A DNA stretch of 64,000 nucleotides from Streptomyces hundungensis. GTDB taxonomy: Bacteria; Actinomycetota; Actinomycetes; Streptomycetales; Streptomycetaceae. A program made the translations under genes and the position numbers. The notes under the pieces are model-generated. The model saw only the letters and a list, made by a program, of their open reading frames with translations. It was not told the DNA's origin and did not search any database. Shown here in pieces: positions 1 to 64,000 of this stretch. The first letter of the stretch is position 1, and each line of letters starts with the position of its first letter. The stretch spans positions 4,030,001-4,094,000 of the forward strand of contig NZ_CP032698.1 of assembly GCF_003627815.1 (NCBI RefSeq), in the 5' to 3' direction.

Positions 1-541
1 CGGCCTCGGAGAGCAGGGAGAGCGCCCCGGTCGGGGTCTTGAGCTCATGGCTGACGTTGGCCACGAAGTCGCGCCGCACCGCTTCGATGCGGCGGGCCTC
101 GGTGAGGTCCTCCACCAGGAGCAGCACCAGCCGGGAGCCGAGCGGGGCCACCCGGGCCGAGACCGCGAGGGCCTCGCCCCGGCCGGTGCCGCGCCGGGGC
201 AGGTCGAGCTCGACCTGGCGTATCTCGCCGTCGCGCCGGGTGTCGCGGGCCATGTGCAGCATGGGCTCGACGGCCAGCTTGCCGCCCCTGACCAGGCCGA
301 GTGCGTACGCCGCCGAGCTGGCCTTGACCACCGAGTCGCTCTCGTCGAGCACGACCGCGGAGGAGCGCAGTACGGACAGGACCGTGTCCACGCCCGGGGG
401 CAGGACCGCGTCGGTGTGCAGGGACGACCGGGTGGGCCGCGCCTGGTCGCGCTCGCTCCAGCGGAACGCCAGCATGGCGATGACGCCGGTGCACACCCCG
501 GCGATCGCTGCCAATGCGGCGACCGCCGCGTTCACGTCCAT
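1..541 (-). CDS. phoR: Sensor histidine kinase PhoR (SenX3-type), 5' part only
   Basis: The gene runs off the left edge, so only about 180 N-terminal residues are visible and the ATPase domain is missing. A hydrophobic segment (residues about 5-26) is followed by a PAS-like region and the H-box DFVANVSHELKTP, whose phospho-accepting His is residue 165. PhoR phosphorylates the regulator PhoP under phosphate limitation. The identification rests on the SenX3-like sequence and on divergent phoU next door, the arrangement known in Streptomyces; phoP is expected just outside the window. The ATG at 539-541 opens directly on the membrane segment. Confidence 0.9.
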   Translation of the reverse strand, partial: MDVNAAVAALAAIAGVCTGVIAMLAFRWSERDQARPTRSSLHTDAVLPPGVDTVLSVLRSSAVVLDESDSVVKASSAAYALGLVRGGKLAVEPMLHMARDTRRDGEIRQVELDLPRRGTGRGEALAVSARVAPLGSRLVLLLVEDLTEARRIEAVRRDFVANVSHELKTPTGALSLLSEA

Positions 542-614
542 GCACCCAGGTTATGCGGGGTGGCCGACACTCTCCCAGCCAAATGGGTGGCAGCTCGAAC
601 GTTCGTCGCTCAGA

Positions 615-647
615 GTTCACCGAGGTGATAGGGACGGTTCACTTCCT
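615..647 (+). promoter_or_regulatory. PHO box (PhoP-binding direct repeats) between phoR and phoU
   Basis: Three consecutive 11-mers read GTTCACCGAGG (615-625), TGATAGGGACG (626-636) and GTTCACTTCCT (637-647). The outer two match the Streptomyces PHO-box unit GTTCACC. Their 22-bp spacing is two units, which places both on one face of the helix. The site lies in the divergent phoR/phoU gap, so it can serve autoregulation of phoRP and control of phoU. PhoP binding itself is inferred. Confidence 0.75.
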
Positions 648-741
648 ATGGCCGAACCGGACGCGTAACGGACGGAACGTGGCAGCGTGGGGGCCGCAGG
701 CACCCCCGGCCCCCCGGAGACCGTTGAGAGAGGGACAACCC

Positions 742-1419
742 ATGCGGGACGCGTACCACGAGGAACTCGACTCGATCGGCGAGGGCCTGGTCGAGATGGC
801 CCGGCTCGTCGGGTCGGCGGTCGGGCGCGCCACCACGGCCATGCTCGACGCCGACCTCAAGCTCGCCGAGAGCGTGATCGCGGCCGACCAGAAGGTCGAC
901 GATCTCCAGCACGACCTGGAGGCCCGCGCGATAGCACTGCTGGCCCGCCAGCAGCCGGTCGCCACCGATCTGCGGATCGTCGTGACGTCGCTGCGCATGA
1001 GCGCGGACCTGGAGCGCTCGGGCGACCTGGCCCAACACGTGGCTAAGCTGACCCGGCTGCGTTACCCGGAGCGCGCCGTACCGCACGACCTGCACGCCAC
1101 CATCCTGGAGATGGGCCAGCTCGCCCAGCGCCTGATGGCGAAGGCGGCCGAGGTCATCATCACCAAGGACGTCGACCTGGCCCTCCAACTGGAGCAGGAC
1201 GACGACGACATGGACCTGCTGCACCGCACGCTGTTCCAGCACCTGATGGACGACCGCTGGAAGCACGGCATCGAGACGGCCGTCGACGTGACGCTGCTCG
1301 GCCGCTACTACGAGCGCTTCGCCGACCACGCGGTCTCGGTCGCCAAGCGCGTCGTCTACCTGGTCACGGGCGAGCACGCCGACGAACTCCAGCCGCCGAC
1401 GCAGCCCGAGGGGGCCTGA
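742..1419 (+). CDS. phoU: Phosphate signalling protein PhoU
   Basis: This cytoplasmic all-helical protein of 225 residues connects the Pst transporter to PhoR and keeps the Pho regulon off when phosphate is plentiful. The two PhoU repeats are visible: an N-terminal half with MADLERSGDLAQHV-like metal-binding sequence (ADLERSGDLA) and a C-terminal half with YYERFADHAVSV. These E/D-rich motifs are the family's metal-binding signatures. The ATG at 742 follows an AGAGGGA ribosome site. A longer in-frame reading starting near 514 crosses the PHO boxes and was rejected. The gene is divergent from phoR. Confidence 0.95.
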   Translation: MRDAYHEELDSIGEGLVEMARLVGSAVGRATTAMLDADLKLAESVIAADQKVDDLQHDLEARAIALLARQQPVATDLRIVVTSLRMSADLERSGDLAQHVAKLTRLRYPERAVPHDLHATILEMGQLAQRLMAKAAEVIITKDVDLALQLEQDDDDMDLLHRTLFQHLMDDRWKHGIETAVDVTLLGRYYERFADHAVSVAKRVVYLVTGEHADELQPPTQPEGA

Positions 1420-1574
1420 GCGTTCGCAGCGGACCAGCCCTTCGGGGGCGGGTCCCAACTGCTGTGCGCACCCGGCGGGTTGAAGCTTTCGCGCATGCGC
1501 CGTTGACGCGCCCGTCCCCGTGGGCATGCACTGGGGGAAGGCTCCACGCGTCTGCCTACCCCCGGGAGGGACCC

Positions 1575-1724
1575 ATGGCCGATTCGCCCACGACCGAACC
1601 ACGCCAGGAAGCACCCGTGACACCTGTAGAAGTGGTCCGACTGCCGCTGATCGGCGCGTGCGGCTGCGGATCGAGCTGCGGCTGCGGCTGCCAGTCGGGC
1701 GCGCCGTGCCAGTGCGGCGGCTGA
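1575..1724 (+). CDS. Small cysteine-rich peptide, probably metal-binding
   Basis: The ATG at 1575 follows a GGGAGGGA ribosome site and encodes 49 residues. The C-terminal half is a dense cysteine cluster of CGCGSSCGCGCQSGAPCQCGG form, with eight Cys in about 20 residues. The N-terminal half is ordinary acidic/proline sequence without Cys. This pattern resembles a metallothionein-like or storage peptide, but no named family was recognised. A strong hairpin follows immediately, so the gene is probably monocistronic. It would be missed by length cut-offs. Confidence 0.65.
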   Translation: MADSPTTEPRQEAPVTPVEVVRLPLIGACGCGSSCGCGCQSGAPCQCGG

Positions 1725-1740
1725 CCCACGAGACCGGTAT

Positions 1741-1779
1741 GTGAAGGGCCCCGCCCGGTTGTCGGGCGGGGCCTTTCAC
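1741..1779. terminator. Bidirectional terminator hairpin
   Basis: The arm GGCCCCGCCCG (1747-1757) pairs perfectly with 1763-1773 across a GTTGT loop. Flanking GTGAA and TTTCAC extend the stem to about 17 bp with one G-T pair. It sits between the convergent Cys-rich peptide gene and the secreted-protein gene and can stop both. Confidence 0.8.
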
Positions 1780-1801
1780 GTCGTCTCACCGCAGGCCGGG
1801 G

Positions 1802-2236
1802 TCACTTCACGGTGACGCTGACCGTCGGCGAGACGACCTCGTCGTACTTGACCCGCAGGTCCTGCTTGCCCTTGTCGTTGAGCTTGGCGTCCAGGGAGTA
1901 GCTACTGCCCTGCTTGACCAGGGTGCTGGCCTGGAGCGTGGTCCACTTGTTGCCCTTCTTGTGCTGGAGCACCAGCTTGGTGCCTATGGGCAAGCCCTTG
2001 GTGCGGCCCGTGAAGGTCACCTTGTCGCCAGCCTTCACCGACGTCGACGACGCCTTCACGGTGATCGAGCCGGCCGTCTTGGACGCGGAGGGGCTCGGCT
2101 TGGACGCGGACGGACTGGGCTTGGACGCCGCGGCCGCCGAGGCAGAGGTGCCGGCGGCCCCGGCGGACAGCAGGGCGGCGGACAGCGCGCCGGCGGCAAG
2201 GGTGCGGATACAGCGGCTGCGCAGGGTGGTGTTCAC
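1802..2236 (-). CDS. Secreted hypothetical protein with Ser/Pro linker and beta-rich domain
   Basis: The GTG at 2234-2236 is chosen because a GGGAG ribosome site lies 8 nt upstream and the protein then begins with a clean signal peptide (Arg-rich start, then an Ala/Leu-rich core ending near AGTSASAAA). A short linker with repeated SKPSPSA units follows. The last about 90 residues (SITVKASSTSVKAGDKVTF...) look like an Ig-like or invasin-type beta-sandwich of the sort that occurs on exported actinobacterial proteins. Function is unknown. The length is 144 residues. It is convergent with the Cys-rich peptide gene. Confidence 0.75.
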   Translation of the reverse strand: MNTTLRSRCIRTLAAGALSAALLSAGAAGTSASAAAASKPSPSASKPSPSASKTAGSITVKASSTSVKAGDKVTFTGRTKGLPIGTKLVLQHKKGNKWTTLQASTLVKQGSSYSLDAKLNDKGKQDLRVKYDEVVSPTVSVTVK

Positions 2237-2398
2237 GTTCTGGACTCCCGTCGTGGCGGATTCCCCCGGGGGTGCGCAGCTCACCACTCCGGGCGAAATG
2301 CGCCTTTCGAGGCTATCCAGGGAGCCGGGAGTCGGCGACCGGAGCGTGCCGGGACCGTGACAGAACGTAAGGACGCCGGTCCATGGCCAGAAACACGC
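2237..2398. other. Upstream region of the secreted-protein gene
   Basis: This is the left part of a roughly 430-base gap between the secreted-protein gene and the Nudix gene. It holds the ribosome site and presumably the promoter of the secreted-protein gene. No convincing gene, repeat or operator is visible in it. The right part of the gap contains a terminator and the left attachment site, listed separately. Confidence 0.5.
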
Positions 2399-2437
2399 GA
2401 GCCCCCCGGCGCCGGAAGTACGGCGCCGGGGGGGCTC
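2399..2437 (-). terminator. Strong hairpin, probably the original gpmA terminator
   Basis: The arms GAGCCCCCCGGCGCCG (2399-2414) and 2421-2437 pair with one bulged G and a six-base loop. The hairpin lies just beyond the left att repeat, on the host side. Before the element inserted it would have followed the gpmA stop codon, so it is best read as the displaced terminator of gpmA. Confidence 0.7.
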
Positions 2438-2496
2438 GACGGGCGATGTTGCTCGACGGGCAGTGCGGAGCCGAGGCCCCTTCCCGCGCCCAGGTG

Positions 2497-2517
2497 AGCT
2501 ACTTCTTCTTGCCCTGG
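2497..2517 (+). other. Left attachment site (attL core)
   Basis: The repeat starts AGCTACTTCTTCTTGCCCTG and is identical for 21 bp to 14850-14870. On the minus strand it encodes the last residues and stop of gpmA (QGKKK-stop). Immediately beyond the core, the minus-strand codons still read AVQT before QGKKK, against AVKN in gpmA. The element side therefore carries a diverged copy of the gene end. Confidence 0.85.
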
Positions 2518-2666
2518 GTCTGGACCGCCCGTTTTCTGGGCCTGGTCAGGAACCCGCACACCTCATCTGACCTGCGGTCGACCTGTCGTCATTGGTCGTT
2601 GTTGGTTGTCACTGGCGGTCGCCGGACGGCCCACAGACGGCCCCACACATCGAGCCGCTTCCCTGG
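2518..2666 (+). repeat. attL-side arm with repeats shared with the attR arm
   Basis: Two short sequences here recur in the same orientation beside attR. ACGGCCCACAGACGGCCCC occurs at 2626-2644 and 14773-14791. CTGACCTGCG occurs at 2567-2576 and 14808-14817, with an inverted copy at 14825-14834. Repeats flanking both ends of a tyrosine-integrase element are typical of arm-type binding sites for Int or Xis. This role is inferred from position only. Confidence 0.5.
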
Positions 2667-3119
2667 TCAGGACGCGATACCGGACCCGGAGGCGGTCGGC
2701 TCCCGGAGCAATCGACGACCGTCATGCGTTCGCACGGGCGGCGCCTCCAAGTCCAACGCGTCGAGGACTCGCACCGCGTAGGCCTCGGTCATGTGGCTCT
2801 CGATCTCACTCCGGGTGAACCAGCGGACCTCAACCGACTCGCTGGACGTCCTCTCCTCACCCCCTACAGGGCGACACAGGAACACGAGCGCAACGACACC
2901 ACGCGCCATGTTCTTGTAGACGCCAGTCAGCCGCACAGCTTCAACCTGGAGACCTGTCTCTTCCAGGACTTCGCGGCACGCGCCGGCCTCGGGCTGCTCG
3001 TCGAGTTCCAGGACACCGCCCGGCGCCTCCCAGGCGCCGTTGTCGGCACGCCGAATGACCAGCACGCGGCCGTCTTCGCGAACGACCACGCCCGCGACCG
3101 AAACCGAGTGAAGCGACAT
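2667..3119 (-). CDS. Nudix hydrolase, Pif-like (transfer immunity candidate)
   Basis: This 150-residue protein has a complete Nudix box: GGVLELDEQPEAGACREVLE followed by ETGL, fitting Gx5Ex7REUxEExGU. Nudix enzymes hydrolyse nucleoside diphosphates linked to another group. In the AICE pSAM2 the Nudix-motif protein Pif gives conjugal immunity against redundant transfer, and the position beside a KorSA-like repressor suggests the same role here. The ATG at 3117-3119 follows AGGAAGG. An upstream ATG at 3149 overlaps the operator and has no comparable ribosome site. The gene is divergent from the GntR gene and is the only minus-strand gene of the element. Confidence 0.8.
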   Translation of the reverse strand: MSLHSVSVAGVVVREDGRVLVIRRADNGAWEAPGGVLELDEQPEAGACREVLEETGLQVEAVRLTGVYKNMARGVVALVFLCRPVGGEERTSSESVEVRWFTRSEIESHMTEAYAVRVLDALDLEAPPVRTHDGRRLLREPTASGSGIAS

Positions 3120-3143
3120 TGACGCACCTTCCTGGGTAGCGTT

Positions 3144-3159
3144 ACTCATGTATAGGAGC
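3144..3159. promoter_or_regulatory. KorSA-type operator in the Nudix/GntR divergent gap
   Basis: ACTCATGTATAGGAGC is a close relative of the palindromes at 4011 and 4047 (core ACTCMTGTACAGGAGT). It lies in the short gap between the divergent Nudix and GntR genes, so the repressor could control both. Confidence 0.6.
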
Positions 3160-3178
3160 ATAGGAGGAACTGAAGGAC

Positions 3179-3958
3179 ATGGGCACTACAGCCTCTAGGG
3201 ACTCGGGTCAGCCACGGTACCTACAGATCGCGGACGACCTTGCCCAGCAGATCAGGGCGGGTGTCCTCAAGCCGGGGGAGAAGGTACCCAGCGAGTCGGA
3301 ACTCATGACCCGGTATTCGGTCTCCCAGGGCACGGCGCGCAAGGCAGTCGCCGAGCTGCGCCCCACAGGACTGATCGACACCCTTCACGGCAAGGGGTCG
3401 TTCGTTAAGAGCCAGCCCCCAGTGCGACGCAAGTCGTCCGACCGGTTCCGGCGCTCTCACCGCCGAGCAGGCAAGGCGGCTTACATCGCCGAGACAGAGC
3501 AGGCAGGTAAGAAGCCGGGCGTCACCGTCTTGTACATCGGTCCCGTCGAGGCCGCAGACGAGATCGCCGAGCGGCTGGACGTACCGGCTGGCACCAAGGT
3601 GCTCGCCAGGCGACGCCTGTACTTCAGCGACGGAACTCCCACGGAGGAAGCGACTTCCTACCTGCCCTGGGACATTGCAAAGGACATTCCCGAACTCTTC
3701 GAGGAGAACCCGGGCGGTGGCGGCATCTATGCACGGCTCGAAGAGAACGGCCACGTCCTGAAGGAGTTCGTCGAAACGGTACGGGCTCGACTCGCCACGA
3801 AGCAGGAGACCGGGGCGCTCAGCCTCAGCCCAGGGTCCCCCGTCATCCACCTGACTCGAAGTGCCGAGACAGAAGCAGGCCGGATCGTCGAGGTCTGCGA
3901 CACGATCATGGCCGCTGACCAGTTCGTTCTCGACTACCGCATCCCCGCCGGGGACTAA
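3179..3958 (+). CDS. GntR/HutC-family repressor, KorSA-like
   Basis: The protein has 259 residues. A GntR winged helix occupies about residues 12-80 (YLQIADDLAQQIRAGVLKPG, then SELMTRYSVSQGTARKAV and LHGKGSFV). A UTRA effector-binding domain fills about residues 100-255, ending in a short VLDYRIPAGD tail. In pSAM2 KorSA keeps the element integrated by repressing replication and transfer activation, and it controls its own gene. Four copies of a matching palindrome surround this gene. The ATG follows TAGGAGGA and GAAGGA sites. It is divergent from the Nudix gene. Confidence 0.85.
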   Translation: MGTTASRDSGQPRYLQIADDLAQQIRAGVLKPGEKVPSESELMTRYSVSQGTARKAVAELRPTGLIDTLHGKGSFVKSQPPVRRKSSDRFRRSHRRAGKAAYIAETEQAGKKPGVTVLYIGPVEAADEIAERLDVPAGTKVLARRRLYFSDGTPTEEATSYLPWDIAKDIPELFEENPGGGGIYARLEENGHVLKEFVETVRARLATKQETGALSLSPGSPVIHLTRSAETEAGRIVEVCDTIMAADQFVLDYRIPAGD

Positions 3959-4010
3959 CGGCCCGAACGTCTTCCCAACCCGTCGCGAAGATTCTTCACG
4001 CGGCGGGTTG

Positions 4011-4078
4011 ACTCATGTACAGGAGTTGGGCACTCTAATGAACGTAACTCCTGCACATGAGTGCAGGAGTACAGGAGT
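4011..4078. promoter_or_regulatory. Cluster of KorSA-type operators
   Basis: Two full palindromes are present: ACTCATGTACAGGAGT (4011-4026) and ACTCCTGCACATGAGT (4047-4062). An extra half-site GTACAGGAGT lies at 4069-4078. With the copy at 3144 they define the consensus ACTCMTGYAYAKGAGT. The first two centres are 36 bp apart and sit downstream of the GntR stop codon, so the cluster probably controls a promoter firing into the transfer/replication genes. Confidence 0.65.
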
Positions 4079-4445
4079 CCTCGGACTCCGTGCATTGTGC
4101 GCCCGGAGGAAAGCCCGCAGGGGTGAGTACGAAGTGAGCGTTCGCTGGCTTGAGAACTCAACAGCGTGCCGACCCAGCCGCATGAACAGGTGCGGTCGAT
4201 GGGTGCGGGTCACCATCCCGACCGACCATGTCGGGCCGGGTGGCCTGCCCTGATCCGCCTTACGGGGTGGTGACGGCATTGCGTGATCTGACATCCGCAG
4301 AACCTTCGCGGCGCCTGCCGCACTTGATCTCAACCATCGCCGGGTTACACGGCGGCCGGTTGCCTCCTCTGCCCGTCCGGGCGCCCTGCGGGGCGGTCGT
4401 ACGGGCGGGGTTGAGGGGAGCCGGATTGACCGACTTCAACGGCGC
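4079..4445. other. Gene-poor leader of the element's main operon
   Basis: No convincing gene is seen in this roughly 370-base stretch. A 71-codon reading from 4038 overlaps the operators, has no ribosome site and shows no recognisable sequence. The region probably carries the promoter and 5' leader of the DUF6284 operon. Confidence 0.45.
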
Positions 4446-4475
4446 GCGGCCCCGGTGCGGGAACACCGGGGCCGC
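4446..4475 (+). terminator. Hairpin upstream of the DUF6284 gene
   Basis: GCGGCCCCGGTG (4446-4457) pairs perfectly with 4464-4475 across a six-base loop. It ends 38 bases before the DUF6284 ATG, so it may act as an attenuator or as a terminator for upstream transcription. Confidence 0.6.
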
Positions 4476-4513
4476 TGTTCGAGCCGTTTCACCTGCTAGG
4501 GAGACCACGACTC

Positions 4514-4783
4514 ATGAAGAACATCGCTGCACTTCAGAAGGCCGTTACCGGCACCCTGCCGGACACCGAGCCGACGCCGGTCGAACTCGACGCGCTCGAC
4601 ATCGAGATGCCGCTGATCCTGGCGGAAGTCGAGTTGCTGGACGCACAGATCATCACGCTCGACCGCACCCCGAACGAGCTCGACGCCCGCCGCATCCGCC
4701 GGGCCCACCGCAAGGTCCTCAAGGCGCGCCGGGCGCTCACCACCCAGGCCACCGTCGGGGGCACGTCGGGGGTGGGCGCGTGA
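4514..4783 (+). CDS. DUF6284-like small protein
   Basis: The product has 89 residues, is acidic at the start and helical with basic residues later (RRIRRAHRKVLKARR). It resembles the DUF6284 proteins that recur at the head of Streptomyces AICE transfer operons, but the biochemical role is unknown. The ATG follows AGGGAGA. The stop overlaps the next start as GTGA (4780-4783), so the two are translationally coupled. It opens a tightly packed operon that runs through the methyltransferase. Confidence 0.7.
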   Translation: MKNIAALQKAVTGTLPDTEPTPVELDALDIEMPLILAEVELLDAQIITLDRTPNELDARRIRRAHRKVLKARRALTTQATVGGTSGVGA

Positions 4784-5223
4784 ATGGCAACGACTCGCTC
4801 AACACCGCGCACGCTGAGGTGAAGGCGGAGATTGCCCGGACCGACTCCAAGGTCAGTCTGCTGCTGGCGTTCGTCGGCGCGCTGGTGGCCGGTGCGGGGT
4901 CCGTCGCCAAGGACATGCAGCCGAGCGTGAGCGTCTGTGTCGTGGGCGGGCTCGGCATGGCCGTGCTGGTGGTGGCGGCCGGGCTGCTGTTGCGGTCGGC
5001 CCGCCCTAACCTGCGTGGTCGTCACGGGTTCCCGCTGTGGGCGACCCTGACCGCTGAGGAGATCACCACGGCCGTTGCGACGGACCGGGCGGCCGACATC
5101 GCGGGCCTGTCCCGGATCGCGGTCGCCAAGTTCACCGCCCTGCGCCGCGCGGTCGACCTCACGATGACCGGCGGCGTCCTGCTGGCCGTCGCGCTCCTGC
5201 TTCATGTCGGGGGTGCGGCGTGA
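4780..5223 (+). CDS. PycTM-like (Pycsar effector family) membrane protein
   Basis: The protein has 147 residues with GTG at 4780. Two transmembrane helices (about residues 24-45 and 52-72) are followed by a cytoplasmic stretch (RPNLRGRHGFP... to LSRIAVAKFTALRRAVD) and a third hydrophobic segment at the C terminus. This layout, with the D-K pair before the first helix, fits the DUF5706/PycTM family, whose members are membrane effectors of cyclic-pyrimidine (Pycsar) anti-phage systems. No pyrimidine cyclase gene is in the element, so the role may be transfer-related or exclusion. Both ends overlap neighbours by GTGA. Confidence 0.7.
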   Translation: MNGNDSLNTAHAEVKAEIARTDSKVSLLLAFVGALVAGAGSVAKDMQPSVSVCVVGGLGMAVLVVAAGLLLRSARPNLRGRHGFPLWATLTAEEITTAVATDRAADIAGLSRIAVAKFTALRRAVDLTMTGGVLLAVALLLHVGGAA

Positions 5224-6086
5224 ATCGCACTCCCAAGACGCTGCTTGTGATCGCTCTGGTCGCCGTGGTCGGTATGGCGTTCCGGGTGTCGTGGAACGCG
5301 CTCAGGGATGTGGCCCGTGCGATCGGTGCGGACCACACCGCCGCGACGCTGTACCCGTTCGTGGTCGATGGGCTGATGGCGCTGGCGCTGGTCGCCACGC
5401 TCGTGCTGACCGCCGACGCCCGGCGGTTCGCGCTGCGGGTGCTGGGCACCTACACCGCCGCTTCTCTGGTCCTCAACTACGTGCATGGTCTGGTTCCGGC
5501 GCTGCACGGCGCGTCAGTCGACTGGGGGCGGTTGGCCGACTGGAACCCGGCGAACTGGGCGCTCGTGCTGCTGGCGACGTCGCTTCCGGTCGGCTCGATC
5601 TACTTCGGGTCCGATCTGGTCGCCAAGGTCCTCCACCACCAACCGAACCCGATCGCGAATACGGAGGAATCGCCTGAGATCGTGAGTAATCGGTCTACGG
5701 GTGACCTCGCAGAATCGACCCCTGAGCCCGTGATCGTGAACGCGACGCCGATCCCGGCCGCCGTTCAGGTCGGCTTCCTCAAGCCGACCATCCCGGACAA
5801 GCCGGTGCCGTCGACCGCGCTCGTGCCGATCGGGCGTTCCGTGCCTGCCGAATCGGCCCGCCCGCGCCGGGCGACCGGCCGGGTGCCGGACGTCGCGCGA
5901 TCGAGTCGTCCCAAGCGGACCCCGGACGAACTCCTCACCGAAGCACGGTCGGTCACGGCCGACTGGGCTATGGAGAAGCTGACTGCCGAGGGCATCCGCA
6001 AGGCCGTCCACACTTCCCCGGCGAATGCCCGCACCCTGCGTGACGCGCTGCGTGCCGAGCGGGCCGAGCACGGAGCGGCGGCGTGA
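5220..6086 (+). CDS. DUF2637 membrane protein
   Basis: GTG at 5220 overlaps the preceding stop. Four hydrophobic segments lie in the first about 140 residues (LLVIALVAVVGMAFRVSWNA; YPFVVDGLMALALVATLVLT; LGTYTAASLVLNYVHGLVPA; WALVLLATSLPVGSIYFGSD), the usual DUF2637 arrangement. A long cytoplasmic tail ends in a basic helical region (TPDELLTEARSVTADWAMEKL...), possibly a helix-turn-helix. DUF2637 proteins are common in AICEs and actinobacterial plasmids, often called transfer or SpdB-type proteins, without a proven function. The length is 288 residues. Confidence 0.75.
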   Translation: MNRTPKTLLVIALVAVVGMAFRVSWNALRDVARAIGADHTAATLYPFVVDGLMALALVATLVLTADARRFALRVLGTYTAASLVLNYVHGLVPALHGASVDWGRLADWNPANWALVLLATSLPVGSIYFGSDLVAKVLHHQPNPIANTEESPEIVSNRSTGDLAESTPEPVIVNATPIPAAVQVGFLKPTIPDKPVPSTALVPIGRSVPAESARPRRATGRVPDVARSSRPKRTPDELLTEARSVTADWAMEKLTAEGIRKAVHTSPANARTLRDALRAERAEHGAAA

Positions 6087-7126
6087 GCGGCCTGCGCGTC
6101 GGGTCGCTCTGCACCGGTTACGGCGGCCTGGACATGGCCGTGCACCAGGTGTTCGGCGGCTCTCTGGCATGGGTCGCGGACAGCGACCCGGGAGCGGCTC
6201 GCATCCTCGCCCACCGCTTCCCCGGCGTTCCCAACATCGGCGACATCACCGCCGTGCGCTGGGAGGACCTGGAGGCGGTCGACATCCTCACGGGCGGCTA
6301 CCCCTGCCAGCCCTTCAGTTCCGCCGGCCACCGGAAGGGAACCAAAGATGCCCGGCACATCTGGCCCCACATCGCCCGTGCCCTTGGCGTTCTACGACCC
6401 CGCCTCGCGGTCTTTGAAAACGTCGCAGGGCACCTTTCTCTCGGATTCGACACCGTCCTCGCTGACCTTGCCCGCCTCGGGTTCGATGCGGACTGGTGCT
6501 GTGTACGCGCATCCGACATCGGCGCCGCCCACCAGCGCAAACGGCTCTTCCTGCTCGCCTGGCCTGCCAACCCCGGCCGCGAGGGACTGGCGCGGGGGCG
6601 GGCAGAACGGTCAACTGCCCACCGTGGTCTCTCTGCTGCCGACTCCATCGACCTCAGAGGCGACCGGAGCGGGACACGCGGCGCAGGGCGGGATGAACCT
6701 ACGACACGTCGTCTCCCTTCTGCCGACCCCGCGTGCGTCGGCGAACGAGAACCGGCAGACCAAGCGCACCCCGTCGCAGGAAGCCGGGACACACGGCAGG
6801 TGCCTGGCCGCCGAAGTGGCCAGCCTGCCAAGTCCGGCGAGCCTGCCTGGGGCGAGTACGGGCCGGCGGTCGCGCGGTGGGAAAGCACCCTCGGACGCCC
6901 CGCTCCCTGGCCAACTGACGCTCTGGGACGACTGAACCCGCCGTTCGTCGAATGGCTCATGGGCCTGCCCGCAGGCCACGTCACCGACGTCCCCGGCCTG
7001 TCGCGCACCGCACAGCTCAAGGCGCTCGGCAACGGCGTGCTGCCCGCTCAGGCCGCGCTCGCCCTGAGGGCATTGCATCGCCGTGCCACCAGCACCGCCC
7101 CCGCGACCCAGCCCGCCGCTGCCTGA
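6083..7126 (+). CDS. DNA (cytosine-5-)-methyltransferase
   Basis: The product has 347 residues and the standard order of motifs: SAM-binding SLCTGYGGLD (8-17), catalytic GGYPCQPFS with Cys75, FENVAG (111-116), QRKRLF (151-156) and, near the C terminus, LKALGNGVLP. The segment between motif VIII and the C terminus (residues about 160-260), where target recognition should lie, is Arg/Pro-rich and weakly structured in this frame. The same DNA encodes a conserved-looking protein in the +1 frame. The enzyme probably protects the element from host restriction during transfer; no cognate nuclease is present. The start overlaps the DUF2637 stop by four bases (GTGA, 6083-6086). Confidence 0.85.
   Translation: MSGLRVGSLCTGYGGLDMAVHQVFGGSLAWVADSDPGAARILAHRFPGVPNIGDITAVRWEDLEAVDILTGGYPCQPFSSAGHRKGTKDARHIWPHIARALGVLRPRLAVFENVAGHLSLGFDTVLADLARLGFDADWCCVRASDIGAAHQRKRLFLLAWPANPGREGLARGRAERSTAHRGLSAADSIDLRGDRSGTRGAGRDEPTTRRLPSADPACVGEREPADQAHPVAGSRDTRQVPGRRSGQPAKSGEPAWGEYGPAVARWESTLGRPAPWPTDALGRLNPPFVEWLMGLPAGHVTDVPGLSRTAQLKALGNGVLPAQAALALRALHRRATSTAPATQPAAA
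6348..6935 (+). CDS. Overprinted +1-frame protein resembling methyltransferase recognition-domain proteins
   Basis: This 195-residue reading lies wholly inside the methyltransferase gene, shifted +1. It contains a YDPASRSLKTSQ segment, SLTLPASGSMRTGAVY, and three Leu-Pro-Thr-Pro repeats (LPTPAARDW, LLPTPSTSE, LLPTPRASA). These patterns recur in proteins linked to phage and plasmid cytosine methylases (S-W-x-T-S-Q, W-P-x-S-G-x-M-x-x-G, LPTP-x-A-x-D). It ends in QLTLWDD. Over about 100 codons from 6569 to 6880 I count roughly 80% G/C at third positions here and about two-thirds in the methyltransferase frame. It could be a separate protein or could be joined by frameshifting. Expression is unproven. 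Confidence 0.45.
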   Translation: MPGTSGPTSPVPLAFYDPASRSLKTSQGTFLSDSTPSSLTLPASGSMRTGAVYAHPTSAPPTSANGSSCSPGLPTPAARDWRGGGQNGQLPTVVSLLPTPSTSEATGAGHAAQGGMNLRHVVSLLPTPRASANENRQTKRTPSQEAGTHGRCLAAEVASLPSPASLPGASTGRRSRGGKAPSDAPLPGQLTLWDD

Positions 7127-7143
7127 ACGCGAACGGAGACGCT

Positions 7144-7695
7144 GTGAAGCTCACCGTCACCACCCACAAGGTGTCCGGCTACCGCCAGACCCAGCGCACC
7201 GCCCAGTACCTGGCCGACCAGGCCGGGCGTTTGGTGGCCCGGTCGGTGTCGGGCCGCATGCCCGACGTGCAGATCGTCCTGACCACTGCCCGGGGCTTGG
7301 CTGAGCTGGCCACGGCCGCCGAAGCCGAGTTGGCCGGCGGGGTCGACAAGCGCGCCCTGAGCCGCGAAATGCGGCATGCCGTGCGTGAAGCCCGTGACGT
7401 GGCCGGGCGGGCCGTCCCGCTCGTGGACGGTTCGGTGCTGGTGCTGGTCAACGTCGACCAGCACCGCACCCCGGACGACTTCGCCGTAACCCTCGTTCAC
7501 GAGCTGGTGCACGCCATGCAGTTCAGCCGCAAGGGGGTGAGCGGACGCATCATCCGCGACCGCCGCCACTGCTTCGGCGTCGAGCGCCAGACCCGCCGCC
7601 AGGCCCGCGAACACGAACGCCTGATGCGCGAGGAAGAGAACGAGGCCTACGGCCGCGAATTCCTCGCCCGGCAGCTCATCGCCGCCGCCGCCTGA
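7144..7695 (+). CDS. Zincin-like metalloprotease-fold protein (HELVH)
   Basis: The GTG at 7144 follows a GGAGA ribosome site and gives 183 residues. The zinc-binding motif HELVH is at residues 119-123 within VTLVHELVHAMQ, and an acidic/basic helical tail (RREHERLMREEENEAYGREF-like) follows. HExxH with a second His is the hallmark of zinc metallopeptidases. The third ligand is not obvious, although H139-E143-type residues in the following region (RRHCFGVE) are candidates. No signal peptide is seen, so it is probably cytoplasmic. It sits between the methyltransferase and the translocase. Its substrate is unknown; an anti-defence or transfer role is only a guess. Confidence 0.6.
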   Translation: MKLTVTTHKVSGYRQTQRTAQYLADQAGRLVARSVSGRMPDVQIVLTTARGLAELATAAEAELAGGVDKRALSREMRHAVREARDVAGRAVPLVDGSVLVLVNVDQHRTPDDFAVTLVHELVHAMQFSRKGVSGRIIRDRRHCFGVERQTRRQAREHERLMREEENEAYGREFLARQLIAAAA

Positions 7696-7753
7696 CCGGG
7701 GCAGCATCCCTCCCGTTGCCGCCCCGGTCCGGGGCAGTCAGGAGTCAACTCCC

Positions 7754-9871
7754 GTGAGTACCAACGTCGTTCGCCTCACCAAGGACGTCACCAGCGCCCC
7801 TGTGGAGCCGTCCGGTACGCCGAGCGTTGCTGTAGCAGCGCCGGGCACCGAAACGCCGCCTGTGCCCCTGTGGGTGCGCTCCGGGCGGGCCGTGCGCGGC
7901 ATCGTCACCCACGAACACACCCGCACCGCCGCACGCCTCACGGTCCGCCACAGCATGTACGTGTTCGGCGGGTCCCGGATCGTGGCCCGCCGCACCTGGG
8001 AGGGCCGCACCGCCACCCGCTACGAACGCATGCTCCGCGCCGCCGAAGCCGCCGGAAACTACGAGGTGGCGGCCGAGTGGGAGGAACGCGGACAGCGCTT
8101 CCGCGAGGCCCGACACCGCCGCCGCATGGACCTGCTCACCGCTCCCGTCGACGCCGCCAAGAGCGTGCTCGTGGGCACCAGCATGGGCATCGGTTCGCTG
8201 GTCGCGCTCGGGGTCGTGCTGGCCATCGCCAACAAGAACCCGGCCGACGTCGTGACTCCGCTGATGGCCGTGGTCGAGTTCGTTCAGCTCCTGGTCACGA
8301 TCGTCACCATCGTGTGGGGTCCGGCCATCACCATCGGCCCGTTCCTCGCACTGCTCGCCCTGTGGGCCGTCGGCCGCCACCAACAGGCCGCCCCGAACTG
8401 GGCACTCCCGGCGGCCGTGCGCAACGGGGAAGGCGACCCGATCACCCCGTCCATCGTCGTCAAGGCCCTGCGCGACCTCGGCGTGCCCGCACTCGGCCGG
8501 GCCATCAAGGAGATGGGCGACGCAGGGGCGTCGATGCTCGGCCCGATCCGCATCGCCGGATGCGGCGTCGAAGTCGACGTCACCCTCCCGTCCGGGGTGT
8601 CGACGAACGAGGTGCAGAACCGTCGGCGCAAGCTTGCCGAAAACCTGTCCCGGCACGAGCACGAAGTGTTCATCACCATCCCCCAAGCCGCCCGCACCGT
8701 CCGCCTGTGGGTCGCCGACAGTGGCGCGCTGGATGAGCCGATCGGCCCGTCCCCGCTCGTCACCGACGAGACGATGACCGCCGACTACGCCAAGGGCCGC
8801 GCCCCCTGGGGACAGGACCTGCGCGGGGATGCGGCGGCCATCAGCCTGTATCAGCGCCACCTGCTGATCACGGGCCTCTCCAACCAGGGCAAGACTGTCG
8901 CGCTGCGCTCGCTCGCCCTGTGGGTCGCGCTGGACCGGTCGGTGCAGTTCCTTATGGGCGACCTCAAGGGCGTCGGTGACTGGGCCATGTTCGAGGGACT
9001 GGCCAAGGTCCTGATCCAGGGCCCGACCGACGACCACGTCATCCAGGTCACGGAGATGGTCGAGAGTGCGGTGGATGAGATGAACCGCCGCCTTCAGGCC
9101 CCGCCCGGCACCGTGTTCCCCGCCCTGATCGTCCTGGTTGATGAGGCGCAGGTGGCGTTCATGTGCCCGGTCAAGGACGACGAGAAGCGCCCCTACGGCG
9201 GGTCCAAGGCGAACTCCCGCTATTTCATGGCGGTCCGCAAGATCCACAACCAGGGGCGTGCGGTCAACGTGCTGATGTGGCAGGGCACCCAGGATCCCAC
9301 CGACCAGAACCTTCCGAAGTTGGTCCGCGAGGGCGCCCACACCCGGGCATCGCTCGCGCTCGGCACCGAGTCTCAGGCGCGCATGGCCCTCGGGGACAAG
9401 GCGGTTGACGGTGGCGCCGCCCCGAACCTGCTCCGTCCGGGCCTGGACCGGGGAACGCTGGTCGTCGCGTCCGACGGCATCGCCATTCCCGCGGGGCAGG
9501 CCTCGATCACGGTGCGCACGCACTACATCGACGACGACGCGGCCGTGGCCATCACCGACCGGGCCAAGGCCCTGCGCGATGGCGTCACCACGGTGACCGT
9601 GATCGAGCGGGGTGAGGAGCGTGACCCGCTCGCCGACATCGCTTCCGTGGTCGGCACGGCCGACAGGGTGCGGACCAAGGACGTCCTCGCCCGGCTCGCC
9701 ACCCTGAACGCGGGCGCCTACGGCAAGTGGTCCTTCCTCGACCTCAAGCGCGTTCTCGACGGCACCGGAGCCGAGCCGTACAAGTCCGACGGGGTCATGG
9801 TCGTCGGCCGTGACCGGGTCGCCCGGGCGCTCGCCAACCGCGACGCGGATGGTTCCGCTTCCGCCGCATAG
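7754..9871 (+). CDS. FtsK/SpoIIIE-type conjugal DNA translocase (TraSA/TraB-like)
   Basis: The protein has 705 residues with GTG at 7754 after a CAGGAGTC site. Two hydrophobic segments (about residues 135-155 and 172-205) precede a P-loop ATPase: Walker A GLSNQGKT near residue 373 and Walker B LIVLVDEAQ near residue 457. Streptomyces plasmids and AICEs move double-stranded DNA between mycelia with one such hexameric pore protein, which recognises repeats in a cis locus (clt). A CAGGGAG-rich region follows directly and is a candidate for that site. The C-terminal region would be the DNA-recognition domain. The gene is essential for transfer in related elements. Confidence 0.88.
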   Translation: MSTNVVRLTKDVTSAPVEPSGTPSVAVAAPGTETPPVPLWVRSGRAVRGIVTHEHTRTAARLTVRHSMYVFGGSRIVARRTWEGRTATRYERMLRAAEAAGNYEVAAEWEERGQRFREARHRRRMDLLTAPVDAAKSVLVGTSMGIGSLVALGVVLAIANKNPADVVTPLMAVVEFVQLLVTIVTIVWGPAITIGPFLALLALWAVGRHQQAAPNWALPAAVRNGEGDPITPSIVVKALRDLGVPALGRAIKEMGDAGASMLGPIRIAGCGVEVDVTLPSGVSTNEVQNRRRKLAENLSRHEHEVFITIPQAARTVRLWVADSGALDEPIGPSPLVTDETMTADYAKGRAPWGQDLRGDAAAISLYQRHLLITGLSNQGKTVALRSLALWVALDRSVQFLMGDLKGVGDWAMFEGLAKVLIQGPTDDHVIQVTEMVESAVDEMNRRLQAPPGTVFPALIVLVDEAQVAFMCPVKDDEKRPYGGSKANSRYFMAVRKIHNQGRAVNVLMWQGTQDPTDQNLPKLVREGAHTRASLALGTESQARMALGDKAVDGGAAPNLLRPGLDRGTLVVASDGIAIPAGQASITVRTHYIDDDAAVAITDRAKALRDGVTTVTVIERGEERDPLADIASVVGTADRVRTKDVLARLATLNAGAYGKWSFLDLKRVLDGTGAEPYKSDGVMVVGRDRVARALANRDADGSASAA

Positions 9872-9873
9872 AT

Positions 9874-10052
9874 CAGGGAGCGAACCCCTGGCGGGTCAGG
9901 GATGCAGGGAGAACTCCCTGACCCCCTCCCTGACCCGCCTCCCTCTCTCTCACCTGCACAAATGATCTGCCAGGGAGTCAGGGAGGCCCGCAGGTCAGCA
10001 CCCCCAAAACCCCTCCACCACGCACCCGGCAGGGGGTCCCCCTGCCTCCCTG
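9874..10052. repeat. CAGGGAG/CTCCCTG repeats; candidate clt transfer locus
   Basis: Six exact copies of the 7-mer occur in 180 bases: CAGGGAG at 9874, 9905, 9971 and 9979, and CTCCCTG at 9914 and 9926. A further CTCCCTG lies at 10046 and a one-mismatch copy at 9897. The 9905 and 9914 copies form a perfect inverted repeat with a two-base gap. The repeats fill the gap after the translocase gene. Clt sites of Streptomyces plasmids contain short repeats bound by the translocase, so this is the best candidate here. Confidence 0.5.
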
Positions 10053-10075
10053 CCCATCCCCGGAAGGGATTCCGC

Positions 10076-10531
10076 ATGTTCCCCGAACACCCCCGGCACG
10101 CGCCTGTTGAGCGGGGCGTGGAAGTCCACCACCCCACCCCGATCCAGCCGGTTGCGGCGCCACTCGTACCGGTCCAGCCGGGCACTGTCCCGGCGGTGGC
10201 GAGCATCGTCTTGCCGGACGGGCGGGTCGTGACCGGCTACGCCATCGAGCCCGCCAAGCCCGACCGGGTCGCCGCCAAACCGGCCGTGTCCCGCACCGCC
10301 GTGAACGTCGCGCTCGGCGGGATCGGCTTCGCCGCCGTGTGCGGCGGGCTGCTCCTGCTCACCACGTTCATCGCCGCACTCGCCGCCCTGATCCAGCAGC
10401 TCATCATCCTGGCGGCCGTCATCTTCGGCGGCGTCATCGCCGTACAGGTCCTCGGGCCCCGGCATGGGGAGGGCGGCACGGTCGTCAACATCCGCAAAGC
10501 GATCTTCAAGCGCAACCACTTCCGCAGCTAG
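10076..10531 (+). CDS. Small Spd-like membrane protein
   Basis: The ATG at 10076 follows GGAAGGGA and gives 151 residues. A Pro/Val-rich N-terminal region (residues 1-80) is followed by two adjacent hydrophobic helices (AVNVALGGIGFAAVCGGLLL and IQQLIILAAVIFGGVIAVQV) and a short basic tail. Spread (Spd) proteins of Streptomyces plasmids, which help intramycelial DNA movement, are often small membrane proteins encoded after the translocase gene. No signature motif allows a firm assignment. A longer reading from 9902 covers the CAGGGAG repeats and was rejected. Confidence 0.6.
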   Translation: MFPEHPRHAPVERGVEVHHPTPIQPVAAPLVPVQPGTVPAVASIVLPDGRVVTGYAIEPAKPDRVAAKPAVSRTAVNVALGGIGFAAVCGGLLLLTTFIAALAALIQQLIILAAVIFGGVIAVQVLGPRHGEGGTVVNIRKAIFKRNHFRS

Positions 10532-10538
10532 CTACGCC

Positions 10539-10578
10539 AAGGGCGGCCCCCGTCTCGCCAAAGTCCGGGGCCGCCCTT
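10539..10578 (+). terminator. Terminator-like hairpin after the Spd-like gene
   Basis: AAGGGCGGCCCC (10539-10550) pairs perfectly with 10567-10578 across a 16-base loop. It ends 39 bases before the Prim-Pol start and may separate transfer from replication transcripts or attenuate between them. Confidence 0.6.
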
Positions 10579-10616
10579 GCCTGCCAGCACTCATCACAGA
10601 ACTGGAGACACCCAGC

Positions 10617-11534
10617 ATGACCCAACACGACCCCGACGTGAAGCGAGCCTTACTCGATGCGGCTCTCCGGGCTACCGAAAGCGGCTGGCACGTCTTCCCC
10701 TTGCGTCCCGGCACCAAGCGCCCGGCCCTGCACGGTGAAGCTTCCTGCCCCGGCACGGGCCCGTGCGCGGGTGGGCACCGCAAGTGGGAGCAGCGCGCGA
10801 CCACCGACGTCGGCCGTATCCGGGCGACGTGGGAGCGGGCGCCGTTCAACGTCGGTATCGCCACCGGCCCGTCCGGGCTGGTCGTCGTCGACCTGGACGT
10901 GCCCAAGCAGAACGACAACAGCAGTGCGGACACGCCTTGCGGCGCGACGGCCTTTAAGGCGCTCTGCGAGCGCACCGGCCACGCCGTCCCCGCCACCTGC
11001 CGGGTGCGGACTGCGAGCGGCGGACAGCACCTCTACTTCACCGCCCCGGTAGGTGTCCGGCTCACCAACACAGCCGGTTCGCTGGCCCCATTGGTCGACA
11101 CCCGGGCGTGGGGCGGCTACGTCGTCGGCCCGGACAGCATCACGCCGATCGGCCCGTACGAGGCGGTGGGCGACGCTCCGGTAGCTCCACTGCCCGCATG
11201 GCTGGTGCGGTTGCTCCAACCCGCGCCCGCGCGTCCGGCCGAGCCGTTGCGGCTGCCCGTGGTGAGCGGGAGCCGCGCGGCGCGGGCCGCCCTGGCTGCG
11301 GAGTGCGCCGTGGTTACCGCATCGCCGGACAAGCAGCGCAACATCACGCTCAACCGGTGCGCCTTCAAGGTGGGGCGGTTCGTCGCGTGGGGCGACATCC
11401 CCCGGCACGTGGTGGAGGAAGCCTTCCAAGCGGCTGGGGAGGCGCGGGGACTCACCGCTGCGGAGTGCCGCTCCACCGTCCAGAGCGCCCTCAACAGCTC
11501 GCTGCGCAAGGCCCGTTCCCGGGATGCGGCATGA
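10617..11534 (+). CDS. Bifunctional DNA primase/polymerase (Prim-Pol), replication initiator
   Basis: The protein has 305 residues. The N-terminal Prim-Pol domain begins with a helical segment (ALLDAALRATESGWHVFPLR) and contains VVVDLDVPK, whose two Asp residues are expected metal ligands, and later TASGGQHLYF, with the catalytic His. The remaining helical part (about residues 210-305) has no clear family. AICEs are grouped by replication module, and this one belongs to the primase/polymerase type. The next two genes follow with ATGA overlaps and probably complete the replication operon. The start follows a CTGGAGA ribosome site. Confidence 0.82.
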   Translation: MTQHDPDVKRALLDAALRATESGWHVFPLRPGTKRPALHGEASCPGTGPCAGGHRKWEQRATTDVGRIRATWERAPFNVGIATGPSGLVVVDLDVPKQNDNSSADTPCGATAFKALCERTGHAVPATCRVRTASGGQHLYFTAPVGVRLTNTAGSLAPLVDTRAWGGYVVGPDSITPIGPYEAVGDAPVAPLPAWLVRLLQPAPARPAEPLRLPVVSGSRAARAALAAECAVVTASPDKQRNITLNRCAFKVGRFVAWGDIPRHVVEEAFQAAGEARGLTAAECRSTVQSALNSSLRKARSRDAA

Positions 11535-11887
11535 GCCCACGCCTGCATCCCCCCTTGGAAGGCCAACCGGCCGCTACCGGCCCGCACGCCGCCGAACCGG
11601 CCCCTGCTCGGCCGGTCGTGGGCGCCCCGAAAGGCGTCGCCCGCAGGGCGTCCGCTTCATCGGTTCGCTTTAGCCGGCACAACTACGACGACGGGCGCCG
11701 CCCCGTGGCCTGGCTCCACATCTGCGCCCCGCGCGGCGCCGTGCCCACGGCCACCTCGAAGTGCCTGTGCGGCCGGGACCGCAGCGCCGTCGGCTACCGC
11801 CGGGTGCTCGCGCTCATCGACGACCACACCGCCCACCTTGACCGCTGCCCGCTCTGTGCTTCCCGGGAAGGCAGGAATGCCGCATGA
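11531..11887 (+). CDS. Small putative zinc-ribbon protein of the replication operon
   Basis: The ATG overlaps the Prim-Pol stop (ATGA, 11531-11534) and its own stop overlaps the next start by four bases. Of 118 residues, the first 50 are Pro/Ala-rich and probably flexible. The rest contain two cysteine pairs, CLCGRD and CPLC, with His residues (HTAHLDRC) between, consistent with a zinc-binding fold. No family was recognised. The tight coupling between primase and DUF3631 genes suggests a DNA-binding replication or regulatory accessory. Confidence 0.6.
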   Translation: MSPRLHPPLEGQPAATGPHAAEPAPARPVVGAPKGVARRASASSVRFSRHNYDDGRRPVAWLHICAPRGAVPTATSKCLCGRDRSAVGYRRVLALIDDHTAHLDRCPLCASREGRNAA

Positions 11888-13047
11888 CCACCACTCCGCC
11901 CGCGCCGTCCATCGACGGCGCGGCCCTGCTCGATGAGGTCGAAGCGTTCCACCGCCGCTTCAACATCTTCCCCAGTGAAGCCGCCTACGTCGCCGTCGCA
12001 TTGTGGGACGCGCACGCGCACCTGCTCGACTGCTTCGACTCCACCCCGCGTCTGGCGTTCCTGTCCCCGGAGCCGGGATCAGGCAAGTCGCGTGCGCTGG
12101 AAATCGTGGAAACCCTCGTACCGCGCCCCATGGTCGCGGTGAACGCGTCCGCCGCCGCGCTCTTCCGGGCAGTGTCCGGTGCCGAGGGTCGGCCCACGAT
12201 CCTGTTCGACGAGATCGACACGGTCTTTGGCCCCAAGGCCGGGGACAACGAGGAACTGCGCGGGTTCCTCAACGCCGGACACCGCCGGACCGGGGTCACC
12301 TACCGGTGCGTGGGCGACAGCCAGACCGTCACCCCGTTCCCGTCCTACGCCGCCGTCGCGGTCGCAGGACTGGGCTCGTTGCCGGACACGATCCTGACCC
12401 GCGCCGTCATCATCCGCATGCGACGCCGGGCCCGCAACGAGAAGGTGGAACCCTTCCGTGCCCGCCTGCACGAGCAGGAGGGCCATGCCCTGCGGGACCG
12501 CCTTGCCGAGTGGGCTGAGCAGGCACGCGGCTGGGTCATGGGCGCGTGGCCCGAGATGCCCGACGGGGTCAGCGACCGGCCCGCCGACGTGTGGGAAGGA
12601 CTGCTGTCCATCGCGGACGCGGCCGGGGGCGACTGGCCCAAGCGGGCCCGCCAAGCCTGCCTGACGCTCGTGGAAGCCTCCCGCGCCAACGACAAAGGCA
12701 GTCTCGGCATCCGGCTGCTGACCGACCTGCGCGACCACGTCCTGATCGGCATCGACCGCCTGCCCACCGTCGCCATCCTCGACCGGCTCAACGCCCTGGA
12801 CGATGCCCCGTGGGCCGACCTCAACGGACGGCCGCTCGACAACCGGCGCCTGTCCAAGATGCTCAGCGACTACGTGACCGCCGACGGCGGCCCCATCGCC
12901 TCCCGCAACATCCGTACGAGCGGCGGAATCCTCAAGGGATTCTTCGCTGAAGACCTCACCGACGCGTGGGCCCGCTACTGCCCCTCTCCCGCGTCCGCTA
13001 CAAGCGCTACGCCGCTACATCCCAGCTCAGAGCCCCTGACTCTGTAG
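11884..13047 (+). CDS. DUF3631 ATPase, likely replicative helicase
   Basis: The protein has 387 residues. Walker A is PEPGSGKS (about residues 61-68) and Walker B is TILFDEID (about residues 97-104). The C-terminal region (SKMLSDYVTADGGPIASRNI...) matches DUF3631, a domain found at the end of plasmid and phage helicase/primase proteins. With the Prim-Pol gene it forms a two-part replication module that resembles fused primase-helicases split into separate cistrons. The last codons run into a cluster of CCGCTAC repeats, so the candidate origin overlaps the gene's 3' end. Confidence 0.78.
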   Translation: MTTTPPAPSIDGAALLDEVEAFHRRFNIFPSEAAYVAVALWDAHAHLLDCFDSTPRLAFLSPEPGSGKSRALEIVETLVPRPMVAVNASAAALFRAVSGAEGRPTILFDEIDTVFGPKAGDNEELRGFLNAGHRRTGVTYRCVGDSQTVTPFPSYAAVAVAGLGSLPDTILTRAVIIRMRRRARNEKVEPFRARLHEQEGHALRDRLAEWAEQARGWVMGAWPEMPDGVSDRPADVWEGLLSIADAAGGDWPKRARQACLTLVEASRANDKGSLGIRLLTDLRDHVLIGIDRLPTVAILDRLNALDDAPWADLNGRPLDNRRLSKMLSDYVTADGGPIASRNIRTSGGILKGFFAEDLTDAWARYCPSPASATSATPLHPSSEPLTL

Positions 13048-13173
13048 CGGCAATCCGAAATGTAGCGGCTACGGCCCCCACCCCCCGAAACGGCCGTAGC
13101 CGCTACATCCCACCCCTCCGCTACAAAAATCATGCCGCTGACCTGCGATGTAGCGGCGTAGCGGATGTAGCGG
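12972..13173. repeat. CCGCTAC/GTAGCGG iteron-like array; candidate replication origin
   Basis: Ten exact copies of a 7-mer lie in about 200 bases. CCGCTAC is at 12972, 12995, 13012, 13100 and 13118. GTAGCGG is at 13044, 13062, 13150, 13158 and 13167. Several are followed by ATCCCA or preceded by AT, so the unit is probably longer (ATGTAGCGG/CCGCTACAT). The array begins inside the DUF3631 gene and contains a short A-rich stretch (ACAAAAATCAT) in otherwise G+C-rich DNA. Iterons beside a replication gene are the usual form of a rep-controlled origin. Confidence 0.6.
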
Positions 13174-13227
13174 ACCCCAGAGAAGGGGGCCGCCCCCTTC
13201 CCCTGCCCCCACGAGGAGGCGCCCAGC

Positions 13228-13461
13228 ATGCGCCCGCCACCGGCCGTCGCCGACACCCTCCGCAACGGCATTCCGGACCGCTACCTCACGCCCGATGACA
13301 TCGCCGCGATCTTCGAGGTGCCCAAGGAAACCGTCTACCAGTGGCGCAAGAAGCGCGTCGGCCCGCCCGGATTCCGCATCGGCAAGCACGTCCGCTATGA
13401 CCCCGCCGAAGTGCTCGCCTACGTAGCCGAGCGCAAAGGCGCGGACCGCGCCGCAGCCTGA
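13228..13461 (+). CDS. xis: Excisionase-type MerR-like DNA-binding protein (Xis)
   Basis: The product has 77 residues. A winged helix-turn-helix reads YLTPDDIAAIFEVPKETVYQ, then WRKKRVGPPGFRIGKHVRY, which is the typical HTH_17/AlpA-like recombination directionality factor. Size and position immediately before the integrase gene match Xis of other AICEs. Xis bends DNA at the att arms and lets Int excise the element. A perfect hairpin lies between the two genes, so they may be regulated separately. Confidence 0.85.
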   Translation: MRPPPAVADTLRNGIPDRYLTPDDIAAIFEVPKETVYQWRKKRVGPPGFRIGKHVRYDPAEVLAYVAERKGADRAAA

Positions 13462-13483
13462 CCCAGCACACCGCCAGGACCCC

Positions 13484-13511
13484 AGGGAGGGCCACATCGT
13501 GGCCCTCCCTT
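13484..13511 (+). terminator. Hairpin between xis and int
   Basis: AGGGAGGGCCAC (13484-13495) pairs perfectly with 13499-13510 across the three-base loop ATC. It occupies the space before the integrase gene and includes a GTG that could be misread as an upstream start. It could reduce integrase expression relative to xis. Confidence 0.65.
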
Positions 13512-13537
13512 CGCCATCCCCGAAGGGAACCGCGTTC

Positions 13538-14797
13538 ATGGCAGGCCACATCCAAGACCGCTGGTACAAAACCGAAACCGACGCCAACGGCAAGACCACC
13601 CGAGTCAAGTCCGACCGCTACGGCACCGGCATGCGCTACCGGGCTCGCTACATCGCCCCAGACGGCACCGAGAAGTCGAAGTCCTTCCCCGACGGTAAGA
13701 AGCGCCTCGCTGAGGAGTGGCTGGCCCGGATCGAGGCCGACATGTCGCGCGGCCAGTACATCGATCCCAAAGCCACCCGCATGACCTTTCAGGAGTTCGG
13801 GGAAAAGTGGCTCGCGAGCCAGAGCGGCGACCCGAACACGAAGGCTTCGATGACTTCGCAGCTTCGGCTGCACGCGTTCCCGCGTATCGGGGCCCGATCG
13901 CTGGGAGCGTTCCAGCCCAGCCACATCCGTGAGTTCGTGACGCAGCTCGAAGGGTCCGGCATGTCCGGCTCGTACGCCCGCGTCATCTTCTCCAACGTGC
14001 GCGCCATCCTGAGCGCGGCCGTCGAAGACGGATACATGCCCCGGAATCCCTGCACCTCCCGCACAGTGACGCTGCCGGAGATGGGAGCACGGCGTGTGGT
14101 CCCATGGCTGCCGGAACGGGTCTTCGCCGTGCGCAGCGCCATGGTCGACCGGTTCCGCCCCATGGTGGACGTGGGCGCTGGCTGCGGCATGCGGCAGGGG
14201 GAAATCCTCGGTCTCTCAGTCGAAGAGCTGGACTTCGGCAACGGCACGCTGCACGTCGTTCAGCAGCTCAAACTGAGCCTGAGCCAGCCCGTATTCGCTC
14301 CTCCGAAGGGGGGAAAGCTGCGTGACGTGCCACTTCCGGAGCCCGTCGCAGACGCGCTCCGGGAGCACATGAAGCTCTTTCCCCCGGTTGAGATCACGTT
14401 GCCCTGGATGCGTGCGGGAGGTCAGCCCGTCACCAAGCGCCTGATCTTCACCGGCCCTCTTGGCAGCCACGTCTGGCGTACGTCGCTGAATGAGGACCAC
14501 TGGAAGCCCGCGCTCGCCAAGGTCGGCGTCATCCCCAAGGCGAAGAGCCGGGAGCACACCGCCGCTCGCGAGCACGGCATGCACGCGCTCAGGCACTTCT
14601 ACGCGTCCGTCCTGTTGGACGCCGGAGAGAGCATCAAGGCCGTGAGCGAGTACCTGGGGCACTCCGATCCGGGGCTGACTCTGAAGGTCTACGCCCACCT
14701 CATGCCGAGCAGTCGGGACCGCGCTCGGAAGGCTCTCGGTAGGGCGCTCAGGCCACAAGATCCCCCGGCCTCACGGCCCACAGACGGCCCCGAATAA
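13538..14797 (+). CDS. int: Tyrosine site-specific integrase
   Basis: The protein has 419 residues. An N-terminal arm-binding part and a SAM-like core-binding domain (TFQEFGEKWLASQSG..., about residues 85-180) precede the catalytic domain. The catalytic residues are visible: Arg219 in CGMRQGEILGL, HALRH (His349, Arg352), LGHSD (His375) and Tyr385 in VYAHLM. It should recombine attP with the 3' end of gpmA. The ATG at 13538 follows GAAGGGA. The in-frame GTG at 13499 lies inside a hairpin and was not chosen. The gene ends 53 bases before attR, as usual for such elements. Confidence 0.93.
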   Translation: MAGHIQDRWYKTETDANGKTTRVKSDRYGTGMRYRARYIAPDGTEKSKSFPDGKKRLAEEWLARIEADMSRGQYIDPKATRMTFQEFGEKWLASQSGDPNTKASMTSQLRLHAFPRIGARSLGAFQPSHIREFVTQLEGSGMSGSYARVIFSNVRAILSAAVEDGYMPRNPCTSRTVTLPEMGARRVVPWLPERVFAVRSAMVDRFRPMVDVGAGCGMRQGEILGLSVEELDFGNGTLHVVQQLKLSLSQPVFAPPKGGKLRDVPLPEPVADALREHMKLFPPVEITLPWMRAGGQPVTKRLIFTGPLGSHVWRTSLNEDHWKPALAKVGVIPKAKSREHTAAREHGMHALRHFYASVLLDAGESIKAVSEYLGHSDPGLTLKVYAHLMPSSRDRARKALGRALRPQDPPASRPTDGPE

Positions 14798-14803
14798 GTG
14801 AAA

Positions 14804-14838
14804 GCCCCTGACCTGCGCCTAGAGCGCAGGTCAGGGGC
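14804..14838. terminator. Terminator hairpin between int and gpmA
   Basis: GCCCCTGACCTGCGC (14804-14818) pairs perfectly with 14824-14838 around CTAGA. It lies between the convergent integrase and gpmA genes. It now replaces the original gpmA terminator, displaced to 2399-2437. The stem includes the CTGACCTGCG sequence shared with the attL arm. Confidence 0.75.
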
Positions 14839-14849
14839 ATGATCACGAT

Positions 14850-14870
14850 AGCTACTTCTTCTTGCCCTGG
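14850..14870 (+). other. Right attachment site (attR core)
   Basis: This 21-bp copy is identical to 2497-2517 and comprises the gpmA stop codon and last five codons. After integration the crossover restores the gene end, so gpmA stays intact. The flanking 19-bp repeat at 14773-14791 lies within the 3' end of int. Confidence 0.85.
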
Positions 14871-15613
14871 TTCTTCACGGCCTCGATCGCGGCGGCCGCC
14901 GCGTCCGGGTCCAGGTAGGTGCCGCCCGGGTTGACCGGCTTGAAGTCGGTGTCGAGTTCGTACACCAGCGGGATGCCGGTCGGGATGTTGAGGCCCGCGA
15001 TGTCGGCGTCGGAGATGCCGTCGAGATGCTTGACCAGCGCGCGCAGCGAGTTGCCGTGGGCGGCGACCAGGACGGTCTTGCCGTCGAGGAGGTCCGGGAC
15101 GATGCCGTCGTACCAGTACGGCAGCATGCGCGTCACGACGTCCTTGAGGCACTCGGTCCGCGGGCGCAGCTCCGGCGGGATCGTGGCGTAACGGGCGTCG
15201 TCGCTCTGCGAGAACTCCGTGCCGTCCTCGAGGGCGGGCGGCGGGGTGTCGTACGAGCGGCGCCACAGCATGAACTGCTCCTCGCCGAACTCGGCCAGGG
15301 TCTGCGCCTTGTCCTTGCCCTGGAGCGCGCCGTAGTGGCGCTCGTTCAGGCGCCAGCTGCGGTGCACGGGGATCCAGTGACGGTCCGCGGACTCCAGCGC
15401 GAGCTGGGCGGTGCGAATCGCGCGCTTCTGGAGGGAGGTGTGCAGCACGTCGGGGAGCAGGCCGGCGTCCTTGAGCAGCTCACCGCCGCGCGCCGCCTCC
15501 TTCTCGCCCTTCGGCGTGAGGTTGACGTCCACCCACCCGGTGAACAGGTTCTTCTCGTTCCACTCGCTCTCGCCGTGGCGGAGCAGGATCAGCTTGTACG
15601 GTGCGTCGGCCAT
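14852..15613 (-). CDS. gpmA: 2,3-bisphosphoglycerate-dependent phosphoglycerate mutase
   Basis: The enzyme interconverts 3- and 2-phosphoglycerate in glycolysis in the cytoplasm. It has 253 residues, the normal length. The phosphohistidine motif LRHGESEWN (His13), the [13 protein letters not shown] segment and a second catalytic [13 protein letters not shown] are all present. The ATG at 15611-15613 starts MADAPYKL, the usual N terminus of the actinobacterial enzyme. The last codons (QGKKK-stop) are part of the attR core, so the mobile element integrated at its 3' end without damage. Confidence 0.95.
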
Positions 15614-15812
15614 GCCACCGAGCCTAATCGACGTTCCGGAGCCCTCGCGCGCCCGGGGACCAAGGCGCCGGGGGCGTCTCGATTGACGGACGCCGTCAAT
15701 TCGCTGGCTTGCGGAAGCGAACCACTTGTAACGTCCGGGTGTTGGCTGCACCACTTACAGGTACGTATCGCCGTGCCTCACACCAGTGTCAGAGCTTCCG
15801 GGGGAAATCGTC

Positions 15813-17093
15813 ATGTCCATCGCCACGTTGAGACGCGCCGCGCGAGAAACCGTCTCGGGTCTGCCCCGGGAGTTCTGGTGGCTGTGGACCAGCACCCTGA
15901 TCAACCGGCTCGGCGCCTTCGTCGCCACCTTCATGGCGCTCTACCTGACCCTCGACCGGGGCTATTCGGCCTCGTACGCGGGGCTCGTGGCGTCGGTGCA
16001 CGGGCTCGGCGGGGTCATCTCGGCGATCGCCGGCGGCGTCATGACCGACCGCCTCGGACGCCGGCCCACCCTGGTCATCGCCCAGACCTCGACGGCCCTT
16101 TCGGTCGCACTGCTGGGCTTCATGACGGATCCGGCGGCGATCGTGGGCGTCGCCTTCCTCGTCGGCATGGCGAGCAACGCCTCGCGGCCCGCCGTCCAGG
16201 CGATGATGGCGGACATCGTCAAGCCCGAGGACCGGGTGCGCGCGTTCTCCCTCAACTACTGGGCGATCAACCTGGGTTTCGCCGTCTCCTCGATGGCGGC
16301 CGGCTTCATCGCGCAGTACAGCTATCTGGCCGGCTTCCTCGGCGAGGCGACGCTCACGCTGATCTGCGCGGTCGTGGTGTTCCTCAAGCTCCCGGAGTCG
16401 CGCCCGGTGCGCACGGCCGAGGAGAAGGTGGCGGAACCGAGCGTCGGCATCGGTACGGTGCTGCGGGACGGCCGTTTCATGGGCGTGGTCGGCCTGTCCT
16501 TCCTCATCTCCCTGATCTTCCAGCAGGGTTACGTGGGCCTGCCCATCGCCATGGGCACGGACGGCTTCTCCAGCGCGGACTTCGGCCTGGCCATCGCCGT
16601 CAACGGCATCCTCATCGTGGCGGTCCAACTCCCCATCACCCGCTACACCCAGCAGCGCGACCCGCGCCAGTTGCTGATCGTCTCGGCGCTGCTGGCGGGC
16701 TACGGCTTCGGCCTGACGGCGTTCGCCGGTTCGGTCGCGATGTACGCCCTGACGATCTGCGTCTGGACCCTGGCGGAGATCATCAACGCCCCCACCCAGA
16801 CCGGCCTGGTCGTCCGCCTCTCCCCCCTCCACGGCCGCGGCCGCTACCAGGGCGTCTACACGATGTCCTGGTCGGTGGCGGCCCTGCTGGCCCCCCTGCT
16901 GTCCGGCTACGTCATCGACCACTTCGGCGCGGGCTGGCTGTGGGGCACGTGCGCGGTCCTGGGAACGGGGACGGCGGTGGGGTACTGGGCACTGATGCGG
17001 AGCCTGACGGCCACCCCTGCCCCCGCCAACCCCGCCAACCCCGCCGATGCGGCTCGGGTCCGGGTGGAGGTTCGAACGGATTCGGGGGTGTGA
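15813..17093 (+). CDS. MFS transporter
   Basis: The protein has 426 residues and about twelve hydrophobic segments. The MFS signature GGVMTDRLGRRPTLV lies in the loop after the second helix (about residues 75-90). It belongs to the drug/metabolite-exporter type by general appearance. No substrate can be inferred. The ATG at 15813 follows GGGGGAAA; a GTG nine codons upstream has no better site. It is divergent from gpmA and followed by a repetitive G+C-rich block. Confidence 0.85.
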   Translation: MSIATLRRAARETVSGLPREFWWLWTSTLINRLGAFVATFMALYLTLDRGYSASYAGLVASVHGLGGVISAIAGGVMTDRLGRRPTLVIAQTSTALSVALLGFMTDPAAIVGVAFLVGMASNASRPAVQAMMADIVKPEDRVRAFSLNYWAINLGFAVSSMAAGFIAQYSYLAGFLGEATLTLICAVVVFLKLPESRPVRTAEEKVAEPSVGIGTVLRDGRFMGVVGLSFLISLIFQQGYVGLPIAMGTDGFSSADFGLAIAVNGILIVAVQLPITRYTQQRDPRQLLIVSALLAGYGFGLTAFAGSVAMYALTICVWTLAEIINAPTQTGLVVRLSPLHGRGRYQGVYTMSWSVAALLAPLLSGYVIDHFGAGWLWGTCAVLGTGTAVGYWALMRSLTATPAPANPANPADAARVRVEVRTDSGV

Positions 17094-17454
17094 GGCGGGG
17101 GGGCGCGGTGGGGACGAAGTCCCCGCCGGGGTCCGGGGCGCAGGGGACGAAGTCCCCGCCGGGGTCGGGGGCGGAGCCCCCAGGGGTGCAGGGGACGAAG
17201 TCCCCGCGGGGGGTCCGGGGCGGAGCCCCGGGGCTGCACCCTCGCACCCCCCGCACGGGCGGGCGGGTGGGAAAGCGCCCCCAGGGGTGCAGGGGACGGA
17301 GTCCCCGCGGGGGGTCCGGGGCGGAGCCCCGGGGGCCGCACCCTCGCACCCCCGCACGGGCGGGCGGGTGGGAAAGCCCCGCCGGGGTCCGGGGCGGAGC
17401 CCCGGGGGCCGCACCCTCGCACCCCCCGCACGGGCGGGCGGGTGGGAGAGCGCC
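17094..17454. repeat. G+C-rich intergenic repeat block 1
   Basis: This 360-base gap holds no gene. It is built from repeated units: GGGGACGAAGTCCCCGCCGG at least three times, GGGTCCGGGGCGGAGCCCCG four times, and a GCACCCTCGCACCCCCCGCA-CGGGCGGGCGGGTGGGA unit three times. Each unit contains inverted arms (GGGGC/GCCCC) able to form stable hairpins. Related blocks occur at about 38.1 and 47.6 kb. It probably also terminates the MFS and YbjN transcripts. Confidence 0.7.
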
Positions 17455-17946
17455 CTACCCCCCACCCCCACCCGTCACCCGCTCAAACGCCGCAAGGTTC
17501 ACCGTGGACTCACCCCGCGACACCCTCCACGCGTACTCCCGCCGGATCGCCTCCGCGAACCCCATTTCCAGCAGGGTGTTGAACGACCCGTCCGCCTCCT
17601 CAAGGACGACCCCGAGGAGCCGGTCGACCTCCTCCGCCGTCACCGAGGAGAGCGGAAGCCTGCCCGCCAGGTACACGTCCCCGAGCCGGTCGACCGCGTA
17701 ACTCACCCCGTACAGACGGAGGTTGCGCTCCAGGAGCCAGCGGTGGACGGCCGGCTCGTTCTCGTCGGGGTGGCGCACCACGAACGCGTTCACGGAGAGG
17801 GAGTGCCGCCCGACCCGCAGCGAGCAGGTGGTGGAGAGTTTGCGCGTGCCGGGCAGCGTCACCACGTACGCGCCGGGCTCCGGGGACTCCCACGAGAGCT
17901 CCGCGTCCTTGAGGGCCGCTTCGATGACCTGCCGCACGTCAGCCAT
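17455..17946 (-). CDS. YbjN domain-containing protein
   Basis: The protein has 163 residues. The sequence VIEAALKDAELSWESPEPGA... with LSVNAFVVRHPDENE and HRWLLERNLRLYGVSYAVD fits the YbjN fold, which resembles type III secretion chaperones. Two such proteins are encoded near mshA in Streptomyces and mycobacteria. The biochemical role is unknown. The ATG at 17944-17946 begins MADVRQVIEAAL. Another gene, mshA, follows in the same direction upstream, about 110 bases away. Confidence 0.85.
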   Translation of the reverse strand: MADVRQVIEAALKDAELSWESPEPGAYVVTLPGTRKLSTTCSLRVGRHSLSVNAFVVRHPDENEPAVHRWLLERNLRLYGVSYAVDRLGDVYLAGRLPLSSVTAEEVDRLLGVVLEEADGSFNTLLEMGFAEAIRREYAWRVSRGESTVNLAAFERVTGGGGG

Positions 17947-18059
17947 GCCGCGAGCCTACGCGAAGCGGCCCCGCCCGGCCGAGGGCGCCGGGCACACCCG
18001 AAGCCACCCGGGCCCGGCCGGCATGGGACGCCTCACCCGAGCCGCCGCGGCAGGACGCC

Positions 18060-19403
18060 TCATCCGTGGTGCGACCGCACCCGCCGCCGGTGCTCGTACA
18101 TCGCCGCCGTGTACACGTCCGCCGTCGCCGACGCCGCCGTCCCCCAGCCGAAGGACTGCGCGTGCCGGGCGGCCGCGTCGCCCATGCGACGTACCAGCGC
18201 GGGGTCCGCGACGAAGCGGTGCAGGGCGGTCGCGTAGTCCTTGGGGTCGTGGCCCTGGACGAGGAAGCCCGTCGAGCCGTCCCGTACCGCCACCGGAAGC
18301 CCGCCGACGGACGCCGCGACCACCGGCGTCCCGGCCGCCTGCGCCTCGACGGCGACCAGGCCGAACGATTCGCTGTACGAGGGCATGACCAGGACGGACG
18401 CCGCGCGGAACCAGTCCGCGAGCCGGTCCTGGCCGACGGGCGGCCTGAACCGTACGACGTCACTGATGCCGAGCTTGGCCGCCAGCTTCTGCAATCCCTC
18501 CGGCTTCGCCAGGCCGCTCCCGGACGGACCGCCCACGACCGGCACGATCATGCGCGAGCGCAACGACGGGTCCCGGTCGAGGAGTTCGGCCGCCGCGCGC
18601 AGCAGGACGTCGGGCGCCTTGAGCGGCTGTATGCGGCCCGCGAAGAGCGGGATGAAGGCGTCCTGGGGCAGCCCGAGCCGGTCCCGTGCCGCGGTCCTGC
18701 CGTCGGCCGGGCGGAAGCGGTCGAGGTTCACGCCGGGGTGGACGACGGCGACGTTGCCGGGGTCCGCGTCGTAGAAGCGGACGAGTTCGTCGGCCTCCTC
18801 GGCGGTGTTGGCGATCAGCCGGTCCGCCGCGTTCACGATCTGCGTCTCGCCGATGACCCGCGCGGCCGGCTCGGGGGTGTCGCCCTCGGCGAGCGCGGCG
18901 TTCTTGACCTTGGCCATGGTGTGCATGGCGTGGACCAGGGGCACCCCCCAGCGCTGGGCGGCGAGCCAGCCGACGTGCCCGGAGAGCCAGTAGTGGGAGT
19001 GGACCAGGTCGTAGTAGCCGGGCCGCTGGTGGGCCCAGGCCTGCATCACCCCGTGGGTGAAGGCGCAGAGCTGAGCGGGCAGCTCCTCCTTGGCGAGCCC
19101 TTCGTACGGTCCCGCGTCGACGTGGCGCACCAGCACCCCGGGCGACATCTCGACGGTCGGCGCGAGGCCGCCCGTGGTGGCCCGCGTGAAGATCTCGACC
19201 TCGATGTTGATCGCGGCGAGGCGCTTGGCCAGCTCGACGATGTACACGTTCATGCCGCCTGCGTCGCCCGTCCCCGGCTGGTGCAGCGGGGAGGTGTGGA
19301 CGCTGAGCATGGCGACCCGGCGCGGCTTGCGGTGGCCGCCGGGCAGCCGGAGCCGGGGCGGCCCCGCCAGGGTGCCGGCGAACCGGGACACGTACTGGCT
19401 CAC
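18060..19403 (-). CDS. mshA: D-inositol-3-phosphate glycosyltransferase MshA
   Basis: MshA joins GlcNAc from UDP-GlcNAc to 1L-inositol-1-phosphate, the first step of mycothiol synthesis. The GT4 GT-B fold is clear: [20 protein letters not shown] near the N terminus for acceptor binding, [12 protein letters not shown] at the domain hinge, and the donor-binding motif [19 protein letters not shown] near residue 340. The length is 447 residues. The GTG at 19401-19403 is preceded by GAGGAGG at ideal spacing; the alternative ATG at 19430 has no such site. A SigR-type promoter lies upstream. Confidence 0.92.
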
Positions 19404-19479
19404 GTCGGGGCCCTCCTCGGCTCGGGGCACTGCCTACGGACGCGGAGCGGGCATACGGGCACGCCTCTCCAAAGCCCCG

Positions 19480-19506
19480 AACACCGGAATCGGTCTTTTC
19501 ATTTCC
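19480..19506 (-). promoter_or_regulatory. SigR-type promoter for mshA
   Basis: On the minus strand GGAAAT is followed after exactly 18 bases by GTT, close to the SigR consensus GGGAAT-N18-GTT. It lies about 75-100 bases upstream of the mshA start. Control of mshA by the thiol-stress sigma factor SigR is known in S. coelicolor, so this site fits. Confidence 0.55.
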
Positions 19507-19524
19507 ACTTTGCCAAAATGTTGC

Positions 19525-19745
19525 CGACCGCGTCCCCGGCCCCCCGGTTCCCGGTTGCCACCACGCCGCCGCCGTGCCCCCGGCCCCCGGGTTCCCGGTT
19601 GCCACCACGCTTTCGACCGTGTCCCCAGCCCCGGGCTCCGCTCGCCACCACGATCCCGACCGTGTCCCCGGCCCCCGGCCCCGGGCTCCCGCTCGCCACC
19701 ACACCGCCGGCCGTGTCCCCGGCCCCCGGCCCCGGCCGCCCCGCC
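19525..19745. repeat. Imperfect tandem repeats between mshA and the methyltransferase
   Basis: About five degenerate copies of a 40-55-base unit are present, with the recurring pieces CGTGTCCCCGGCCCCCGG and CCCG-TTGCCACCAC or CTCGCCACCAC. They fill most of the 357-base gap between the divergent mshA and methyltransferase genes, next to the start of the latter. No gene is seen. Confidence 0.6.
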
Positions 19746-19760
19746 GCCTACCCTCGTCCT

Positions 19761-20573
19761 ATGGCTCCACCCGCCCCACCCGCGAAGCGCGCCCCCGCCG
19801 GGCGCCCCGTCGGCACCGTCACCCGCGGCACCACCAACCCGAACCGGCTGCGCCGCATGGACCGCTGGATCGCGGACGCGCACGGGCCCGCGCTGCGCCG
19901 TGCCGAGGCTCCGGTCGCCGTCGACCTCGGGTACGGAGCCTCTCCCTGGACCGCGGTGGAACTGCTCCAGCGCCTGCGCACCGCCGCCCCCGCCGTCTCG
20001 GTGGTCGGCATCGAGATCGAGCCGGCCCGGGTGGCCGCGGCCAAGCCGTACGAACGTGAGGGCCTGACCTTCCGGCACGGCGGCTTCGAGGTGCCACTGG
20101 CCGAACCGCCGCTGCTGATCCGCGCGGCGAACGTACTGCGCCAGTACGACGAGGACGAGGTGGCCGCCGTCTGGGCCCGGCTGTGCGCACGGCTCGCGCC
20201 CGGCGGGCTGCTCGTCGAGGGCACCTGTGACGAGATCGGCCGCCGCCACGTCTGGGTCGCGCTCGACTCCGAGGGCCCCCGCACGGTGACCTTCGCGACC
20301 CGGCTCGGCTCCCTGGAGCGCCCCTCCGACCTCGCCGAACGGCTGCCGAAGGCGCTGATCCACCGCAATGTCCCGGGCGAGCCGGTGCACTCCTTCCTGC
20401 GCGACTTCGACCGGGCCTGGGCGGCGGCCGCGCCGTACGCCTCGCTCGGCGCCCGCCAGCGGTGGATCAGGTCCGTACGGGAACTGTCGGCGGACTGGCC
20501 CGTCGTGGACGGCGTACGACGCTGGCGGCAGGGCGAGGTCACGGTCAACTGGTCGGCGCTCGCGCCCTGTTGA
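19761..20573 (+). CDS. Class I SAM-dependent methyltransferase-like protein
   Basis: The protein has 270 residues. The SAM-binding motif I is VAVDLGYGASPWTAVEL (about residues 55-70), followed by VVGIEIEPARV with the acidic ribose-binding residue. A later segment, LLIRAANVLRQYDEDEV, matches motif III-IV spacing. The substrate is unknown. The gene recurs next to mshA in Streptomyces. The ATG at 19761 lies directly after the tandem-repeat stretch; no strong ribosome site is visible, so a leaderless transcript is possible. Confidence 0.75.
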   Translation: MAPPAPPAKRAPAGRPVGTVTRGTTNPNRLRRMDRWIADAHGPALRRAEAPVAVDLGYGASPWTAVELLQRLRTAAPAVSVVGIEIEPARVAAAKPYEREGLTFRHGGFEVPLAEPPLLIRAANVLRQYDEDEVAAVWARLCARLAPGGLLVEGTCDEIGRRHVWVALDSEGPRTVTFATRLGSLERPSDLAERLPKALIHRNVPGEPVHSFLRDFDRAWAAAAPYASLGARQRWIRSVRELSADWPVVDGVRRWRQGEVTVNWSALAPC

Positions 20574-20958
20574 GGCCCCGGGCCTAAAGGAATCGGGGTC
20601 CGCACCCGGCCGGAACGAGAGGTTCCGACCCGGCCCGCGCGGGCTTGCGCGCGTCGTCCAACGAGTGAACTCCCGTGGCCGCTGGAACGCGTGGAGTGCG
20701 CGATTCGTCAGACGGGAGGGGACGGAGGGCGGCACGCGCAAGGGGACGTGCCCCGTCCGATGCCCCGGCGCCCCTGTCGTTTTGGCGAAGGGCGTGGCAG
20801 CATCGCGGACATCGGTGTGATGTTACTGACGGTAAATCACATGCGGTGTCCGGAGGTCCGGGCGGGTGTCCGGAGGTCCGGGCGGGTGTCCGGGAGGTCC
20901 GGGCGGAGGGTCCGGTGTTCCGGTGTGGGGCCGGAGTTGACTGGAGGGGGAGTTCTCA
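20574..20958. other. Gap upstream of the NlpC/P60 gene, with 20-bp tandem repeats
   Basis: No gene was found. A small hairpin CGGAAC-GAGAG-GTTCCG near 20610 may terminate the methyltransferase gene. From 20846 to 20906 the unit GTGTCCGGAGGTCCGGGCGG is repeated three times, the last with one extra G. The promoter of the NlpC/P60 gene probably lies before the repeats. I looked for a c-di-AMP (ydaO-type) riboswitch, common before such hydrolase genes, and did not see one. Confidence 0.5.
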
Positions 20959-22017
20959 GTGCCGAAGACGCGACGTTTGGCGATCGCCATCGCCTTGGTG
21001 TGCGCCCTGACCGCGGTGGCCGCGCCGGGCACGGCGTTCGCCGACCCCGCGCCGACGCCGTCGACCACGGCGCCGGCCCAGCCGAGGACGCTGGACGAGG
21101 TGAGCAAGCAGATCGACGACCTGTACCGCCAGGCGGCCGCGGCGACCGACGCGTACAACCTCGCCGAGGAACAGACCAAAGAACAGTCCGCGATGATCGT
21201 GCGGCTGGCCCAGGACATCGTGAAGGGCCAGGAGAAGATCAAGCGCCTGAAGGACCAGGCGGGCGCCACCGCGCGGATGCAGTACCGCAACGGCGGCCTC
21301 CCGCCCGGCGCGCAGATGATGCTCAGCGGCGACCCCGACTCCTTCCTGACCGGTGCCGACGCGCTGCGCCAGGGCCAGCAGGCGGCCCAGGGCCTGCTCG
21401 GCGAACTCGACAGAACCCAGGCCGAGTTGGCGGCGTACAGCAAGGACGCCACCGCCCAGTGGCAGAACCTGGAGGCCAACCGGGCCAAGAAGGAAGCCGC
21501 GAAGAAGGACATCACCGAGAAGATCGCGGCGGCCGAGAAGCTCCAGTCCCAGCTCAAGGAGGAAGAGCGCGAGCGCCTGGCCGAGCTGGAGCGCAAGAAG
21601 GAGTTCGACTCGCAGACGGCCTGGCTGAGCACGGGCGTCCTGAAGGAGGTCAACGGCAGCGCGAGCGAGCAGGGCAAGAAGGCCGTGAAGTTCGCCACCG
21701 ACCAGATCGGCAAGAAGTACGTCTGGGGCGCCGCGGGCCCCGACACCTTCGACTGCTCGGGGCTCACCTCCCAGGCCTGGCTCGCCGCCGGGCACCCCGT
21801 CCCGCGCACCTCGCAGGAGCAGTGGGCGCAACTGCCGCACGTGGCGATCAAAGACATGCGCCCCGGTGACCTGGTCATCTACTTCGCCGACGCCACCCAT
21901 GTCGGGATGTACATCGGCGACGGAGCGATCGTGCACGCCCCCCGGCCCGGCCGGAACGTGACGATCACCGGGGCGGGTTCCATGCCGATCCTCGGGGTCG
22001 TACGGCCGGACAAGTAG
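20959..22017 (+). CDS. Secreted NlpC/P60 peptidoglycan hydrolase
   Basis: The protein has 352 residues with GTG at 20959 after GGAGGGGGA. A signal peptide ends near AFADPAP. A long coiled coil (about residues 45-215, rich in Gln, Lys and Glu) precedes the NlpC/P60 domain. The catalytic Cys is in FDCSGLTSQAW and the His in DATHVGMYIG, with a further polar residue in IVHAPRPG. This RipA-like architecture, with the coiled coil holding the enzyme back, fits D-glutamyl-mDAP peptidases acting in septation and hyphal growth. Confidence 0.9.
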   Translation: MPKTRRLAIAIALVCALTAVAAPGTAFADPAPTPSTTAPAQPRTLDEVSKQIDDLYRQAAAATDAYNLAEEQTKEQSAMIVRLAQDIVKGQEKIKRLKDQAGATARMQYRNGGLPPGAQMMLSGDPDSFLTGADALRQGQQAAQGLLGELDRTQAELAAYSKDATAQWQNLEANRAKKEAAKKDITEKIAAAEKLQSQLKEEERERLAELERKKEFDSQTAWLSTGVLKEVNGSASEQGKKAVKFATDQIGKKYVWGAAGPDTFDCSGLTSQAWLAAGHPVPRTSQEQWAQLPHVAIKDMRPGDLVIYFADATHVGMYIGDGAIVHAPRPGRNVTITGAGSMPILGVVRPDK

Positions 22018-22322
22018 CCCGTACGGGCACTCCGGACGGGCGGCAGGGCACCCCCGCACCGCCGGTACGGGCACCCCGCGCCGGCGGTACGGGCACCCCC
22101 GGACGGGCGCCACGGGCACCCCCGGACCGCCGGTACGGGCACTCCGCAACTTCCTGAGGCCCCGACAAATCGGGCATGAGGCATATGCCAACCGGGGTTG
22201 AGTGATGAACGACCCATCGCCATTCCGCCGCGCCGGTGGATGACGCTAGGGTCCCGGCTGGTGGGGCGCCGACCGGCGCTCCTCCGCGCCCTCGGGGGGA
22301 GGGAAGGATTCCGGAACCGACG
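22018..22322. repeat. Gap with GTACGGGCACCCC tandem repeats
   Basis: From 22020 to 22150, five imperfect copies of a 25-35-base unit contain GGTACGGGCACCCC and CCGGACGGGC or CGCACCGCC. They may help terminate the NlpC/P60 transcript. The rest (22151-22322) holds the promoter region of the phosphatase gene. No further gene was seen. Confidence 0.55.
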
Positions 22323-23588
22323 ATGCCCGCATCCCAGCACGCACCCGTACCGCATCAGCGAGCCGCCCCGGAGGCCCGGACGGGCAGCGCCCAGACGGGC
22401 AGCGCCGTCGACGGCCCGCTCAACCTGCTGGTCATCGAGGACGACCCGGCGGGCACCTTCACCGTGCACGAGCTGCTCGACGAGGCCGGCACCCGGGTCC
22501 GCATCCGGACCGCCCGCAACCTCACCGAGGCCGAGCGGCTGCTCACCGACGACATCCACTGCATCCTCCTGGACCTGGCGCTGCCCGGCCGGGACCCCGA
22601 CGACGAGCTCGCGGCGCTGCGCCACCTGCTCCGCCTGGCCCCGCGCCACGCCGTGCTGGCCCTCACCCCGTCCACGCACGCGGAGCGGGCGGCGGAGGCG
22701 GTCCGGGTCGGCGCGCAGGACTATCTGTTCCGCGACGAGCTCGACGGCAGGCTGCTGAGCCGCGCCATCCGGTACGCGGTGGAGCGCAAACGCGCGGACA
22801 CCGCCCAGTACAAGCTGGCGGAGTCGCGGCTGCGCGCGCAGGAGAACGCCCGCCTGGAGCGCGGGCTGCTTCCGACGCCACTCCTGGAGGGCTCGGACCT
22901 GCGTTTCGCGGCCCGCTACCGGCCCGGCCGCTCGCGCGCGCTGCTCGGCGGCGACTTCTACGACACGGTGCGCACCCCCGACGGCACCGTCCACGCGATG
23001 ATCGGCGACGTCTGCGGCCACGGCCCCGACGAGGCGGCCCTCGGGGTCGAACTCCGCATCGCCTGGCGGGCGTTGACGCTCGCGGGCCTGTGCGGGGACG
23101 AGCTGCTCTCCACCCTTCAGCAGGTCCTGGAGCACGAGCGCGACAGCGAGGAGATATTCGCGACCCTGTGCACCGTGGACATCGCGCCCGACGGCCGCCG
23201 GGCCGGCCTCTGCCTGGCGGGCCACCCCTCACCGCTGATCGCCCTCAACGGCCGGGCCCAGTTACTCCCGTACGAGAACAGCGGCCCGGCCCTCGGCCTG
23301 CTGCCCCGGGCCCGCTGGCCGCGCCGTCAGGTCGAACTCGGCCGGGAATGGGGCCTGTTGATGTACACCGACGGCCTGATCGAGGGCCGCACCGGTGAGG
23401 GCAGCCAACGCCTGGGCCAGGACGGCATGCTGGACATGATCAATGGTCAGCTGGCGTCGGGGCTGCGGGGCGAGGCCCTCCTGGAGGCGGCCGTGACCCG
23501 GGCCCGCGAACTCAACGGGGGCGAGCTGACGGACGACGTGGCGGTGGTCCTCCTGGAGCGCAAGCGCCCGGAGAGCCGAGCCGCCTGA
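22323..23588 (+). CDS. PP2C-type serine phosphatase with N-terminal response-regulator receiver domain
   Basis: The ATG at 22323 gives 421 residues. A receiver domain (about residues 35-155) has LLVIEDDPAG, the phospho-acceptor Asp in CILLDLALPG and a Lys-poor end (FRDELDG replaces the usual KP). A short coiled-coil linker (RKRADTAQYKLAESRLRAQE) leads to an RsbU/SpoIIE phosphatase: GGDFYDTV, GDVCGHGPDEA, GLLMYTDGLIEGR and LTDDVAVVLL supply the metal-binding Asp residues. It would dephosphorylate anti-sigma-factor antagonists. A GTG 29 codons upstream is a possible alternative start. Confidence 0.85.
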   Translation: MPASQHAPVPHQRAAPEARTGSAQTGSAVDGPLNLLVIEDDPAGTFTVHELLDEAGTRVRIRTARNLTEAERLLTDDIHCILLDLALPGRDPDDELAALRHLLRLAPRHAVLALTPSTHAERAAEAVRVGAQDYLFRDELDGRLLSRAIRYAVERKRADTAQYKLAESRLRAQENARLERGLLPTPLLEGSDLRFAARYRPGRSRALLGGDFYDTVRTPDGTVHAMIGDVCGHGPDEAALGVELRIAWRALTLAGLCGDELLSTLQQVLEHERDSEEIFATLCTVDIAPDGRRAGLCLAGHPSPLIALNGRAQLLPYENSGPALGLLPRARWPRRQVELGREWGLLMYTDGLIEGRTGEGSQRLGQDGMLDMINGQLASGLRGEALLEAAVTRARELNGGELTDDVAVVLLERKRPESRAA

Positions 23589-23668
23589 AGCCCCCCGCCC
23601 CGCCCAGGGGACGCCGACCCGTCCGGTGCCGCCGACCCGCCCAGGGGACGCCGACCCGCCTCGAAGGG

Positions 23669-24013
23669 CTAGCGCCCGCCGTTGTACGGCCCGTAAGGAC
23701 CGTCACTGCTGGAGCCGCCCCCGCGGCGGCCGCCCCGGCCCCCGCCGGAGACCTGACGCAGCGCGGGCCGTACGTCCACCATGAACACGATCGAGGCGAC
23801 GAGCCCGGCGAGCTGGAGGAACAGGACCGGCACGACCAGATTCACCACGACCGTGATGCCGAGGATGATCAGCCAGAACGGCTTGGTCTTTTTGTCCGCG
23901 GCGCGGTACGCGTCCTCGCGGGCGATGACGGCGAAGACGAACGCCACGACGGCGATGACGAGCATCGCGAGATTGAGCAGCGAGGTGAAGAGGCTGAATC
24001 CCGTGAGCAACAT
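23669..24013 (-). CDS. DUF2516 family membrane protein
   Basis: The product is about 114 residues with three hydrophobic helices (SLFTSLLNLAMLVIAVVAF; FWLIILGITVVVNLVVPVLF; LAGLVASIVFMVDV) and a Gly/Arg/Ser-rich cytoplasmic tail. It matches DUF2516, an uncharacterised actinobacterial family. The ATG at 24011-24013 is preceded by AGGCGG at good spacing; a GTG three codons upstream (24022) is the alternative. It is transcribed in the same direction as the HBHA-like and XRE genes upstream, with a hairpin between. Confidence 0.8.
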   Translation of the reverse strand: MLLTGFSLFTSLLNLAMLVIAVVAFVFAVIAREDAYRAADKKTKPFWLIILGITVVVNLVVPVLFLQLAGLVASIVFMVDVRPALRQVSGGGRGGRRGGGSSSDGPYGPYNGGR

Positions 24014-24080
24014 GCCGTGCACCGCCTAGATAAGTCCTGATGAGGATGGAGAACGCTCGCCGCCAAGGTACTGGTCCAAC

Positions 24081-24109
24081 GGTGCGGGCACCTCGAAAGT
24101 GCCCGCACC
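24081..24109 (-). terminator. Hairpin between the DUF2516 and HBHA-like genes
   Basis: GGTGCGGGCAC (24081-24091) pairs perfectly with 24099-24109 across a seven-base loop. It follows the HBHA-like gene on its coding strand and can act as its terminator. Confidence 0.7.
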
Positions 24110-24149
24110 GCGAGATGGCGCAGCGCGTCGAAGGGACGACTCCCGGACG

Positions 24150-24767
24150 TTACTCCGCGGACTTGACGATCGGCTTCTTCGCCGGGGCCTTGCGCGGGGC
24201 GGCCTTCTTGGCGACGGGCTGGTCGGCCGCGTCCGCGCCCACGACGGGCTCGACGGGCTCGACGGGCTCGGCCTGGGCAGGAACGTCCTTGGCCGGAGCC
24301 TCCTTGGCCGGGGCGCCGCCCTCGACGGCGCCGGCGATCTCGACGATCTCGTCGGCGGCCTCACCGCGCCACTGCCTGACGACCTCCTGGCCGTGCTCGG
24401 CGACGGAGTCGTAGCCCTCGCGCGCCTTGACGGCGTACTCGGCGAGGACGCCGACCCCGCGCAGCGCCAGGTCCTGGGCGTTCTCACCCAGCTTCTTGAA
24501 GTCGCCGTCGATGGCGCCCAGAAGATCGTTGGCGCGGGTCGTGACGGCGGCCTGGACCTCCTTGACGCGAGCGGCGGCCTTCTCCTGCACGACCTTCGGG
24601 TCGGTACGGCGCACGGCCTCGATGCGCTCGGGCGCCTCGGCCTGGATCTTCTCGATCAGCGCCGGAACCTTCTTGGCCTGCTGCCCTGCGAGGTCCGCCG
24701 TGCCGGCGAGGAAGTAGAGGGGGGTGGGGTCGGTGAGGGTCTTGCGCAGGTCATCGGTGATGGCCAT
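24150..24767 (-). CDS. Heparin-binding hemagglutinin (HBHA)-like coiled-coil protein
   Basis: The protein has 205 residues. A helical, coiled-coil body (about residues 1-125) begins ITDDLRKTLTDPTPLYFLAG, the HBHA N-terminal signature. A Pro/Ala/Glu-rich linker follows, and the C terminus is a Lys/Ala/Pro tail (KKAAPRKAPAKKP) like the sugar-binding tail of mycobacterial HBHA. In mycobacteria the family is surface-exposed and linked to lipid inclusions or membranes; the role in Streptomyces is unclear. The ATG at 24765-24767 follows GGGAGGA. Confidence 0.85.
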   Translation of the reverse strand: MAITDDLRKTLTDPTPLYFLAGTADLAGQQAKKVPALIEKIQAEAPERIEAVRRTDPKVVQEKAAARVKEVQAAVTTRANDLLGAIDGDFKKLGENAQDLALRGVGVLAEYAVKAREGYDSVAEHGQEVVRQWRGEAADEIVEIAGAVEGGAPAKEAPAKDVPAQAEPVEPVEPVVGADAADQPVAKKAAPRKAPAKKPIVKSAE

Positions 24768-24789
24768 GTCTGTCCTCCCGGATCAGTAC

Positions 24790-25197
24790 TCAGTTGCTCG
24801 CTTGAGGGTGGTCGGCATCACTGCCGTCGGCGGCGCTGTCGGTGTCCGTGTCGAGCCCGTTCTCCTTGCGGAAGGACTCGTAGATCTGGAGCAGAACCTG
24901 CTTCTGACGCTCGCTGAGCGAGGGGTCGGCAAGAATCACGCTGCGCGTCCCGGCGGCCTCGGGAGACCGCTCGTCGAGAATCCCGGCCTGTACGTACAGC
25001 GTCTCGGCGGAGATCCGCAGCGCCTTCGCGAGCTGTTGCAGGATGTCCGCGCTCGGCTTGCGCAGCCCGCGCTCGATCTGGCTCAGATACGGATTGGACA
25101 CCCCGGCGGCATCGGCGAGCTGCCGAAGCGACAGCTGCGCGGTGCGCCGCTGCTCGCGCAGGTACTCCCCGAGATTGCCGACGTTGAGCGATGCCAT
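24790..25197 (-). CDS. XRE-family transcriptional regulator
   Basis: The protein has 135 residues. The helix-turn-helix lies at about residues 10-65: LREQRRTAQLSLRQLADAAG, then VSNPYLSQIERGLRKPSADI, a classic Cro/C1 fold. A helical region and an acidic tail follow. The ATG at 25195-25197 (MASLNVGNL) is chosen over one at 25263, because the longer reading would pass through a perfect palindrome just upstream that is the likely operator. It is in the same direction as the HBHA-like gene, 22 bases away, suggesting a regulator-target pair. Confidence 0.85.
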   Translation of the reverse strand: MASLNVGNLGEYLREQRRTAQLSLRQLADAAGVSNPYLSQIERGLRKPSADILQQLAKALRISAETLYVQAGILDERSPEAAGTRSVILADPSLSERQKQVLLQIYESFRKENGLDTDTDSAADGSDADHPQASN

Positions 25198-25223
25198 GCC
25201 CCGATGGTGCACCCCCCTTGCTA

Positions 25224-25251
25224 ACTTTTGCAAGCGCCCGCTTGCAAAAGT
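25224..25251. promoter_or_regulatory. Perfect palindrome, likely operator of the XRE regulator
   Basis: ACTTTTGCAAGC (25224-25235) and GCTTGCAAAAGT (25240-25251) are exact inverted arms of 12 bp around GCCC. The centre lies about 40 bases upstream of the XRE start, where a promoter is expected. The A+T-rich arms stand out from the surroundings. Autoregulation by the adjacent protein is inferred. Confidence 0.65.
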
Positions 25252-25287
25252 GTGCCACGCCACCCGAATCGCGCCTCGACTCGCCCC

Positions 25288-25674
25288 CTACGCCGTGATC
25301 GTCACGCAGGGCAACCCCACGCTCTCCCCGCCGCGGAAGCCCTCCGCGCACAGGCGGGTGCCCGGGGGGAAGTGGCGTTGGGGGTAGGCCTGGTCGCGGT
25401 AGGTGCGGAACTTCGACACGTCCTCCACCTTCGTATGGGCGCTCCAGCCGTTGGTGGTCCACACGCGGGCGTGGATGCGGTGCGGCTGGTTGGTGTTGAT
25501 GACGGAGACCTCCACCCGGCCCAGGTAGTCGCCGTTGTCGTACGTCTCGATGCAGACCGCGTTGTTGCACCACTTGCCCGACGCCGCCACGGGCGGACCC
25601 GTGACGACGAGGCAGCTCAGTGCCGCCGCGGCCACCGCCGCCCCGGAGGCGAGTTTCCTGGTGATCTCGTGCAT
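25288..25674 (-). CDS. Small secreted protein of unknown function
   Basis: The ATG at 25672-25674 follows GAGGGAA and gives 128 residues. A signal peptide runs to about residue 33 (VVTGPPVAASG). The mature part has four Cys (KWCNNAVCIET; RLCAEGFRGGE; LPCVTITA) that could form two disulfides, and beta-rich segments with several Trp/Tyr. It resembles small exported actinomycete proteins without a named function. It is divergent from the following oxidoreductase gene and 90 bases from the XRE operator. Confidence 0.72.
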   Translation of the reverse strand: MHEITRKLASGAAVAAAALSCLVVTGPPVAASGKWCNNAVCIETYDNGDYLGRVEVSVINTNQPHRIHARVWTTNGWSAHTKVEDVSKFRTYRDQAYPQRHFPPGTRLCAEGFRGGESVGLPCVTITA

Positions 25675-25837
25675 GGCGGTTCCCTCGCAGATGGCCCGCG
25701 GAAGCCGGTCGGCCCCCGCGAACCAACGCCGGGCACGATCACGAGTTACGCACCTTGACCTCAACTGCGCTTCGGGTTGAAGACTCTGGCCATGAGCCGC
25801 GCACCGGCGCGGACAACGGGTGGAAACGGTGGTCGTC

Positions 25838-26809
25838 ATGCGTGTCGCACAGGTGCAGGGGTTCGGCGGGCCCGAAATGCTGGTCCACGTCGAGGTGGCG
25901 GACCCGGTCGCCGGGCCCGGCGAGGTCGTCGTCGCCGTCGACCACATCGACACCCTCTTCGTGCAGACCCAGATCCGCGCCGGGGGCTTCAGCGAGTTCT
26001 TCGGCGTCGAGCCGCCCTATGTGCCCGCCGGCGGCGTCTCCGGCACGGTCACCGCCATCGGACCCGGCGTCGACGAGGCCCTGGCCGGCCGCCGCGTGGC
26101 CGTGTCCGGAATCGACAACACCTACGCCGAGCTCGTGACGGCGCCCGCCGCGCAGCTCTGCCCGGTCCCCGACGGGGTCGGCCTGCGCGAGGCGGCCTCC
26201 CTCGTCCACGACGCGGTGACCGCCCTCGCGCTCCTGGAGAACACCGCCCTGAAACCGGGCGAGACCGTACTGATCACCGGCGCCTCCGGCGGCATGGGCA
26301 CCCTGCTCGTCCAGCTCGCGCACGGGCTCGGCGCCCGGGTGGTGGGCGTGGCGCGCGGGCCTGAAAAGACCGCTCTGGTAAGGGAGTTGGGGGCCGATCT
26401 CGTCATCGACGCGGGCGACCCGGAGTGGGGACTGCGCGCGCGGGCCGCGCTGGGAGAGGGCGGCGCCGACCTGATCCTGGACGGCGTCGGCGGCCAACTC
26501 GGGCGGGACGCCTTCGCGTTGACGGCCGACGGCGGACGCTTCTCCGCGCACGGCGCCCCCTCCGGCACCGGATTCGCCGCCGTCGACCCCGACGAGGCGC
26601 GGCGCCGCGACATCACCCTGCTCGGCATCGGCGACGTCCAGGTGACGGACGAGCGCCGCACCGCGTTCCTCGCCCGGGCGCTGCACGAGGTGGCGGCCGG
26701 CCGGCTGCGCCCGGTGATCGGCGAGGTCTTCCCGCTGGCCCGTGCCGCCGACGCCCACCGGGCCATCGAGGGGCGCGGCCTGGTCGGAAAGGTGCTGCTC
26801 ACGCCCTGA
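25838..26809 (+). CDS. Zinc-independent medium-chain dehydrogenase (quinone oxidoreductase type)
   Basis: The protein has 323 residues. A GroES-like domain (about residues 1-120) lacks the zinc-ligand Cys cluster of alcohol dehydrogenases. The Rossmann nucleotide site is VLITGASGGMGTLLVQLA (about residues 145-165), typical of NADPH-dependent quinone reductases. The C terminus (GEVFPLARAADAHRAIEGRG) is the usual MDR ending. The physiological substrate is unknown. The ATG at 25838 follows GGAAACGG; an ATG six codons upstream (25820) is an alternative. Confidence 0.85.
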   Translation: MRVAQVQGFGGPEMLVHVEVADPVAGPGEVVVAVDHIDTLFVQTQIRAGGFSEFFGVEPPYVPAGGVSGTVTAIGPGVDEALAGRRVAVSGIDNTYAELVTAPAAQLCPVPDGVGLREAASLVHDAVTALALLENTALKPGETVLITGASGGMGTLLVQLAHGLGARVVGVARGPEKTALVRELGADLVIDAGDPEWGLRARAALGEGGADLILDGVGGQLGRDAFALTADGGRFSAHGAPSGTGFAAVDPDEARRRDITLLGIGDVQVTDERRTAFLARALHEVAAGRLRPVIGEVFPLARAADAHRAIEGRGLVGKVLLTP

Positions 26810-26896
26810 CCGTCAAGCCCTGGCCCGCCCGTCTGCGGCATCGAGCCGCGACGGGCCCACGAACCGGCATGTGACGATCCCCCACGGGGGTGGGGG

Positions 26897-28156
26897 TCAG
26901 AACATGTCGGGGCACCAGGGGCGGCGCGCCGTGCGGAACAGCGCGTCCGCGCGCGCCGCCGCCCCCGGTCGCTCCTCCGCGACCCGGCCGAGCGCGAGCA
27001 GCCTCGACGCCGACTCGTCGCCGAGGTAGAGGGAGGCCAACTCCCTTGCGTCCAGGGTCAGTTCGGCGCTGCGCGTGGTGGGCGTGCAGCGCGCGCCCGT
27101 CTCGTCCGCCTCCAGCAGGAAGCGTCCCGCCGCCGGGCCCGCGGCGTCCTCGACCTCCAGGACGAGGGCGCCCTCACCGGCGTACGCACGCGCCTCCAGG
27201 GCCCGTACGACATCGAGCAGCCGCAGCCACAGGAAGTCGCCGTGGGTCACGATCCTCGCCGCGCGCGGGTTGGCGAAGAAGAGCGGGAGCAGGTCGTCGG
27301 GGGCCCGGTAACCGGTGCGTACCGTGCGGATCCAGTCGATGGAGCACAGGAAGTGCCACAGGGCGCGGTCGGCTGCGGGGGTGAGGCCGATCAGGCTCTT
27401 CACCGTCGCCGTGTTCTCGGGCAGCTTGGCGTCGCTCCACCGCTCGTCGGCGGTGTAGGCGGCGATCCCGGCGGGTTCGCCGTCGGCCGTGCGGTACACC
27501 GCGAAGAACGGCTCGGTCCAGGGGCCCTCGCGGCGGACCACGCCCGTGGTCAGGTCCCACCAGCGGCGGTCCCGGCTGATCACACCGGCTCGGGACGGCC
27601 GAAAACGTTCGAACACCTCGGTGCCGATCTTGGCGGCCTCCGCCGGATCCACCAGGTCCACGCGACCACCGTCGGCCGGCCGCGACCAGTGCGGGTCGAG
27701 ACCGGTGCGGGCGGTGTCGATCTCCCACTCGGCGAGATGGGTGGCCGGCCCGTAGCCGTACCGGCCGTAGATCGGGTACTCGGCGGCGATCAGCGTGGAC
27801 GCCACGTCACCGCGCTCGCGGGCCTCCGCGAGATCGACCGCCATCATCCGCGTCAGCAGACCGCGCCTGCGATGGGTGGGCGTGACGGTGACGCCGCTGA
27901 CGGCGCTCACGGGCAGCGCGGCGCCGCCGGGCACGGTCAGCTCCTGCGCGAAGGACCGGAACGTGGCCACGCACCGGCCGTCGTCGAAGGCGCCCCGCAC
28001 CCGGCTCAGATCGCTGTTGGCCCGCAGGTCACGCGCGTACTCCTCGCCCACCACCGGCGAGCGCAGGAACCCCACGGCGACCGCCTTCATCCAGTGGGTG
28101 AACTCGTCGTCGGTGACGGTACGGACCTCGATGTCGGACGTGCCCGGGCTGCTCAT
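26897..28156 (-). CDS. GNAT acetyltransferase of the Eis family
   Basis: The protein has 419 residues, the length of Eis proteins. An N-terminal GNAT domain has the acetyl-CoA loop [15 protein letters not shown] (about residues 85-100). A second GNAT-like region and a SCP2-like sterol-carrier domain (about residues 310-419) complete the Eis architecture. The C-terminal residues PDMF match the family's conserved carboxylate end, which is part of the active site. Eis acetylates amines, including aminoglycosides, at several positions; the native substrate here is unknown. The ATG at 28154-28156 starts [11 protein letters not shown]. Confidence 0.85.
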
Positions 28157-28181
28157 GGCGGCCACGCTAGGCGCGCCTCGC

Positions 28182-29147
28182 TCAGAATGTCGCCCGAATT
28201 TCACCGACCTCGGCGGCCCCGCCCAGCAGCGGGGCCCGGCCGATCCGGTCCACGACGGGCGCGTCCACGCCCATCAGGCGCAGCGCGCGGGCCAGGACCG
28301 GGCCGAGCGCGCGGATCGCGCCGTCGTCGACCTTGAAGGCGAGCGCGCGGCCGTCGGCGAACGCCACCGCCTGCACGGCCTCGGCGCCCATCTTCGACAG
28401 CGTGCCCGGCACCTCGCGCATCAGCCAGGTGTCGGGGCGCCGGGTGCCGGCCACGTACTCGGGGTGGGCGCGCATCGCCTCGGCGACCCGGCCCTCGGGC
28501 GAGCCCGCACCGGCCGTCGCGAAGGTGCGGAAGGCCCGGGCGAGACCGGTCAGGCCGATCGCCATCAGCGGCGCCCCGCAGCCGTCCGTGCCGACCGAGG
28601 CGACCCGCTCGCCCGCGGCCGACTCCACGGACTCCAGGACCAGGCGCTGGAGCGGGTGGGCGGGGTCGAGGTAGGTGGCGAGGTCCCAGCCGTTCTGCTT
28701 GCAGGCCGCGAGCATCGCCGCGTGCTTGCCCGAGCAGTTCATGGTGAGCCGCTCGCGGACGTGCCCGGCGGCCAGGTACGTCTCGGCCTCGACGGCGTCC
28801 AGCGGCAGGTCGGGCGGCGTCTGGAGGTCGTCCGGGGTGAGCCCGTGCTCGGCCAGCATCTTGCGTACGAGATCGAGGTGGAAGCCCTCGCCCGAGTGGC
28901 TGGCGGCCGCGATGGCCAGGCGCTCGCCGGAGAGGTCGAGGCCCGCCCGCAGCACGGCGGCGGCCTGCATCGGCTTGTTGGAGGAGCGGGGGAAGACGGG
29001 CGCCGCCGGGTCGCCGAGCGAGAACTCGACGCTGCCGTCGGCCGCCAGCACCACCAGCGAGCCCCGATGGTGGCCCTCGACGAATCCGGAACGTACGACT
29101 TCGGCGAGGACCGGGGGTATCGGGGACGTCGAGGACACGGCGGTCAT
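28182..29147 (-). CDS. Asparaginase (asparaginase II family)
   Basis: The protein has 321 residues and matches the thermolabile/Rhizobium-type asparaginase family (Pfam Asparaginase_II), distinct from E. coli AnsA/B. Conserved pieces include [43 protein letters not shown] and DGCGAPL, with the Ser/Lys residues thought to be catalytic. It would hydrolyse asparagine to aspartate and ammonia in the cytoplasm. The gene follows the Eis-like gene in the same direction (25 bases apart), so co-transcription is possible. Confidence 0.85.
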
Positions 29148-29204
29148 GGGTGCGGCCTTCCGGACGGGGTGACCTGCCCCGGAGGTCTCTTCCGGACGGG
29201 CGGG

Positions 29205-29804
29205 TCAGATGAGCAAATCGTCTACTTGTGCTTCCCCATCACGGTACCTGCGGGCGATCTCCGCACTGCAATCGTCGGCGGTGCGCTGGACCTCCTTGCG
29301 GCGCCGCGACACGTGCTGTTCGTAGCGGATCAGGCGCCCGGTGGCGGTGTGCAGCTCGTCGTCCGTACGGGCGTCCAGGTCGGACAGCTCGACCTCGGCG
29401 TCCATCGCGGCGGCGAGCGTGCGGTACTCCTCGCTGCGCGGCGCGGACAGCGTGACGTGGCGGGCCGAGGCCCGGTGCGAGGACGGCGCGTCGGTGAGGA
29501 TCTCGGCGAGCCGCTCCACGACCGGCGCCTGCGGCCCGGTGCGCCGGGCCAGCTCCGCGCGCAGGATGTCGATGCGGCCGTGCAGCAGCCGCCGCACATA
29601 GCTGAGGTCGGCCTCGTCGCGCTGCGACTGACGGCGCAGGGTGCGCAGCTCGGCGAGGCGGAGCGCGGCCAGGTCGTGGTCGCGCTGGGGCGGCAGGGTG
29701 CCACCGGCCCGCCGCACGGGCGGTCGCACGGCGGTCGTCGTACGCGGGCTGGTCCGGGTCAGCGATACGGGACCGGGCGACTGCCCGGCGCCTGGTGTGG
29801 TCAT
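29205..29804 (-). CDS. rsiG: RsiG, c-di-GMP-dependent anti-sigma factor of WhiG
   Basis: The protein has 199 residues and forms a helical hairpin. RsiG binds c-di-GMP with two E(X3)S(X2)R(X3)Q(X3)D repeats and then sequesters the sporulation sigma factor WhiG. The second repeat is perfect: E162, S166, R169, Q173, D177. The first reads E64, S68, R71, H75, D79, so the Gln is replaced by His (codon CAC). The rest of the helices is conserved ([20 protein letters not shown]). The ATG at 29802-29804 opens MTTPGAGQ. Other Streptomyces keep rsiG at this location, near nur. Confidence 0.88.
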
Positions 29805-29972
29805 GCGTTGTTCCGTCCCCTCGACCGGTGCATGGGGTCTCCCCGGGCCCTGAGGGCCAGGGGGAAGCACCGCGTGTACGCATCGTGCCACTCCCGGTAC
29901 GGCACGTGCAGGTGCACTGCACCCGTTCAGCCGCTCGGAATTCGGACGCGCCCGTGGCATAGGTTGGGGCGC

Positions 29973-30397
29973 ATGCGAGCGGTGGTGCAGAGAGTGGACG
30001 GCGCGAGGGTCGTCGTGGCGGGCGAGACGGTCGGCGAGATCACGGGCGAGGGTCTGTGCGTCCTGGTCGGCGTCACCCATGAGGACACTCCGGACAAGGC
30101 GGCGCAGCTCGCCCGCAAGCTGTGGTCGGTTCGCATCCTTGAGGGCGAGAAGTCCTGCTCGGACGTGAATGCGCCCTTGCTGGTGATTTCGCAGTTCACC
30201 CTCTACGGGGACGCCCGCAAGGGCCGCCGCCCCACCTGGAACGCGGCCGCCCCGGCGAGGTGGCGGAGCCCCTGGTCGACGAGGTGGTGGCCCAACTCCG
30301 GGCGCTGGGCGCCCAGGTGGAGACGGGCCGGTTCGGCGCGGACATGCGGGTGTCGCTCACCAACCACGGCCCGTTCACGATCGTCGTCGACGTCTGA
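29973..30397 (+). pseudogene. dtd: D-aminoacyl-tRNA deacylase, frameshifted (possible sequence error)
   Basis: Dtd removes D-amino acids mischarged on tRNA. The reading [17 protein letters not shown] through [20 protein letters not shown] is intact. At the C-run 30250-30253 the frame is lost; the remaining [20 protein letters not shown] ... [18 protein letters not shown] continues one base out. The span is 425 bases; adding one C gives 426, or the usual 141 residues. Both catalytic motifs ([15 protein letters not shown], family form NxGPxT) survive around the break. A missing C in a homopolymer is a common sequencing error, so the gene may be intact in the organism. Confidence 0.85.
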
Positions 30398-30487
30398 GCC
30401 GCACGGCCCGGCGCCGGGCCGGATGTCCGAGCCGCACGGCTCGGCGCCGGGCCCGGCCCAGGGCCGGACCACGAGCTCGATCCGGCC

Positions 30488-31453
30488 CTACGGCTCGACC
30501 ACGACCTCCTGGGCCGCCGCCGTGTTCCCGGCGAGCAGCTCCGCGTCGACCGGCACGTTCCGCTTGACCAGGGCCAGCGCGATCGGGCCCAGCTCGTGAT
30601 GGCGGGCCGAGGTGGTGATGAAGCCGAGCTGACGGCCCTCGGCGCCGTCGGCCGCGAGCCGTACCGGCGTGCCCGAGCCGGGCAGCAGCACCTCGCTGCC
30701 GTCCAGGTGCAGAAAGACCAGGCGGCGCGGGGGCTTCCCCAGGTTGTGGACGCGGGCGACCGTCTCCTGGCCCCGGTAGCAGCCCTTCTGGAGGTGGACG
30801 GCCGAGCCGATCCAGCCGACCTCGTGCGGGATCGTCCGGTGGTCGGTCTCGAAGCCGAGCCGGGGCCGGTGGGCCTCCACCCGCAGCGCCTCGTAGGCCA
30901 GGATCCCCACGAGGGGGCCGGCCTCGGCGGCGTACTTCTCCAGGTCGGCGCGGGGCAGGAACAGGTCGCGGCCGTACGCCGTCTCGCGCACCGCCACCCC
31001 GTCCGGCACCTCGGCGATGGAGCCGGCCGGCAGGTGGACGACCGCGAACTCCCCTGTGCGGTCGGCCACTTCGACCCGGTAGAAGAACTTCATCGACTCC
31101 AGGTACGCGATCAACTCGGCCTGGGTGTCGGGCTCGACGTGGATCCACACCGTGGTGCCGTCGTCGACGAGGTACAGGGCGTGCTCGACATGTCCGTGGG
31201 CGGACAGGACGAGCGCCTCGGTCGCCTGTCCGGCGGGCAGTTCGCTCACGTGCTGGGTGAGCAGCAGGTGCAGCCAGCTCAGCCGGTCGTCGCCGGTGAC
31301 GGTGACGACCCCGCGGTGCGAGAGGTCCACGAGGCCGGTGCCGCCGGCCAGCGCGCGCTGCTCGCGGAACAGGTCGCCGTAGTGCGCCGCGACTCCTTCG
31401 TCGCGCCCTTCGGCGGGGACGGCGCCGGGCAGGGACAGCAGGGGGCTCTTCAT
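30488..31453 (-). CDS. ygfZ: YgfZ/GcvT (CAF17-like) folate-dependent Fe-S cluster protein
   Basis: The protein has 321 residues with the GcvT-like tetrahydrofolate-binding fold. The defining motif KGCYRGQE is at residues 223-230, followed by TVARVHN. In bacteria YgfZ supports assembly or repair of certain [4Fe-4S] enzymes such as MiaB. The ATG at 31451-31453 begins [10 protein letters not shown]. Only ten bases separate it from the nur gene upstream, which is transcribed in the same direction, so the two are probably co-transcribed. Confidence 0.88.
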
Positions 31454-31463
31454 GTACGCAAGC

Positions 31464-31901
31464 CTACGACTCGGCGGCCGCGGCCTTCTTGGCGCAGTCC
31501 TTGCACCGCCCGAAGATGGCGAAGTGCTTCATGTCCGTCTCGAAGCCGAAGGTGTCCCTGAGCTTCGCGGTGAAGTCGGCGGCCACGGAGACGTCGGCCT
31601 CGATCACCTCGGTGCAGTCCCGGCACACCAGGTGGATGTGGTGGTGGCGGTCGGCCAGGTGGTACGTCGGGGCGCCGTGGCCCAGATGGGCGTGCGAGAC
31701 CAGACCCAGCTCCTCCAGGAGCTCCAGGGTCCGGTACACGGTGGAGATGTTCACGCCGCCCGCCGTCTTCCGCACCTGGGTGAGGATGTCGTCGGGCGTC
31801 GCGTGCTCCAGTACGTCCACGGCCTCGAGGACGAGCTGTCGCTGGGGCGTCAGGCGGTATCCGCGCCTGCGGAGGTCGCTCTGCCAGTCGGTGGTCACCA
31901 C
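31464..31901 (-). CDS. nur: Fur-family nickel-responsive regulator Nur
   Basis: The protein has 145 residues. The winged helix (YRLTPQRQLVLEAVDVLEHA... ISTVYRTLELLEELGLV) and the metal-rich region YHLADRHHHIHLVCRDC are typical of the Fur family, with a C-terminal CKDC pair. Length, sequence and position next to ygfZ match S. coelicolor Nur (SCO4180), which represses nickel uptake and the iron superoxide dismutase when nickel is present. Assignment to Nur rather than Zur or CatR rests mainly on location, which I recall rather than can test here. Confidence 0.8.
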   Translation of the reverse strand: MVTTDWQSDLRRRGYRLTPQRQLVLEAVDVLEHATPDDILTQVRKTAGGVNISTVYRTLELLEELGLVSHAHLGHGAPTYHLADRHHHIHLVCRDCTEVIEADVSVAADFTAKLRDTFGFETDMKHFAIFGRCKDCAKKAAAAES

Positions 31902-31979
31902 GCCCCCAGTGTAGGAGCCATCGCGGCGGCCGCCCGGGGAGAAGGCGGCCCGCTCGACGCGAACGGGGAGGGAGTCGGC

Positions 31980-32552
31980 CTACTTGAAGAAGGCGATGCC
32001 GTCGTCGGGAAGGTCACCGAGGCCCCGCGCCATGTCGGCGACCTCCTCGGGCGTGACGACCTTCTTCAGGTGCGCCGACATGTAGGGGCGCAGCTCGACC
32101 TCGGGGGTCGCCTTCTCGCCGACCCACATCAGGTCGCTCTTGACGTAGCCGTACAGACGCTTGCCGCCGGTGTACGGGCCGGAGGCGGCGGTGCGGGCGA
32201 CGGCGTCGGTGACCAGGTCGATCTGCGGCTTCTGGTGGGCGAGCTCGCCGTACCAGATCTCCACGATGCCCTGGTCGCGGACCATGACGACCTCGACCTT
32301 GCGGTCCTTGTCGATGCGCCAGAAGCCCGACTCGGACTCCAGCGGCTTCACCTTGTTGCCCTCGGCGTCCAGGATCCAGGAGTGCGAGACGTACTCCAGG
32401 AAGTCACGGCCGTCGTGGGAGAAGGTCACGGACTGCCCGAAGTTCGCCTTCTCGGCGCCGGGGAAGTCGGTGACGCCGGCGCCCTCCCACGTGCCGAGGA
32501 GGAAGACCAGGGGAACCAGGTCGGGGTGGAGGTCGGACGGAATCTCGATCAT
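31980..32552 (-). CDS. Nitrobindin-like (DUF1794/FABP-type) heme-binding protein
   Basis: The protein has 190 residues. The N-terminal motif GTWEGAGVTDFPG matches the GxWxGxG signature of nitrobindin/THAP4-like ten-stranded beta barrels, and the downstream barrel strands (FLEYVSHSWILDAEGN; LESESGFWRID; KVEVVMVRDQGIVEIWYGEL) are in order. Family members bind ferric heme and nitric oxide; the proximal His is not identified here. The ATG at 32550-32552 starts MIEIPSDLHPDL. The gene lies next to nur in the same orientation. Confidence 0.85.
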   Translation of the reverse strand: MIEIPSDLHPDLVPLVFLLGTWEGAGVTDFPGAEKANFGQSVTFSHDGRDFLEYVSHSWILDAEGNKVKPLESESGFWRIDKDRKVEVVMVRDQGIVEIWYGELAHQKPQIDLVTDAVARTAASGPYTGGKRLYGYVKSDLMWVGEKATPEVELRPYMSAHLKKVVTPEEVADMARGLGDLPDDGIAFFK

Positions 32553-32597
32553 GAGGCTGCGATCTCTTCGTTGCGGTCGAGGTGAGCGTCGGGGTGG

Positions 32598-32699
32598 TTA
32601 GCGCTGACCCTGGTACAGCTTCTTGACGGTCAGCCCGGCGAAGGCGAGGACGCCGACGCAGACCAGGACAAGGAGGGTGGAGAAAACAGCCTCAAGCAC
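32598..32699 (-). CDS. Very small single-pass membrane protein (33 aa)
   Basis: The GTG at 32697-32699 is preceded by GAGGAG at good spacing and encodes LEAVFSTLLVLVCVGVLAFA followed by GLTVKKLYQGQR. One hydrophobic helix with a positively charged cytoplasmic end makes up nearly the whole protein. It stands in a line of minus-strand genes between the nitrobindin-like gene and the membrane-protein operon. Function unknown; its size puts it below usual annotation limits. Confidence 0.6.
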   Translation of the reverse strand: MLEAVFSTLLVLVCVGVLAFAGLTVKKLYQGQR

Positions 32700-32990
32700 G
32701 GGGGGCTCCTCGCATGAGCGGGTGTAGGGGCGGTCAGGGCCGGCCCCCAGCCTAATGGGTGGGGGGCCGGCCCTCTCTGTGAGGTACGCCGCCGGTGGCA
32801 CGCCGTTGGGCTGCCGCATCCGGGCGGGGACCACCGGTGTCGCCGAGCAGTCTGTCGAAACGCCGGCTTCGGCCCAGGCGAGGAGGTCGCCGCGCAGGGT
32901 GCCGGTGTCGTTCAGCGGTGAGTCGCGCTCCGGGGCCGGCGAGGTGGCGGGCCCGGCCCCCGGACCCGCCGTCGAGCGGCCGCACGGCTC

Positions 32991-33899
32991 CTAGCCCAAG
33001 AGCTGTTCCTGCAACACGGTGGTCTGGTGGAAGGGGACCGCGGCGGCCGAGCCCTTCCTCGACTGGACGACCAGGGCGACGACGTCCCCGGCCGTGAGGT
33101 AGGCGTGCCACACCTGGACGGGGCCGATCGGCGCGGACTCGGCGTACACGTCGTGGCGTACGTGCGGGATGCCGTTGCCGAGGTTGTAGTCCTCGTCGAG
33201 GGCGGACTCACCCTCGACTTCCTTCAGGCGCCGCGGAGCCATGCCCGTGTTGGAGAAGTGCAGCGTGCTGAACGCGTTCTGGTAGCCGGCGCTGTGGAAG
33301 CGCACCAGATAGATCCGGGTGGCGGTGCCGTCCGGCATGGTCCAGCCCCGCGCCGCGATCTGGACCGGCCCGCTCTGGGCGAGGTCCTGACGCATGGAGG
33401 CGACGTGGTCGTCACCGCCGAACTCCTCAAGGAAGCGGTCGGCGGAGATCCGGCTCCGGTCCCCCTTGAGCGTGGCGTCGGGCACGGATCCCGCCGGGGC
33501 GGGCAGCAGGAGCTGCTCCAGACCGGCGTAGTGGATCATCCCGGGGTTGTCGGCGGCGAACGGCAGCGCGGCCCCGGCCGGGAGCGCGGGCTTCACCAGC
33601 TCGGGGTAGTCCCAGCGGCCGTCACTCCGGGTGGAGAGCCCCGGTACGTCGGTGCGCTCGCGCTCGGTGATCCCGTACGCGACCCCGCTGCCGAGCACCC
33701 CGAAGACGACCACGGCGGCGGTCCAGCGCAGCACGGCCCGCAGCACCCGGCGGTCCTTGGGGGCGACCGGCGGGGGCGCTTCGGGGAGCGGGGGCGCGGA
33801 CGGCTGGAGCGGGACCGGACTCTGGACGGCCTTGTCGGCGGGCTCACCGTTGAGCTCGGCCGGCTCGGGCTTCTCGTTCACGTCATTGAGGTCGTTCAC
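32991..33899 (-). CDS. Membrane-anchored protein of unknown function, third gene of a coupled trio
   Basis: The protein has 302 residues. A Pro/Glu-rich cytoplasmic segment (1-50) precedes one transmembrane helix (AVLRWTAAVVVFGVLGSGVA), and the rest (about 225 residues) is predicted outside. The GTG at 33897-33899 overlaps the previous gene's stop by four bases. No named domain was recognised. It shares layout, the RWD-x-L-x-x-L and VxVW/IYLVRFH-type patterns, and length class with the two genes upstream, suggesting an old gene triplication. Its extracellular domain probably forms a complex with theirs. The region 32700-32990 holds only G+C-rich spacer. Confidence 0.7.
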   Translation of the reverse strand: MNDLNDVNEKPEPAELNGEPADKAVQSPVPLQPSAPPLPEAPPPVAPKDRRVLRAVLRWTAAVVVFGVLGSGVAYGITERERTDVPGLSTRSDGRWDYPELVKPALPAGAALPFAADNPGMIHYAGLEQLLLPAPAGSVPDATLKGDRSRISADRFLEEFGGDDHVASMRQDLAQSGPVQIAARGWTMPDGTATRIYLVRFHSAGYQNAFSTLHFSNTGMAPRRLKEVEGESALDEDYNLGNGIPHVRHDVYAESAPIGPVQVWHAYLTAGDVVALVVQSRKGSAAAVPFHQTTVLQEQLLG

Positions 33900-34702
33900 A
33901 CGGACTCCCCGGGGGACTTGATGAGGTCGAGCTGCTTGCCCAGCAGCTGGGCCGCGACCTCGGTGTCCAGCGGAGCCGGCCCGTAGGTGTACGTACCGAC
34001 CATGACGTTGCCCTCGAAGGCGTTGCAGAACATCGCGTCGAGCCTCAGCTCGTCGTCCTTGGGCAGCAGGAAGCACACGGCGTTGGCGTGGCCCGTGACC
34101 TTCGGGCCCGCGCGGAGCGCCTTGAGGGCGTGCGCGAACTCGCCCTGGAAGGAGTTCAACTCCCTGATCGCCTTCGTGTTCTCCATTTGGGACAGCCGCA
34201 TCTCGGTGACGACGCCGTCCTTGGCATAGCTGCGCAGGGCGACACCCTGGACCTTCAGACCGTCGATGGCCTTGTCGTTCTTCTCCCGCTCATCGGCCGG
34301 GAGATGGCGCCCGCCGTCCTTCAGCATGGCGATGGCCTGCTGGGCGCCGAACGTCGAGTCATTGCCGAACTCGCCTATGTCGGGGCCGAGTTCATAGCCC
34401 GGGGGCAGCGGAAGCAGTCTGCCGCCGAGCCCGGTGCGGACGGGGGCCGCGGCGCGGGGCGGGGGCGTCGCCGCTGCGCCCGGCGACGCCTGGAGCACGG
34501 TCGGGGCAGTGCGGTCCGCGTCGCTCAGCTCGGCCAGCGCCCAGACGGTGCCTCCGGCCACGAGCAGCAGCGCGACGGCACCCGCCACGAGCGGGACGAG
34601 ACGGCGGCGCCGACGGGGGGCGGGCTCGACGGACCCGGGTTCTACGGGAGCGGGCTCCACGGTCGGCGGCCGGCCGGTCGTGGGCTCGTCGTGGTCGTTC
34701 AC
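33896..34702 (-). CDS. Membrane-anchored protein of unknown function, second gene of a coupled trio
   Basis: The protein has 268 residues with GTG at 34700-34702, overlapping the upstream stop by four bases. The N-terminal 35 residues are Pro/Glu/Val-rich and end in RRRRR. The transmembrane helix LVPLVAGAVALLLVAGGTVW follows, then an external domain of about 205 residues with the segment LPLPPGYELGPDIGEFGND and two Cys (AVCFLLP; MFCNAFEG) likely to form a disulfide. No family recognised. It has the same layout as its neighbours. Confidence 0.7.
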   Translation of the reverse strand: MNDHDEPTTGRPPTVEPAPVEPGSVEPAPRRRRRLVPLVAGAVALLLVAGGTVWALAELSDADRTAPTVLQASPGAAATPPPRAAAPVRTGLGGRLLPLPPGYELGPDIGEFGNDSTFGAQQAIAMLKDGGRHLPADEREKNDKAIDGLKVQGVALRSYAKDGVVTEMRLSQMENTKAIRELNSFQGEFAHALKALRAGPKVTGHANAVCFLLPKDDELRLDAMFCNAFEGNVMVGTYTYGPAPLDTEVAAQLLGKQLDLIKSPGESV

Positions 34703-35598
34703 AATCGCTCCAACTGCTGCTTGGCCAGCGCCTGTAGGGCGGATTCCGAGACGGGACCGGAGTTGTTCTCGTAGAGCAACTCCATGAAGGTGCCGTCGCG
34801 CCAGGCGAGGGCGCGGCCCTCGTAGACGGGCTCGTAGCCGGGTTTGGTGTGCGGCTTGTCGTACACATAGGTGCGTCCGTCGACGCTGCCCGGGATCGTC
34901 TTGCCGAAGTTGCCGGCGTGCTCGTCCTGTGCCATGAGGTCCTGCTGTTTGCGGGCGAACTCCTTGGAGTTGACGGCGGTGGCGTCGCCGAACTGGGTCA
35001 GCATGACGCTGACGTACACCCGGCCGTCCTGGGACCAGGACGTCATCGCGCTGCGCCGGAAGCCGTTGCCGAGGAGGTGCGCGAACGCCGCGTCGGGGTG
35101 CTCGTAGTCCGCGGCGGTGATCAGCAGGTCCCGCCAGCCGGGCTGCTCCTCGGTCTTCGCGCCGTCCGGCTTCGGCAGGAGGAGACGGCGCAGATCGCCG
35201 TCCGTCTTCTCGTCCCAGCGGTTGGCCGAGACGGTGCGGGCCGTCGTCCCGGTGCCGGCCGGCGCGGTCTTCGAGTCGGCCAGGTCCCGCTGCGCGAGGG
35301 GCGCCGAGGGCGTGGGCTGCCGCTGGTACTGCACGGCGTACCCGGTGACGGTGCCCGCCAGCACCCCCAGCACGGCGGCACCCGCGATGATCAGGGTGGT
35401 GCGGCCCCGGCGGCGGCGCGGACGCGCGGGCAGCCCGTCCGGGGCCTCGGCGCCGGACGCATCCGGCGCGGGCGGCGTTTCGGGGTCGGGCGGCGTCTCG
35501 GGATCGGGCCGCGTCTCGGGATCGGGCCGCGTTACGGGATCGGGCGGCGTTTCGGGGTCGGGTCCGGGCATGCCGGACGGGTCTTGCGTCGAACTCAT
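34699..35598 (-). CDS. Membrane-anchored protein with PDPET repeats, first gene of a coupled trio
   Basis: The protein has 299 residues. After MSSTQDPSG the N-terminal cytoplasmic part contains six repeats of the hexapeptide PDPET(P/R) type, then RPRRRRGR, one transmembrane helix (TTLIIAGAAVLGVLAGTVTGYA) and an external domain of about 200 residues with a WRDL, DAAFAHLLGN and LYENNSGPVSE pattern. The ATG at 35596-35598 follows GGGGGG spacing; no signal peptide cleavage site is evident. It leads a three-gene operon joined by four-base overlaps. Function unknown. Confidence 0.7.
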   Translation of the reverse strand: MSSTQDPSGMPGPDPETPPDPVTRPDPETRPDPETPPDPETPPAPDASGAEAPDGLPARPRRRRGRTTLIIAGAAVLGVLAGTVTGYAVQYQRQPTPSAPLAQRDLADSKTAPAGTGTTARTVSANRWDEKTDGDLRRLLLPKPDGAKTEEQPGWRDLLITAADYEHPDAAFAHLLGNGFRRSAMTSWSQDGRVYVSVMLTQFGDATAVNSKEFARKQQDLMAQDEHAGNFGKTIPGSVDGRTYVYDKPHTKPGYEPVYEGRALAWRDGTFMELLYENNSGPVSESALQALAKQQLERL

Positions 35599-35725
35599 GG
35601 GTCCCCCCACAGGACTTGGCGAACTGGGGCGCGGGGCGGCAGGGCTGCCTGCCTTCCACCCGCGGCACACAACAGACTCACAGGGACGGGGGGAGGTTGT
35701 GGCGCGGCGGATTACAGTTCGGCAT

Positions 35726-36091
35726 ATGCCCAAGCAGAAGCTCGTGATCAAGGTGACCGCCGGCGCCGACGCGCCCGAGCGGTGTTCGCAGGCCTTCACC
35801 GTCGCGGCGGTGGCCGTGGCCAGCGGGGTGGAGGTCTCGCTCTGGCTGACCGGCGAGTCGTCCTGGTTCGCCCTGCCGGGCCGCGCCGCGGAATTCTCCC
35901 TCCCGCACGCCGCGCCGCTGCCGGACCTGATCGCGTCGGTTCAGGCGGGCGGCCGGATCACGCTGTGCACGCAGTGCGCGACCCGGCGGGAGATCACGGA
36001 GCAGGACGTCCTGGAGGGCGTACGGATCGCGGGGGCGCAGGTCTTCGTGCAGGAGATCATGGCGGACGACGTCCAGGCGCTCGTGTACTGA
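35726..36091 (+). CDS. DsrE/DsrF-like protein
   Basis: The protein has 121 residues with a DsrE-like fold: LVIKVTAGADAPERCSQAFT..., then AAVAVASGVEVSLWLTGESS and a single Cys pair in ITLCTQCATRREI at the position of the reactive Cys in sulfur-transfer DsrE/TusD proteins. It may take part in persulfide transfer, which suits the rhodanese and DUF1416 genes nearby. The ATG lies in GCATATGCCC with no clear ribosome site; the gene is divergent from the membrane-protein trio. Confidence in the family is good, but the partner is not known. Confidence 0.75.
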   Translation: MPKQKLVIKVTAGADAPERCSQAFTVAAVAVASGVEVSLWLTGESSWFALPGRAAEFSLPHAAPLPDLIASVQAGGRITLCTQCATRREITEQDVLEGVRIAGAQVFVQEIMADDVQALVY

Positions 36092-36118
36092 GCGGTCACG
36101 CGGGCCCGGCGGACGGGG

Positions 36119-36379
36119 TCAGGGGCGGCGCCGCTTGCCGTCCAGTTCGTCCCACCACTCGTCCGACTTGGGGTCGCCCGAGGGGTCGTCCCACCAGCGG
36201 TCGTCGGGGCCGCGCCGATTGGCGACCATCGCGGCGACCGGCGGGATCACCATGGCGACGACGCACATCCCGACCGCCACCGGAATCGACCACAGGCGCA
36301 CGAAACCCCAGGCGGACACGAAGAGCAGGATGCAGCCGCCCATCATCCAGAAATAGCCTCGCCGGCGCCGGGCCAACAT
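36119..36379 (-). CDS. DUF3099 membrane protein
   Basis: The protein has 86 residues with two transmembrane helices (FWMMGGCILLFVSAWGFVRL; IPVAVGMCVVAMVIPPVAAM) and a tail rich in Asp/Trp (RWWDDPSGDPKSDEWWDEL). It fits the actinobacterial DUF3099 family. The ATG at 36377-36379 begins MLARRRRGYF; longer upstream starts lie in unrelated sequence. It is convergent with the DsrE-like gene. Function unknown. Confidence 0.8.
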   Translation of the reverse strand: MLARRRRGYFWMMGGCILLFVSAWGFVRLWSIPVAVGMCVVAMVIPPVAAMVANRRGPDDRWWDDPSGDPKSDEWWDELDGKRRRP

Positions 36380-36498
36380 GACTCCAGCGTACGACCGGAA
36401 CGCCGGGCCCGATACGGCGCGAAGGACCGCACCCCATTCCAAGGCGTCCAACCCCCGGGGTGCGGCCCTCCGGCCGGTCCTGCGATCCGTGCCGTCGG

Positions 36499-36786
36499 TC
36501 AGACGGCGATGGCGACCTCGGCGAGGCCTCCGGTCTGGGCGACGACCGTACGGTCCGCGCTGCCGCCCGGCACCAGGGCGCGCACGGTCCACGTGCCCTC
36601 GGCCGCGTAGAAGCGGAACTGTCCGGTGGCCGAGGTCGGGACCTCGGCGGTGAACTCGCCGGTCGAGTCGAGCAGGCGCACGTAACCGGTGACGGGCTCG
36701 CCGTCGCGGGTCACCTGGCCCTGGATCGTGGTCTCACCGGGCTTGATCGTCGAGGCGTCGGGGCCGCCGGCCTTCGCTCCACACAT
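36499..36786 (-). CDS. DUF1416 protein
   Basis: The protein has 95 residues, beginning MCGAKAGGPDASTIKPGETT, with a Gly-rich beta-sandwich body (TIQGQVTRDGEPVTGYVRLL... VRALVPGG). The N-terminal Cys and following Gly are a family feature. DUF1416 genes sit directly after the rhodanese gene in most actinobacteria and are probably co-transcribed; here 52 bases separate them. It may help in sulfur transfer or binding. The ATG at 36784-36786 follows a GGAAGAA site. Confidence 0.85.
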   Translation of the reverse strand: MCGAKAGGPDASTIKPGETTIQGQVTRDGEPVTGYVRLLDSTGEFTAEVPTSATGQFRFYAAEGTWTVRALVPGGSADRTVVAQTGGLAEVAIAV

Positions 36787-36838
36787 GGGTTCTTCCTTAC
36801 GGTCTACGGTCTGGGGGGTCGAGCGGGGCTGTGCGGAG

Positions 36839-37684
36839 TTACTTGTTGGCGCCGAGCTCGATCGGCACGCCGACGAGGGAGCCGTACTCGGTCCACGAGC
36901 CGTCGTAGTTCTTGACGTTCTCCTGGCCGAGCAGCTCGTGCAGCACGAACCACGTCAGGGCCGAGCGCTCACCGATGCGGCAGTACGCGATGGTGTCCTT
37001 CGCGAGGTCGACCTGCTCGGCCTCGTAGAGGGCCTTGAGCTCGTCGTCCGACTTGAACGTGCCGTCGTCGTTGGCGTTCTTCGACCACGGGATGTTGCGG
37101 GCGGACGGGACGTGGCCCGGGCGCTGCGACTGCTCCTGCGGGAGGTGGGCCGGGGCGAGCAGCTTGCCGGAGAACTCGTCGGGCGAGCGCACGTCGACGA
37201 GGTTCTGGTTGCCGATCGCGTTCACGACGTCGTCGCGGAAGGCGCGGATCGAGGCGTCCTGCGGCTTGGCCTTGTACTGGGTGGCCGGGCGGCTGGGGAT
37301 CTGGTCGCCGTCCACGAGGTCGCGGGAGTCGAGCTCCCACTTCTTGCGGCCGCCGTCGAGGAGCTTCACGTCCTGGTGGCCGTAGAGCTTGAAGTACCAG
37401 AAGGCGTAGCTGGCGAACCAGTTGTTGTTGCCGCCGTACAGGACGACGGTGGTGTCGTTCGCGATGCCCTTCGCGGAGAGGAGCTTCTCGAAGCCCTCCT
37501 GGTCGACGAAGTCACGGCGGACCGGGTCCTGGAGGTCCTTCGTCCAGTCGATCCGGATCGCGTTCTTGATGTGGTTCTTCTCGTAGGCCGAGGTGTCCTC
37601 GTCGACCTCGACGATGGCGACCTTCGGGTCGTCGATGTGGGCCTCGACCCAGTCGGCGTCTACCAGGACGTCACTGCGGCTCAT
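36839..37684 (-). CDS. Thiosulfate sulfurtransferase (rhodanese, CysA/SseA type)
   Basis: The protein has 281 residues with two rhodanese domains. The catalytic Cys loop is CRIGERS in the second domain (about residues 233-239). The first domain (about 10-125) is inactive. Rhodaneses transfer sulfane sulfur from thiosulfate to thiol acceptors and supply sulfur for cofactors. The ATG at 37682-37684 follows AGGAGAA. The leader peptide at 37878-37958 and the DUF1416 gene downstream point to a sulfur-regulated operon, as in other actinobacteria. Confidence 0.9.
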   Translation of the reverse strand: MSRSDVLVDADWVEAHIDDPKVAIVEVDEDTSAYEKNHIKNAIRIDWTKDLQDPVRRDFVDQEGFEKLLSAKGIANDTTVVLYGGNNNWFASYAFWYFKLYGHQDVKLLDGGRKKWELDSRDLVDGDQIPSRPATQYKAKPQDASIRAFRDDVVNAIGNQNLVDVRSPDEFSGKLLAPAHLPQEQSQRPGHVPSARNIPWSKNANDDGTFKSDDELKALYEAEQVDLAKDTIAYCRIGERSALTWFVLHELLGQENVKNYDGSWTEYGSLVGVPIELGANK

Positions 37685-37877
37685 GTTCTTCTCCTCCGGG
37701 GCAGTCTGCGGGGGGGCGGTGCGGGTGTGCGGGGACGCGGCGGCGCGGGGTGCGGTGTGGGTGCGGTTCGCCTGCGGCGGCACGGGGTGGCACGGGTGGC
37801 CCTGTGGTCCGGTCGACCTTCGAATACGGTCGTTCGCGGCCAACGGGCCCGGGGAATGCGGGAGTTGAGCGTCCCGC

Positions 37878-37958
37878 TCAGAAGGGGCGACAGAGCATGG
37901 CGGCGACGCGGCACAGGTCTACTGCCCGCCGCTTCGTGAGGTCCGCCTGTCGCTTCAT
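37878..37958 (-). CDS. Cysteine-containing leader peptide for the sulfurtransferase operon (26 aa)
   Basis: A 26-residue peptide begins MKRQADLTKRRAVDLCRVAA and ends MLCRPF. Streptomyces carry similar short leader peptides (R-x-VDLCR-V) upstream of sulfur-metabolism genes, and mycobacteria have Cys-rich ones that slow translation when cysteine is scarce. Two Cys codons near the end are the likely sensors. It lies 190 bases upstream of the rhodanese start. A leader-mediated control is inferred from the family and position. Confidence 0.6.
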   Translation of the reverse strand: MKRQADLTKRRAVDLCRVAAMLCRPF

Positions 37959-38044
37959 GCGTCCGATCGTAGGGACGCATACCGGGGCGTGTCACCGGTG
38001 TGTCGCATGTTGAGACTCGATCATCCGCATACTGATACGTGGCC

Positions 38045-38514
38045 GTCGCCCGGGGCCCCGAAAGCCCTTCCCCGGGCGGGTGGCGGGGGTGGGCTCCTGC
38101 CCTACGGACCAGAACGTCTCACCATCCGGTTGCGGGGGGGCTCCGCCCCAGACCCCAACGCGTTTTCCCACCCACCCGCCCGTGACGGGCATTGAAGGGT
38201 TCAGCCCCTGGGGCTCCGCCCCAGACCCCGTTCGCGCCTGAACGGCGCTTGTCCTCAATCGCCGGACGGGCTGAGGTGGCCGATGCGGGCCAGCACCGAG
38301 CATTTAAGGGGCGCGGGGAACTGCGCGCCCAGCCACGCACGGTCCGCACACGACCGAGGGTTTTGGGGGCGCGGGGAACTGCGCAAGACGCGAGCACGGT
38401 CCGCACACGACCGGGGGGTTGGGGGCGCGGGGAACTGCGCGGTCTGCCACCCTCGGCGCGGCGCCGGGACGGCTCCCCCGGAGGGTTTCGGGAAGGGGCG
38501 GGGTGGGGGAAAGA
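38045..38514. repeat. G+C-rich intergenic repeat block 2
   Basis: This gap between the leader peptide promoter region and the DUF2993 gene has no gene. It contains CTGGGGCTCCGCCCCAGACC twice (a hairpin unit), CACCCGCCCGTGACGGGCATTGAA, a CCTCAATCGCCGGACGGGCTG sequence, and a GGGCGCGGGGAACTGCGC motif at about 38311, 38369 and 38423 with CACGGTCCGCACACGACCG between. The same three sequence families recur at 47.6-48.3 kb. They resemble Streptomyces-wide intergenic repeats, which act as terminators or recombination targets. Confidence 0.7.
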
Positions 38515-39264
38515 TCAGCCCGCCAGGCGGACTTCCGTGCCCTCCCCCGAGAACCGCAACCCCTCCTCCGACGCCGTCACCTTGTTGAGCTTGATGCTCG
38601 ACGGCATCCCGTCGATCTTCAGGTCGTAGTCGACCGCCTTGCGCAACCGCTGGTCGAACCCCGGCACGGGCAGCGCCGGCAAGGACTCGGCCCGCAACTG
38701 CACCGCCCCCGAACCGTTCAGGCTCACCGTGCTGTAGGCCGAAACCGTCCGCCCCTGAAGCAGCGCCTTGATGGCCGCCGGCAGCACCACGCCCTGGCCC
38801 TCCAGGAGGTCCGCGAGGGGGCCGGTCACCTTGACCTGGCCCTTCGCCGCCCGCTCGGGGCCGGCGTAACCCACCGTCGCCCCCTTGGGCGCGGCCTTGG
38901 ACAGGTCCGCGTACGAGATCCGCGCCGCGCCCTGCGCCCGCCCGGCCACCGCCGAGGAGAAGGAGCCGTCGATCTTCACGGCGTGCAGCTCGGCCGTCAC
39001 CTCGGTGACGTTGACCGAGTGGCCCCCGGCCGTCGCGGTGACCCCGGAGAGCGAGACGTCGACCTCGTCGAGTTCCTTGCCGACCACCTGGGTCAGGAAG
39101 GGAAAGCCCTTGATGTCGACGTCAGGGGTCGAAGCCAGCCGCTGACTGCTCTTGATCTTGTCGGCCGTCTTCGACTCGGCGATGTTCACCGCGACGCGGT
39201 CCACGGCGACGAAGATGCCGCCGAGAACGATCGCGATGATCAGAAGTATTCGCAGTGCTCGCAT
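38515..39264 (-). CDS. DUF2993 (LmeA-like) membrane-anchored protein
   Basis: The protein has 249 residues: an N-terminal signal-anchor (ILLIIAIVLGGIFVAVDRVA) and an external beta-rich domain matching DUF2993 (FPFLTQVVGKELDEVDVSLS; VTEVTAELHAVKIDG; GLRFSGEGTEVRL). The mycobacterial member LmeA takes part in cell-envelope glycolipid maturation. Lipid-binding fold is likely. The ATG at 39262-39264 begins MRALRILLII. It is upstream of nothing coupled; the next gene in the same direction is 135 bases away. Confidence 0.82.
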   Translation of the reverse strand: MRALRILLIIAIVLGGIFVAVDRVAVNIAESKTADKIKSSQRLASTPDVDIKGFPFLTQVVGKELDEVDVSLSGVTATAGGHSVNVTEVTAELHAVKIDGSFSSAVAGRAQGAARISYADLSKAAPKGATVGYAGPERAAKGQVKVTGPLADLLEGQGVVLPAAIKALLQGRTVSAYSTVSLNGSGAVQLRAESLPALPVPGFDQRLRKAVDYDLKIDGMPSSIKLNKVTASEEGLRFSGEGTEVRLAG

Positions 39265-39400
39265 TGCCTACGTGTCCCCCACCAGTCGGCCGCCAGTCGG
39301 CCCTCGACCCCTTGACCGTCCCGGGGCTGATCGATGCGCGTGTTCGTGATCCTGTTCGTGATCCACCCCGGATGACGATCGCGAGCCTAACCCCGGTTCC

Positions 39401-40798
39401 CTACACCACGGCGCGCCCGATGAGATACAGCACAGGGACGGCCGCGGTGAGCGGCAGCGCCACGCCCGCCGTCAGATGGACGAAACGGGAGGGGTAGTCG
39501 TACGAGGCGACCCGCAGCCCGATCAGCGCGCAGGCGCCGGCCGCGAGACCCAGCAGCGCGCCGGACGCGCCGATCCCGGTCAGGCCGCCCACCGCGACGC
39601 CCGCCCCTGCGGCCGCGAGCAGCGCGACCGCCACGCGGGCCACCGAGGGCAGCGGCAGCGCCCGGGCGAGGGCCGCGACGGCCACCGCGGCCGCGCCGAC
39701 CGACACCGCGTGCGGCGGCGCCGCGAGGTATCCGCCGGCCAGGATCGCGAGCGCCGCCGAGGCGACCGTCGCCATCAGCCCGTACATCCGCTCGTCGGGG
39801 TCCGCGTGCGAGCGGAGCTGGAGGACGAGGGTGAGCAGCACCCAGACCCCGAGGGTGCCCAGGATCGCGCCGGGCGCGTTTTCACGGCCGAGCGCGAGCA
39901 GGGCGACGTCGGCGACGAGTCCCCCCGCGAAGGCGAGCGCGATGCCCTGGCGGGCCGGCCACATCCCGTTCAGGCGGAACCATCCGGCCGCCGTCACGGC
40001 CTGGAGGGCGACGAGCGGCACCGCGAGGGCGTACGGGCCGATCGGGGCCGCCACCGCGAGGAGCAGGCCGAGCGCGGCGGTCAGCGCGGCCGGCTGCATA
40101 CCGGGCGCGATGATCGGCGAACGGCCCTCCGCGCGGGCCCGCTGGGCGTCGGTGACCCGCGCGTTGCCGACCGTGGTGGGCGAGCCGTAGGCAGGCCCAC
40201 CGGCGGCACCGGTCGGGGCCGGCGTCGGGGTCGCGGCGGGCTCGTACACCGGCTCGGGGGCCGGCCCGGACGCCATCGGCATCTCGGGCGGCAGCGGCAC
40301 GGACGTCGTTCCCCCACCGTTCTGCGGCGGCAGATACCCGGCGCTCGCCGAGCCGCCTTCCTGCCAGGGCTGTGCGGCCGCACCCGTCGCGCCGCCTCCT
40401 CCCTGCCAGGGCTGCGCCGAGCTCGCCGACGCGTCGTCCTGCCAGGGCTGCGCGGGCTGGGCATGGCGGCCCCGGCGCGGCGCGGGCTCGGCCGGCTGCG
40501 GGACCGGCGGGACGGTGGGCTGGTACTGGGTGTCCCAGGTCTGCCCTTCCCAGGTCTGCGTGTACTGCTGGTGGTCCTGCTGGCCCTGGTGCTGGTCCGG
40601 CTGACTCTGGTGCTGGTCCGGCTGGACCTGGTGGTGGTCCGCCAGGCCCTGCTGGCCCTGGTACGCCTCGTACGGGAACGGCGGTTGCGCTTGCGGATGC
40701 GGGTGCGGCACGGGCTCCCCGTACGGCGTCTGCGGCTGCACGGGGCGGCCGTACTGGTCGTACTGGGGCTGCTGTTGATACGGGTACTGCTCGCTCAT
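39401..40798 (-). CDS. Large membrane protein with Gln/Pro-rich cytoplasmic N terminus
   Basis: The protein has 465 residues. The first about 225 are low-complexity, with YQQQPQYDQYGRPVQPQTPY and repeated QPDQHQ/AQPWQ units, followed by about eight to ten hydrophobic helices to the C terminus. No family was recognised; the pattern is common in actinobacterial envelope proteins. The ATG at 40796-40798 begins MSEQYPYQ. Ten bases separate it from the MoaD/ThiS-like gene upstream, so they may be co-transcribed. Confidence 0.75.
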   Translation of the reverse strand: MSEQYPYQQQPQYDQYGRPVQPQTPYGEPVPHPHPQAQPPFPYEAYQGQQGLADHHQVQPDQHQSQPDQHQGQQDHQQYTQTWEGQTWDTQYQPTVPPVPQPAEPAPRRGRHAQPAQPWQDDASASSAQPWQGGGGATGAAAQPWQEGGSASAGYLPPQNGGGTTSVPLPPEMPMASGPAPEPVYEPAATPTPAPTGAAGGPAYGSPTTVGNARVTDAQRARAEGRSPIIAPGMQPAALTAALGLLLAVAAPIGPYALAVPLVALQAVTAAGWFRLNGMWPARQGIALAFAGGLVADVALLALGRENAPGAILGTLGVWVLLTLVLQLRSHADPDERMYGLMATVASAALAILAGGYLAAPPHAVSVGAAAVAVAALARALPLPSVARVAVALLAAAGAGVAVGGLTGIGASGALLGLAAGACALIGLRVASYDYPSRFVHLTAGVALPLTAAVPVLYLIGRAVV

Positions 40799-40808
40799 GA
40801 CGTGGGGG

Positions 40809-41063
40809 TCACCCTCCTGCGAACGGCGGGAGCACCTCGACCGTGCCGCCCTCGGCAAGGCGTACGGTCTCATGCTTCCGCTTGCCGACGGGGTCACCGT
40901 CGACCAGGAAGGAGCACCGGCGCAGGACGCGCGTGAGCTCTCCGGGGTGCCGTTCGCGCACCGCGTCGAGGGCTTCGGCCAGCGTTTCCGCCGTGTACGG
41001 CTCGTCGGCGACACCGGCGGCGGACTTGGCCGCGGCCCAGAAGCGGATGGTTCCCGCTGCCAT
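40809..41063 (-). CDS. MoaD/ThiS-family sulfur-carrier protein
   Basis: The protein has 84 residues with a ubiquitin-like fold pattern and a C-terminal Gly-Gly (VEVLPPFAGG), the site that becomes thiocarboxylated. It could serve molybdopterin or another pathway; no partner E1-type or MoaE gene is nearby. The ATG at 41061-41063 follows AAAGGAG. A longer start nine codons upstream has no ribosome site. It lies between the large membrane protein and the hydrolase, all on the same strand. Confidence 0.82.
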   Translation of the reverse strand: MAAGTIRFWAAAKSAAGVADEPYTAETLAEALDAVRERHPGELTRVLRRCSFLVDGDPVGKRKHETVRLAEGGTVEVLPPFAGG

Positions 41064-41096
41064 GGTCAGGCTCCTTTCGTCGCCCTCCATGATGGG

Positions 41097-41915
41097 CTAC
41101 CCGGCGGGCCGCGCGGCGATCAGCCAGGTGGCGATCCGCTCCAGGAGCTCGTCGCCGGCCGCGTTCTCGGCGTGCCCCATGCCCTCCTCCAGCCACAACT
41201 GCGCAGGTCCGGCCGCCGCCAGCAGGTGGGGGTGGTCCACCGGGAAGTACGGGTCGCGGTCGCCGTGCACGATCAGCAGCGGGGTCGGCGCGATCAGCGG
41301 GACCGCCTCGACGGGCGAGAGCGGCACCGGGTCCCAGTCCTCGGAGTGGATCCGGGTGGCGAAGCCGAGCCGGCCCACAAGCCGGCCGGACCGCCGGGTG
41401 ATCAGCCAGTGCACCCGGCGCATGGGGGCCGTCCCCCGGTAGTACCAGCGCGCGGGCGCGCTGACCGCCGCCACTGCTTCCGTGCGCCCCGCGGCGCTCC
41501 CCCGGTGGGTCGCCGCGTGCCGCAGCACCACGGAGCCCCCCATCGAGAAGCCGACGGTCACCACGCGGGCGTACCCGAGTGATCTCGCCCACTCGACGGC
41601 CGCCGCGAGGTCGAGCACCTCGCGGTCGCCGACCGTCGAGCGGCCGCCGGACCTCCCGTGCCCGCGGAAGGAGAAGGTGATCACGGCCGCGTACTGGGCG
41701 AAGACGCCCGCGGCCCTTCGTACGGCGGGCCGGTCGGCCGAGCCGGTGAAGCCGTGGGCGACCACGATCGCGGTGTCGCAGGGGCCCTTCACCCAGGGTG
41801 CGTAAACCGCCTCGATCCGGACACCGTCGGACGTACGCAGGGTGGCGCGCAGCGGGCCGGGAGTGATCGAGGAAACAGCTGGACTGTGAAATCGGCCCTC
41901 TGCCTCGCCATTCAT
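41097..41915 (-). CDS. Alpha/beta hydrolase
   Basis: The protein has 272 residues. The nucleophile elbow GFSMGG (about residues 138-143) and a catalytic His in EGMGHAENA are visible; the acid is probably Asp in VHGDRDPYFP. The HGFTGSADRPAV segment supplies the oxyanion hole. Substrate unknown. The ATG at 41913-41915 begins MNGEAEGRF. It is divergent from glnR across a repeat-containing gap. Confidence 0.83.
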   Translation of the reverse strand: MNGEAEGRFHSPAVSSITPGPLRATLRTSDGVRIEAVYAPWVKGPCDTAIVVAHGFTGSADRPAVRRAAGVFAQYAAVITFSFRGHGRSGGRSTVGDREVLDLAAAVEWARSLGYARVVTVGFSMGGSVVLRHAATHRGSAAGRTEAVAAVSAPARWYYRGTAPMRRVHWLITRRSGRLVGRLGFATRIHSEDWDPVPLSPVEAVPLIAPTPLLIVHGDRDPYFPVDHPHLLAAAGPAQLWLEEGMGHAENAAGDELLERIATWLIAARPAG

Positions 41916-42239
41916 GTGGGCTATTCTCCTTGGCAGAGGATCCGGGCAACGTAGCCCCCGGGTCCTTTTGTGTTTCCCGGTCGTTGTAACAGCCGGGTGA
42001 ACAAAGGCTCACAAACGGCCTGCGACCGGCAGGACGAGCAGGACCAGCAGAACCGGCAGGACCAGCAGACCGGCAGGACCAGCAGGACCAGCAGGACAAG
42101 TACGAAGCAGTGCCGCAACGCCCCCCGGCTCCGAAAGAGCGGAGGGGACCCCCCTCCGCAGGGACCGAGGAGGAAACGACGTTATGGGCAAGCGAACCGT
42201 GCACGATACGAAGCGGACAACCGGGGTAGGAGGAGCGCG
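41916..42239. other. Divergent gap before glnR with short tandem repeats
   Basis: From about 42026 to 42100 short units CGGCAGGACCAGCAG and AGGACCAGCAGGACCAGCAG are repeated. No gene is convincing here. The rest presumably carries the promoters of glnR and of the hydrolase. No nitrogen-related operator was recognised. Confidence 0.5.
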
Positions 42240-43007
42240 ATGAGCTCCTTGTTGCTCCTGACCAACGCCCTCCAGCCGTCGGCGGAGGTGCTCCCCGCCC
42301 TCGGCCTGCTTCTGCACAGTGTGCGGGTGGCGCCCGCCGAGGGGCCGGCCCTCGTCGACACCCCTGGCGCCGACGTCATCCTGATCGACGGCCGCCGCGA
42401 TCTGCCGCATGTGCGCTCGCTGTGCCAACTGCTCCGCTCGACGGGCCCCGGCTGTCCGCTGATCCTGGTGGTGACCGAGGGCGGTCTCGCCGCCGTCACC
42501 GCCGACTGGGGCATCGACGACGTCCTGCTCGACACCGCGGGTCCCGCCGAGGTCGAGGCCCGGCTGCGGCTCGCGACCGGGCGCGCGCAGGCCACGTCGG
42601 ACGACTCCCCGATGGAGATCCGCAACGGCGACCTCTCGGTCGACGAGGCGACGTACAGCGCGAAGCTGAAGGGGCGGGTCCTGGACCTGACCTTCAAGGA
42701 GTTCGAGCTGCTGAAGTACCTCGCTCAGCACCCGGGCCGGGTGTTCACGCGTGCCCAGCTCCTCCAGGAGGTCTGGGGTTACGACTACTTCGGCGGCACC
42801 CGCACGGTCGACGTCCACGTACGGCGGCTGCGGGCCAAGCTCGGTCCCGAGCACGAGTCGCTGATCGGCACCGTCCGCAACGTCGGCTACCGCTTCGTGA
42901 CGCCCGAGAAGCCCGAGCGTTCGACCGAGGGTGCCAAGGCGAAGGCGGTCGTGGACGCGGCCACCGCCGAGGCCAAGGAAGCGGCGGCCCGGTCCTCCAA
43001 CCGGTGA
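42240..43007 (+). CDS. glnR: Nitrogen response regulator GlnR
   Basis: The protein has 255 residues. The N-terminal receiver-like domain (about 1-105) has [12 protein letters not shown] where the phospho-Asp would be, but the usual acidic pocket and Lys are not conserved, as in orphan GlnR proteins. The C-terminal OmpR-type winged helix (about 130-220) reads [20 protein letters not shown] and [12 protein letters not shown]. GlnR activates glnA, glnII, amtB and related nitrogen genes. Position and sequence match S. coelicolor SCO4159. The ATG at 42240 follows TAGGAGGAG. Confidence 0.9.
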
Positions 43008-43107
43008 CGCGGCCCCCGTTCGGGTGACGCGGCGGTAGATCACGCATGGGGTACGACCTGCGATACGGCCTGCCCAGCGGGGGGTCACCCCGCGTAGACT
43101 GCCGCGC

Positions 43108-44130
43108 GTGGCCAAGGTGACGCGGGACGACGTGGCACGACTTGCGGGTACTTCGACCGCCGTCGTCAGTTACGTCATCAACAACGGACCCCGGCCGGTC
43201 GCCCCGGCCACGCGCGAGCGTGTCCTCGCCGCGATCAAGGAGCTGGGGTACCGGCCCGACCGGGTCGCCCAGGCGATGGCGTCGCGGCGCACCGACCTCA
43301 TAGGAATGATCGTCCCGGACGCGCGCCAGCCGTTCTTCGCGGAGATGGCGCACGCCGTCGAACAGGCCGCCTCCGAGCGCGGAAAAATGGTCCTGGTCGG
43401 CAACTCCGACTACGTCGACGACCGCGAGGTCCACTATCTGCGGGCCTTCCTCGGGATGCGGGTCGCCGGTCTGATCCTGGTCAGCCAGGGGCCCAGCGAG
43501 CGGGCCGCGGCCGAGATCGACGCCTGGGACGCCCGTGTGGTGCTGTTGCACGAGCGGCCCGAGGCCATCGACGACGTGGCGGTGGTGACCGACGACATCG
43601 GCGGCGCCCAGCTCGCCACCCGCCACCTGCTCGAACACGGTCATGAGTACGTCGCCTGTCTCGGCGGGATCGAGTCGACCCCGGCCGTCGGCGACCCGGT
43701 GGCCGACCACGTCGAGGGCTGGCGCCGGGCGATGCTGGAGTCCGGCCGCTCCCTGGAGGGCCGCCTCTTCCAGGCCCCGTACAACCGTTACGACGCCTAC
43801 CAGGTGGCCCTGGAGATCCTCGCCGGGCCCCAGCGGCCGCCGGCGATCTTCTGCGCCACCGACGACCAGGCGATCGGCGTGCTGCGGGCCGCCCGCGAGC
43901 TGCGCATCGACGTGCCGGGCGAGCTGGCCGTGGCGGGCTTCGACGACGTCAAGGAAGCGGCGCTGACCGACCCCCCGCTGACCACGATCGCCTCCGACCG
44001 GCCCGCGATGGCGCGGGCCGCGGTGGACCTGGTCCTGGACGACGCGCTGCGGGTCGCGGGCTCGCGCCGCGAACGTCTCAAGCAGTTCCCCTCGCGGCTC
44101 GTCGTACGCCGGTCCTGCGGCTGCGGCTAG
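43108..44130 (+). CDS. LacI-family transcriptional regulator
   Basis: The protein has 340 residues. The HTH ([37 protein letters not shown]) has the family signature. The periplasmic-binding-type effector domain follows ([20 protein letters not shown] ... [20 protein letters not shown]). It ends in RRSCGCG, with a Cys pair uncommon in the family. The effector is unknown, presumably a sugar. The GTG at 43106-43110 region (43108) follows directly on the sequence CTGCCGCGC, with no strong ribosome site. Confidence 0.87.
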
Positions 44131-44252
44131 CCAGCCGCACGAGCCGCTCACCGGACGCCGCGAGGCGTCTTTATTTCGGGCAAACGCGGTTCTGCCGGGC
44201 TTCTTACCCGGTCCTCAGACTGCTCTCATCATCCGTGGCGAAGGTCATAGGC

Positions 44253-45401
44253 ATGACCGAGAGCCCCCGCCACAGCGGCGAGTACCCCGAGCAGCAGCCG
44301 ACCCACTCTGACGAGTCCTGGCAGCGAGCCAAGGACGACGCCCGGCGAGAGGCCGAGGCCTACGCGGCCGCCTATCCGCCGCCACCCCCGTACCAGCCGG
44401 CCACCGCGATGCCCGCCACCGCGGGCGAGCCCGGCGCCCCCCGGCCCCGCCGGGCCAAGCGCTCCGTCGGCCTGATCGCCGCCGTCGCCATCGTCGCGGC
44501 GGCCATGGGCGGTGGCACCGCGAGCCTCGTCGAGCACTACGTCGGCAACGACCGTGCGTCCGTCAGCTCCGGAGTCAGCGGCACCAACGCCTCCAACAGC
44601 ACCAACGGCACCGTCTCCGGCGTCGCCAAGGCCGTGATGCCGAGCATCGTCGAGATCAACGCGACGTCCGGCTCGGGCGAGTCGACCGGCGCCGGCGTGA
44701 TCATCACGGCGGGCGGCGAGATCATCACCAACAACCACGTCATCTCGGGCGCGACCTCCGTCAAGGTGAAGCTCAGCGACGGCAAGAGCTACACCGCCAA
44801 GGTCGTCGGCACCGACCCCGACAAGGACCTCGCGCTGATCAAGCTGAACGGGGCGAGCGGCCTCAAGCCCGCCTCACTCGGCGACTCGTCGAAGATCGCG
44901 GTCGGCGACCAGGTCGTGGCGATCGGCTCCCCCGAGGGTCTCACCGGCACCGTCACCAGCGGCATCGTCTCCGCCCTCGACCGCGACGTCACCGTCGCCA
45001 AGGAGCAGGGCAACCAGGGGCAGGGCCAAGGACAGGGACGCGGGCAGGGCGGCTGGCCGTTCGAGTTCGGCGGGCAGCAGTTCAACGGCGACACCGGCTC
45101 CTCCAAGACCACGTACAAGGCGCTCCAGACCGACGCCTCGCTGAACCCGGGCAACTCCGGGGGCGCCCTCATCGACATGAACGGCAACATCATCGGCATC
45201 AACTCCGCGATGTACTCGCCGAGTTCGAGCAGCCAGAGCGGTTCGTCGGCGGGCAGTGTCGGGCTCGGCTTCGCCATCCCGATCAACACCGTCAAGTCCG
45301 ACCTGGCCAGTCTGCGCGGCGGCGGCAGCGGCGGCGACACCGGCGGCTCCACCAATCAGGGCGGCGACAGCTCCGGCGGCCCCTTCAGCGGCAGCTACTG
45401 A
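44253..45401 (+). CDS. HtrA/DegP-like membrane-anchored serine protease lacking a PDZ domain
   Basis: The protein has 382 residues. A Pro/Glu-rich cytoplasmic segment (1-70) precedes one transmembrane helix (SVGLIAAVAIVAAAMGGGTA). The protease domain has His in TNNHVISGA, Asp in DKDLALIK and Ser in NPGNSGGAL. The final about 40 residues are Gly/Ser-rich, and no PDZ domain is seen, unlike typical HtrA. A Gln/Gly insert (QGQGQGQGRGQGG) lies before the Ser region. It probably acts at the outside of the membrane in quality control or stress response. The ATG at 44253 follows GAAGG; the GTG at 44235 lacks a ribosome site. Confidence 0.85.
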   Translation: MTESPRHSGEYPEQQPTHSDESWQRAKDDARREAEAYAAAYPPPPPYQPATAMPATAGEPGAPRPRRAKRSVGLIAAVAIVAAAMGGGTASLVEHYVGNDRASVSSGVSGTNASNSTNGTVSGVAKAVMPSIVEINATSGSGESTGAGVIITAGGEIITNNHVISGATSVKVKLSDGKSYTAKVVGTDPDKDLALIKLNGASGLKPASLGDSSKIAVGDQVVAIGSPEGLTGTVTSGIVSALDRDVTVAKEQGNQGQGQGQGRGQGGWPFEFGGQQFNGDTGSSKTTYKALQTDASLNPGNSGGALIDMNGNIIGINSAMYSPSSSSQSGSSAGSVGLGFAIPINTVKSDLASLRGGGSGGDTGGSTNQGGDSSGGPFSGSY

Positions 45402-45502
45402 CACCCGGCGGCGCGGGGCGGTGACACGAACCGCGCGCCACACCGTCCCCGTGCGAGGCTGATGCTCCGAGCCGGCAGAGAGACAGAAGAAGGAACCCGC
45501 TC

Positions 45503-46234
45503 ATGAGCCCCGCCGAGGACGACCCGCAGCGCATCCTGATCGTCGACGACGAACCCGCCGTCCGCGAGGCGCTGCAACGCAGTCTCGCCTTCGAGGGATA
45601 CGGCACCGAGGTCGCCGTCGACGGCCTCGACGCCCTCACTAAGGCGGAGGCGTACCGGCCCGAACTGATCGTCCTGGACATCCAGATGCCGAGGATGGAC
45701 GGGCTCACCGCGGCCCGCCGGCTGCGCGCGGGCGGCTCCACCACGCCCATCCTGATGCTGACCGCGCGCGACACGGTCGGCGACCGCGTCACCGGACTCG
45801 ACGCGGGCGCCGACGACTACCTGGTCAAGCCGTTCGAACTGGACGAACTCTTCGCCCGCATCCGGGCGTTGCTGCGCCGCAGCTCGTACGTGGTCGACGC
45901 CGGCGCGGCCGGTCAGGACGCGGGGAACGTGCTGACCTTCGGGGACCTGCGGATGGACCTGTCCACCCGTGAGGTCACCCGCGGCGACCGGGTGGTGGAG
46001 CTGACCCGTACCGAGTTCACCCTCCTGGAGATGTTCCTCGCCCACCCCCGTCAGGTCCTGACCCGCGAGCAGATCCTCAAGGCCGTGTGGGGCTTCGACT
46101 TCGAGCCCTCCTCCAACTCCCTCGACGTGTACGTCATGTACCTGCGCCGCAAGACGGAGGCGGGGGGCGAACCGCGGGTGGTGCACACCGTGCGGGGCGT
46201 GGGGTACGCCCTGCGGCCGGGCGGCGCCGAGTGA
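45503..46234 (+). CDS. OmpR-family response regulator
   Basis: The protein has 243 residues. Receiver domain: [14 protein letters not shown] with acidic pocket, phospho-Asp in [13 protein letters not shown] and Lys in [11 protein letters not shown]-terminal winged helix: [18 protein letters not shown] and [15 protein letters not shown]. It is similar to MprA/PrrA-type regulators. The ATG at 45503 follows GAAGGAA. The last codons overlap the kinase gene (GTGA, 46231-46234), so the pair forms one two-component operon. Confidence 0.92.
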
Positions 46235-47634
46235 ACCCTCTGGTCCGGCGCTACCGTGCGATGCCGCTGCGCTCCCGGCTCGCCATGCTGGTGGCGACGG
46301 CGGTCGCGGTCGCGGTGGCCGCGGTCGCGGTCACCTGCTGGCTGCTGACCCGGGCCCAGCTGCGCGACGAGCTCGACACGACGCTGCGCAACACCAGCGC
46401 CCCCACCAGCCTGGTGCAGGCCGCACTCCAGTCCTGCCTCTCGGACGGCAGCCTGCCGCCGGGGCAGCGGCCGTTCGCCTACATCCAGGTGGTGCTGCCG
46501 GACGGCACCCGCTGTGTGGCCCCGGACTCGCCGCCGGTCCGCGTCACGTCCCAGGACGTCGCGGTGGCCCGCAACGTCAAGGCCGAGACCCTGCACAGCG
46601 GCACCACCGACGGCGGGATGGACGTACGGGTGCACACCCAGCGCCAGGAGTTCGCCGGACGCTGGGCCACCGTCTCGCTGTCCCGCCCGCTCACCGAGAT
46701 CGACTCCGCGCTCAACCGGCTCGCCCTGCTCCTGGCGGGTCTGGCGGGCATCGGCGTCATCGCGGCCGGCGCGGCGGGGCTGTGGGTAGCGCGGACCGGT
46801 CTTCGGCCCGTGGACAAGCTGACCGGGGCCGTCGAGCACGTGGCCCGCACCGAGGACCTCACCGTGCGCATCCCCGTCGAGGGCGAGGACGAGATCGCGC
46901 GGCTCTCCCGCTCGTTCAACGCGATGACCGCCGCGCTCGCCTCCTCCCGTGACCGGCAGGCACAGCTCATCGCGGACGCGGGGCACGAGTTGCGTACGCC
47001 GCTCACCTCGCTGCGCACCAACATCGAGCTGCTCGCGCGGAGCGAGGAGACCGGGCGGGCCATTCCGCCCGCCGACCGCAAGGCGCTGATGGCCTCCGTC
47101 AAGGCCCAGATGACCGAACTCGCCTCCCTCATCGGGGACTTGCAGGAACTCTCCCGCCCCGACGCGGTCCGCGAAGGCCCCCTGGAGGTGGTCGGGCTGC
47201 ACGACATCACCCGGGTCGCCCTCGACCGGGCGCGGCTGCGGGGGCCCGAGCTGACGATCACGGCGGAGCTGGCGCCCTGGTACGTACGGGCCGAGCCGGC
47301 GGCGTTGCAGCGGGCGGTGGTGAACGTGCTGGACAACGCGGTGAAGTTCAGCCCGCCGCACGGGGCGGTCACGGTCACCCTGGACCGGGGGGTGCTTTCC
47401 GTACGCGACCACGGGCCGGGGATTCCCGCGGAGGATCTGCCGCACGTCTTCGAGCGGTTCTGGCGGTCGCCGTCGGCTCGGGCGTTGCCCGGGTCGGGGC
47501 TGGGGCTTTCCATCGTGGCCCGTACGGTTCGGGGGGCGGGGGGTGAGGTCGTTCTGGCCGCTGCGGCCGGGGGTGGCACGCTGGCCACGCTCACCCTGCC
47601 AGGCGCCCCCTCCCCTCCCCCGCCCACCCCCTAG
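46231..47634 (+). CDS. Sensor histidine kinase of the adjacent response regulator
   Basis: The protein has 467 residues with GTG at 46231. Two transmembrane helices (about 18-38 and 163-185) flank an external sensor domain, followed by HAMP, HisKA with the H-box [12 protein letters not shown] (His near residue 253) and an HATPase with [15 protein letters not shown] and GSGLGLSIV boxes. It ends in a Pro-rich tail. The stimulus is unknown; similar MprB/PrrB-type kinases sense envelope stress. A G+C-rich repeat block follows. Confidence 0.9.
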
Positions 47635-48311
47635 CCCCCTTGCCCACCCACCCGCCCGTGCAGCGGGTTGAATGGTTCGGCCCCTGGGGCTCCGCCCCAG
47701 CCCCCAGCGGGTTCGCCCACCCACCCACCCGTACAACGGGTGGAAAGGTTCGCCCCCTGGGGCTCCGCCCCAGACCCCGGGCGTCTGCCCACCCACCCGC
47801 CCGTGCAGCAGGTTGAAAGGTTCGGCCCCTGCCTGGGGCTCCGCCCCAGACCCCGCGGGTTTGCCCGCCCACCCGCCCGTGACGGGGGTTGAAGGGTTCG
47901 GCCCCTGGGGCTACGCCCCAGACCCCCGCGGGGGCTCCGCCCCCTGCACCCCCAATCGCGCCTGAACGGCGCTCGTCCTCAATCGCCGGACAGGCTGAGG
48001 TGCTGGCCAGCACCAAGTAGTTAGGGGCGCGGGGAACTGCGCGACCAGCCACGCACGGTCCGCAGACGAAGGCGGGTTTTCAGGGGCGCGACAACGGCCC
48101 GCAGATCGAAGGGCCTTTAGGGGCGCGGGGAACTGCGCGACCAGCCACGCACGGTCCGCAGACGAAGGCGGGTTTTCAGGGGCGCGACAACGGCCCGCAG
48201 ATCGAAGGGCCTTTAGGGGCGCGGGGAACTGCGCGAGAAGCGGGCACGGTCCGCAGGGGCAAGGGGGCCCGGGGCGGAGTGGCCCCGGGCCCCGGGGCCC
48301 GGAGGGGGTGG
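47635..48311. repeat. G+C-rich intergenic repeat block 3
   Basis: This 677-base gap between convergent genes has no gene. The first half holds four variants of CTGGGGCTCCGCCCCAGACC with CCACCCGCCCGTGCAGCGGG and GGTTGAAAGGTTCGGCCCC. Around 47960 is CCTCAATCGCCGGACAGGCTG. The second half repeats a module of about 95 bases twice: AGGGGCGCGGGGAACTGCGC, GACCAGCCACGCACGGTCCG, CAGACGAAGGCGGGTTTTCA (48024 and 48119 copies), plus a third partial copy at 48213. The same sequence families occur at 38.1-38.5 kb. Confidence 0.75.
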
Positions 48312-50126
48312 TTACTTGCGTACTGTGATGCGACCCGGAACCGGCGGAGCCATCGGCGTGGACGCCGACGAGTTCGCCGCCAGGTACGCGTCGAAGACGT
48401 CCAGGTCCGACGCCCCGACCAGCTTGTTCGTGCCGACCAGCGCGGGGAACCCGTCACCCCCGCCCGCGAGGAACTCGTTCATCGCGACCCGGTACGTCTT
48501 GGTGGGGTCGATCGCCACCCCGTTCAGCTTGATCGTGTCGACGACGACCCGGGCCGCGCCGGACTTCGTCAGGTCCAGCGTGTACGTCAGGCCCTTCGAG
48601 ATCTGGAGGATCTTGGGGTCGGCCGCGTTGGCGCCGCTGACCTGCTGCTGGAGCGCGGTGATGAGCTGCGCCCCGGTCAGGTCGACCACGTTCATCATGT
48701 TGGTGAACGGCTGGACCGTGAACGCCTCGCCATAGGTCACGACCCCGTCGCCCTCGGCGCCGCTCGCCTTGTAGACGAGGTCCGAGCGGATGCCGCCGGG
48801 GTTCATCAGGGCGAGCTGCGCGCCACCCTTGTCGGGGGCGGACAGGCCGGCGAGCTGGGCGTCGGCGATGAGGTCGCCGAGCGGCTTCTCGGGGGCGTCC
48901 GAGCCGCGGCCGTTGATGTCGGCCGAGATGAAGCCCTGCGGCCGGTTGGCCACCGGCGCGGCCAACTTGCCCCAGCGGGCGATCAGTTCAGTCATGTCGG
49001 CGGCCTTGGGCTGGTCCCGGCGCACGATGTGGTTCGCGGACTTCGGGGACCGTACCGCCGTGCGCACGATGTCGTTGGTGCGGCGGTCGTAGGTGAGCGT
49101 CGTGTCCGTGTACAGCTTGCCGAAGGAGGCCGCCGAGGTGACCATGCGCGGGTTGCCCGCCGGGTCGGGGACGGTGCAGACGTACGCCTGGTGGGTGTGG
49201 CCGGTGACCAGCGCGTCCACCTTGGGCGATATCCCCTTGGCGATGTCGACGATGGGGCCCGAGATGCCGCTGCCGGGCCCGTTGGTGTCGCAGCTGTCGT
49301 TGTACGCGTTGCTGACGGGCATCCCGCCCTCGTGGATCAGCGCGACGATGGACTTGACGCCCTGGCGGTCCAGTTCCTTGGCGTACTTGTTGATCGTCTC
49401 GATCTCGTCGGCGAAGTTGAGGCCCTTGACGCCGGACGCGGTGACGACGTTCGGGGTGCCCTTCAGCGTCACGCCGATGAAGCCGATCTTGACGCCGTTC
49501 TTCTTCCACACCGTGTACGGCTTGAGGATCGGCTTGCCGGTCTTCTCGCTCGTCACATTGGCCGCGAGGTAGGGGAAGTCCGCGCCGGGGAACGTCTTGC
49601 CCTTCTCGTAGCAGCCGTCGGTGGGGTGGCAGCCGCCGTTCTGCATCCGGGCGAGCTCGGTGGCGCCCTCGTCGAACTCGTGGTTGCCCACGGCCGTGAC
49701 GTCCAGCTTCAGCTTGTTGAGCGCCTCGATGGTCGGCTCGTCGTGGAACATCCCGGAGAGCAGCGGGCTCGCGCCGATCATGTCGCCGCCGGCCGCGGTG
49801 ATCGAGTACGGGTGGCCCTGGCGGGCGGTGCGCAGGGAGGTGGCGAGGTACTCCATGCCACCGGCCGGCACGGACTTGGTGGTGCCGTCCGCCTGACGCT
49901 CCGTCACCGCGCCCGCGGAGCCGGCCGGGGGCTCCAGGTTGCCGTGCAGGTCGTTGAAGGACAGCAGCTGTACGTCGACGGTGCGGTCCGGCTTCGGGTG
50001 GTGCCCGTGGCCGCGGTCGTGCGCGTCCGCGGGCATCGCGGCGACGAGCGCTCCGACGGTGGCGAGTCCGGCGGCCCCCGCCCACAGTCGTGTGGCCGCA
50101 CGCTTCATGTGGGGTTTGGCTGGCAT
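48312..50126 (-). CDS. Secreted 5'-nucleotidase/2',3'-cyclic phosphodiesterase (UshA family)
   Basis: The protein has 604 residues. A signal peptide (to about residue 36, AMPADAHD) precedes a calcineurin-like metallophosphatase domain: DLHGN, GGDMIGASPLL, GNHEFDEG, ALIHEGG and GHTHQ bind the two metals. The 5'-nucleotidase C-terminal domain follows from about residue 380 (ADAQLAGL, NPGGIRSDL, FNEFL-like VAMNEFLAGGGD). It releases phosphate from extracellular nucleotides, a role that suits the phosphate genes in this window; Pho control is known for the S. coelicolor counterpart as I recall, but no clear PHO box is visible here. An alternative start is 18 bases in. Confidence 0.88.
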   Translation of the reverse strand: MPAKPHMKRAATRLWAGAAGLATVGALVAAMPADAHDRGHGHHPKPDRTVDVQLLSFNDLHGNLEPPAGSAGAVTERQADGTTKSVPAGGMEYLATSLRTARQGHPYSITAAGGDMIGASPLLSGMFHDEPTIEALNKLKLDVTAVGNHEFDEGATELARMQNGGCHPTDGCYEKGKTFPGADFPYLAANVTSEKTGKPILKPYTVWKKNGVKIGFIGVTLKGTPNVVTASGVKGLNFADEIETINKYAKELDRQGVKSIVALIHEGGMPVSNAYNDSCDTNGPGSGISGPIVDIAKGISPKVDALVTGHTHQAYVCTVPDPAGNPRMVTSAASFGKLYTDTTLTYDRRTNDIVRTAVRSPKSANHIVRRDQPKAADMTELIARWGKLAAPVANRPQGFISADINGRGSDAPEKPLGDLIADAQLAGLSAPDKGGAQLALMNPGGIRSDLVYKASGAEGDGVVTYGEAFTVQPFTNMMNVVDLTGAQLITALQQQVSGANAADPKILQISKGLTYTLDLTKSGAARVVVDTIKLNGVAIDPTKTYRVAMNEFLAGGGDGFPALVGTNKLVGASDLDVFDAYLAANSSASTPMAPPVPGRITVRK

Positions 50127-50472
50127 GTGTTCTGGGTGTCCCCTGTGAGTGTCCGGGTGAAGTCCCGGCGCAGCCTAAGGTCAACGCGCGTAGCGCAACA
50201 GGGGGTGGCGGGTCACGAGCTGATTGCCATTGGGTGAGCGCCGGGGGTGGGGCGACCTCCCCAGGTGCCCCGCATCGCGAAGACGAGCCCGCACCGCGAG
50301 CCACCCCGCAAACCGCCACGCGAGCCCGCACCGCGAACCGCCACGCGAGCCCGCACCGCGAACCGCCACGCGAGCCCGCACCGCGAACCCGCCCCGCACC
50401 CACCTCCGTTCGCACCCACCTCCGTTCGCACCCGCCCCCGTTCGCGCCCGCCCGCGCCGTACCCTCGTACCC
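50127..50472. repeat. Gap with 25-bp and 16-bp tandem repeats upstream of mshD
   Basis: From about 50285 to 50395 a 25-base unit containing GCGAGCCCGCACCGCGAACC is repeated about four times. From about 50396 to 50452 CACCCACCTCCGTTCG is repeated three times. The repeats end just before the mshD start. The promoter of the 5'-nucleotidase gene lies in 50127-50280. No gene seen. Confidence 0.65.
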
Positions 50473-51396
50473 ATGACAGACGCAGCCGCCCCCGCCCCGT
50501 CCTCCCGCGAGATCCAGACGCTCGACGAGCTCAGTCACTCCCAGGCGCGGGACGTCCTGGACCTCCTCGCCGAAGCCGGCCGCGCCGACGGGCAGCAGGC
50601 GGTCTCCGAGCAGGGGCGGCTCCAGTTGCGCGGCGGCCGGCGCGAGGGCGTGCGGCATTTTCTGCTGACCCTGGGCGATGTGCTCGCCGGGTACGCCCAG
50701 CTGGAGGACACCGATCCCGTGGAGGCGCCCGCCGCCGAGCTGGTGGTGCGTCCCGCGCACCGCGGTCAGGGGCACGGCCGGGCGCTCGGCAGCGCGCTGC
50801 TCGGGTCGACCGGCAAGCGGCTTCGGGTGTGGGCGCACGGCGGACACCCGGCCGCGCGTCACCTCGCCCAGGTGCTCGGCCTGACCCTCTTCCGTGAACT
50901 GCGCCAGCTGCGGCGGCCGTTGAGCCCGCTGGACATCGCCGAGCCGGTCTGGCCCGAGGGCGTCACCGTGCGCACCTTCGCGCCGGGCGAGGACGACGCG
51001 GCGTGGCTCGCGGTGAACGCGGCCGCCTTCGCGCACCACCCCGAGCAGGGCTCGCTCACCCAGCGCGACCTCGACGACCGCAAGGCCGAGCCGTGGTTCG
51101 ACCCCAAGGGCTTCCTCCTCGCGGAGAAGGACGGCGAGCTGATCGGCTTCCACTGGACCAAGGTGCACGCCGAGGAGCGGCTCGGTGAGGTGTACGTCCT
51201 CGGGATCCGGCCGGACGCCCAGGGCGGCGGCCTCGGCAAGGCCCTGACCGCGGCGGGCCTGCGCCACCTGGCGGCCGAGGGGCTGCCCACGGCCATGCTG
51301 TACGTCGACGCCGACAACGTCGCGGCTCTCAGCGTCTACGAGCGCCTCGGCTTCGCCACGCACGAGGTGGACCTGATGTACCGCGCCGAGTCCTGA
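50473..51396 (+). CDS. mshD: Mycothiol synthase MshD
   Basis: MshD acetylates Cys-GlcN-Ins with acetyl-CoA, the last step of mycothiol synthesis. The 307-residue protein has two GNAT domains; the active C-terminal one carries VYVLGIRPDAQGGGLGKALT, the acetyl-CoA loop, and YVDADNVAALSVYERLGF near its end. The N-terminal domain has the degenerate motif VVRPAHRGQGHGRALG. The ATG at 50473 follows the tandem-repeat stretch; no strong ribosome site is visible. It lies between the 5'-nucleotidase and ppk genes, as in S. coelicolor. Confidence 0.93.
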   Translation: MTDAAAPAPSSREIQTLDELSHSQARDVLDLLAEAGRADGQQAVSEQGRLQLRGGRREGVRHFLLTLGDVLAGYAQLEDTDPVEAPAAELVVRPAHRGQGHGRALGSALLGSTGKRLRVWAHGGHPAARHLAQVLGLTLFRELRQLRRPLSPLDIAEPVWPEGVTVRTFAPGEDDAAWLAVNAAAFAHHPEQGSLTQRDLDDRKAEPWFDPKGFLLAEKDGELIGFHWTKVHAEERLGEVYVLGIRPDAQGGGLGKALTAAGLRHLAAEGLPTAMLYVDADNVAALSVYERLGFATHEVDLMYRAES

Positions 51397-51588
51397 GGCC
51401 CGGGTTCGCTTGCCCACACGCCATGTCCCCGTAACCATTTATTCAGACACGCTTGCGACGCTCGCGTAATGAAGCCGCCGGCGCTCGCCTCCCGGAACGG
51501 ACCAGTTCCCCCACCTGGCACCAGCCGGGCTCTCGCTCCCGCCCTCTCCGACGCGCTGGACAGGCCCCGCGCGCGGAACAATGGGGAC

Positions 51589-53814
51589 ATGAGCCAGCAG
51601 CCCAGCGCCGACGTCCCGCCCCAGCCGGCCCAGCCGTCCGTCGGCTCCATAGCCGGGCACCGGCCGCACACCCTGGCGGCCGTCGTCTCCGACCTGGAGC
51701 CGGACATCGACGCGGGCCTGGACGCCTACGAGGACGAGAGCGAGGGCGACGAGCTGCCCTCGGGCCGCTTCCTGGACCGGGAACGCAGCTGGCTCGCGTT
51801 CAACGAGCGCGTACTGGAGCTCGCCGAGGACCCCGCGACCCCGCTCCTCGAACGGGCGAACTTCCTGGCGATCTTTGCCTCGAACCTGGACGAGTTCTTC
51901 ATGGTCCGGGTGGCCGGCCTCAAGCGCCGCATCGCCACCGGCGTCGCCACCCGCTCCGCCTCCGGCCTCCAGCCCCGCGAGGTCCTCGACCTGATCTGGA
52001 CCCGCTCGCGCGAGCTCATGGCCCGCCACGCCGCCTGCTACCAGCAGGACGTCGCCCCGGCCCTGGCCGACGAGGGCATCGACCTGATCCGCTGGCCGGA
52101 GCTGACCGAGAAGGAGCAGGCCCGCCTCTTCACGCTGTTCCGCCAGCGGATCTTCCCGGTCCTGACCCCGCTGGCCGTGGACCCCGCACACCCCTTCCCG
52201 TACATCTCGGGACTCTCGCTCAACCTCGCCGTGGTGGTGCGCAACCCCGTCTCGGGCCACCGCCACTTCGCGCGCGTGAAGGTCCCGCCGCTGCTCTCCC
52301 GCTTCCTGGAGGCCTCGCCGCAGCGCTACGTCCCCCTGGAGGACGTCATCGCGGCCCACCTGGAGGAGCTCTTCCCCGGCATGGAGGTGCTCGCGCACCA
52401 CATGTTCCGGGTGACCCGCAACGAGGACCTCGAAGTCGAGGAGGACGACACCGAGAACCTGCTCCAGGCGCTGGAGAAGGAACTCATGCGGCGCCGTTTC
52501 GGGCCGCCGGTGCGCCTGGAGGTCGAGGAGTCCATCGACCCCTACGTACTCGACCTGCTGGTACGGGAGTTGAAGGTCTCGGACGCCGAGGTCTATCCGC
52601 TGCCCGGCTCCCTCGACCTGACCGGACTCTTCGGGATCGCCGCGCTCGACCGGCCGGAGCTGAAGTTCCCCAAGTTCATCGCGGGCACCCACCGCGACCT
52701 CGCCGAGGTCGAGTCGGCGTCCGCGCCCGACATCTTCGCCGCGGTCCGCGAGCGCGACGTCCTGCTCCACCACCCCTACGACTCGTTCTCCACCTCGGTG
52801 CAGGCCTTCCTCGAACAGGCCGCCTCCGACCCGGACGTGCTCGCCATCAAGCAGACCCTGTACCGGACGTCGGGCGACTCGCCCATCGTGGACGCGCTGA
52901 TAGACGCGGCCGAGTCCGGCAAGCAGGTGCTCGTCCTCGTCGAGATCAAGGCCCGCTTCGACGAGCAGGCCAACATCAAGTGGGCGCGGAAGCTGGAGGA
53001 AGCCGGCTGCCACGTCGTGTACGGGCTCGTCGGCCTCAAGACGCACTGCAAGCTCTCCCTCGTGGTGCGCCAGGAGGGCGAGGCGCTGCGCCGCTACAGC
53101 CACGTCGGCACCGGCAACTACCACCCCAAGACGGCCCGGCTCTACGAGGACCTGGGGCTGCTGACCGCCGATCCGCAGGTCGGCGCCGACCTCTCGGACC
53201 TCTTCAACCGGCTCTCCGGGTACTCCCGCCGGGAGACCTACCGGCGGCTGCTCGTGGCGCCCAAGTCCCTGCGGGACGGCCTGGTCGCCCGGATCAACAA
53301 GGAGATCGCCCACCAGCACGCCGGGCGCCCCGCGCACGTCCGCATCAAGGTCAACTCGATGGTCGACGAGGCCGTCATCGACGCCTGCTACCGGGCCTCC
53401 CAGGCCGGCGTGCCGGTCGACGTCTGGGTGCGCGGCATCTGCGCCCTGCGTCCCGGTGTCACCGGCCTGTCGGAGAACATCCGGGTACGGTCGGTCCTCG
53501 GCCGCTTCCTGGAACACTCGCGGGTGTTCATCTTCGGCAACGGCGGCGAACCCGAAGTCTGGTTCGGCAGCGCCGACATGATGCACCGCAACCTCGACCG
53601 ACGCATCGAGGCCCTGGTCCGGGTCGCCGACCCGGCCCACCGCGCGGTCCTGAGCCGGCTCCTGGAGACCGGGATGTCGGACACCACCGCGTCCTGGCAC
53701 CTGAGCGCCGACGGGAACTGGACCCGGCACTCGGTCGACGCCGAGGGACAGCCGCTGCGGAACGTCCAGGAGATGCTGATAGACGCCCGGAGGCGCCGGC
53801 GTGCAACGCCCTGA
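51589..53814 (+). CDS. ppk: Polyphosphate kinase Ppk1
   Basis: The protein has 741 residues. It polymerises the gamma-phosphate of ATP into polyphosphate and works in reverse. All Ppk1 domains are present: [20 protein letters not shown] start ([16 protein letters not shown]), head domain, and two phospholipase-D-like catalytic domains with [19 protein letters not shown] (His near residue 505) and [15 protein letters not shown]. The ATG at 51589-51591 starts MSQQPSAD; upstream in-frame sequence reaching 51469 has no ribosome site. A degenerate GTTCGCTTGCC at 51404 could be a weak PHO-box unit. It leads a three-gene cluster with CHAD and Nudix genes. Confidence 0.95.
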
Positions 53815-54898
53815 GAACACCGCGGCCCGGCCGACCCCCGCCGCCCCGACCCCCGCCCCGCAGGCACCCGCGGCCCACGCCCTGGCCCCCGACCCCCGTA
53901 CGCCGGCGGTTGCGCTCGACGCCTCGGCCGGCGAGGTGCTGGCCCCTTACCTGCACGCGCGGGCCGGGGACTTCCTGCGGGGGCTGCGGCGCCACCAGGA
54001 GGCGGGGTCCGACGGCCGCTCGGCCGAGGAGGCGGCCCGCGCGCTGCGGTCCGCCGCCCGCCGCGTCAGCGCCACCCTCTACACCTTCCGCCCGCTGCTC
54101 GACGCCGCCTGGGCCGACCAGGTGCGCGGCGAACTGGGCTGGCTGTCCGCCACGTTGGCGGCCGAGCACTCCTGCGCCGCCCGGCTCACCCGGCTCCTGG
54201 ACGCCCTGCACCGGCTCTCCGGCACCCGGGTGCCGCCGCCGCGCGGGGACACCGGCACCCTCGCGGTGGGAGCCGCCCGCGCCGGAGCCCTGCTCGACCG
54301 GCAGCTCACCCTGACCCGCACCCGGGCCCACTCGGCGGCCCTCCAGGCGCTCGGCTCCGCCCGCTTCCACGCGGTGGCGGACGCGGTCGCGCTGCTCGCC
54401 GGTGAGGTTCCGCTGGGGGCCGCCGCCTCGGCCCGTGCCGCCGAGGTGCTGGTGCCGGCCGCCCTCGACGCCGAGGACCGGCTCCAACGGGCCGTCGCCG
54501 CCCTGCCGTTGGCCCGCGCGGCCCATCCGTACAACGCCGAGGCGCTCGGCCAGGAGAGCGAGGGCCAGGACGGCCCCTGGCATCAGGTGCGGCTGCTGCT
54601 GCGGCTGCACCGGTACGCGCGAGAGGTCCTGGACCACCGGCCCGGCGAGCCGGAGCGTCCCGAGCGGACGGCCGCCGCCGGGGTGGCCCTGGACCGGCAC
54701 CGGGACGCCGCCGGGGCCGCGTCCGCCGCGGCCGCCGCCGCCCGCACCCCCAAGATCGCCCCGGCGACCGCGTACGCCCTTGGCGTGCTCCACGCCGACC
54801 AGCGGCACGAGGTGGAGGCGGCCCGCTTCACCTTCCAGCGGGTCTGGCAGCCTGGGGCGGTGACCACAGCACCGGCGGCGACCCCGGCCGCATCATGA
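53801..54898 (+). CDS. CHAD domain protein
   Basis: The protein has 365 residues with GTG at 53801, overlapping the ppk stop by 14 bases. After a Pro/Ala-rich stretch (1-40) it forms the helical CHAD domain with conserved basic residues ([46 protein letters not shown]). CHAD domains bind polyphosphate, which suits direct coupling to ppk. The fold has two helical repeats; both are present. It ends in an ATGA overlap with the Nudix gene. Confidence 0.88.
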
Positions 54899-55323
54899 GC
54901 ACCGCACCCGACGGAACCGTCCTGGCCGCGGGATGCGTCCTGTGGCGCCGCGCCCCGTGGGGCGACCAAGCCCTGGAGATCTGTCTCGTCCACCGGCCGA
55001 AGTACGACGACTGGTCGCATCCCAAGGGCAAGTTGAAGCGGGACGAGGAGCCGCTCACGGGCGCGCTGCGCGAGGTCCTCGAAGAGACCGGCTTCACCTG
55101 CGTGCCCGGCGCGGCCCTGCCCACCGTCCACTACACGGACGGCCAGGGCCGCCCCAAGCGCGTCGAGTACTGGGCCGCCGAGGCGGGCGAGGGCCGGTTC
55201 ACCGCCAACGAGGAGGTCGACCGGCTGCTCTGGCTGCCCCCGGCCGCCGCCCACCACCGCCTCACCCAGCCACGCGACCGCCAGCTGGTCCTCGCACTGC
55301 TCGACGCGCTGCACCGCACCTGA
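54895..55323 (+). CDS. Nudix hydrolase (MutT1/Ap4A hydrolase type)
   Basis: The protein has 142 residues. The Nudix box is complete: GKLKRDEEPLTGALREVLEE with TGF, preceded by WSHPKGK, the feature of the diadenosine polyphosphate and MutT1 group. It is shorter than mycobacterial MutT1, lacking its C-terminal RHG phosphatase domain. Substrates could include Ap4A, 8-oxo-dGTP or polyphosphates. It overlaps the CHAD gene by ATGA, so ppk, CHAD and Nudix are one coupled unit, and the Pst genes start downstream after a promoter gap. Confidence 0.87.
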   Translation: MSTAPDGTVLAAGCVLWRRAPWGDQALEICLVHRPKYDDWSHPKGKLKRDEEPLTGALREVLEETGFTCVPGAALPTVHYTDGQGRPKRVEYWAAEAGEGRFTANEEVDRLLWLPPAAAHHRLTQPRDRQLVLALLDALHRT

Positions 55324-55626
55324 GGCCGGGCCGCGCGGGGCGCGGGCCGGGCGCGGGGCCCGGCGGGCCAGACGGGACGCGCCGGAAAGCGGACCCGCCC
55401 GGTGCCGCGCCGGGCGGGTCCGGGCCGCGGAACACGGACCGATAACGGTCGGCACCGCACTGCCCGCCACGGTTCACCTTCCGTTAACTCTCCCCCGCCG
55501 ACGGCTTCACCTGTTCTGCCTAATTTCGGCCTTACACGGTGCACGGCATCCCGCCTCACCGCCCATCCAGCGCACGCCGCCGTACAACGAACGGACCCCG
55601 GCGGCTCCCGGAAGGAACACCCGACA
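55324..55626. other. pstS upstream region
   Basis: The gap of 303 bases between the Nudix gene and pstS holds G+C-rich spacer (55324-55440), the PHO box at 55472-55515 and the pstS leader. Short inverted repeats such as GCCGGGCGCGGGGCCCGGC near 55350 may terminate the ppk transcript. No gene is seen. Confidence 0.6.
55472..55515 (+). promoter_or_regulatory. PHO box of the pstSCAB operon
   Basis: Consecutive 11-mers read GTTCACCTTCC (55472-55482) and GTTAACTCTCC (55483-55493). A degenerate unit CCCGCCGACGG follows, then CTTCACCTGTT (55505-55515). The spacing of exactly 11 bases and the GTTCACC/GTTAAC cores match PhoP sites of Streptomyces pstS. The start codon is 111 bases further on. Confidence 0.85.
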
Positions 55627-56769
55627 GTGAAGCTTCAGCGCAAGAACCGGCTCCGCGCCACCGCCCTCGGCGTCATCGCCGTGTCCAGCGCCCTGGCCCT
55701 CACGGCGTGCGGCAGCGACAACAACAGCGGCGGCGGGAGCACGGGCGGCGGCGGCGCGACCACCGGCGCGGCCTCCAGCGTGAAGTGCGACGGCGCCAAG
55801 GGCCAGCTCCTGGCCTCCGGCTCCTCCGCCCAGAAGAACGCCATGGACCTGTGGGTCAAGAACTACATGGCGGGCTGCAAGGACGCGCAGATCAACTACA
55901 AGGCCTCCTCCTCCGGTGACGGCATCGTCGCGTTCACCCAGGGGACGGTGGGCTTCGCGGGCTCGGACTCGCCGCTCAACGCCCAGCAGGTCGAGGACTC
56001 CAAGAAGGTCTGCACCGGCGGCGGCCAGGGCATCAACCTGCCGATGGTCGGCGGCCCGATCGCGATCGGCTTCCACGTCGAGGGCGTCGACAGCCTGGTC
56101 CTGGACGCCTCCACGATCGCCAAGATCTTCAACGGCAAGATCAGCAAGTGGAACGACGAGGCGATCGCCAAGCTGAACCCGAACGCCAAGCTCCCGGACC
56201 TGGCCATCCAGGCCTTCCACCGCTCCACGGACTCCGGCACCACGGACAACCTCACCAAGTACCTCTCCGCCGCCGCCAAGGCCGACTGGCCCTACCCGCC
56301 GGCGAAGAAGTGGGCCGCCTCCGGTGGCCAGGCCGCCTCCGGTTCGGGTGACGTCGCCGCCCAGGTCAAGCAGGTCAACGGCGCGATCGGCTACTTCGAG
56401 CTCTCCTACGCCGCGTCGCAGTCCATCAAGACCGTCGACATCAACACCGGCGCCTCCGCCCCGGTCAAGGCGACCGCCGAGAACGCCTCCAAGGCCATCG
56501 CCGCCGCGAAGATCGCCGGCACCGGCAAGGACCTGGCGCTGAAGCTCGACTACACCACCAAGGCCGACGGCGCCTACCCGCTGGTCCTCGTCACGTACGA
56601 GATCGCCTGCGACAAGGGCAACAAGCCGGCGACGCTCGCCGCGGTCAAGTCCTTCCTCTCCTACACCGCCGGCGCCGACGGGCAGAAGCTGCTCACCGAG
56701 GCCAGCTACGCGCCGATCCCGGCCGAGATCAACGCCAAGGTCATCGAGACGGTCAACTCCCTCTCGTAA
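55627..56769 (+). CDS. pstS: Phosphate ABC transporter substrate-binding lipoprotein PstS
   Basis: The protein has 380 residues with GTG at 55627 after CGGAAGGA. A lipoprotein signal peptide ends in ALTAC with Cys28. A Gly/Ser-rich linker (GGGSTGGGGATTG) follows. The phosphate-binding loops are present: GSSAQKNA, SGDGI, and the Arg/Ser segment HRSTDSGTTDNLTKYL. PstS is abundant in culture supernatants of phosphate-starved Streptomyces. It is the first gene of pstSCAB under the PHO box. Confidence 0.95.
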   Translation: MKLQRKNRLRATALGVIAVSSALALTACGSDNNSGGGSTGGGGATTGAASSVKCDGAKGQLLASGSSAQKNAMDLWVKNYMAGCKDAQINYKASSSGDGIVAFTQGTVGFAGSDSPLNAQQVEDSKKVCTGGGQGINLPMVGGPIAIGFHVEGVDSLVLDASTIAKIFNGKISKWNDEAIAKLNPNAKLPDLAIQAFHRSTDSGTTDNLTKYLSAAAKADWPYPPAKKWAASGGQAASGSGDVAAQVKQVNGAIGYFELSYAASQSIKTVDINTGASAPVKATAENASKAIAAAKIAGTGKDLALKLDYTTKADGAYPLVLVTYEIACDKGNKPATLAAVKSFLSYTAGADGQKLLTEASYAPIPAEINAKVIETVNSLS

Positions 56770-56906
56770 GGCCACAGTTGGGCCGCCGGGCCGAAGACCC
56801 GGCGGTTCGCGTGGGGCGGGGGCCCCGATCCGGCCCCCGCCGCACACCATCCGGTGCACCGCCGCCAGGGAACCCAACCGGTTCCCGCCCACAGACCGGA
56901 AAGACC

Positions 56907-57905
56907 ATGGCTTCTTCCATAGCTACCGACACACCACCACCCGCTCCCGGCCCCTCGACGACCCGCCGCACGGCGTCCACCGGCCGCGCGGGCGACAAGA
57001 TCTTCCTCGGGCTCTCCCGGGGCTCGGGCATCCTGCTGCTCGTCGTCATGGCGGCGATCGCCGCCTTCCTCAGCGTCCGGGCCGGCATCGCGATCTCGCA
57101 GGACCAGGGCAACTTCCTGACCACCTTCGACTGGAACCCGGCCGGCTCGCCGCCGGCGTTCGGCATCGCGGTCCTGCTCTTCGGCACCGTCGTCAGCTCG
57201 GTCATCGCGATGGCCATCGCGGTCCCGGTCGCCGTCGGCATCGCCCTGTTCATCTCGCACTACGCGCCGCGCAAGCTGGCCGCGCCGCTCGCCTACGTCG
57301 TCGACCTGCTCGCCGCCGTGCCCTCGATCGTCTACGGCGTCTGGGGCGCCCTGTTCCTGGTGCCCTACCTCGGCGGCCTCAACGAGTGGCTCGACACCTA
57401 CCTGGGCTGGACGTTCGTCTTCGAGAAGACCGAAGTCGGCGTCGCCCGCTCGATGTTCACCGTCGGCATCCTGCTCGCGATCATGATCCTGCCGATCGTG
57501 ACCAGCGTCAGCCGCGAGGTCTTCCTCCAGGTCCCGCGCATGAACGAGGAGGCCGCCCTGGCCCTCGGCGCGACCCGCTGGGAAGTCATCCGCCTGTCCG
57601 TGCTGCCCTTCGGCCGCTCCGGCGTCATCTCCGCCTCGATGCTGGGCCTGGGCCGCGCGCTCGGCGAGACGATGGCCGTCGCCACGGTCCTCTCCCCGAG
57701 CTACGTCCTGTCGCTGCACGTCCTCGACCCGGGCGGCGGCACCTTCGCGCAGAACATCGCGGCGAAGTTCGACGAGTCCAACCAGCTCGGCCGGGACGCC
57801 CTGATCGCCTCCGGTCTGGTCCTGTTCGTCCTCACCCTGCTGGTCAACGGCGCCGCCCGCATGATCATCGCGCGCCGCAAGGAGTACTCGGGGGCCGCCG
57901 CATGA
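56907..57905 (+). CDS. pstC: Phosphate ABC transporter permease PstC
   Basis: The protein has 332 residues and six or seven transmembrane helices. The EAA-type loop that contacts PstB reads EEAALALGATRWEVIRLSVLPFG, shortened here (EEAALALGATRWEVIRLSV). The ATG at 56907 follows CCGGAAAG. It forms the membrane channel with PstA. At its stop an ATGA opens a short bridging reading frame before pstA (see separate entry). Confidence 0.95.
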   Translation: MASSIATDTPPPAPGPSTTRRTASTGRAGDKIFLGLSRGSGILLLVVMAAIAAFLSVRAGIAISQDQGNFLTTFDWNPAGSPPAFGIAVLLFGTVVSSVIAMAIAVPVAVGIALFISHYAPRKLAAPLAYVVDLLAAVPSIVYGVWGALFLVPYLGGLNEWLDTYLGWTFVFEKTEVGVARSMFTVGILLAIMILPIVTSVSREVFLQVPRMNEEAALALGATRWEVIRLSVLPFGRSGVISASMLGLGRALGETMAVATVLSPSYVLSLHVLDPGGGTFAQNIAAKFDESNQLGRDALIASGLVLFVLTLLVNGAARMIIARRKEYSGAAA

Positions 57906-57991
57906 GCGCCGCCCACACCCGGGACATCCCGGCCGCAGCCCACCGGCGCCGACCCCGCCCGAACCTCCGCCCCGAAGGGAGCCCCGCATGA
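57902..57991 (+). CDS. Short bridging reading frame between pstC and pstA (29 aa)
   Basis: The frame starts in the pstC stop (ATGA, 57902-57905) and ends in the pstA start (ATGA, 57988-57991). It encodes MSAAHTRDIPAAAHRRRPRP and NLRPEGSPA. The peptide is basic and has no recognisable family. Exact four-base overlaps at both ends suggest it passes ribosomes from pstC to pstA, keeping the two permeases in step. It could also be chance, since no peptide conservation was tested. Confidence 0.3.
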   Translation: MSAAHTRDIPAAAHRRRPRPNLRPEGSPA

Positions 57992-59064
57992 GTCACGCAG
58001 TCGTCCAGGACGCGCGGCCGGCCACCCCGGCCCCCCGCAAGGGCAGCCTCAGCCACCGCGCCCTGCCGCGCTGGGCGGGGGTCGGCTTCGCGGCCGTCTC
58101 GATCGCGCTCGCCGTCGGCATCGGCCTCGCCTTCGACCTCCACAGCAAGGTCCAGTGGGGCCTGATCGCGGCGCTGCTGTTCATCGCCGTCTCGTACGCG
58201 GTCACCACGGCCGTCGAGAACAAGCGGCAGGCCAAGGACCGGGTGGCGACCTCCCTGGTCTGGGTCTGCTTCATCCTCGCCGTCATCCCGCTGGCCTCCC
58301 TGCTGTGGACGACGATCAGCCGCGGCACCAAGGTCCTCAACGGGTACTTCCTGTCCCACTCGATGGCCGGCGTCCCCGGCTTCGAGACCGGTGGCGGTGT
58401 CTACCACGCCCTGATCGGCACCCTGGAACAGGTCGGCCTCGCCACCTTGATCTCCGCGCCGCTCGGCCTGCTGACCGCGGTCTACCTGGTGGAGTACGGC
58501 AAGGGCGCGCTCGCCAAGAGCGTCACCTTCTTCGTCGACGTCATGACGGGCATCCCGTCCATCGTGGCCGGCCTGTTCATCCTGACCCTGATGCTGATGT
58601 TCGAGCTCCAGCCCTCGGGCTTCATGGGCTCGCTGGCGCTCGCGATCCTGATGATGCCGGTCGTGGTGCGCTCCACCGAGGAGATGCTCAAGCTCGTCCC
58701 GAACGAGCTGCGCGAGGCCTCCCTCGCCCTGGGCGTGCCCAAGTGGCGCACCATCGTGAAGGTGGTCCTGCCGACCGCGATCGGCGGCATCACCACGGGC
58801 GTCATGCTCGCGATCGCCCGTATCGCCGGTGAGACCGCCCCGATCATGCTGCTCGTCTTCGGCAGCCAGCTGATCAACACCAACCCGTTCGAAGGCGCCC
58901 AGTCCTCGCTGCCCTTCTACATCTGGGAGCAGTACCGGGTGGGCAGCGACGCGGCGTACGACCGCGCGTGGGCCGGCGCCCTGGTCCTGATCGCCTTCGT
59001 CATGATCCTCAATCTGGTGGCTCGCGGCATCGCCCGCTGGAAGGCCCCCAAGACCGGTCGCTGA
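57988..59064 (+). CDS. pstA: Phosphate ABC transporter permease PstA
   Basis: The protein has 358 residues, with an N-terminal extension of about 60 residues carrying extra hydrophobic segments and a core of six helices. The PstB-contact loop reads [20 protein letters not shown]. The ATG at 57988 follows GAAGGGA and overlaps the stop of the bridging frame. It forms the translocation pathway with PstC. Confidence 0.95.
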
Positions 59065-59111
59065 CGCGACCCCCTCAGCGACCAGTCCTTTCGAAAGACA
59101 GTGAGTCAGCC

Positions 59112-59888
59112 ATGGCCAAGCGAATCGACGTATCCGGCCTCTCCGCCTACTACGGCGCCCACAAGGCGATCGACGACATATCGATGACCGTCGAGCCGCG
59201 CTCGGTGACCGCCTTCATCGGCCCGTCCGGCTGCGGCAAGTCGACGTTCCTGCGCACCCTGAACCGTATGCACGAGGTGACCCCCGGCGGCCGCGTCGAG
59301 GGCAAGGTGCTCCTGGACGACGAGAACCTGTACGGCTCGGCGGTCGACCCGGTGGCGGTGCGCCGCACGGTCGGCATGGTCTTCCAGCGCCCCAACCCGT
59401 TCCCCACGATGTCGATCTTCGACAACGTGGCTGCGGGCCTGCGTCTCAACGGCAAGTTCAAGAAGAACGAGCTGGCCGACGTGGTGGAGAAGTCCCTCAA
59501 GGGCGCCAACCTCTGGAACGAGGTCAAGGACCGCCTCAACAAGCCCGGTTCGGGCCTCTCCGGCGGCCAGCAGCAGCGCCTGTGCATCGCCAGGGCGATC
59601 GCGGTGGAGCCGGACGTCCTGCTGATGGACGAGCCCTGCTCGGCCCTCGACCCGATCTCCACCCTGGCGATCGAGGATCTGATCGGGGAGCTGAAGGAGC
59701 GCTTCACGATCGTCATCGTGACCCACAACATGCAGCAGGCGGCCCGCGTCTCGGACCGTACGGCCTTCTTCAACCTGGCGGCCGTCGGGCAGCCCGGCAA
59801 GCTGGTCGAGCTCGACGAGACCGCGCGGATCTTCTCCAACCCCTCCGTGCAGGCCACCGAGGACTACATCTCGGGCCGCTTCGGCTAG
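59112..59888 (+). CDS. pstB: Phosphate ABC transporter ATP-binding protein PstB
   Basis: The protein has 258 residues. Walker A is GPSGCGKST (about residues 37-45), the Q-loop is FQRPNPFP, the ABC signature is LSGGQQQR, Walker B is VLLMDEP and the switch His is in [10 protein letters not shown]. It powers phosphate import on the inner face of the membrane. The ATG at 59112 follows GAAAGACAG. A terminator follows. Confidence 0.96.
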
Positions 59889-59942
59889 GCCCGCCCCCAA
59901 GACCGTCTGCGGTGCTGCATGGCGGTGCCACCGCACGACGAA

Positions 59943-59973
59943 GGGCCCGCCTCCCCTCACGGGAGGCGGGCCC
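59943..59973. terminator. Terminator between pstB and pit
   Basis: GGGCCCGCCTCCC (59943-59955) pairs perfectly with 59961-59973 across CTCAC, followed by CTT. It lies between two convergent genes and can stop both transcripts. Confidence 0.85.
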
Positions 59974-60033
59974 CTTGCCTTGTACGGGTGCCGCTCTGCA
60001 CGGGTGCCGGGGCAGGGCCCGCGAGCGCGGCGG

Positions 60034-61031
60034 CTAGCCGAAGAAGAGCCGCACCAAGAAGTAGCTCACCGCGGCGACCAGCGCCGCCGCCGGCATCGTG
60101 ATGAACCAGCCCAGGATGATGTTCTTGGCCACGCCCCAGCGCACCGCGTTGACCCGCTTGGTGGCGCCCACACCCATGATCGCCGAGGTGATCACGTGCG
60201 TGGTGGAGATCGGCGCCTGAAACAGGAACGACGAGCCGAACATGATCGAGGCACCGGTGGCCTCCGCCGCGAAGCCCTGCGGGGGATCCAGCTCGATGAT
60301 CTTGCGGCCCAGGGTGCGCATGATGCGCCAGCCGCCCGCGTACGTACCGAGCGACAGCATCGCCGCACACGCGAACTTGACCCAGATCGGGATCTCGTCC
60401 CCGGCGGACTGCACATCGGCGATGGTCAGCGCCATCACCACGATGCCCATGGTCTTCTGCGCGTCCTGGAGGCCGTGCCCGAGCGCCATGCCGGCCGCCG
60501 AGACGGTCTGCGCGATGCGGAACCCGCGCTTGGCCTTGTGCGGGTTGGACTTGCGGAACAGCCACAGGATCGCGCACATCACCAGGTAACCGACGACCAG
60601 ACCGATCACCGGCGAGATGAACATCGGGATGACGACCTTGTCGAGCACACCGGACCAGTACACGGTGGTCCCGCCCGCGAGGGCCGCGCCGACCATGCCG
60701 CCGAACAGGGCGTGCGAGGACGAGGACGGCAGCCCGAAGTACCAGGTGACCAGGTTCCAGATGATCGCGCCGACCAGCGCCGCGAAGAGGATCCCCATGC
60801 CCTTGTTGCCCTCGGGCGTGGAGATCAGGCCCTTGCTCACCGTCTTGGCGACGCCGCTGCCGAGGAAGGCACCGGCGAGGTTCATGACGGCGGCCATCGC
60901 GAGCGCGGCCCGGGGGTGAGCGCCCGGGTCGACACCGAGGTGGCGATGGCGTTCGCCGAGTCGTGAAAGCCGTTCGTGTACGTGAATCCGAGCGCGACGC
61001 CAATGGTCACGATCAACGCAAAGGTGTCCAT
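60034..61031 (-). pseudogene. pit: Low-affinity phosphate transporter Pit (PitH1), frameshifted (possible sequence error)
   Basis: The first 45 codons read MDTFALIVTIGVALGFTYTN through STRALTP, including the family motif GFHDSANAIATSVSTRAL. At the C-run opposite 60912-60916 the frame shifts and a stop would follow. The rest, AALAMAAVMNLAGAF to VSYFLVRLFFG, continues one base out, with the second Pit motif ISTTHVITSAIMG. The span is 998 bases; adding one C gives 999, that is 332 residues, the normal length. Given the C-run, sequencing error is likely. It is followed at the start by the DUF47 gene, seven bases upstream. Confidence 0.85.
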
Positions 61032-61038
61032 GACTGGG

Positions 61039-61659
61039 TCAGGACTCCTTGACGGCGATGGTCTCCACCGTGTTCGCCACGTGCTCGAACGCGTCCGCCG
61101 CCTCTTCGAGTACGTCCACGATCTGCTTGAGCTTCAGCACCTCGATGGCGTCGTACTTGCCGTTGAAGAGGTGGGCGAGCAGCTTGCGGTGGATCTGGTC
61201 GGCCTGGTTCTCCAGGCGGTTGACCTCGATCCAGTACTCGGTCAGGTTGGACATCGTCCGCAGGTTGGGCATCGCCTCGGCGGTCAGCACGGCCGCCCGG
61301 TTGAGCACCTCGATCTGCTGCTCGACGCCCTTGGGCAGCTCCTCCACGTTGTAGAGGACGACCAGGTCGACGGCCTCCTCCATGAAGTCCATGATGTCGT
61401 CGAGGCACGAGGCGAGGTTGTAGATGTCCTCGCGGTCGAACGGCGTGATGAAGGAGGAGTTGAGCTGGTGGAAGATCGCGTGAGTGGCGTCGTCGCCCGC
61501 GTGCTCCGCCGCCCGCATACGCTCCGCGATCTCGGCCCGGGACGCGGAATCCGCTCCGAGCAGTTCCATGAGGAGCTTCGAGCCCGTGACGATGTTGTCC
61601 GCTGATGCGGAGAACATGTCGTAGAAGCTCGTCTCCCTGGGGGTCAGACGAAAGCGCAC
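61039..61659 (-). CDS. DUF47/PhoU-like accessory protein of Pit
   Basis: The protein has 206 residues and an all-helical PhoU-like fold of the DUF47 family (RETSFYDMFSASADNIVTGS; FITPFDREDIYNLASCLDDI; ENQADQIHRKLLAHLF). Such genes are almost always paired with pit genes and are thought to regulate the transporter. Seven bases separate it from pit downstream, so the two are co-transcribed. The ATG at 61657-61659 begins MRFRLTPRE. Confidence 0.9.
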   Translation of the reverse strand: MRFRLTPRETSFYDMFSASADNIVTGSKLLMELLGADSASRAEIAERMRAAEHAGDDATHAIFHQLNSSFITPFDREDIYNLASCLDDIMDFMEEAVDLVVLYNVEELPKGVEQQIEVLNRAAVLTAEAMPNLRTMSNLTEYWIEVNRLENQADQIHRKLLAHLFNGKYDAIEVLKLKQIVDVLEEAADAFEHVANTVETIAVKES

Positions 61660-61804
61660 GTGGGGTCCTCGGAGTGCTTGGGATTCGGTCAGGCTGATGC
61701 TAGGCGCATCATCCGGCCACGGCTAACCGGCGTTCTTCAGTGTCGCCCATCGGGCACAGTGATCAGCACGGACCCCCGCCCGGGGGCCGGAAGTTCGTTA
61801 CCAT

Positions 61805-61821
61805 ATACCCACGAGGGGTAT
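61805..61821. promoter_or_regulatory. CsoR-type operator upstream of csoR
   Basis: ATACCC (61805-61810) and GGGTAT (61816-61821) form an inverted repeat around ACGAG, matching the ATACCC/GGGTAT pattern with G-tracts bound by copper-sensing CsoR proteins. It lies 60 bases upstream of csoR. Autoregulation is therefore likely. Confidence 0.7.
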
Positions 61822-61879
61822 CAAGCCCCTTGCCGCAGACGGCAGCCACTTGGCACATGGCAGACAACGGGAGGACGCG

Positions 61880-62224
61880 ATGACGACCACCGAGGCAGCC
61901 GGCCCCCCGGTCGAGACCCCCCTGACCGATCACGACCACGGCGTGCACGGCTACCACAAGCAGAAGGACGAGCACCTCAAGCGCCTGCGCCGGATCGAGG
62001 GCCAGATCCGCGGCCTCCAGCGGATGGTCGACGAGGACGTCTACTGCATCGACATACTCACCCAGGTCTCCGCGTCCACCAAGGCCCTCCAGTCCTTCGC
62101 CCTCCAGCTCCTGGAGGAGCACCTGCGCCACTGCGTGGCGGACGCGGCGGTCAAGGGCGGCGACGAGATCGACGCCAAGGTCGAGGAGGCCACGAAGGCC
62201 ATCGCCCGGATGATGCGCACCTGA
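61880..62224 (+). CDS. csoR: Copper-sensing repressor CsoR
   Basis: The protein has 114 residues and the four-helix fold of the CsoR/RcnR family. Cu(I) ligands are visible as Cys56 (DVYCIDIL), His81 and Cys85 (EEHLRHC). The N terminus carries several His (TDHDHGVHGYH). In Streptomyces this CsoR controls copA/copZ genes elsewhere; no copper gene is adjacent here. The ATG at 61880 follows GGGAGGA. The position next to the Pit/DUF47 pair matches SCO4136. Confidence 0.9.
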   Translation: MTTTEAAGPPVETPLTDHDHGVHGYHKQKDEHLKRLRRIEGQIRGLQRMVDEDVYCIDILTQVSASTKALQSFALQLLEEHLRHCVADAAVKGGDEIDAKVEEATKAIARMMRT

Positions 62225-62282
62225 CTCCCCCGCCCCACCCGGCACGGCTGCCCCACGCCGGGGCGCGGCGGGACCCGGAGGG

Positions 62283-62352
62283 GGCGGACCCGACCCGGCG
62301 GGACCCGACCCGGCGGGACCCGACCCGGCGGGACCCGACCCGGCGGGACCCG
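62283..62352. repeat. 15-bp tandem repeats after csoR
   Basis: The unit GGCGGGACCCGACCC is repeated four to five times nearly exactly. It lies between the convergent csoR gene and the small gene at 62384. It might serve as a terminator, although the unit is not a classical hairpin. Confidence 0.7.
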
Positions 62353-62383
62353 GCCCGACCGCGCCACCGGCGGGCCGCCGGGC

Positions 62384-62602
62384 CTACGCCCGGGCGCTTC
62401 CGCGCCCTGCCACCTTGCAGGACCGTTCCGCCGACGGCCCGGCGCCGGGGTGCCCCACGTTCAGGACCTCGTCGATGAGGTCCGGGCTGAGCCGGTCCCC
62501 CTCGGCGGCGGACGCCGCGATCATCAACTCACCGCACAGCTCGATCTCGACGAGGGCCACGTGGTCCTGGACGGTCGCACCGCGAAGCGAAGCCACGCAC
62601 AT
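62384..62602 (-). CDS. Small hypothetical protein (72 aa)
   Basis: The ATG at 62600-62602 follows GAAGAGG and begins MCVASLRGATVQDHVALVEIE. The acidic, helical segment ELMIAASAAEGDRLSPDLIDE resembles a conserved Streptomyces family found between csoR and lipoprotein genes. No function can be inferred. Longer starts up to 62782 pass through sequence without recognisable coding character. Confidence 0.6.
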   Translation of the reverse strand: MCVASLRGATVQDHVALVEIELCGELMIAASAAEGDRLSPDLIDEVLNVGHPGAGPSAERSCKVAGRGSARA

Positions 62603-62792
62603 CACCTCTTCCTCGACCTCTTCCCACCGGTCGTCGCTAGCTGCCGTTCGCTCGGTCGATCCGCTCGATCTGTTCGCTCGGTCTGCTGCCTCGTCGGCTT
62701 CCCAGCGTAAGGAGAGGGGCACGGGCCGCGCATGGCACGGACGGACCATTTCCGCCACCACCGGCCCCCCTGAGGGGGCCATGTCTGGCTGA

Positions 62793-63584
62793 TTACGGCT
62801 GGATCTTCCCGTCGAAGATGTCCCGCGCGTCGGGCAGCCGTACGTTCACGTCCGCCCCGAACCCGTACAGCAGCGTCGTCGAGGCGACCGCGACGGGCCG
62901 GCCCCGGTTGACGTAGCTGAACTGCTGGCGCACCTTGCACAGCCGTCCCGCCGCGTCGAAGTACGCGTCGAACGGCACCACCGCTCTGGAGAACCCTTTC
63001 GCCACCGGGGCGGGCAGCGCCGCGCTCCCCCGGTAGTGCCGCACCGACACCCCCGCGAGGTCCTCCTCGCCGACGTACGCCACGTCCTGGGCGCCGCGCA
63101 GCAGAGCGGCGGCCGTGTACGGGTCGGTGGCGCCGCCGGTGACCAGGTTGCCGTCCAGGAGCGTGGTGGTGTCGACCCGCACCCATTTGTCGGCGGGCAC
63201 TCCGGCGCCCCGGTTCTTCATGTAGAGCGCACCCGGCGCGAAGAGCTCGGTGATCGGCCGCCGCTCCTGCGCGCCCTTGGCGTCCTGGGGCAGCAGCACC
63301 GTCAACTCCCCGGTCCTGCGCCCGAAGTCGTAGGTGCCCATGCCCCGGATCGTGACCCGGGTGCCCCCGGTGGCCATCTCCATGGAGGTGGTGGCCCGCG
63401 AACTCCCCGCCGCCACCAGACGATCGGCCGCCGCCCGCACCAGCGCCGCCGGGTCGGGCGCGGACCCGCTCGCGATCTCCGCACTGCTCCCGCCGCACCC
63501 GGCGGCTCCCGCGATCACGCAGCCCACCAGCGCGGCGGCCACGATCGCACCCGCTCGCCCGGCTCCGTGCCGTTGCACCACCAT
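62793..63584 (-). CDS. LppX/LprG-like lipoprotein
   Basis: The protein has 263 residues. A lipobox ends the signal peptide at IAGAAGC (Cys30). The mature part has the LppX-type pattern: LVRAAADRLVAAGSSRATTS, then beta-strands TRVTIRGMGTYDF, LYMKNRGAGVPADKWVRVD and VRHYRGSAALPA. Family members carry lipids to the outer layers in mycobacteria; in Streptomyces the cargo is unknown. The ATG at 63582-63584 begins MVVQRHGAG; a start further in is possible. Confidence 0.82.
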   Translation of the reverse strand: MVVQRHGAGRAGAIVAAALVGCVIAGAAGCGGSSAEIASGSAPDPAALVRAAADRLVAAGSSRATTSMEMATGGTRVTIRGMGTYDFGRRTGELTVLLPQDAKGAQERRPITELFAPGALYMKNRGAGVPADKWVRVDTTTLLDGNLVTGGATDPYTAAALLRGAQDVAYVGEEDLAGVSVRHYRGSAALPAPVAKGFSRAVVPFDAYFDAAGRLCKVRQQFSYVNRGRPVAVASTTLLYGFGADVNVRLPDARDIFDGKIQP

Positions 63585-63673
63585 CGCCGCCGAACCCCCA
63601 ACGCCCTTGGCCTAGCCCACCTCTCCTAACGACCGCGGTACGGCCCCCGTCACGCCCGCAGTACGGTGGTGAG

Positions 63674-63844
63674 GTGTCCCACCAGACCTCCCTCACGGAG
63701 CGCGGCAGCTTCGCCGTGGCCCGTTGCTCCTGCGGCTGGGCGGGCCCGGCCCGCCGCAGCCGCGACCGGGCCCGCGCGGACGCCGAGACCCACGCCCTCA
63801 CCCTCCCCTCGCCCTCCCCTCCCCCGGACCCCGTCGACGCCTGA
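63674..63844 (+). CDS. Small conserved protein with Cys pair (56 aa)
   Basis: The GTG at 63674 follows GGTGAGG and gives 56 residues: SHQTSLTERGSFAVARCSCG, then WAGPARRSRDRARADAETHAL and a Pro/Ser tail. The CxCGWxGPxRRxR-x-A-x-x-DA-x-x-H pattern recurs as a short actinobacterial family; one Cys pair and a His could bind zinc. It is divergent from the lipoprotein gene. Confidence 0.55.
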   Translation: MSHQTSLTERGSFAVARCSCGWAGPARRSRDRARADAETHALTLPSPSPPPDPVDA

Positions 63845-63867
63845 GACGGCGCCCCGCGGGGGCGGCG

Positions 63868-64000
63868 GGTCCGGGAACGGGCGCGGCCGGTTCGGGAACG
63901 GGCGCGGCGGGTTCGGCAAGGGGCGCGGCCGGTTCGGCAAGGGGCGCGGCCGGTTCGGCAAGGGGCGCGGCCGGTTCGGCAAGGGGCGCGGCCGGTTCGG
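63868..64000. repeat. 21-bp tandem repeats at the right edge
   Basis: The unit GGGCGCGGCCGGTTCGG(C/G)AA is repeated six times and runs off the window. Because 21 is divisible by three, every frame encodes a heptapeptide repeat; the minus-strand frame reading AAPLAEP or AAPVPEP could be the C-terminal tail of a gene beginning outside, ending at a TGA opposite 63798-63800. The evidence is too thin to call a gene. Confidence 0.6.

Follow-up and report, generated by a model that had tools for sequence, protein, structure and literature searches.

A nested +1 reading frame under selection inside a cytosine-5 methyltransferase gene of Streptomyces hundungensis

The methyltransferase gene at positions 6083-7126 (forward strand) of the window, that is, the whole 64,000-nucleotide stretch of Streptomyces hundungensis DNA analysed here, almost certainly codes in two frames, as judged by comparison with its relatives. 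One is the methyltransferase frame itself (hereafter alpha), and the other is a nested frame at +1 (hereafter beta, 6348-6935), which the pattern of substitutions marks as a real, selected gene. Both frames are under selection and the initiation signals are kept. We consider it likely that the locus specifies a two-subunit C5 methylase, in which the recognition part (beta) is overprinted on the catalytic gene and acts in trans. From the sequence comparisons we infer that beta is translated in the cell and forms a complex with alpha, that recognition would lie with beta, and that the enzyme would serve in anti-restriction.

Two frames in one methyltransferase gene

The alpha ORF (6083..7126, forward strand, as are all features below) encodes 347 amino acids from a GTG start, matches PF00145 with an E value of 6.6e-31 in a Pfam search, and carries motifs I-VIII together with IX and X in one frame. 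Its catalytic PCQ (6302..6310), aligned to M.HhaI, corresponds to P74, C75 and Q76, which are invariant in alignment A3, as are G316, N317, G318 and V319 of motif X (LKALGNGVLP, 7016..7045). The first-pass annotation had assigned motifs I-VIII and X to this frame, which holds, but by pattern motif IX (LNPPFVEWLMGLPAG) is found there too; this IX-like stretch (RLNPPFVEWLMGLPAG, 6929..6976) lies in the conserved C-terminal part, and we take its number from its pattern rather than from a residue-level alignment. Residues 170-250 (6590..6832) are weakly constrained and occupy the slot where C5 methylases hold their recognition domain. In the structure predicted from a 26-row alignment this linker is disordered (block means of pLDDT 25-37), with the catalytic parts on both sides predicted confidently, and no ordered target-recognition domain was found between motifs VIII and IX, either in the predicted structure or in the alpha-frame constraint, which is low there. 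The catalytic PCQ, the ENV, the QxRxR and the AdoMet fold are present, and on this model alpha is still a C5 methylase by its catalytic features, lacking only an ordered recognition domain. Furthermore, alpha is open through the middle in all 24 loci compared (the window and 23 others, which are related, so that the counts are not independent events), against a mean of 9.9 expected when synonymous beta codons are permuted, which argues that alpha is very probably translated through this part as a linker. In single phage loci, alpha was open by chance in 0 (L155), 1 (L156), 3 (L163), 65 (L158) and 46 (L160) of 1000 cases.

The 195-codon +1 frame that had been noted inside the methyltransferase is present at 6348..6935, starts with ATG and contains all the motifs quoted from it, namely RSLKTSQ, SLTLPASGSMRTGAVY, three LPTP and the C-terminal QLTLWDD. 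Its N-terminal part (6348..6563) overlaps alpha motifs VI-VIII, and both frames are constrained there except at alpha residues 136-150, a single 15-codon block near background. The LPTP array follows (6564..6839, with LPTP at about 6564, 6636 and 6720); it shows an inversion of codon-position constraint and is the proposed recognition region. The beta start (6348..6350) is made of the alpha Asp89 codon GAT and the following G, and Asp89 is GAT in 17 of 18 sequences, compared with 4 of 139 Asp codons in control regions; the sole exception (L017) has an ATG one codon upstream instead. Seven nucleotides upstream of the ATG there is an SD-like AAGGGA (6335..6340), formed by the alpha Gly86 codon GGA, which is likewise kept in 17 of 18 sequences, compared with 20 of 280 Gly codons in control regions. 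The position of the beta stop is common to all 18 sequences, and no stop codon occurs in the first overlap of the 17 close relatives.

Selection was assessed on the window and 17 of 70 loci, which are close full-length Streptomyces loci (distant or truncated ones were excluded) and are related, so that counts among them do not represent independent events. The pairwise difference at alpha codon positions 1, 2 and 3 is 0.164, 0.123 and 0.317 before the overlap, and 0.104, 0.110 and 0.373 after it. Within the overlap, the corresponding values are 0.099, 0.055 and 0.177 in the first part, 0.399, 0.134 and 0.110 in the middle, and 0.247, 0.191 and 0.320 in the last part. Read in this way, both frames are constrained in the first part, and in the middle the constraint is almost wholly on beta. 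The fourfold divergence of alpha is 0.385 before the overlap and 0.410 after it; within the overlap it falls to 0.174 in the first part and 0.046 in the middle, and is 0.286 in the last part. For beta, the value in the middle is 0.497. None of 2000 bootstraps reversed either contrast, i.e. position 3 in the first part being lower than in the control, and position 3 in the middle being lower than position 1. Moreover, the substitutions in homologues respect the +1 frame, protein identity in the middle being 0.846 for beta vs 0.548 for alpha. The higher third-position G/C content claimed for the +1 frame is borne out in the middle (0.80 in beta vs 0.64 in alpha), alpha having 0.90 before the overlap and 0.87 after it. 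The constraint is uneven in 15-codon blocks, as alpha residues 136-150 (0.339) and 256-270 (0.413), both in the overlap, are near background. The same inversion is seen in a viral set of 56 sequences (from 62 found, distant and identical ones being excluded), where over alpha residues 181-300 of L081 position 1 differs by 0.23-0.34 and position 3 by 0.01-0.11. Synonymous resampling of the first overlap gave a mean beta identity of 0.543 (highest of 300, 0.571) vs 0.779 observed, a comparison that assumes saturated synonymous sites and is not leaned on as evidence.

The length of the beta ORF was also considered as evidence for coding and was rejected for the window, because, when the alpha CDS was permuted synonymously 2000 times, 302 of the permutations were at least as open, and the openness of the +1 frame is thus within chance.

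Searching proteins with beta yielded 753 homologues at E<=1e-3 out of 1750 candidates. Among the 120 matches listed, named proteins are mostly 'hypothetical protein', and a single one has a Pfam domain, the Kitasatospora protein P0096, whose alpha N-terminus continues into the beta reading. PHROG_1008 ('DNA methyltransferase', 329 aa) matches beta at 1.2e-19 (profile positions 64-150), and it also matches the alpha C-terminus and all 8 further proteins of the beta or single-chain type that were tested. It is the only profile match of beta, for which Pfam gave no match up to an E value of 0.1, and no catalytic domain match was found in beta. Predicted alone, beta has a pLDDT of 57 and a pTM of 0.24, with no confident fold, and its profile has no match at E<=1 among PDB sequences. 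In the window's genus, beta is matched at E<=1e-8 in 23 of 295 genomes (its own genome counted) at 28 places, some of which are two pieces of one locus, and none of these 28 matches contains a stop codon.

Layouts of the two frames in bacteria and phages

The following counts are layout evidence and not selection evidence, since the profiles of the beta N-terminal part were built iteratively from the loci counted here and could in part track alpha: among the 70 loci from a genome scan with alpha, the alpha N-terminus is present in 62 and absent from 8, and in the 62 the beta N-terminal part overlaps it at +1 in 60 and stands in the alpha frame in 2 (L056 and L071). A scan of viral sequences with beta gave 256 stretches, 252 of them relatives; the best 80 comprise 78 cases of alpha with beta at +1 and 2 without alpha. 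In 13 phage and plasmid loci, the beta N-terminal part is at +1 in 10 and has no match in 3. Two more distant methylases of the window's own genome (L167 and L168) have no match to it.

As assigned by regular expression, the Streptomyces-type layout has LPTP at +1 and motifs IX and X at 0. In the genus, all 12 minus-strand places (two of which are pieces of one locus) have LPTP at +1, with the C-terminus at 0. The commonest layout has LPTP and IX at +1 and X at 0. Among the 159 loci that have an alpha N-terminus, a set in which the window (WIN, L164) and another locus (L165, L166) are each counted twice and many motifs are unassigned, it was assigned to 78; the majority of viral loci and many of those in phages have it. 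In the 18 loci examined from Micromonospora and its relatives, the alpha frame closes after motif VIII, and LPTP, IX and X are all in the +1 frame. L053 and a second methylase of the window's genome (L165) hold the LPTP array in frame between motifs VIII and IX, with the beta N-terminal part remaining at +1; in L056 and L071 the array is also in frame, with motif VIII in another frame. As read from these sequences, the single-chain and fused forms place the LPTP array in the recognition-domain slot. The number of LPTP motifs per beta protein ranges from 2 to 7 (121 proteins), and a given unit recurs at different ordinal positions.

No upstream beta start is kept in the Micromonospora-type loci, where the commonest +1 start is a GTG or ATG just before the first LPTP (14 of the 18 loci, within L027-L072). 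The fourfold divergence of alpha in this type is 0.155 at residues 126-162 vs 0.333-0.356 at 41-110 and 0.206 at 1-40, so the drop over the beta N-terminal part appears less clear than in the window type. Some observations on these loci are recorded in their own right. The GTG or ATG at +1 sits near the alpha stop and could be a coupled start for a second gene. In two Micromonospora loci, L056 (3497-5371) and L071 (3662-5065), the alpha N-terminus passes straight into the beta reading, possibly as a fusion or a decayed copy. In L061 (2828-6290), about 2 kb between the alpha N-terminus and the rest suggests an insertion in the methylase gene.

Long dual frames also occur in phages. In Acinetobacter phage ABMM1 (CDS GC 0.50) a 298-codon +1 frame lies over a 304-residue alpha, and +1 frames with beta motifs cover 232/240 codons in a Vibrio phage, 203/283 in a Lacticaseibacillus phage and 270/314 in an Escherichia phage. 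Permutations giving a frame as open, out of 2000, numbered 2 for Acinetobacter, 6 for Lacticaseibacillus, 13 for Vibrio and 0 for Escherichia, and 13 for Pseudomonas 5399, 7 for Xanthomonas, 53 for Rhodobacter and 48 for Pseudomonas phPA-G. Ten of 13 annotated phage and plasmid records list one frame only (nine alpha, and one beta, in Pseudomonas phage phPA-G). The record of Rhodococcus phage ReT1v-1 has the beta frame and a C-terminal piece of alpha, and in Mycobacterium phage Camperdownii and Streptomyces phage Samy both parts of the split gene are annotated. The dual coding suspected in the first-pass annotation is supported by homology, by codon-position rates, by the kept start, SD-like site and stop, and by recurrence in unrelated phages, lower-GC ones included.

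A candidate recognition subunit and the alternatives

We propose that one DNA stretch would give rise to a two-subunit DNA (cytosine-5) methyltransferase. Alpha (6083-7126) would bind AdoMet and carry out catalysis, a floppy linker taking the place of the recognition domain of monomeric enzymes, and beta (6348-6935) would be translated from its own ATG and SD-like site within alpha, in the +1 frame. The LPTP modules of beta would then supply the recognition part in trans, its N-terminal part probably docking on alpha, and the enzyme probably marks the mobile element's own DNA against host restriction. This reading is supported by the codon-position inversion, the fourfold divergence and the rare codons kept at the start and SD-like site, by the disordered alpha linker, the in-frame or fused LPTP arrays and the joining of beta and the alpha C-terminus in PHROG_1008, and by the long dual frames in phages of Acinetobacter, Vibrio, Lacticaseibacillus and Escherichia. 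Counting against it are that beta alone is not predicted to fold and its profile is without a PDB match, that the constraint is uneven at residues 136-150 and 256-270, and that no upstream beta start is kept in the Micromonospora type. The alternative recognition domain suggested at first remains the best functional reading of beta, but as a separately initiated subunit instead of the product of a frameshift.

It seems rather unlikely that beta is translated and yet is not a recognition subunit, having some other role, e.g. in the regulation of alpha or in anti-restriction. The want of a catalytic domain match and of a predicted fold would suit such a role, but at other loci the LPTP array stands inside methylases or is fused to them, and alpha is without an ordered recognition domain in the model. 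Programmed +1 frameshifting downstream of motif VIII, which would link the alpha N-terminus with the LPTP part and leave beta unmade as a protein of its own, is likewise improbable. In the Micromonospora-type loci, where no upstream beta start is kept, such a shift would yield a complete single-chain enzyme like that of L165; in the window type, however, the product would stop at QLTLWDD without motifs IX-X, and the +1 frame is constrained upstream of the end of motif VIII, with the ATG and SD-like site kept by rare codons. A separate subunit is favoured over a frameshift on two grounds: much of the 220 nt preceding any useful shift site is under constraint in the +1 frame, and that frame keeps a start of its own.

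The reading of the +1 frame as an echo, in which an ORF arisen by chance seems conserved through alpha conservation and GC-rich codons, has next to no probability: the ORF length is indeed not unusual at this GC, but this reading is already contradicted by the higher conservation of the middle +1 protein, by the alpha fourfold sites there, nearly unchanged against about 0.4 outside, and by the viral codon positions. A decayed single-chain methylase, with its recognition domain shifted out of frame by indels, has an equally negligible chance of being right; single-chain relatives with an in-frame array do exist (L165, L053), but the arrangement is kept across Streptomyces and in the 12 minus-strand places, the catalytic residues are intact, alpha is open in all 24 loci and both frames are selected, so that this reading, too, is already contradicted.

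Within the two-subunit reading, it is a tentative possibility, and one we hold as doubtful, that beta is an array of exchangeable DNA-recognition cassettes, with one LPTP unit per target, overprinted on the alpha linker, and that recombination would gain, lose or rearrange these cassettes in three-base steps that leave both frames open.

Known systems, the mobile element and what the finding means

M.EcoHK31I has the site YGGCCR, and the gene of its large subunit also encodes the small one, in a different frame; the window locus is alike in having a putative second small polypeptide, and its nested, selected +1 ORF fits this construction. The commonest layout found here (LPTP and IX at +1, X in the alpha frame) is likened to that of M.EcoHK31I by layout and not by sequence. 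Multispecific phage C5 methylases have several recognition domains, each module with its own target, and the variable number and order of LPTP units are compatible with such modules, which is not proof. In PMC3404938, M.EcoHK31I and M.AquI are given as two-polypeptide C5 methylases; the large subunit of M.EcoHK31I holds motifs I-VIII and X with the predicted recognition domain, and the small one motif IX only. PMC3439449 also terms M.EcoHK31I naturally split. Unlike that enzyme, the window has its IX-like motif in alpha and not in the small subunit, and its beta carries the LPTP array. If the two systems are the same, the recognition domain in the large subunit of M.EcoHK31I would count against recognition by beta. 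M.EcoHK31I is the closest known case, from which the window locus differs in keeping motif IX in alpha, and the locus is probably part of a far larger hidden family. The name EcoHK31I was not seen among 30 of 557 plasmid records listed.

For M.AquI, the same paper (PMC3404938) gives a first polypeptide with motifs I-VIII and a second with the distal recognition region and IX-X. The Micromonospora-type loci are alike, having IX and X on the second polypeptide, whereas the window has a full-length alpha with IX and X and a nested beta without them. Beta also differs from PHROG_1008 in being without the profile's C-terminal part, which matches alpha instead. The ShiLan domain, as described in PMC11855218, is an HNH endonuclease hidden out of frame in a phage methylase, as a homing insertion in the third frame; it resembles the window in that a second protein is hidden out of frame in a methylase gene whose in-frame reading is poorly predicted (PMC11855218), but the second frame of the window belongs to the methylase system and overlaps catalytic motifs, and beta has no HNH match. 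No description of the beta family was found in the titles and abstract openings of the open-licence papers searched, and an earlier description may exist elsewhere.

The gene set at 2667-14797 comprises NUDIX, GntR-UTRA, DUF2637, the methylase, a weak peptidase-like match, FtsK, Prim-Pol, DUF3631 and an integrase, and by this content the element resembles the integrative conjugative elements of actinomycetes; a search of the window for tRNA genes found none. On the same element, positions 4927-5172 (forward strand), in an ORF ending at 5223, match PycTM (Pycsar effector transmembrane domain, PF18967, 5.4e-14). Elsewhere in the genome, the in-frame LPTP methylase of L165 (1372-2742) stands beside a downstream reading that is primase-polymerase-like by eye, and may belong to a second related element.

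Long, conserved dual coding on the same strand is rarely established outside viruses. In this case it is met repeatedly: in Streptomyces, in phages of proteobacteria and Firmicutes and, in the form of overlapping split genes, in Micromonospora and its relatives. It would explain both the low-complexity stretch between motifs VIII and X in these methylase genes and the large LPTP 'hypothetical protein' family without Pfam domains, as two readings of one DNA. If the cassette reading is true, few other conserved same-strand dual-coding gene pairs of bacteria and phages would be as widespread as this one, which would have stayed hidden because often a single frame is annotated. And if beta is the recognition subunit, the specificity of these methylases would evolve via an overprinted frame.
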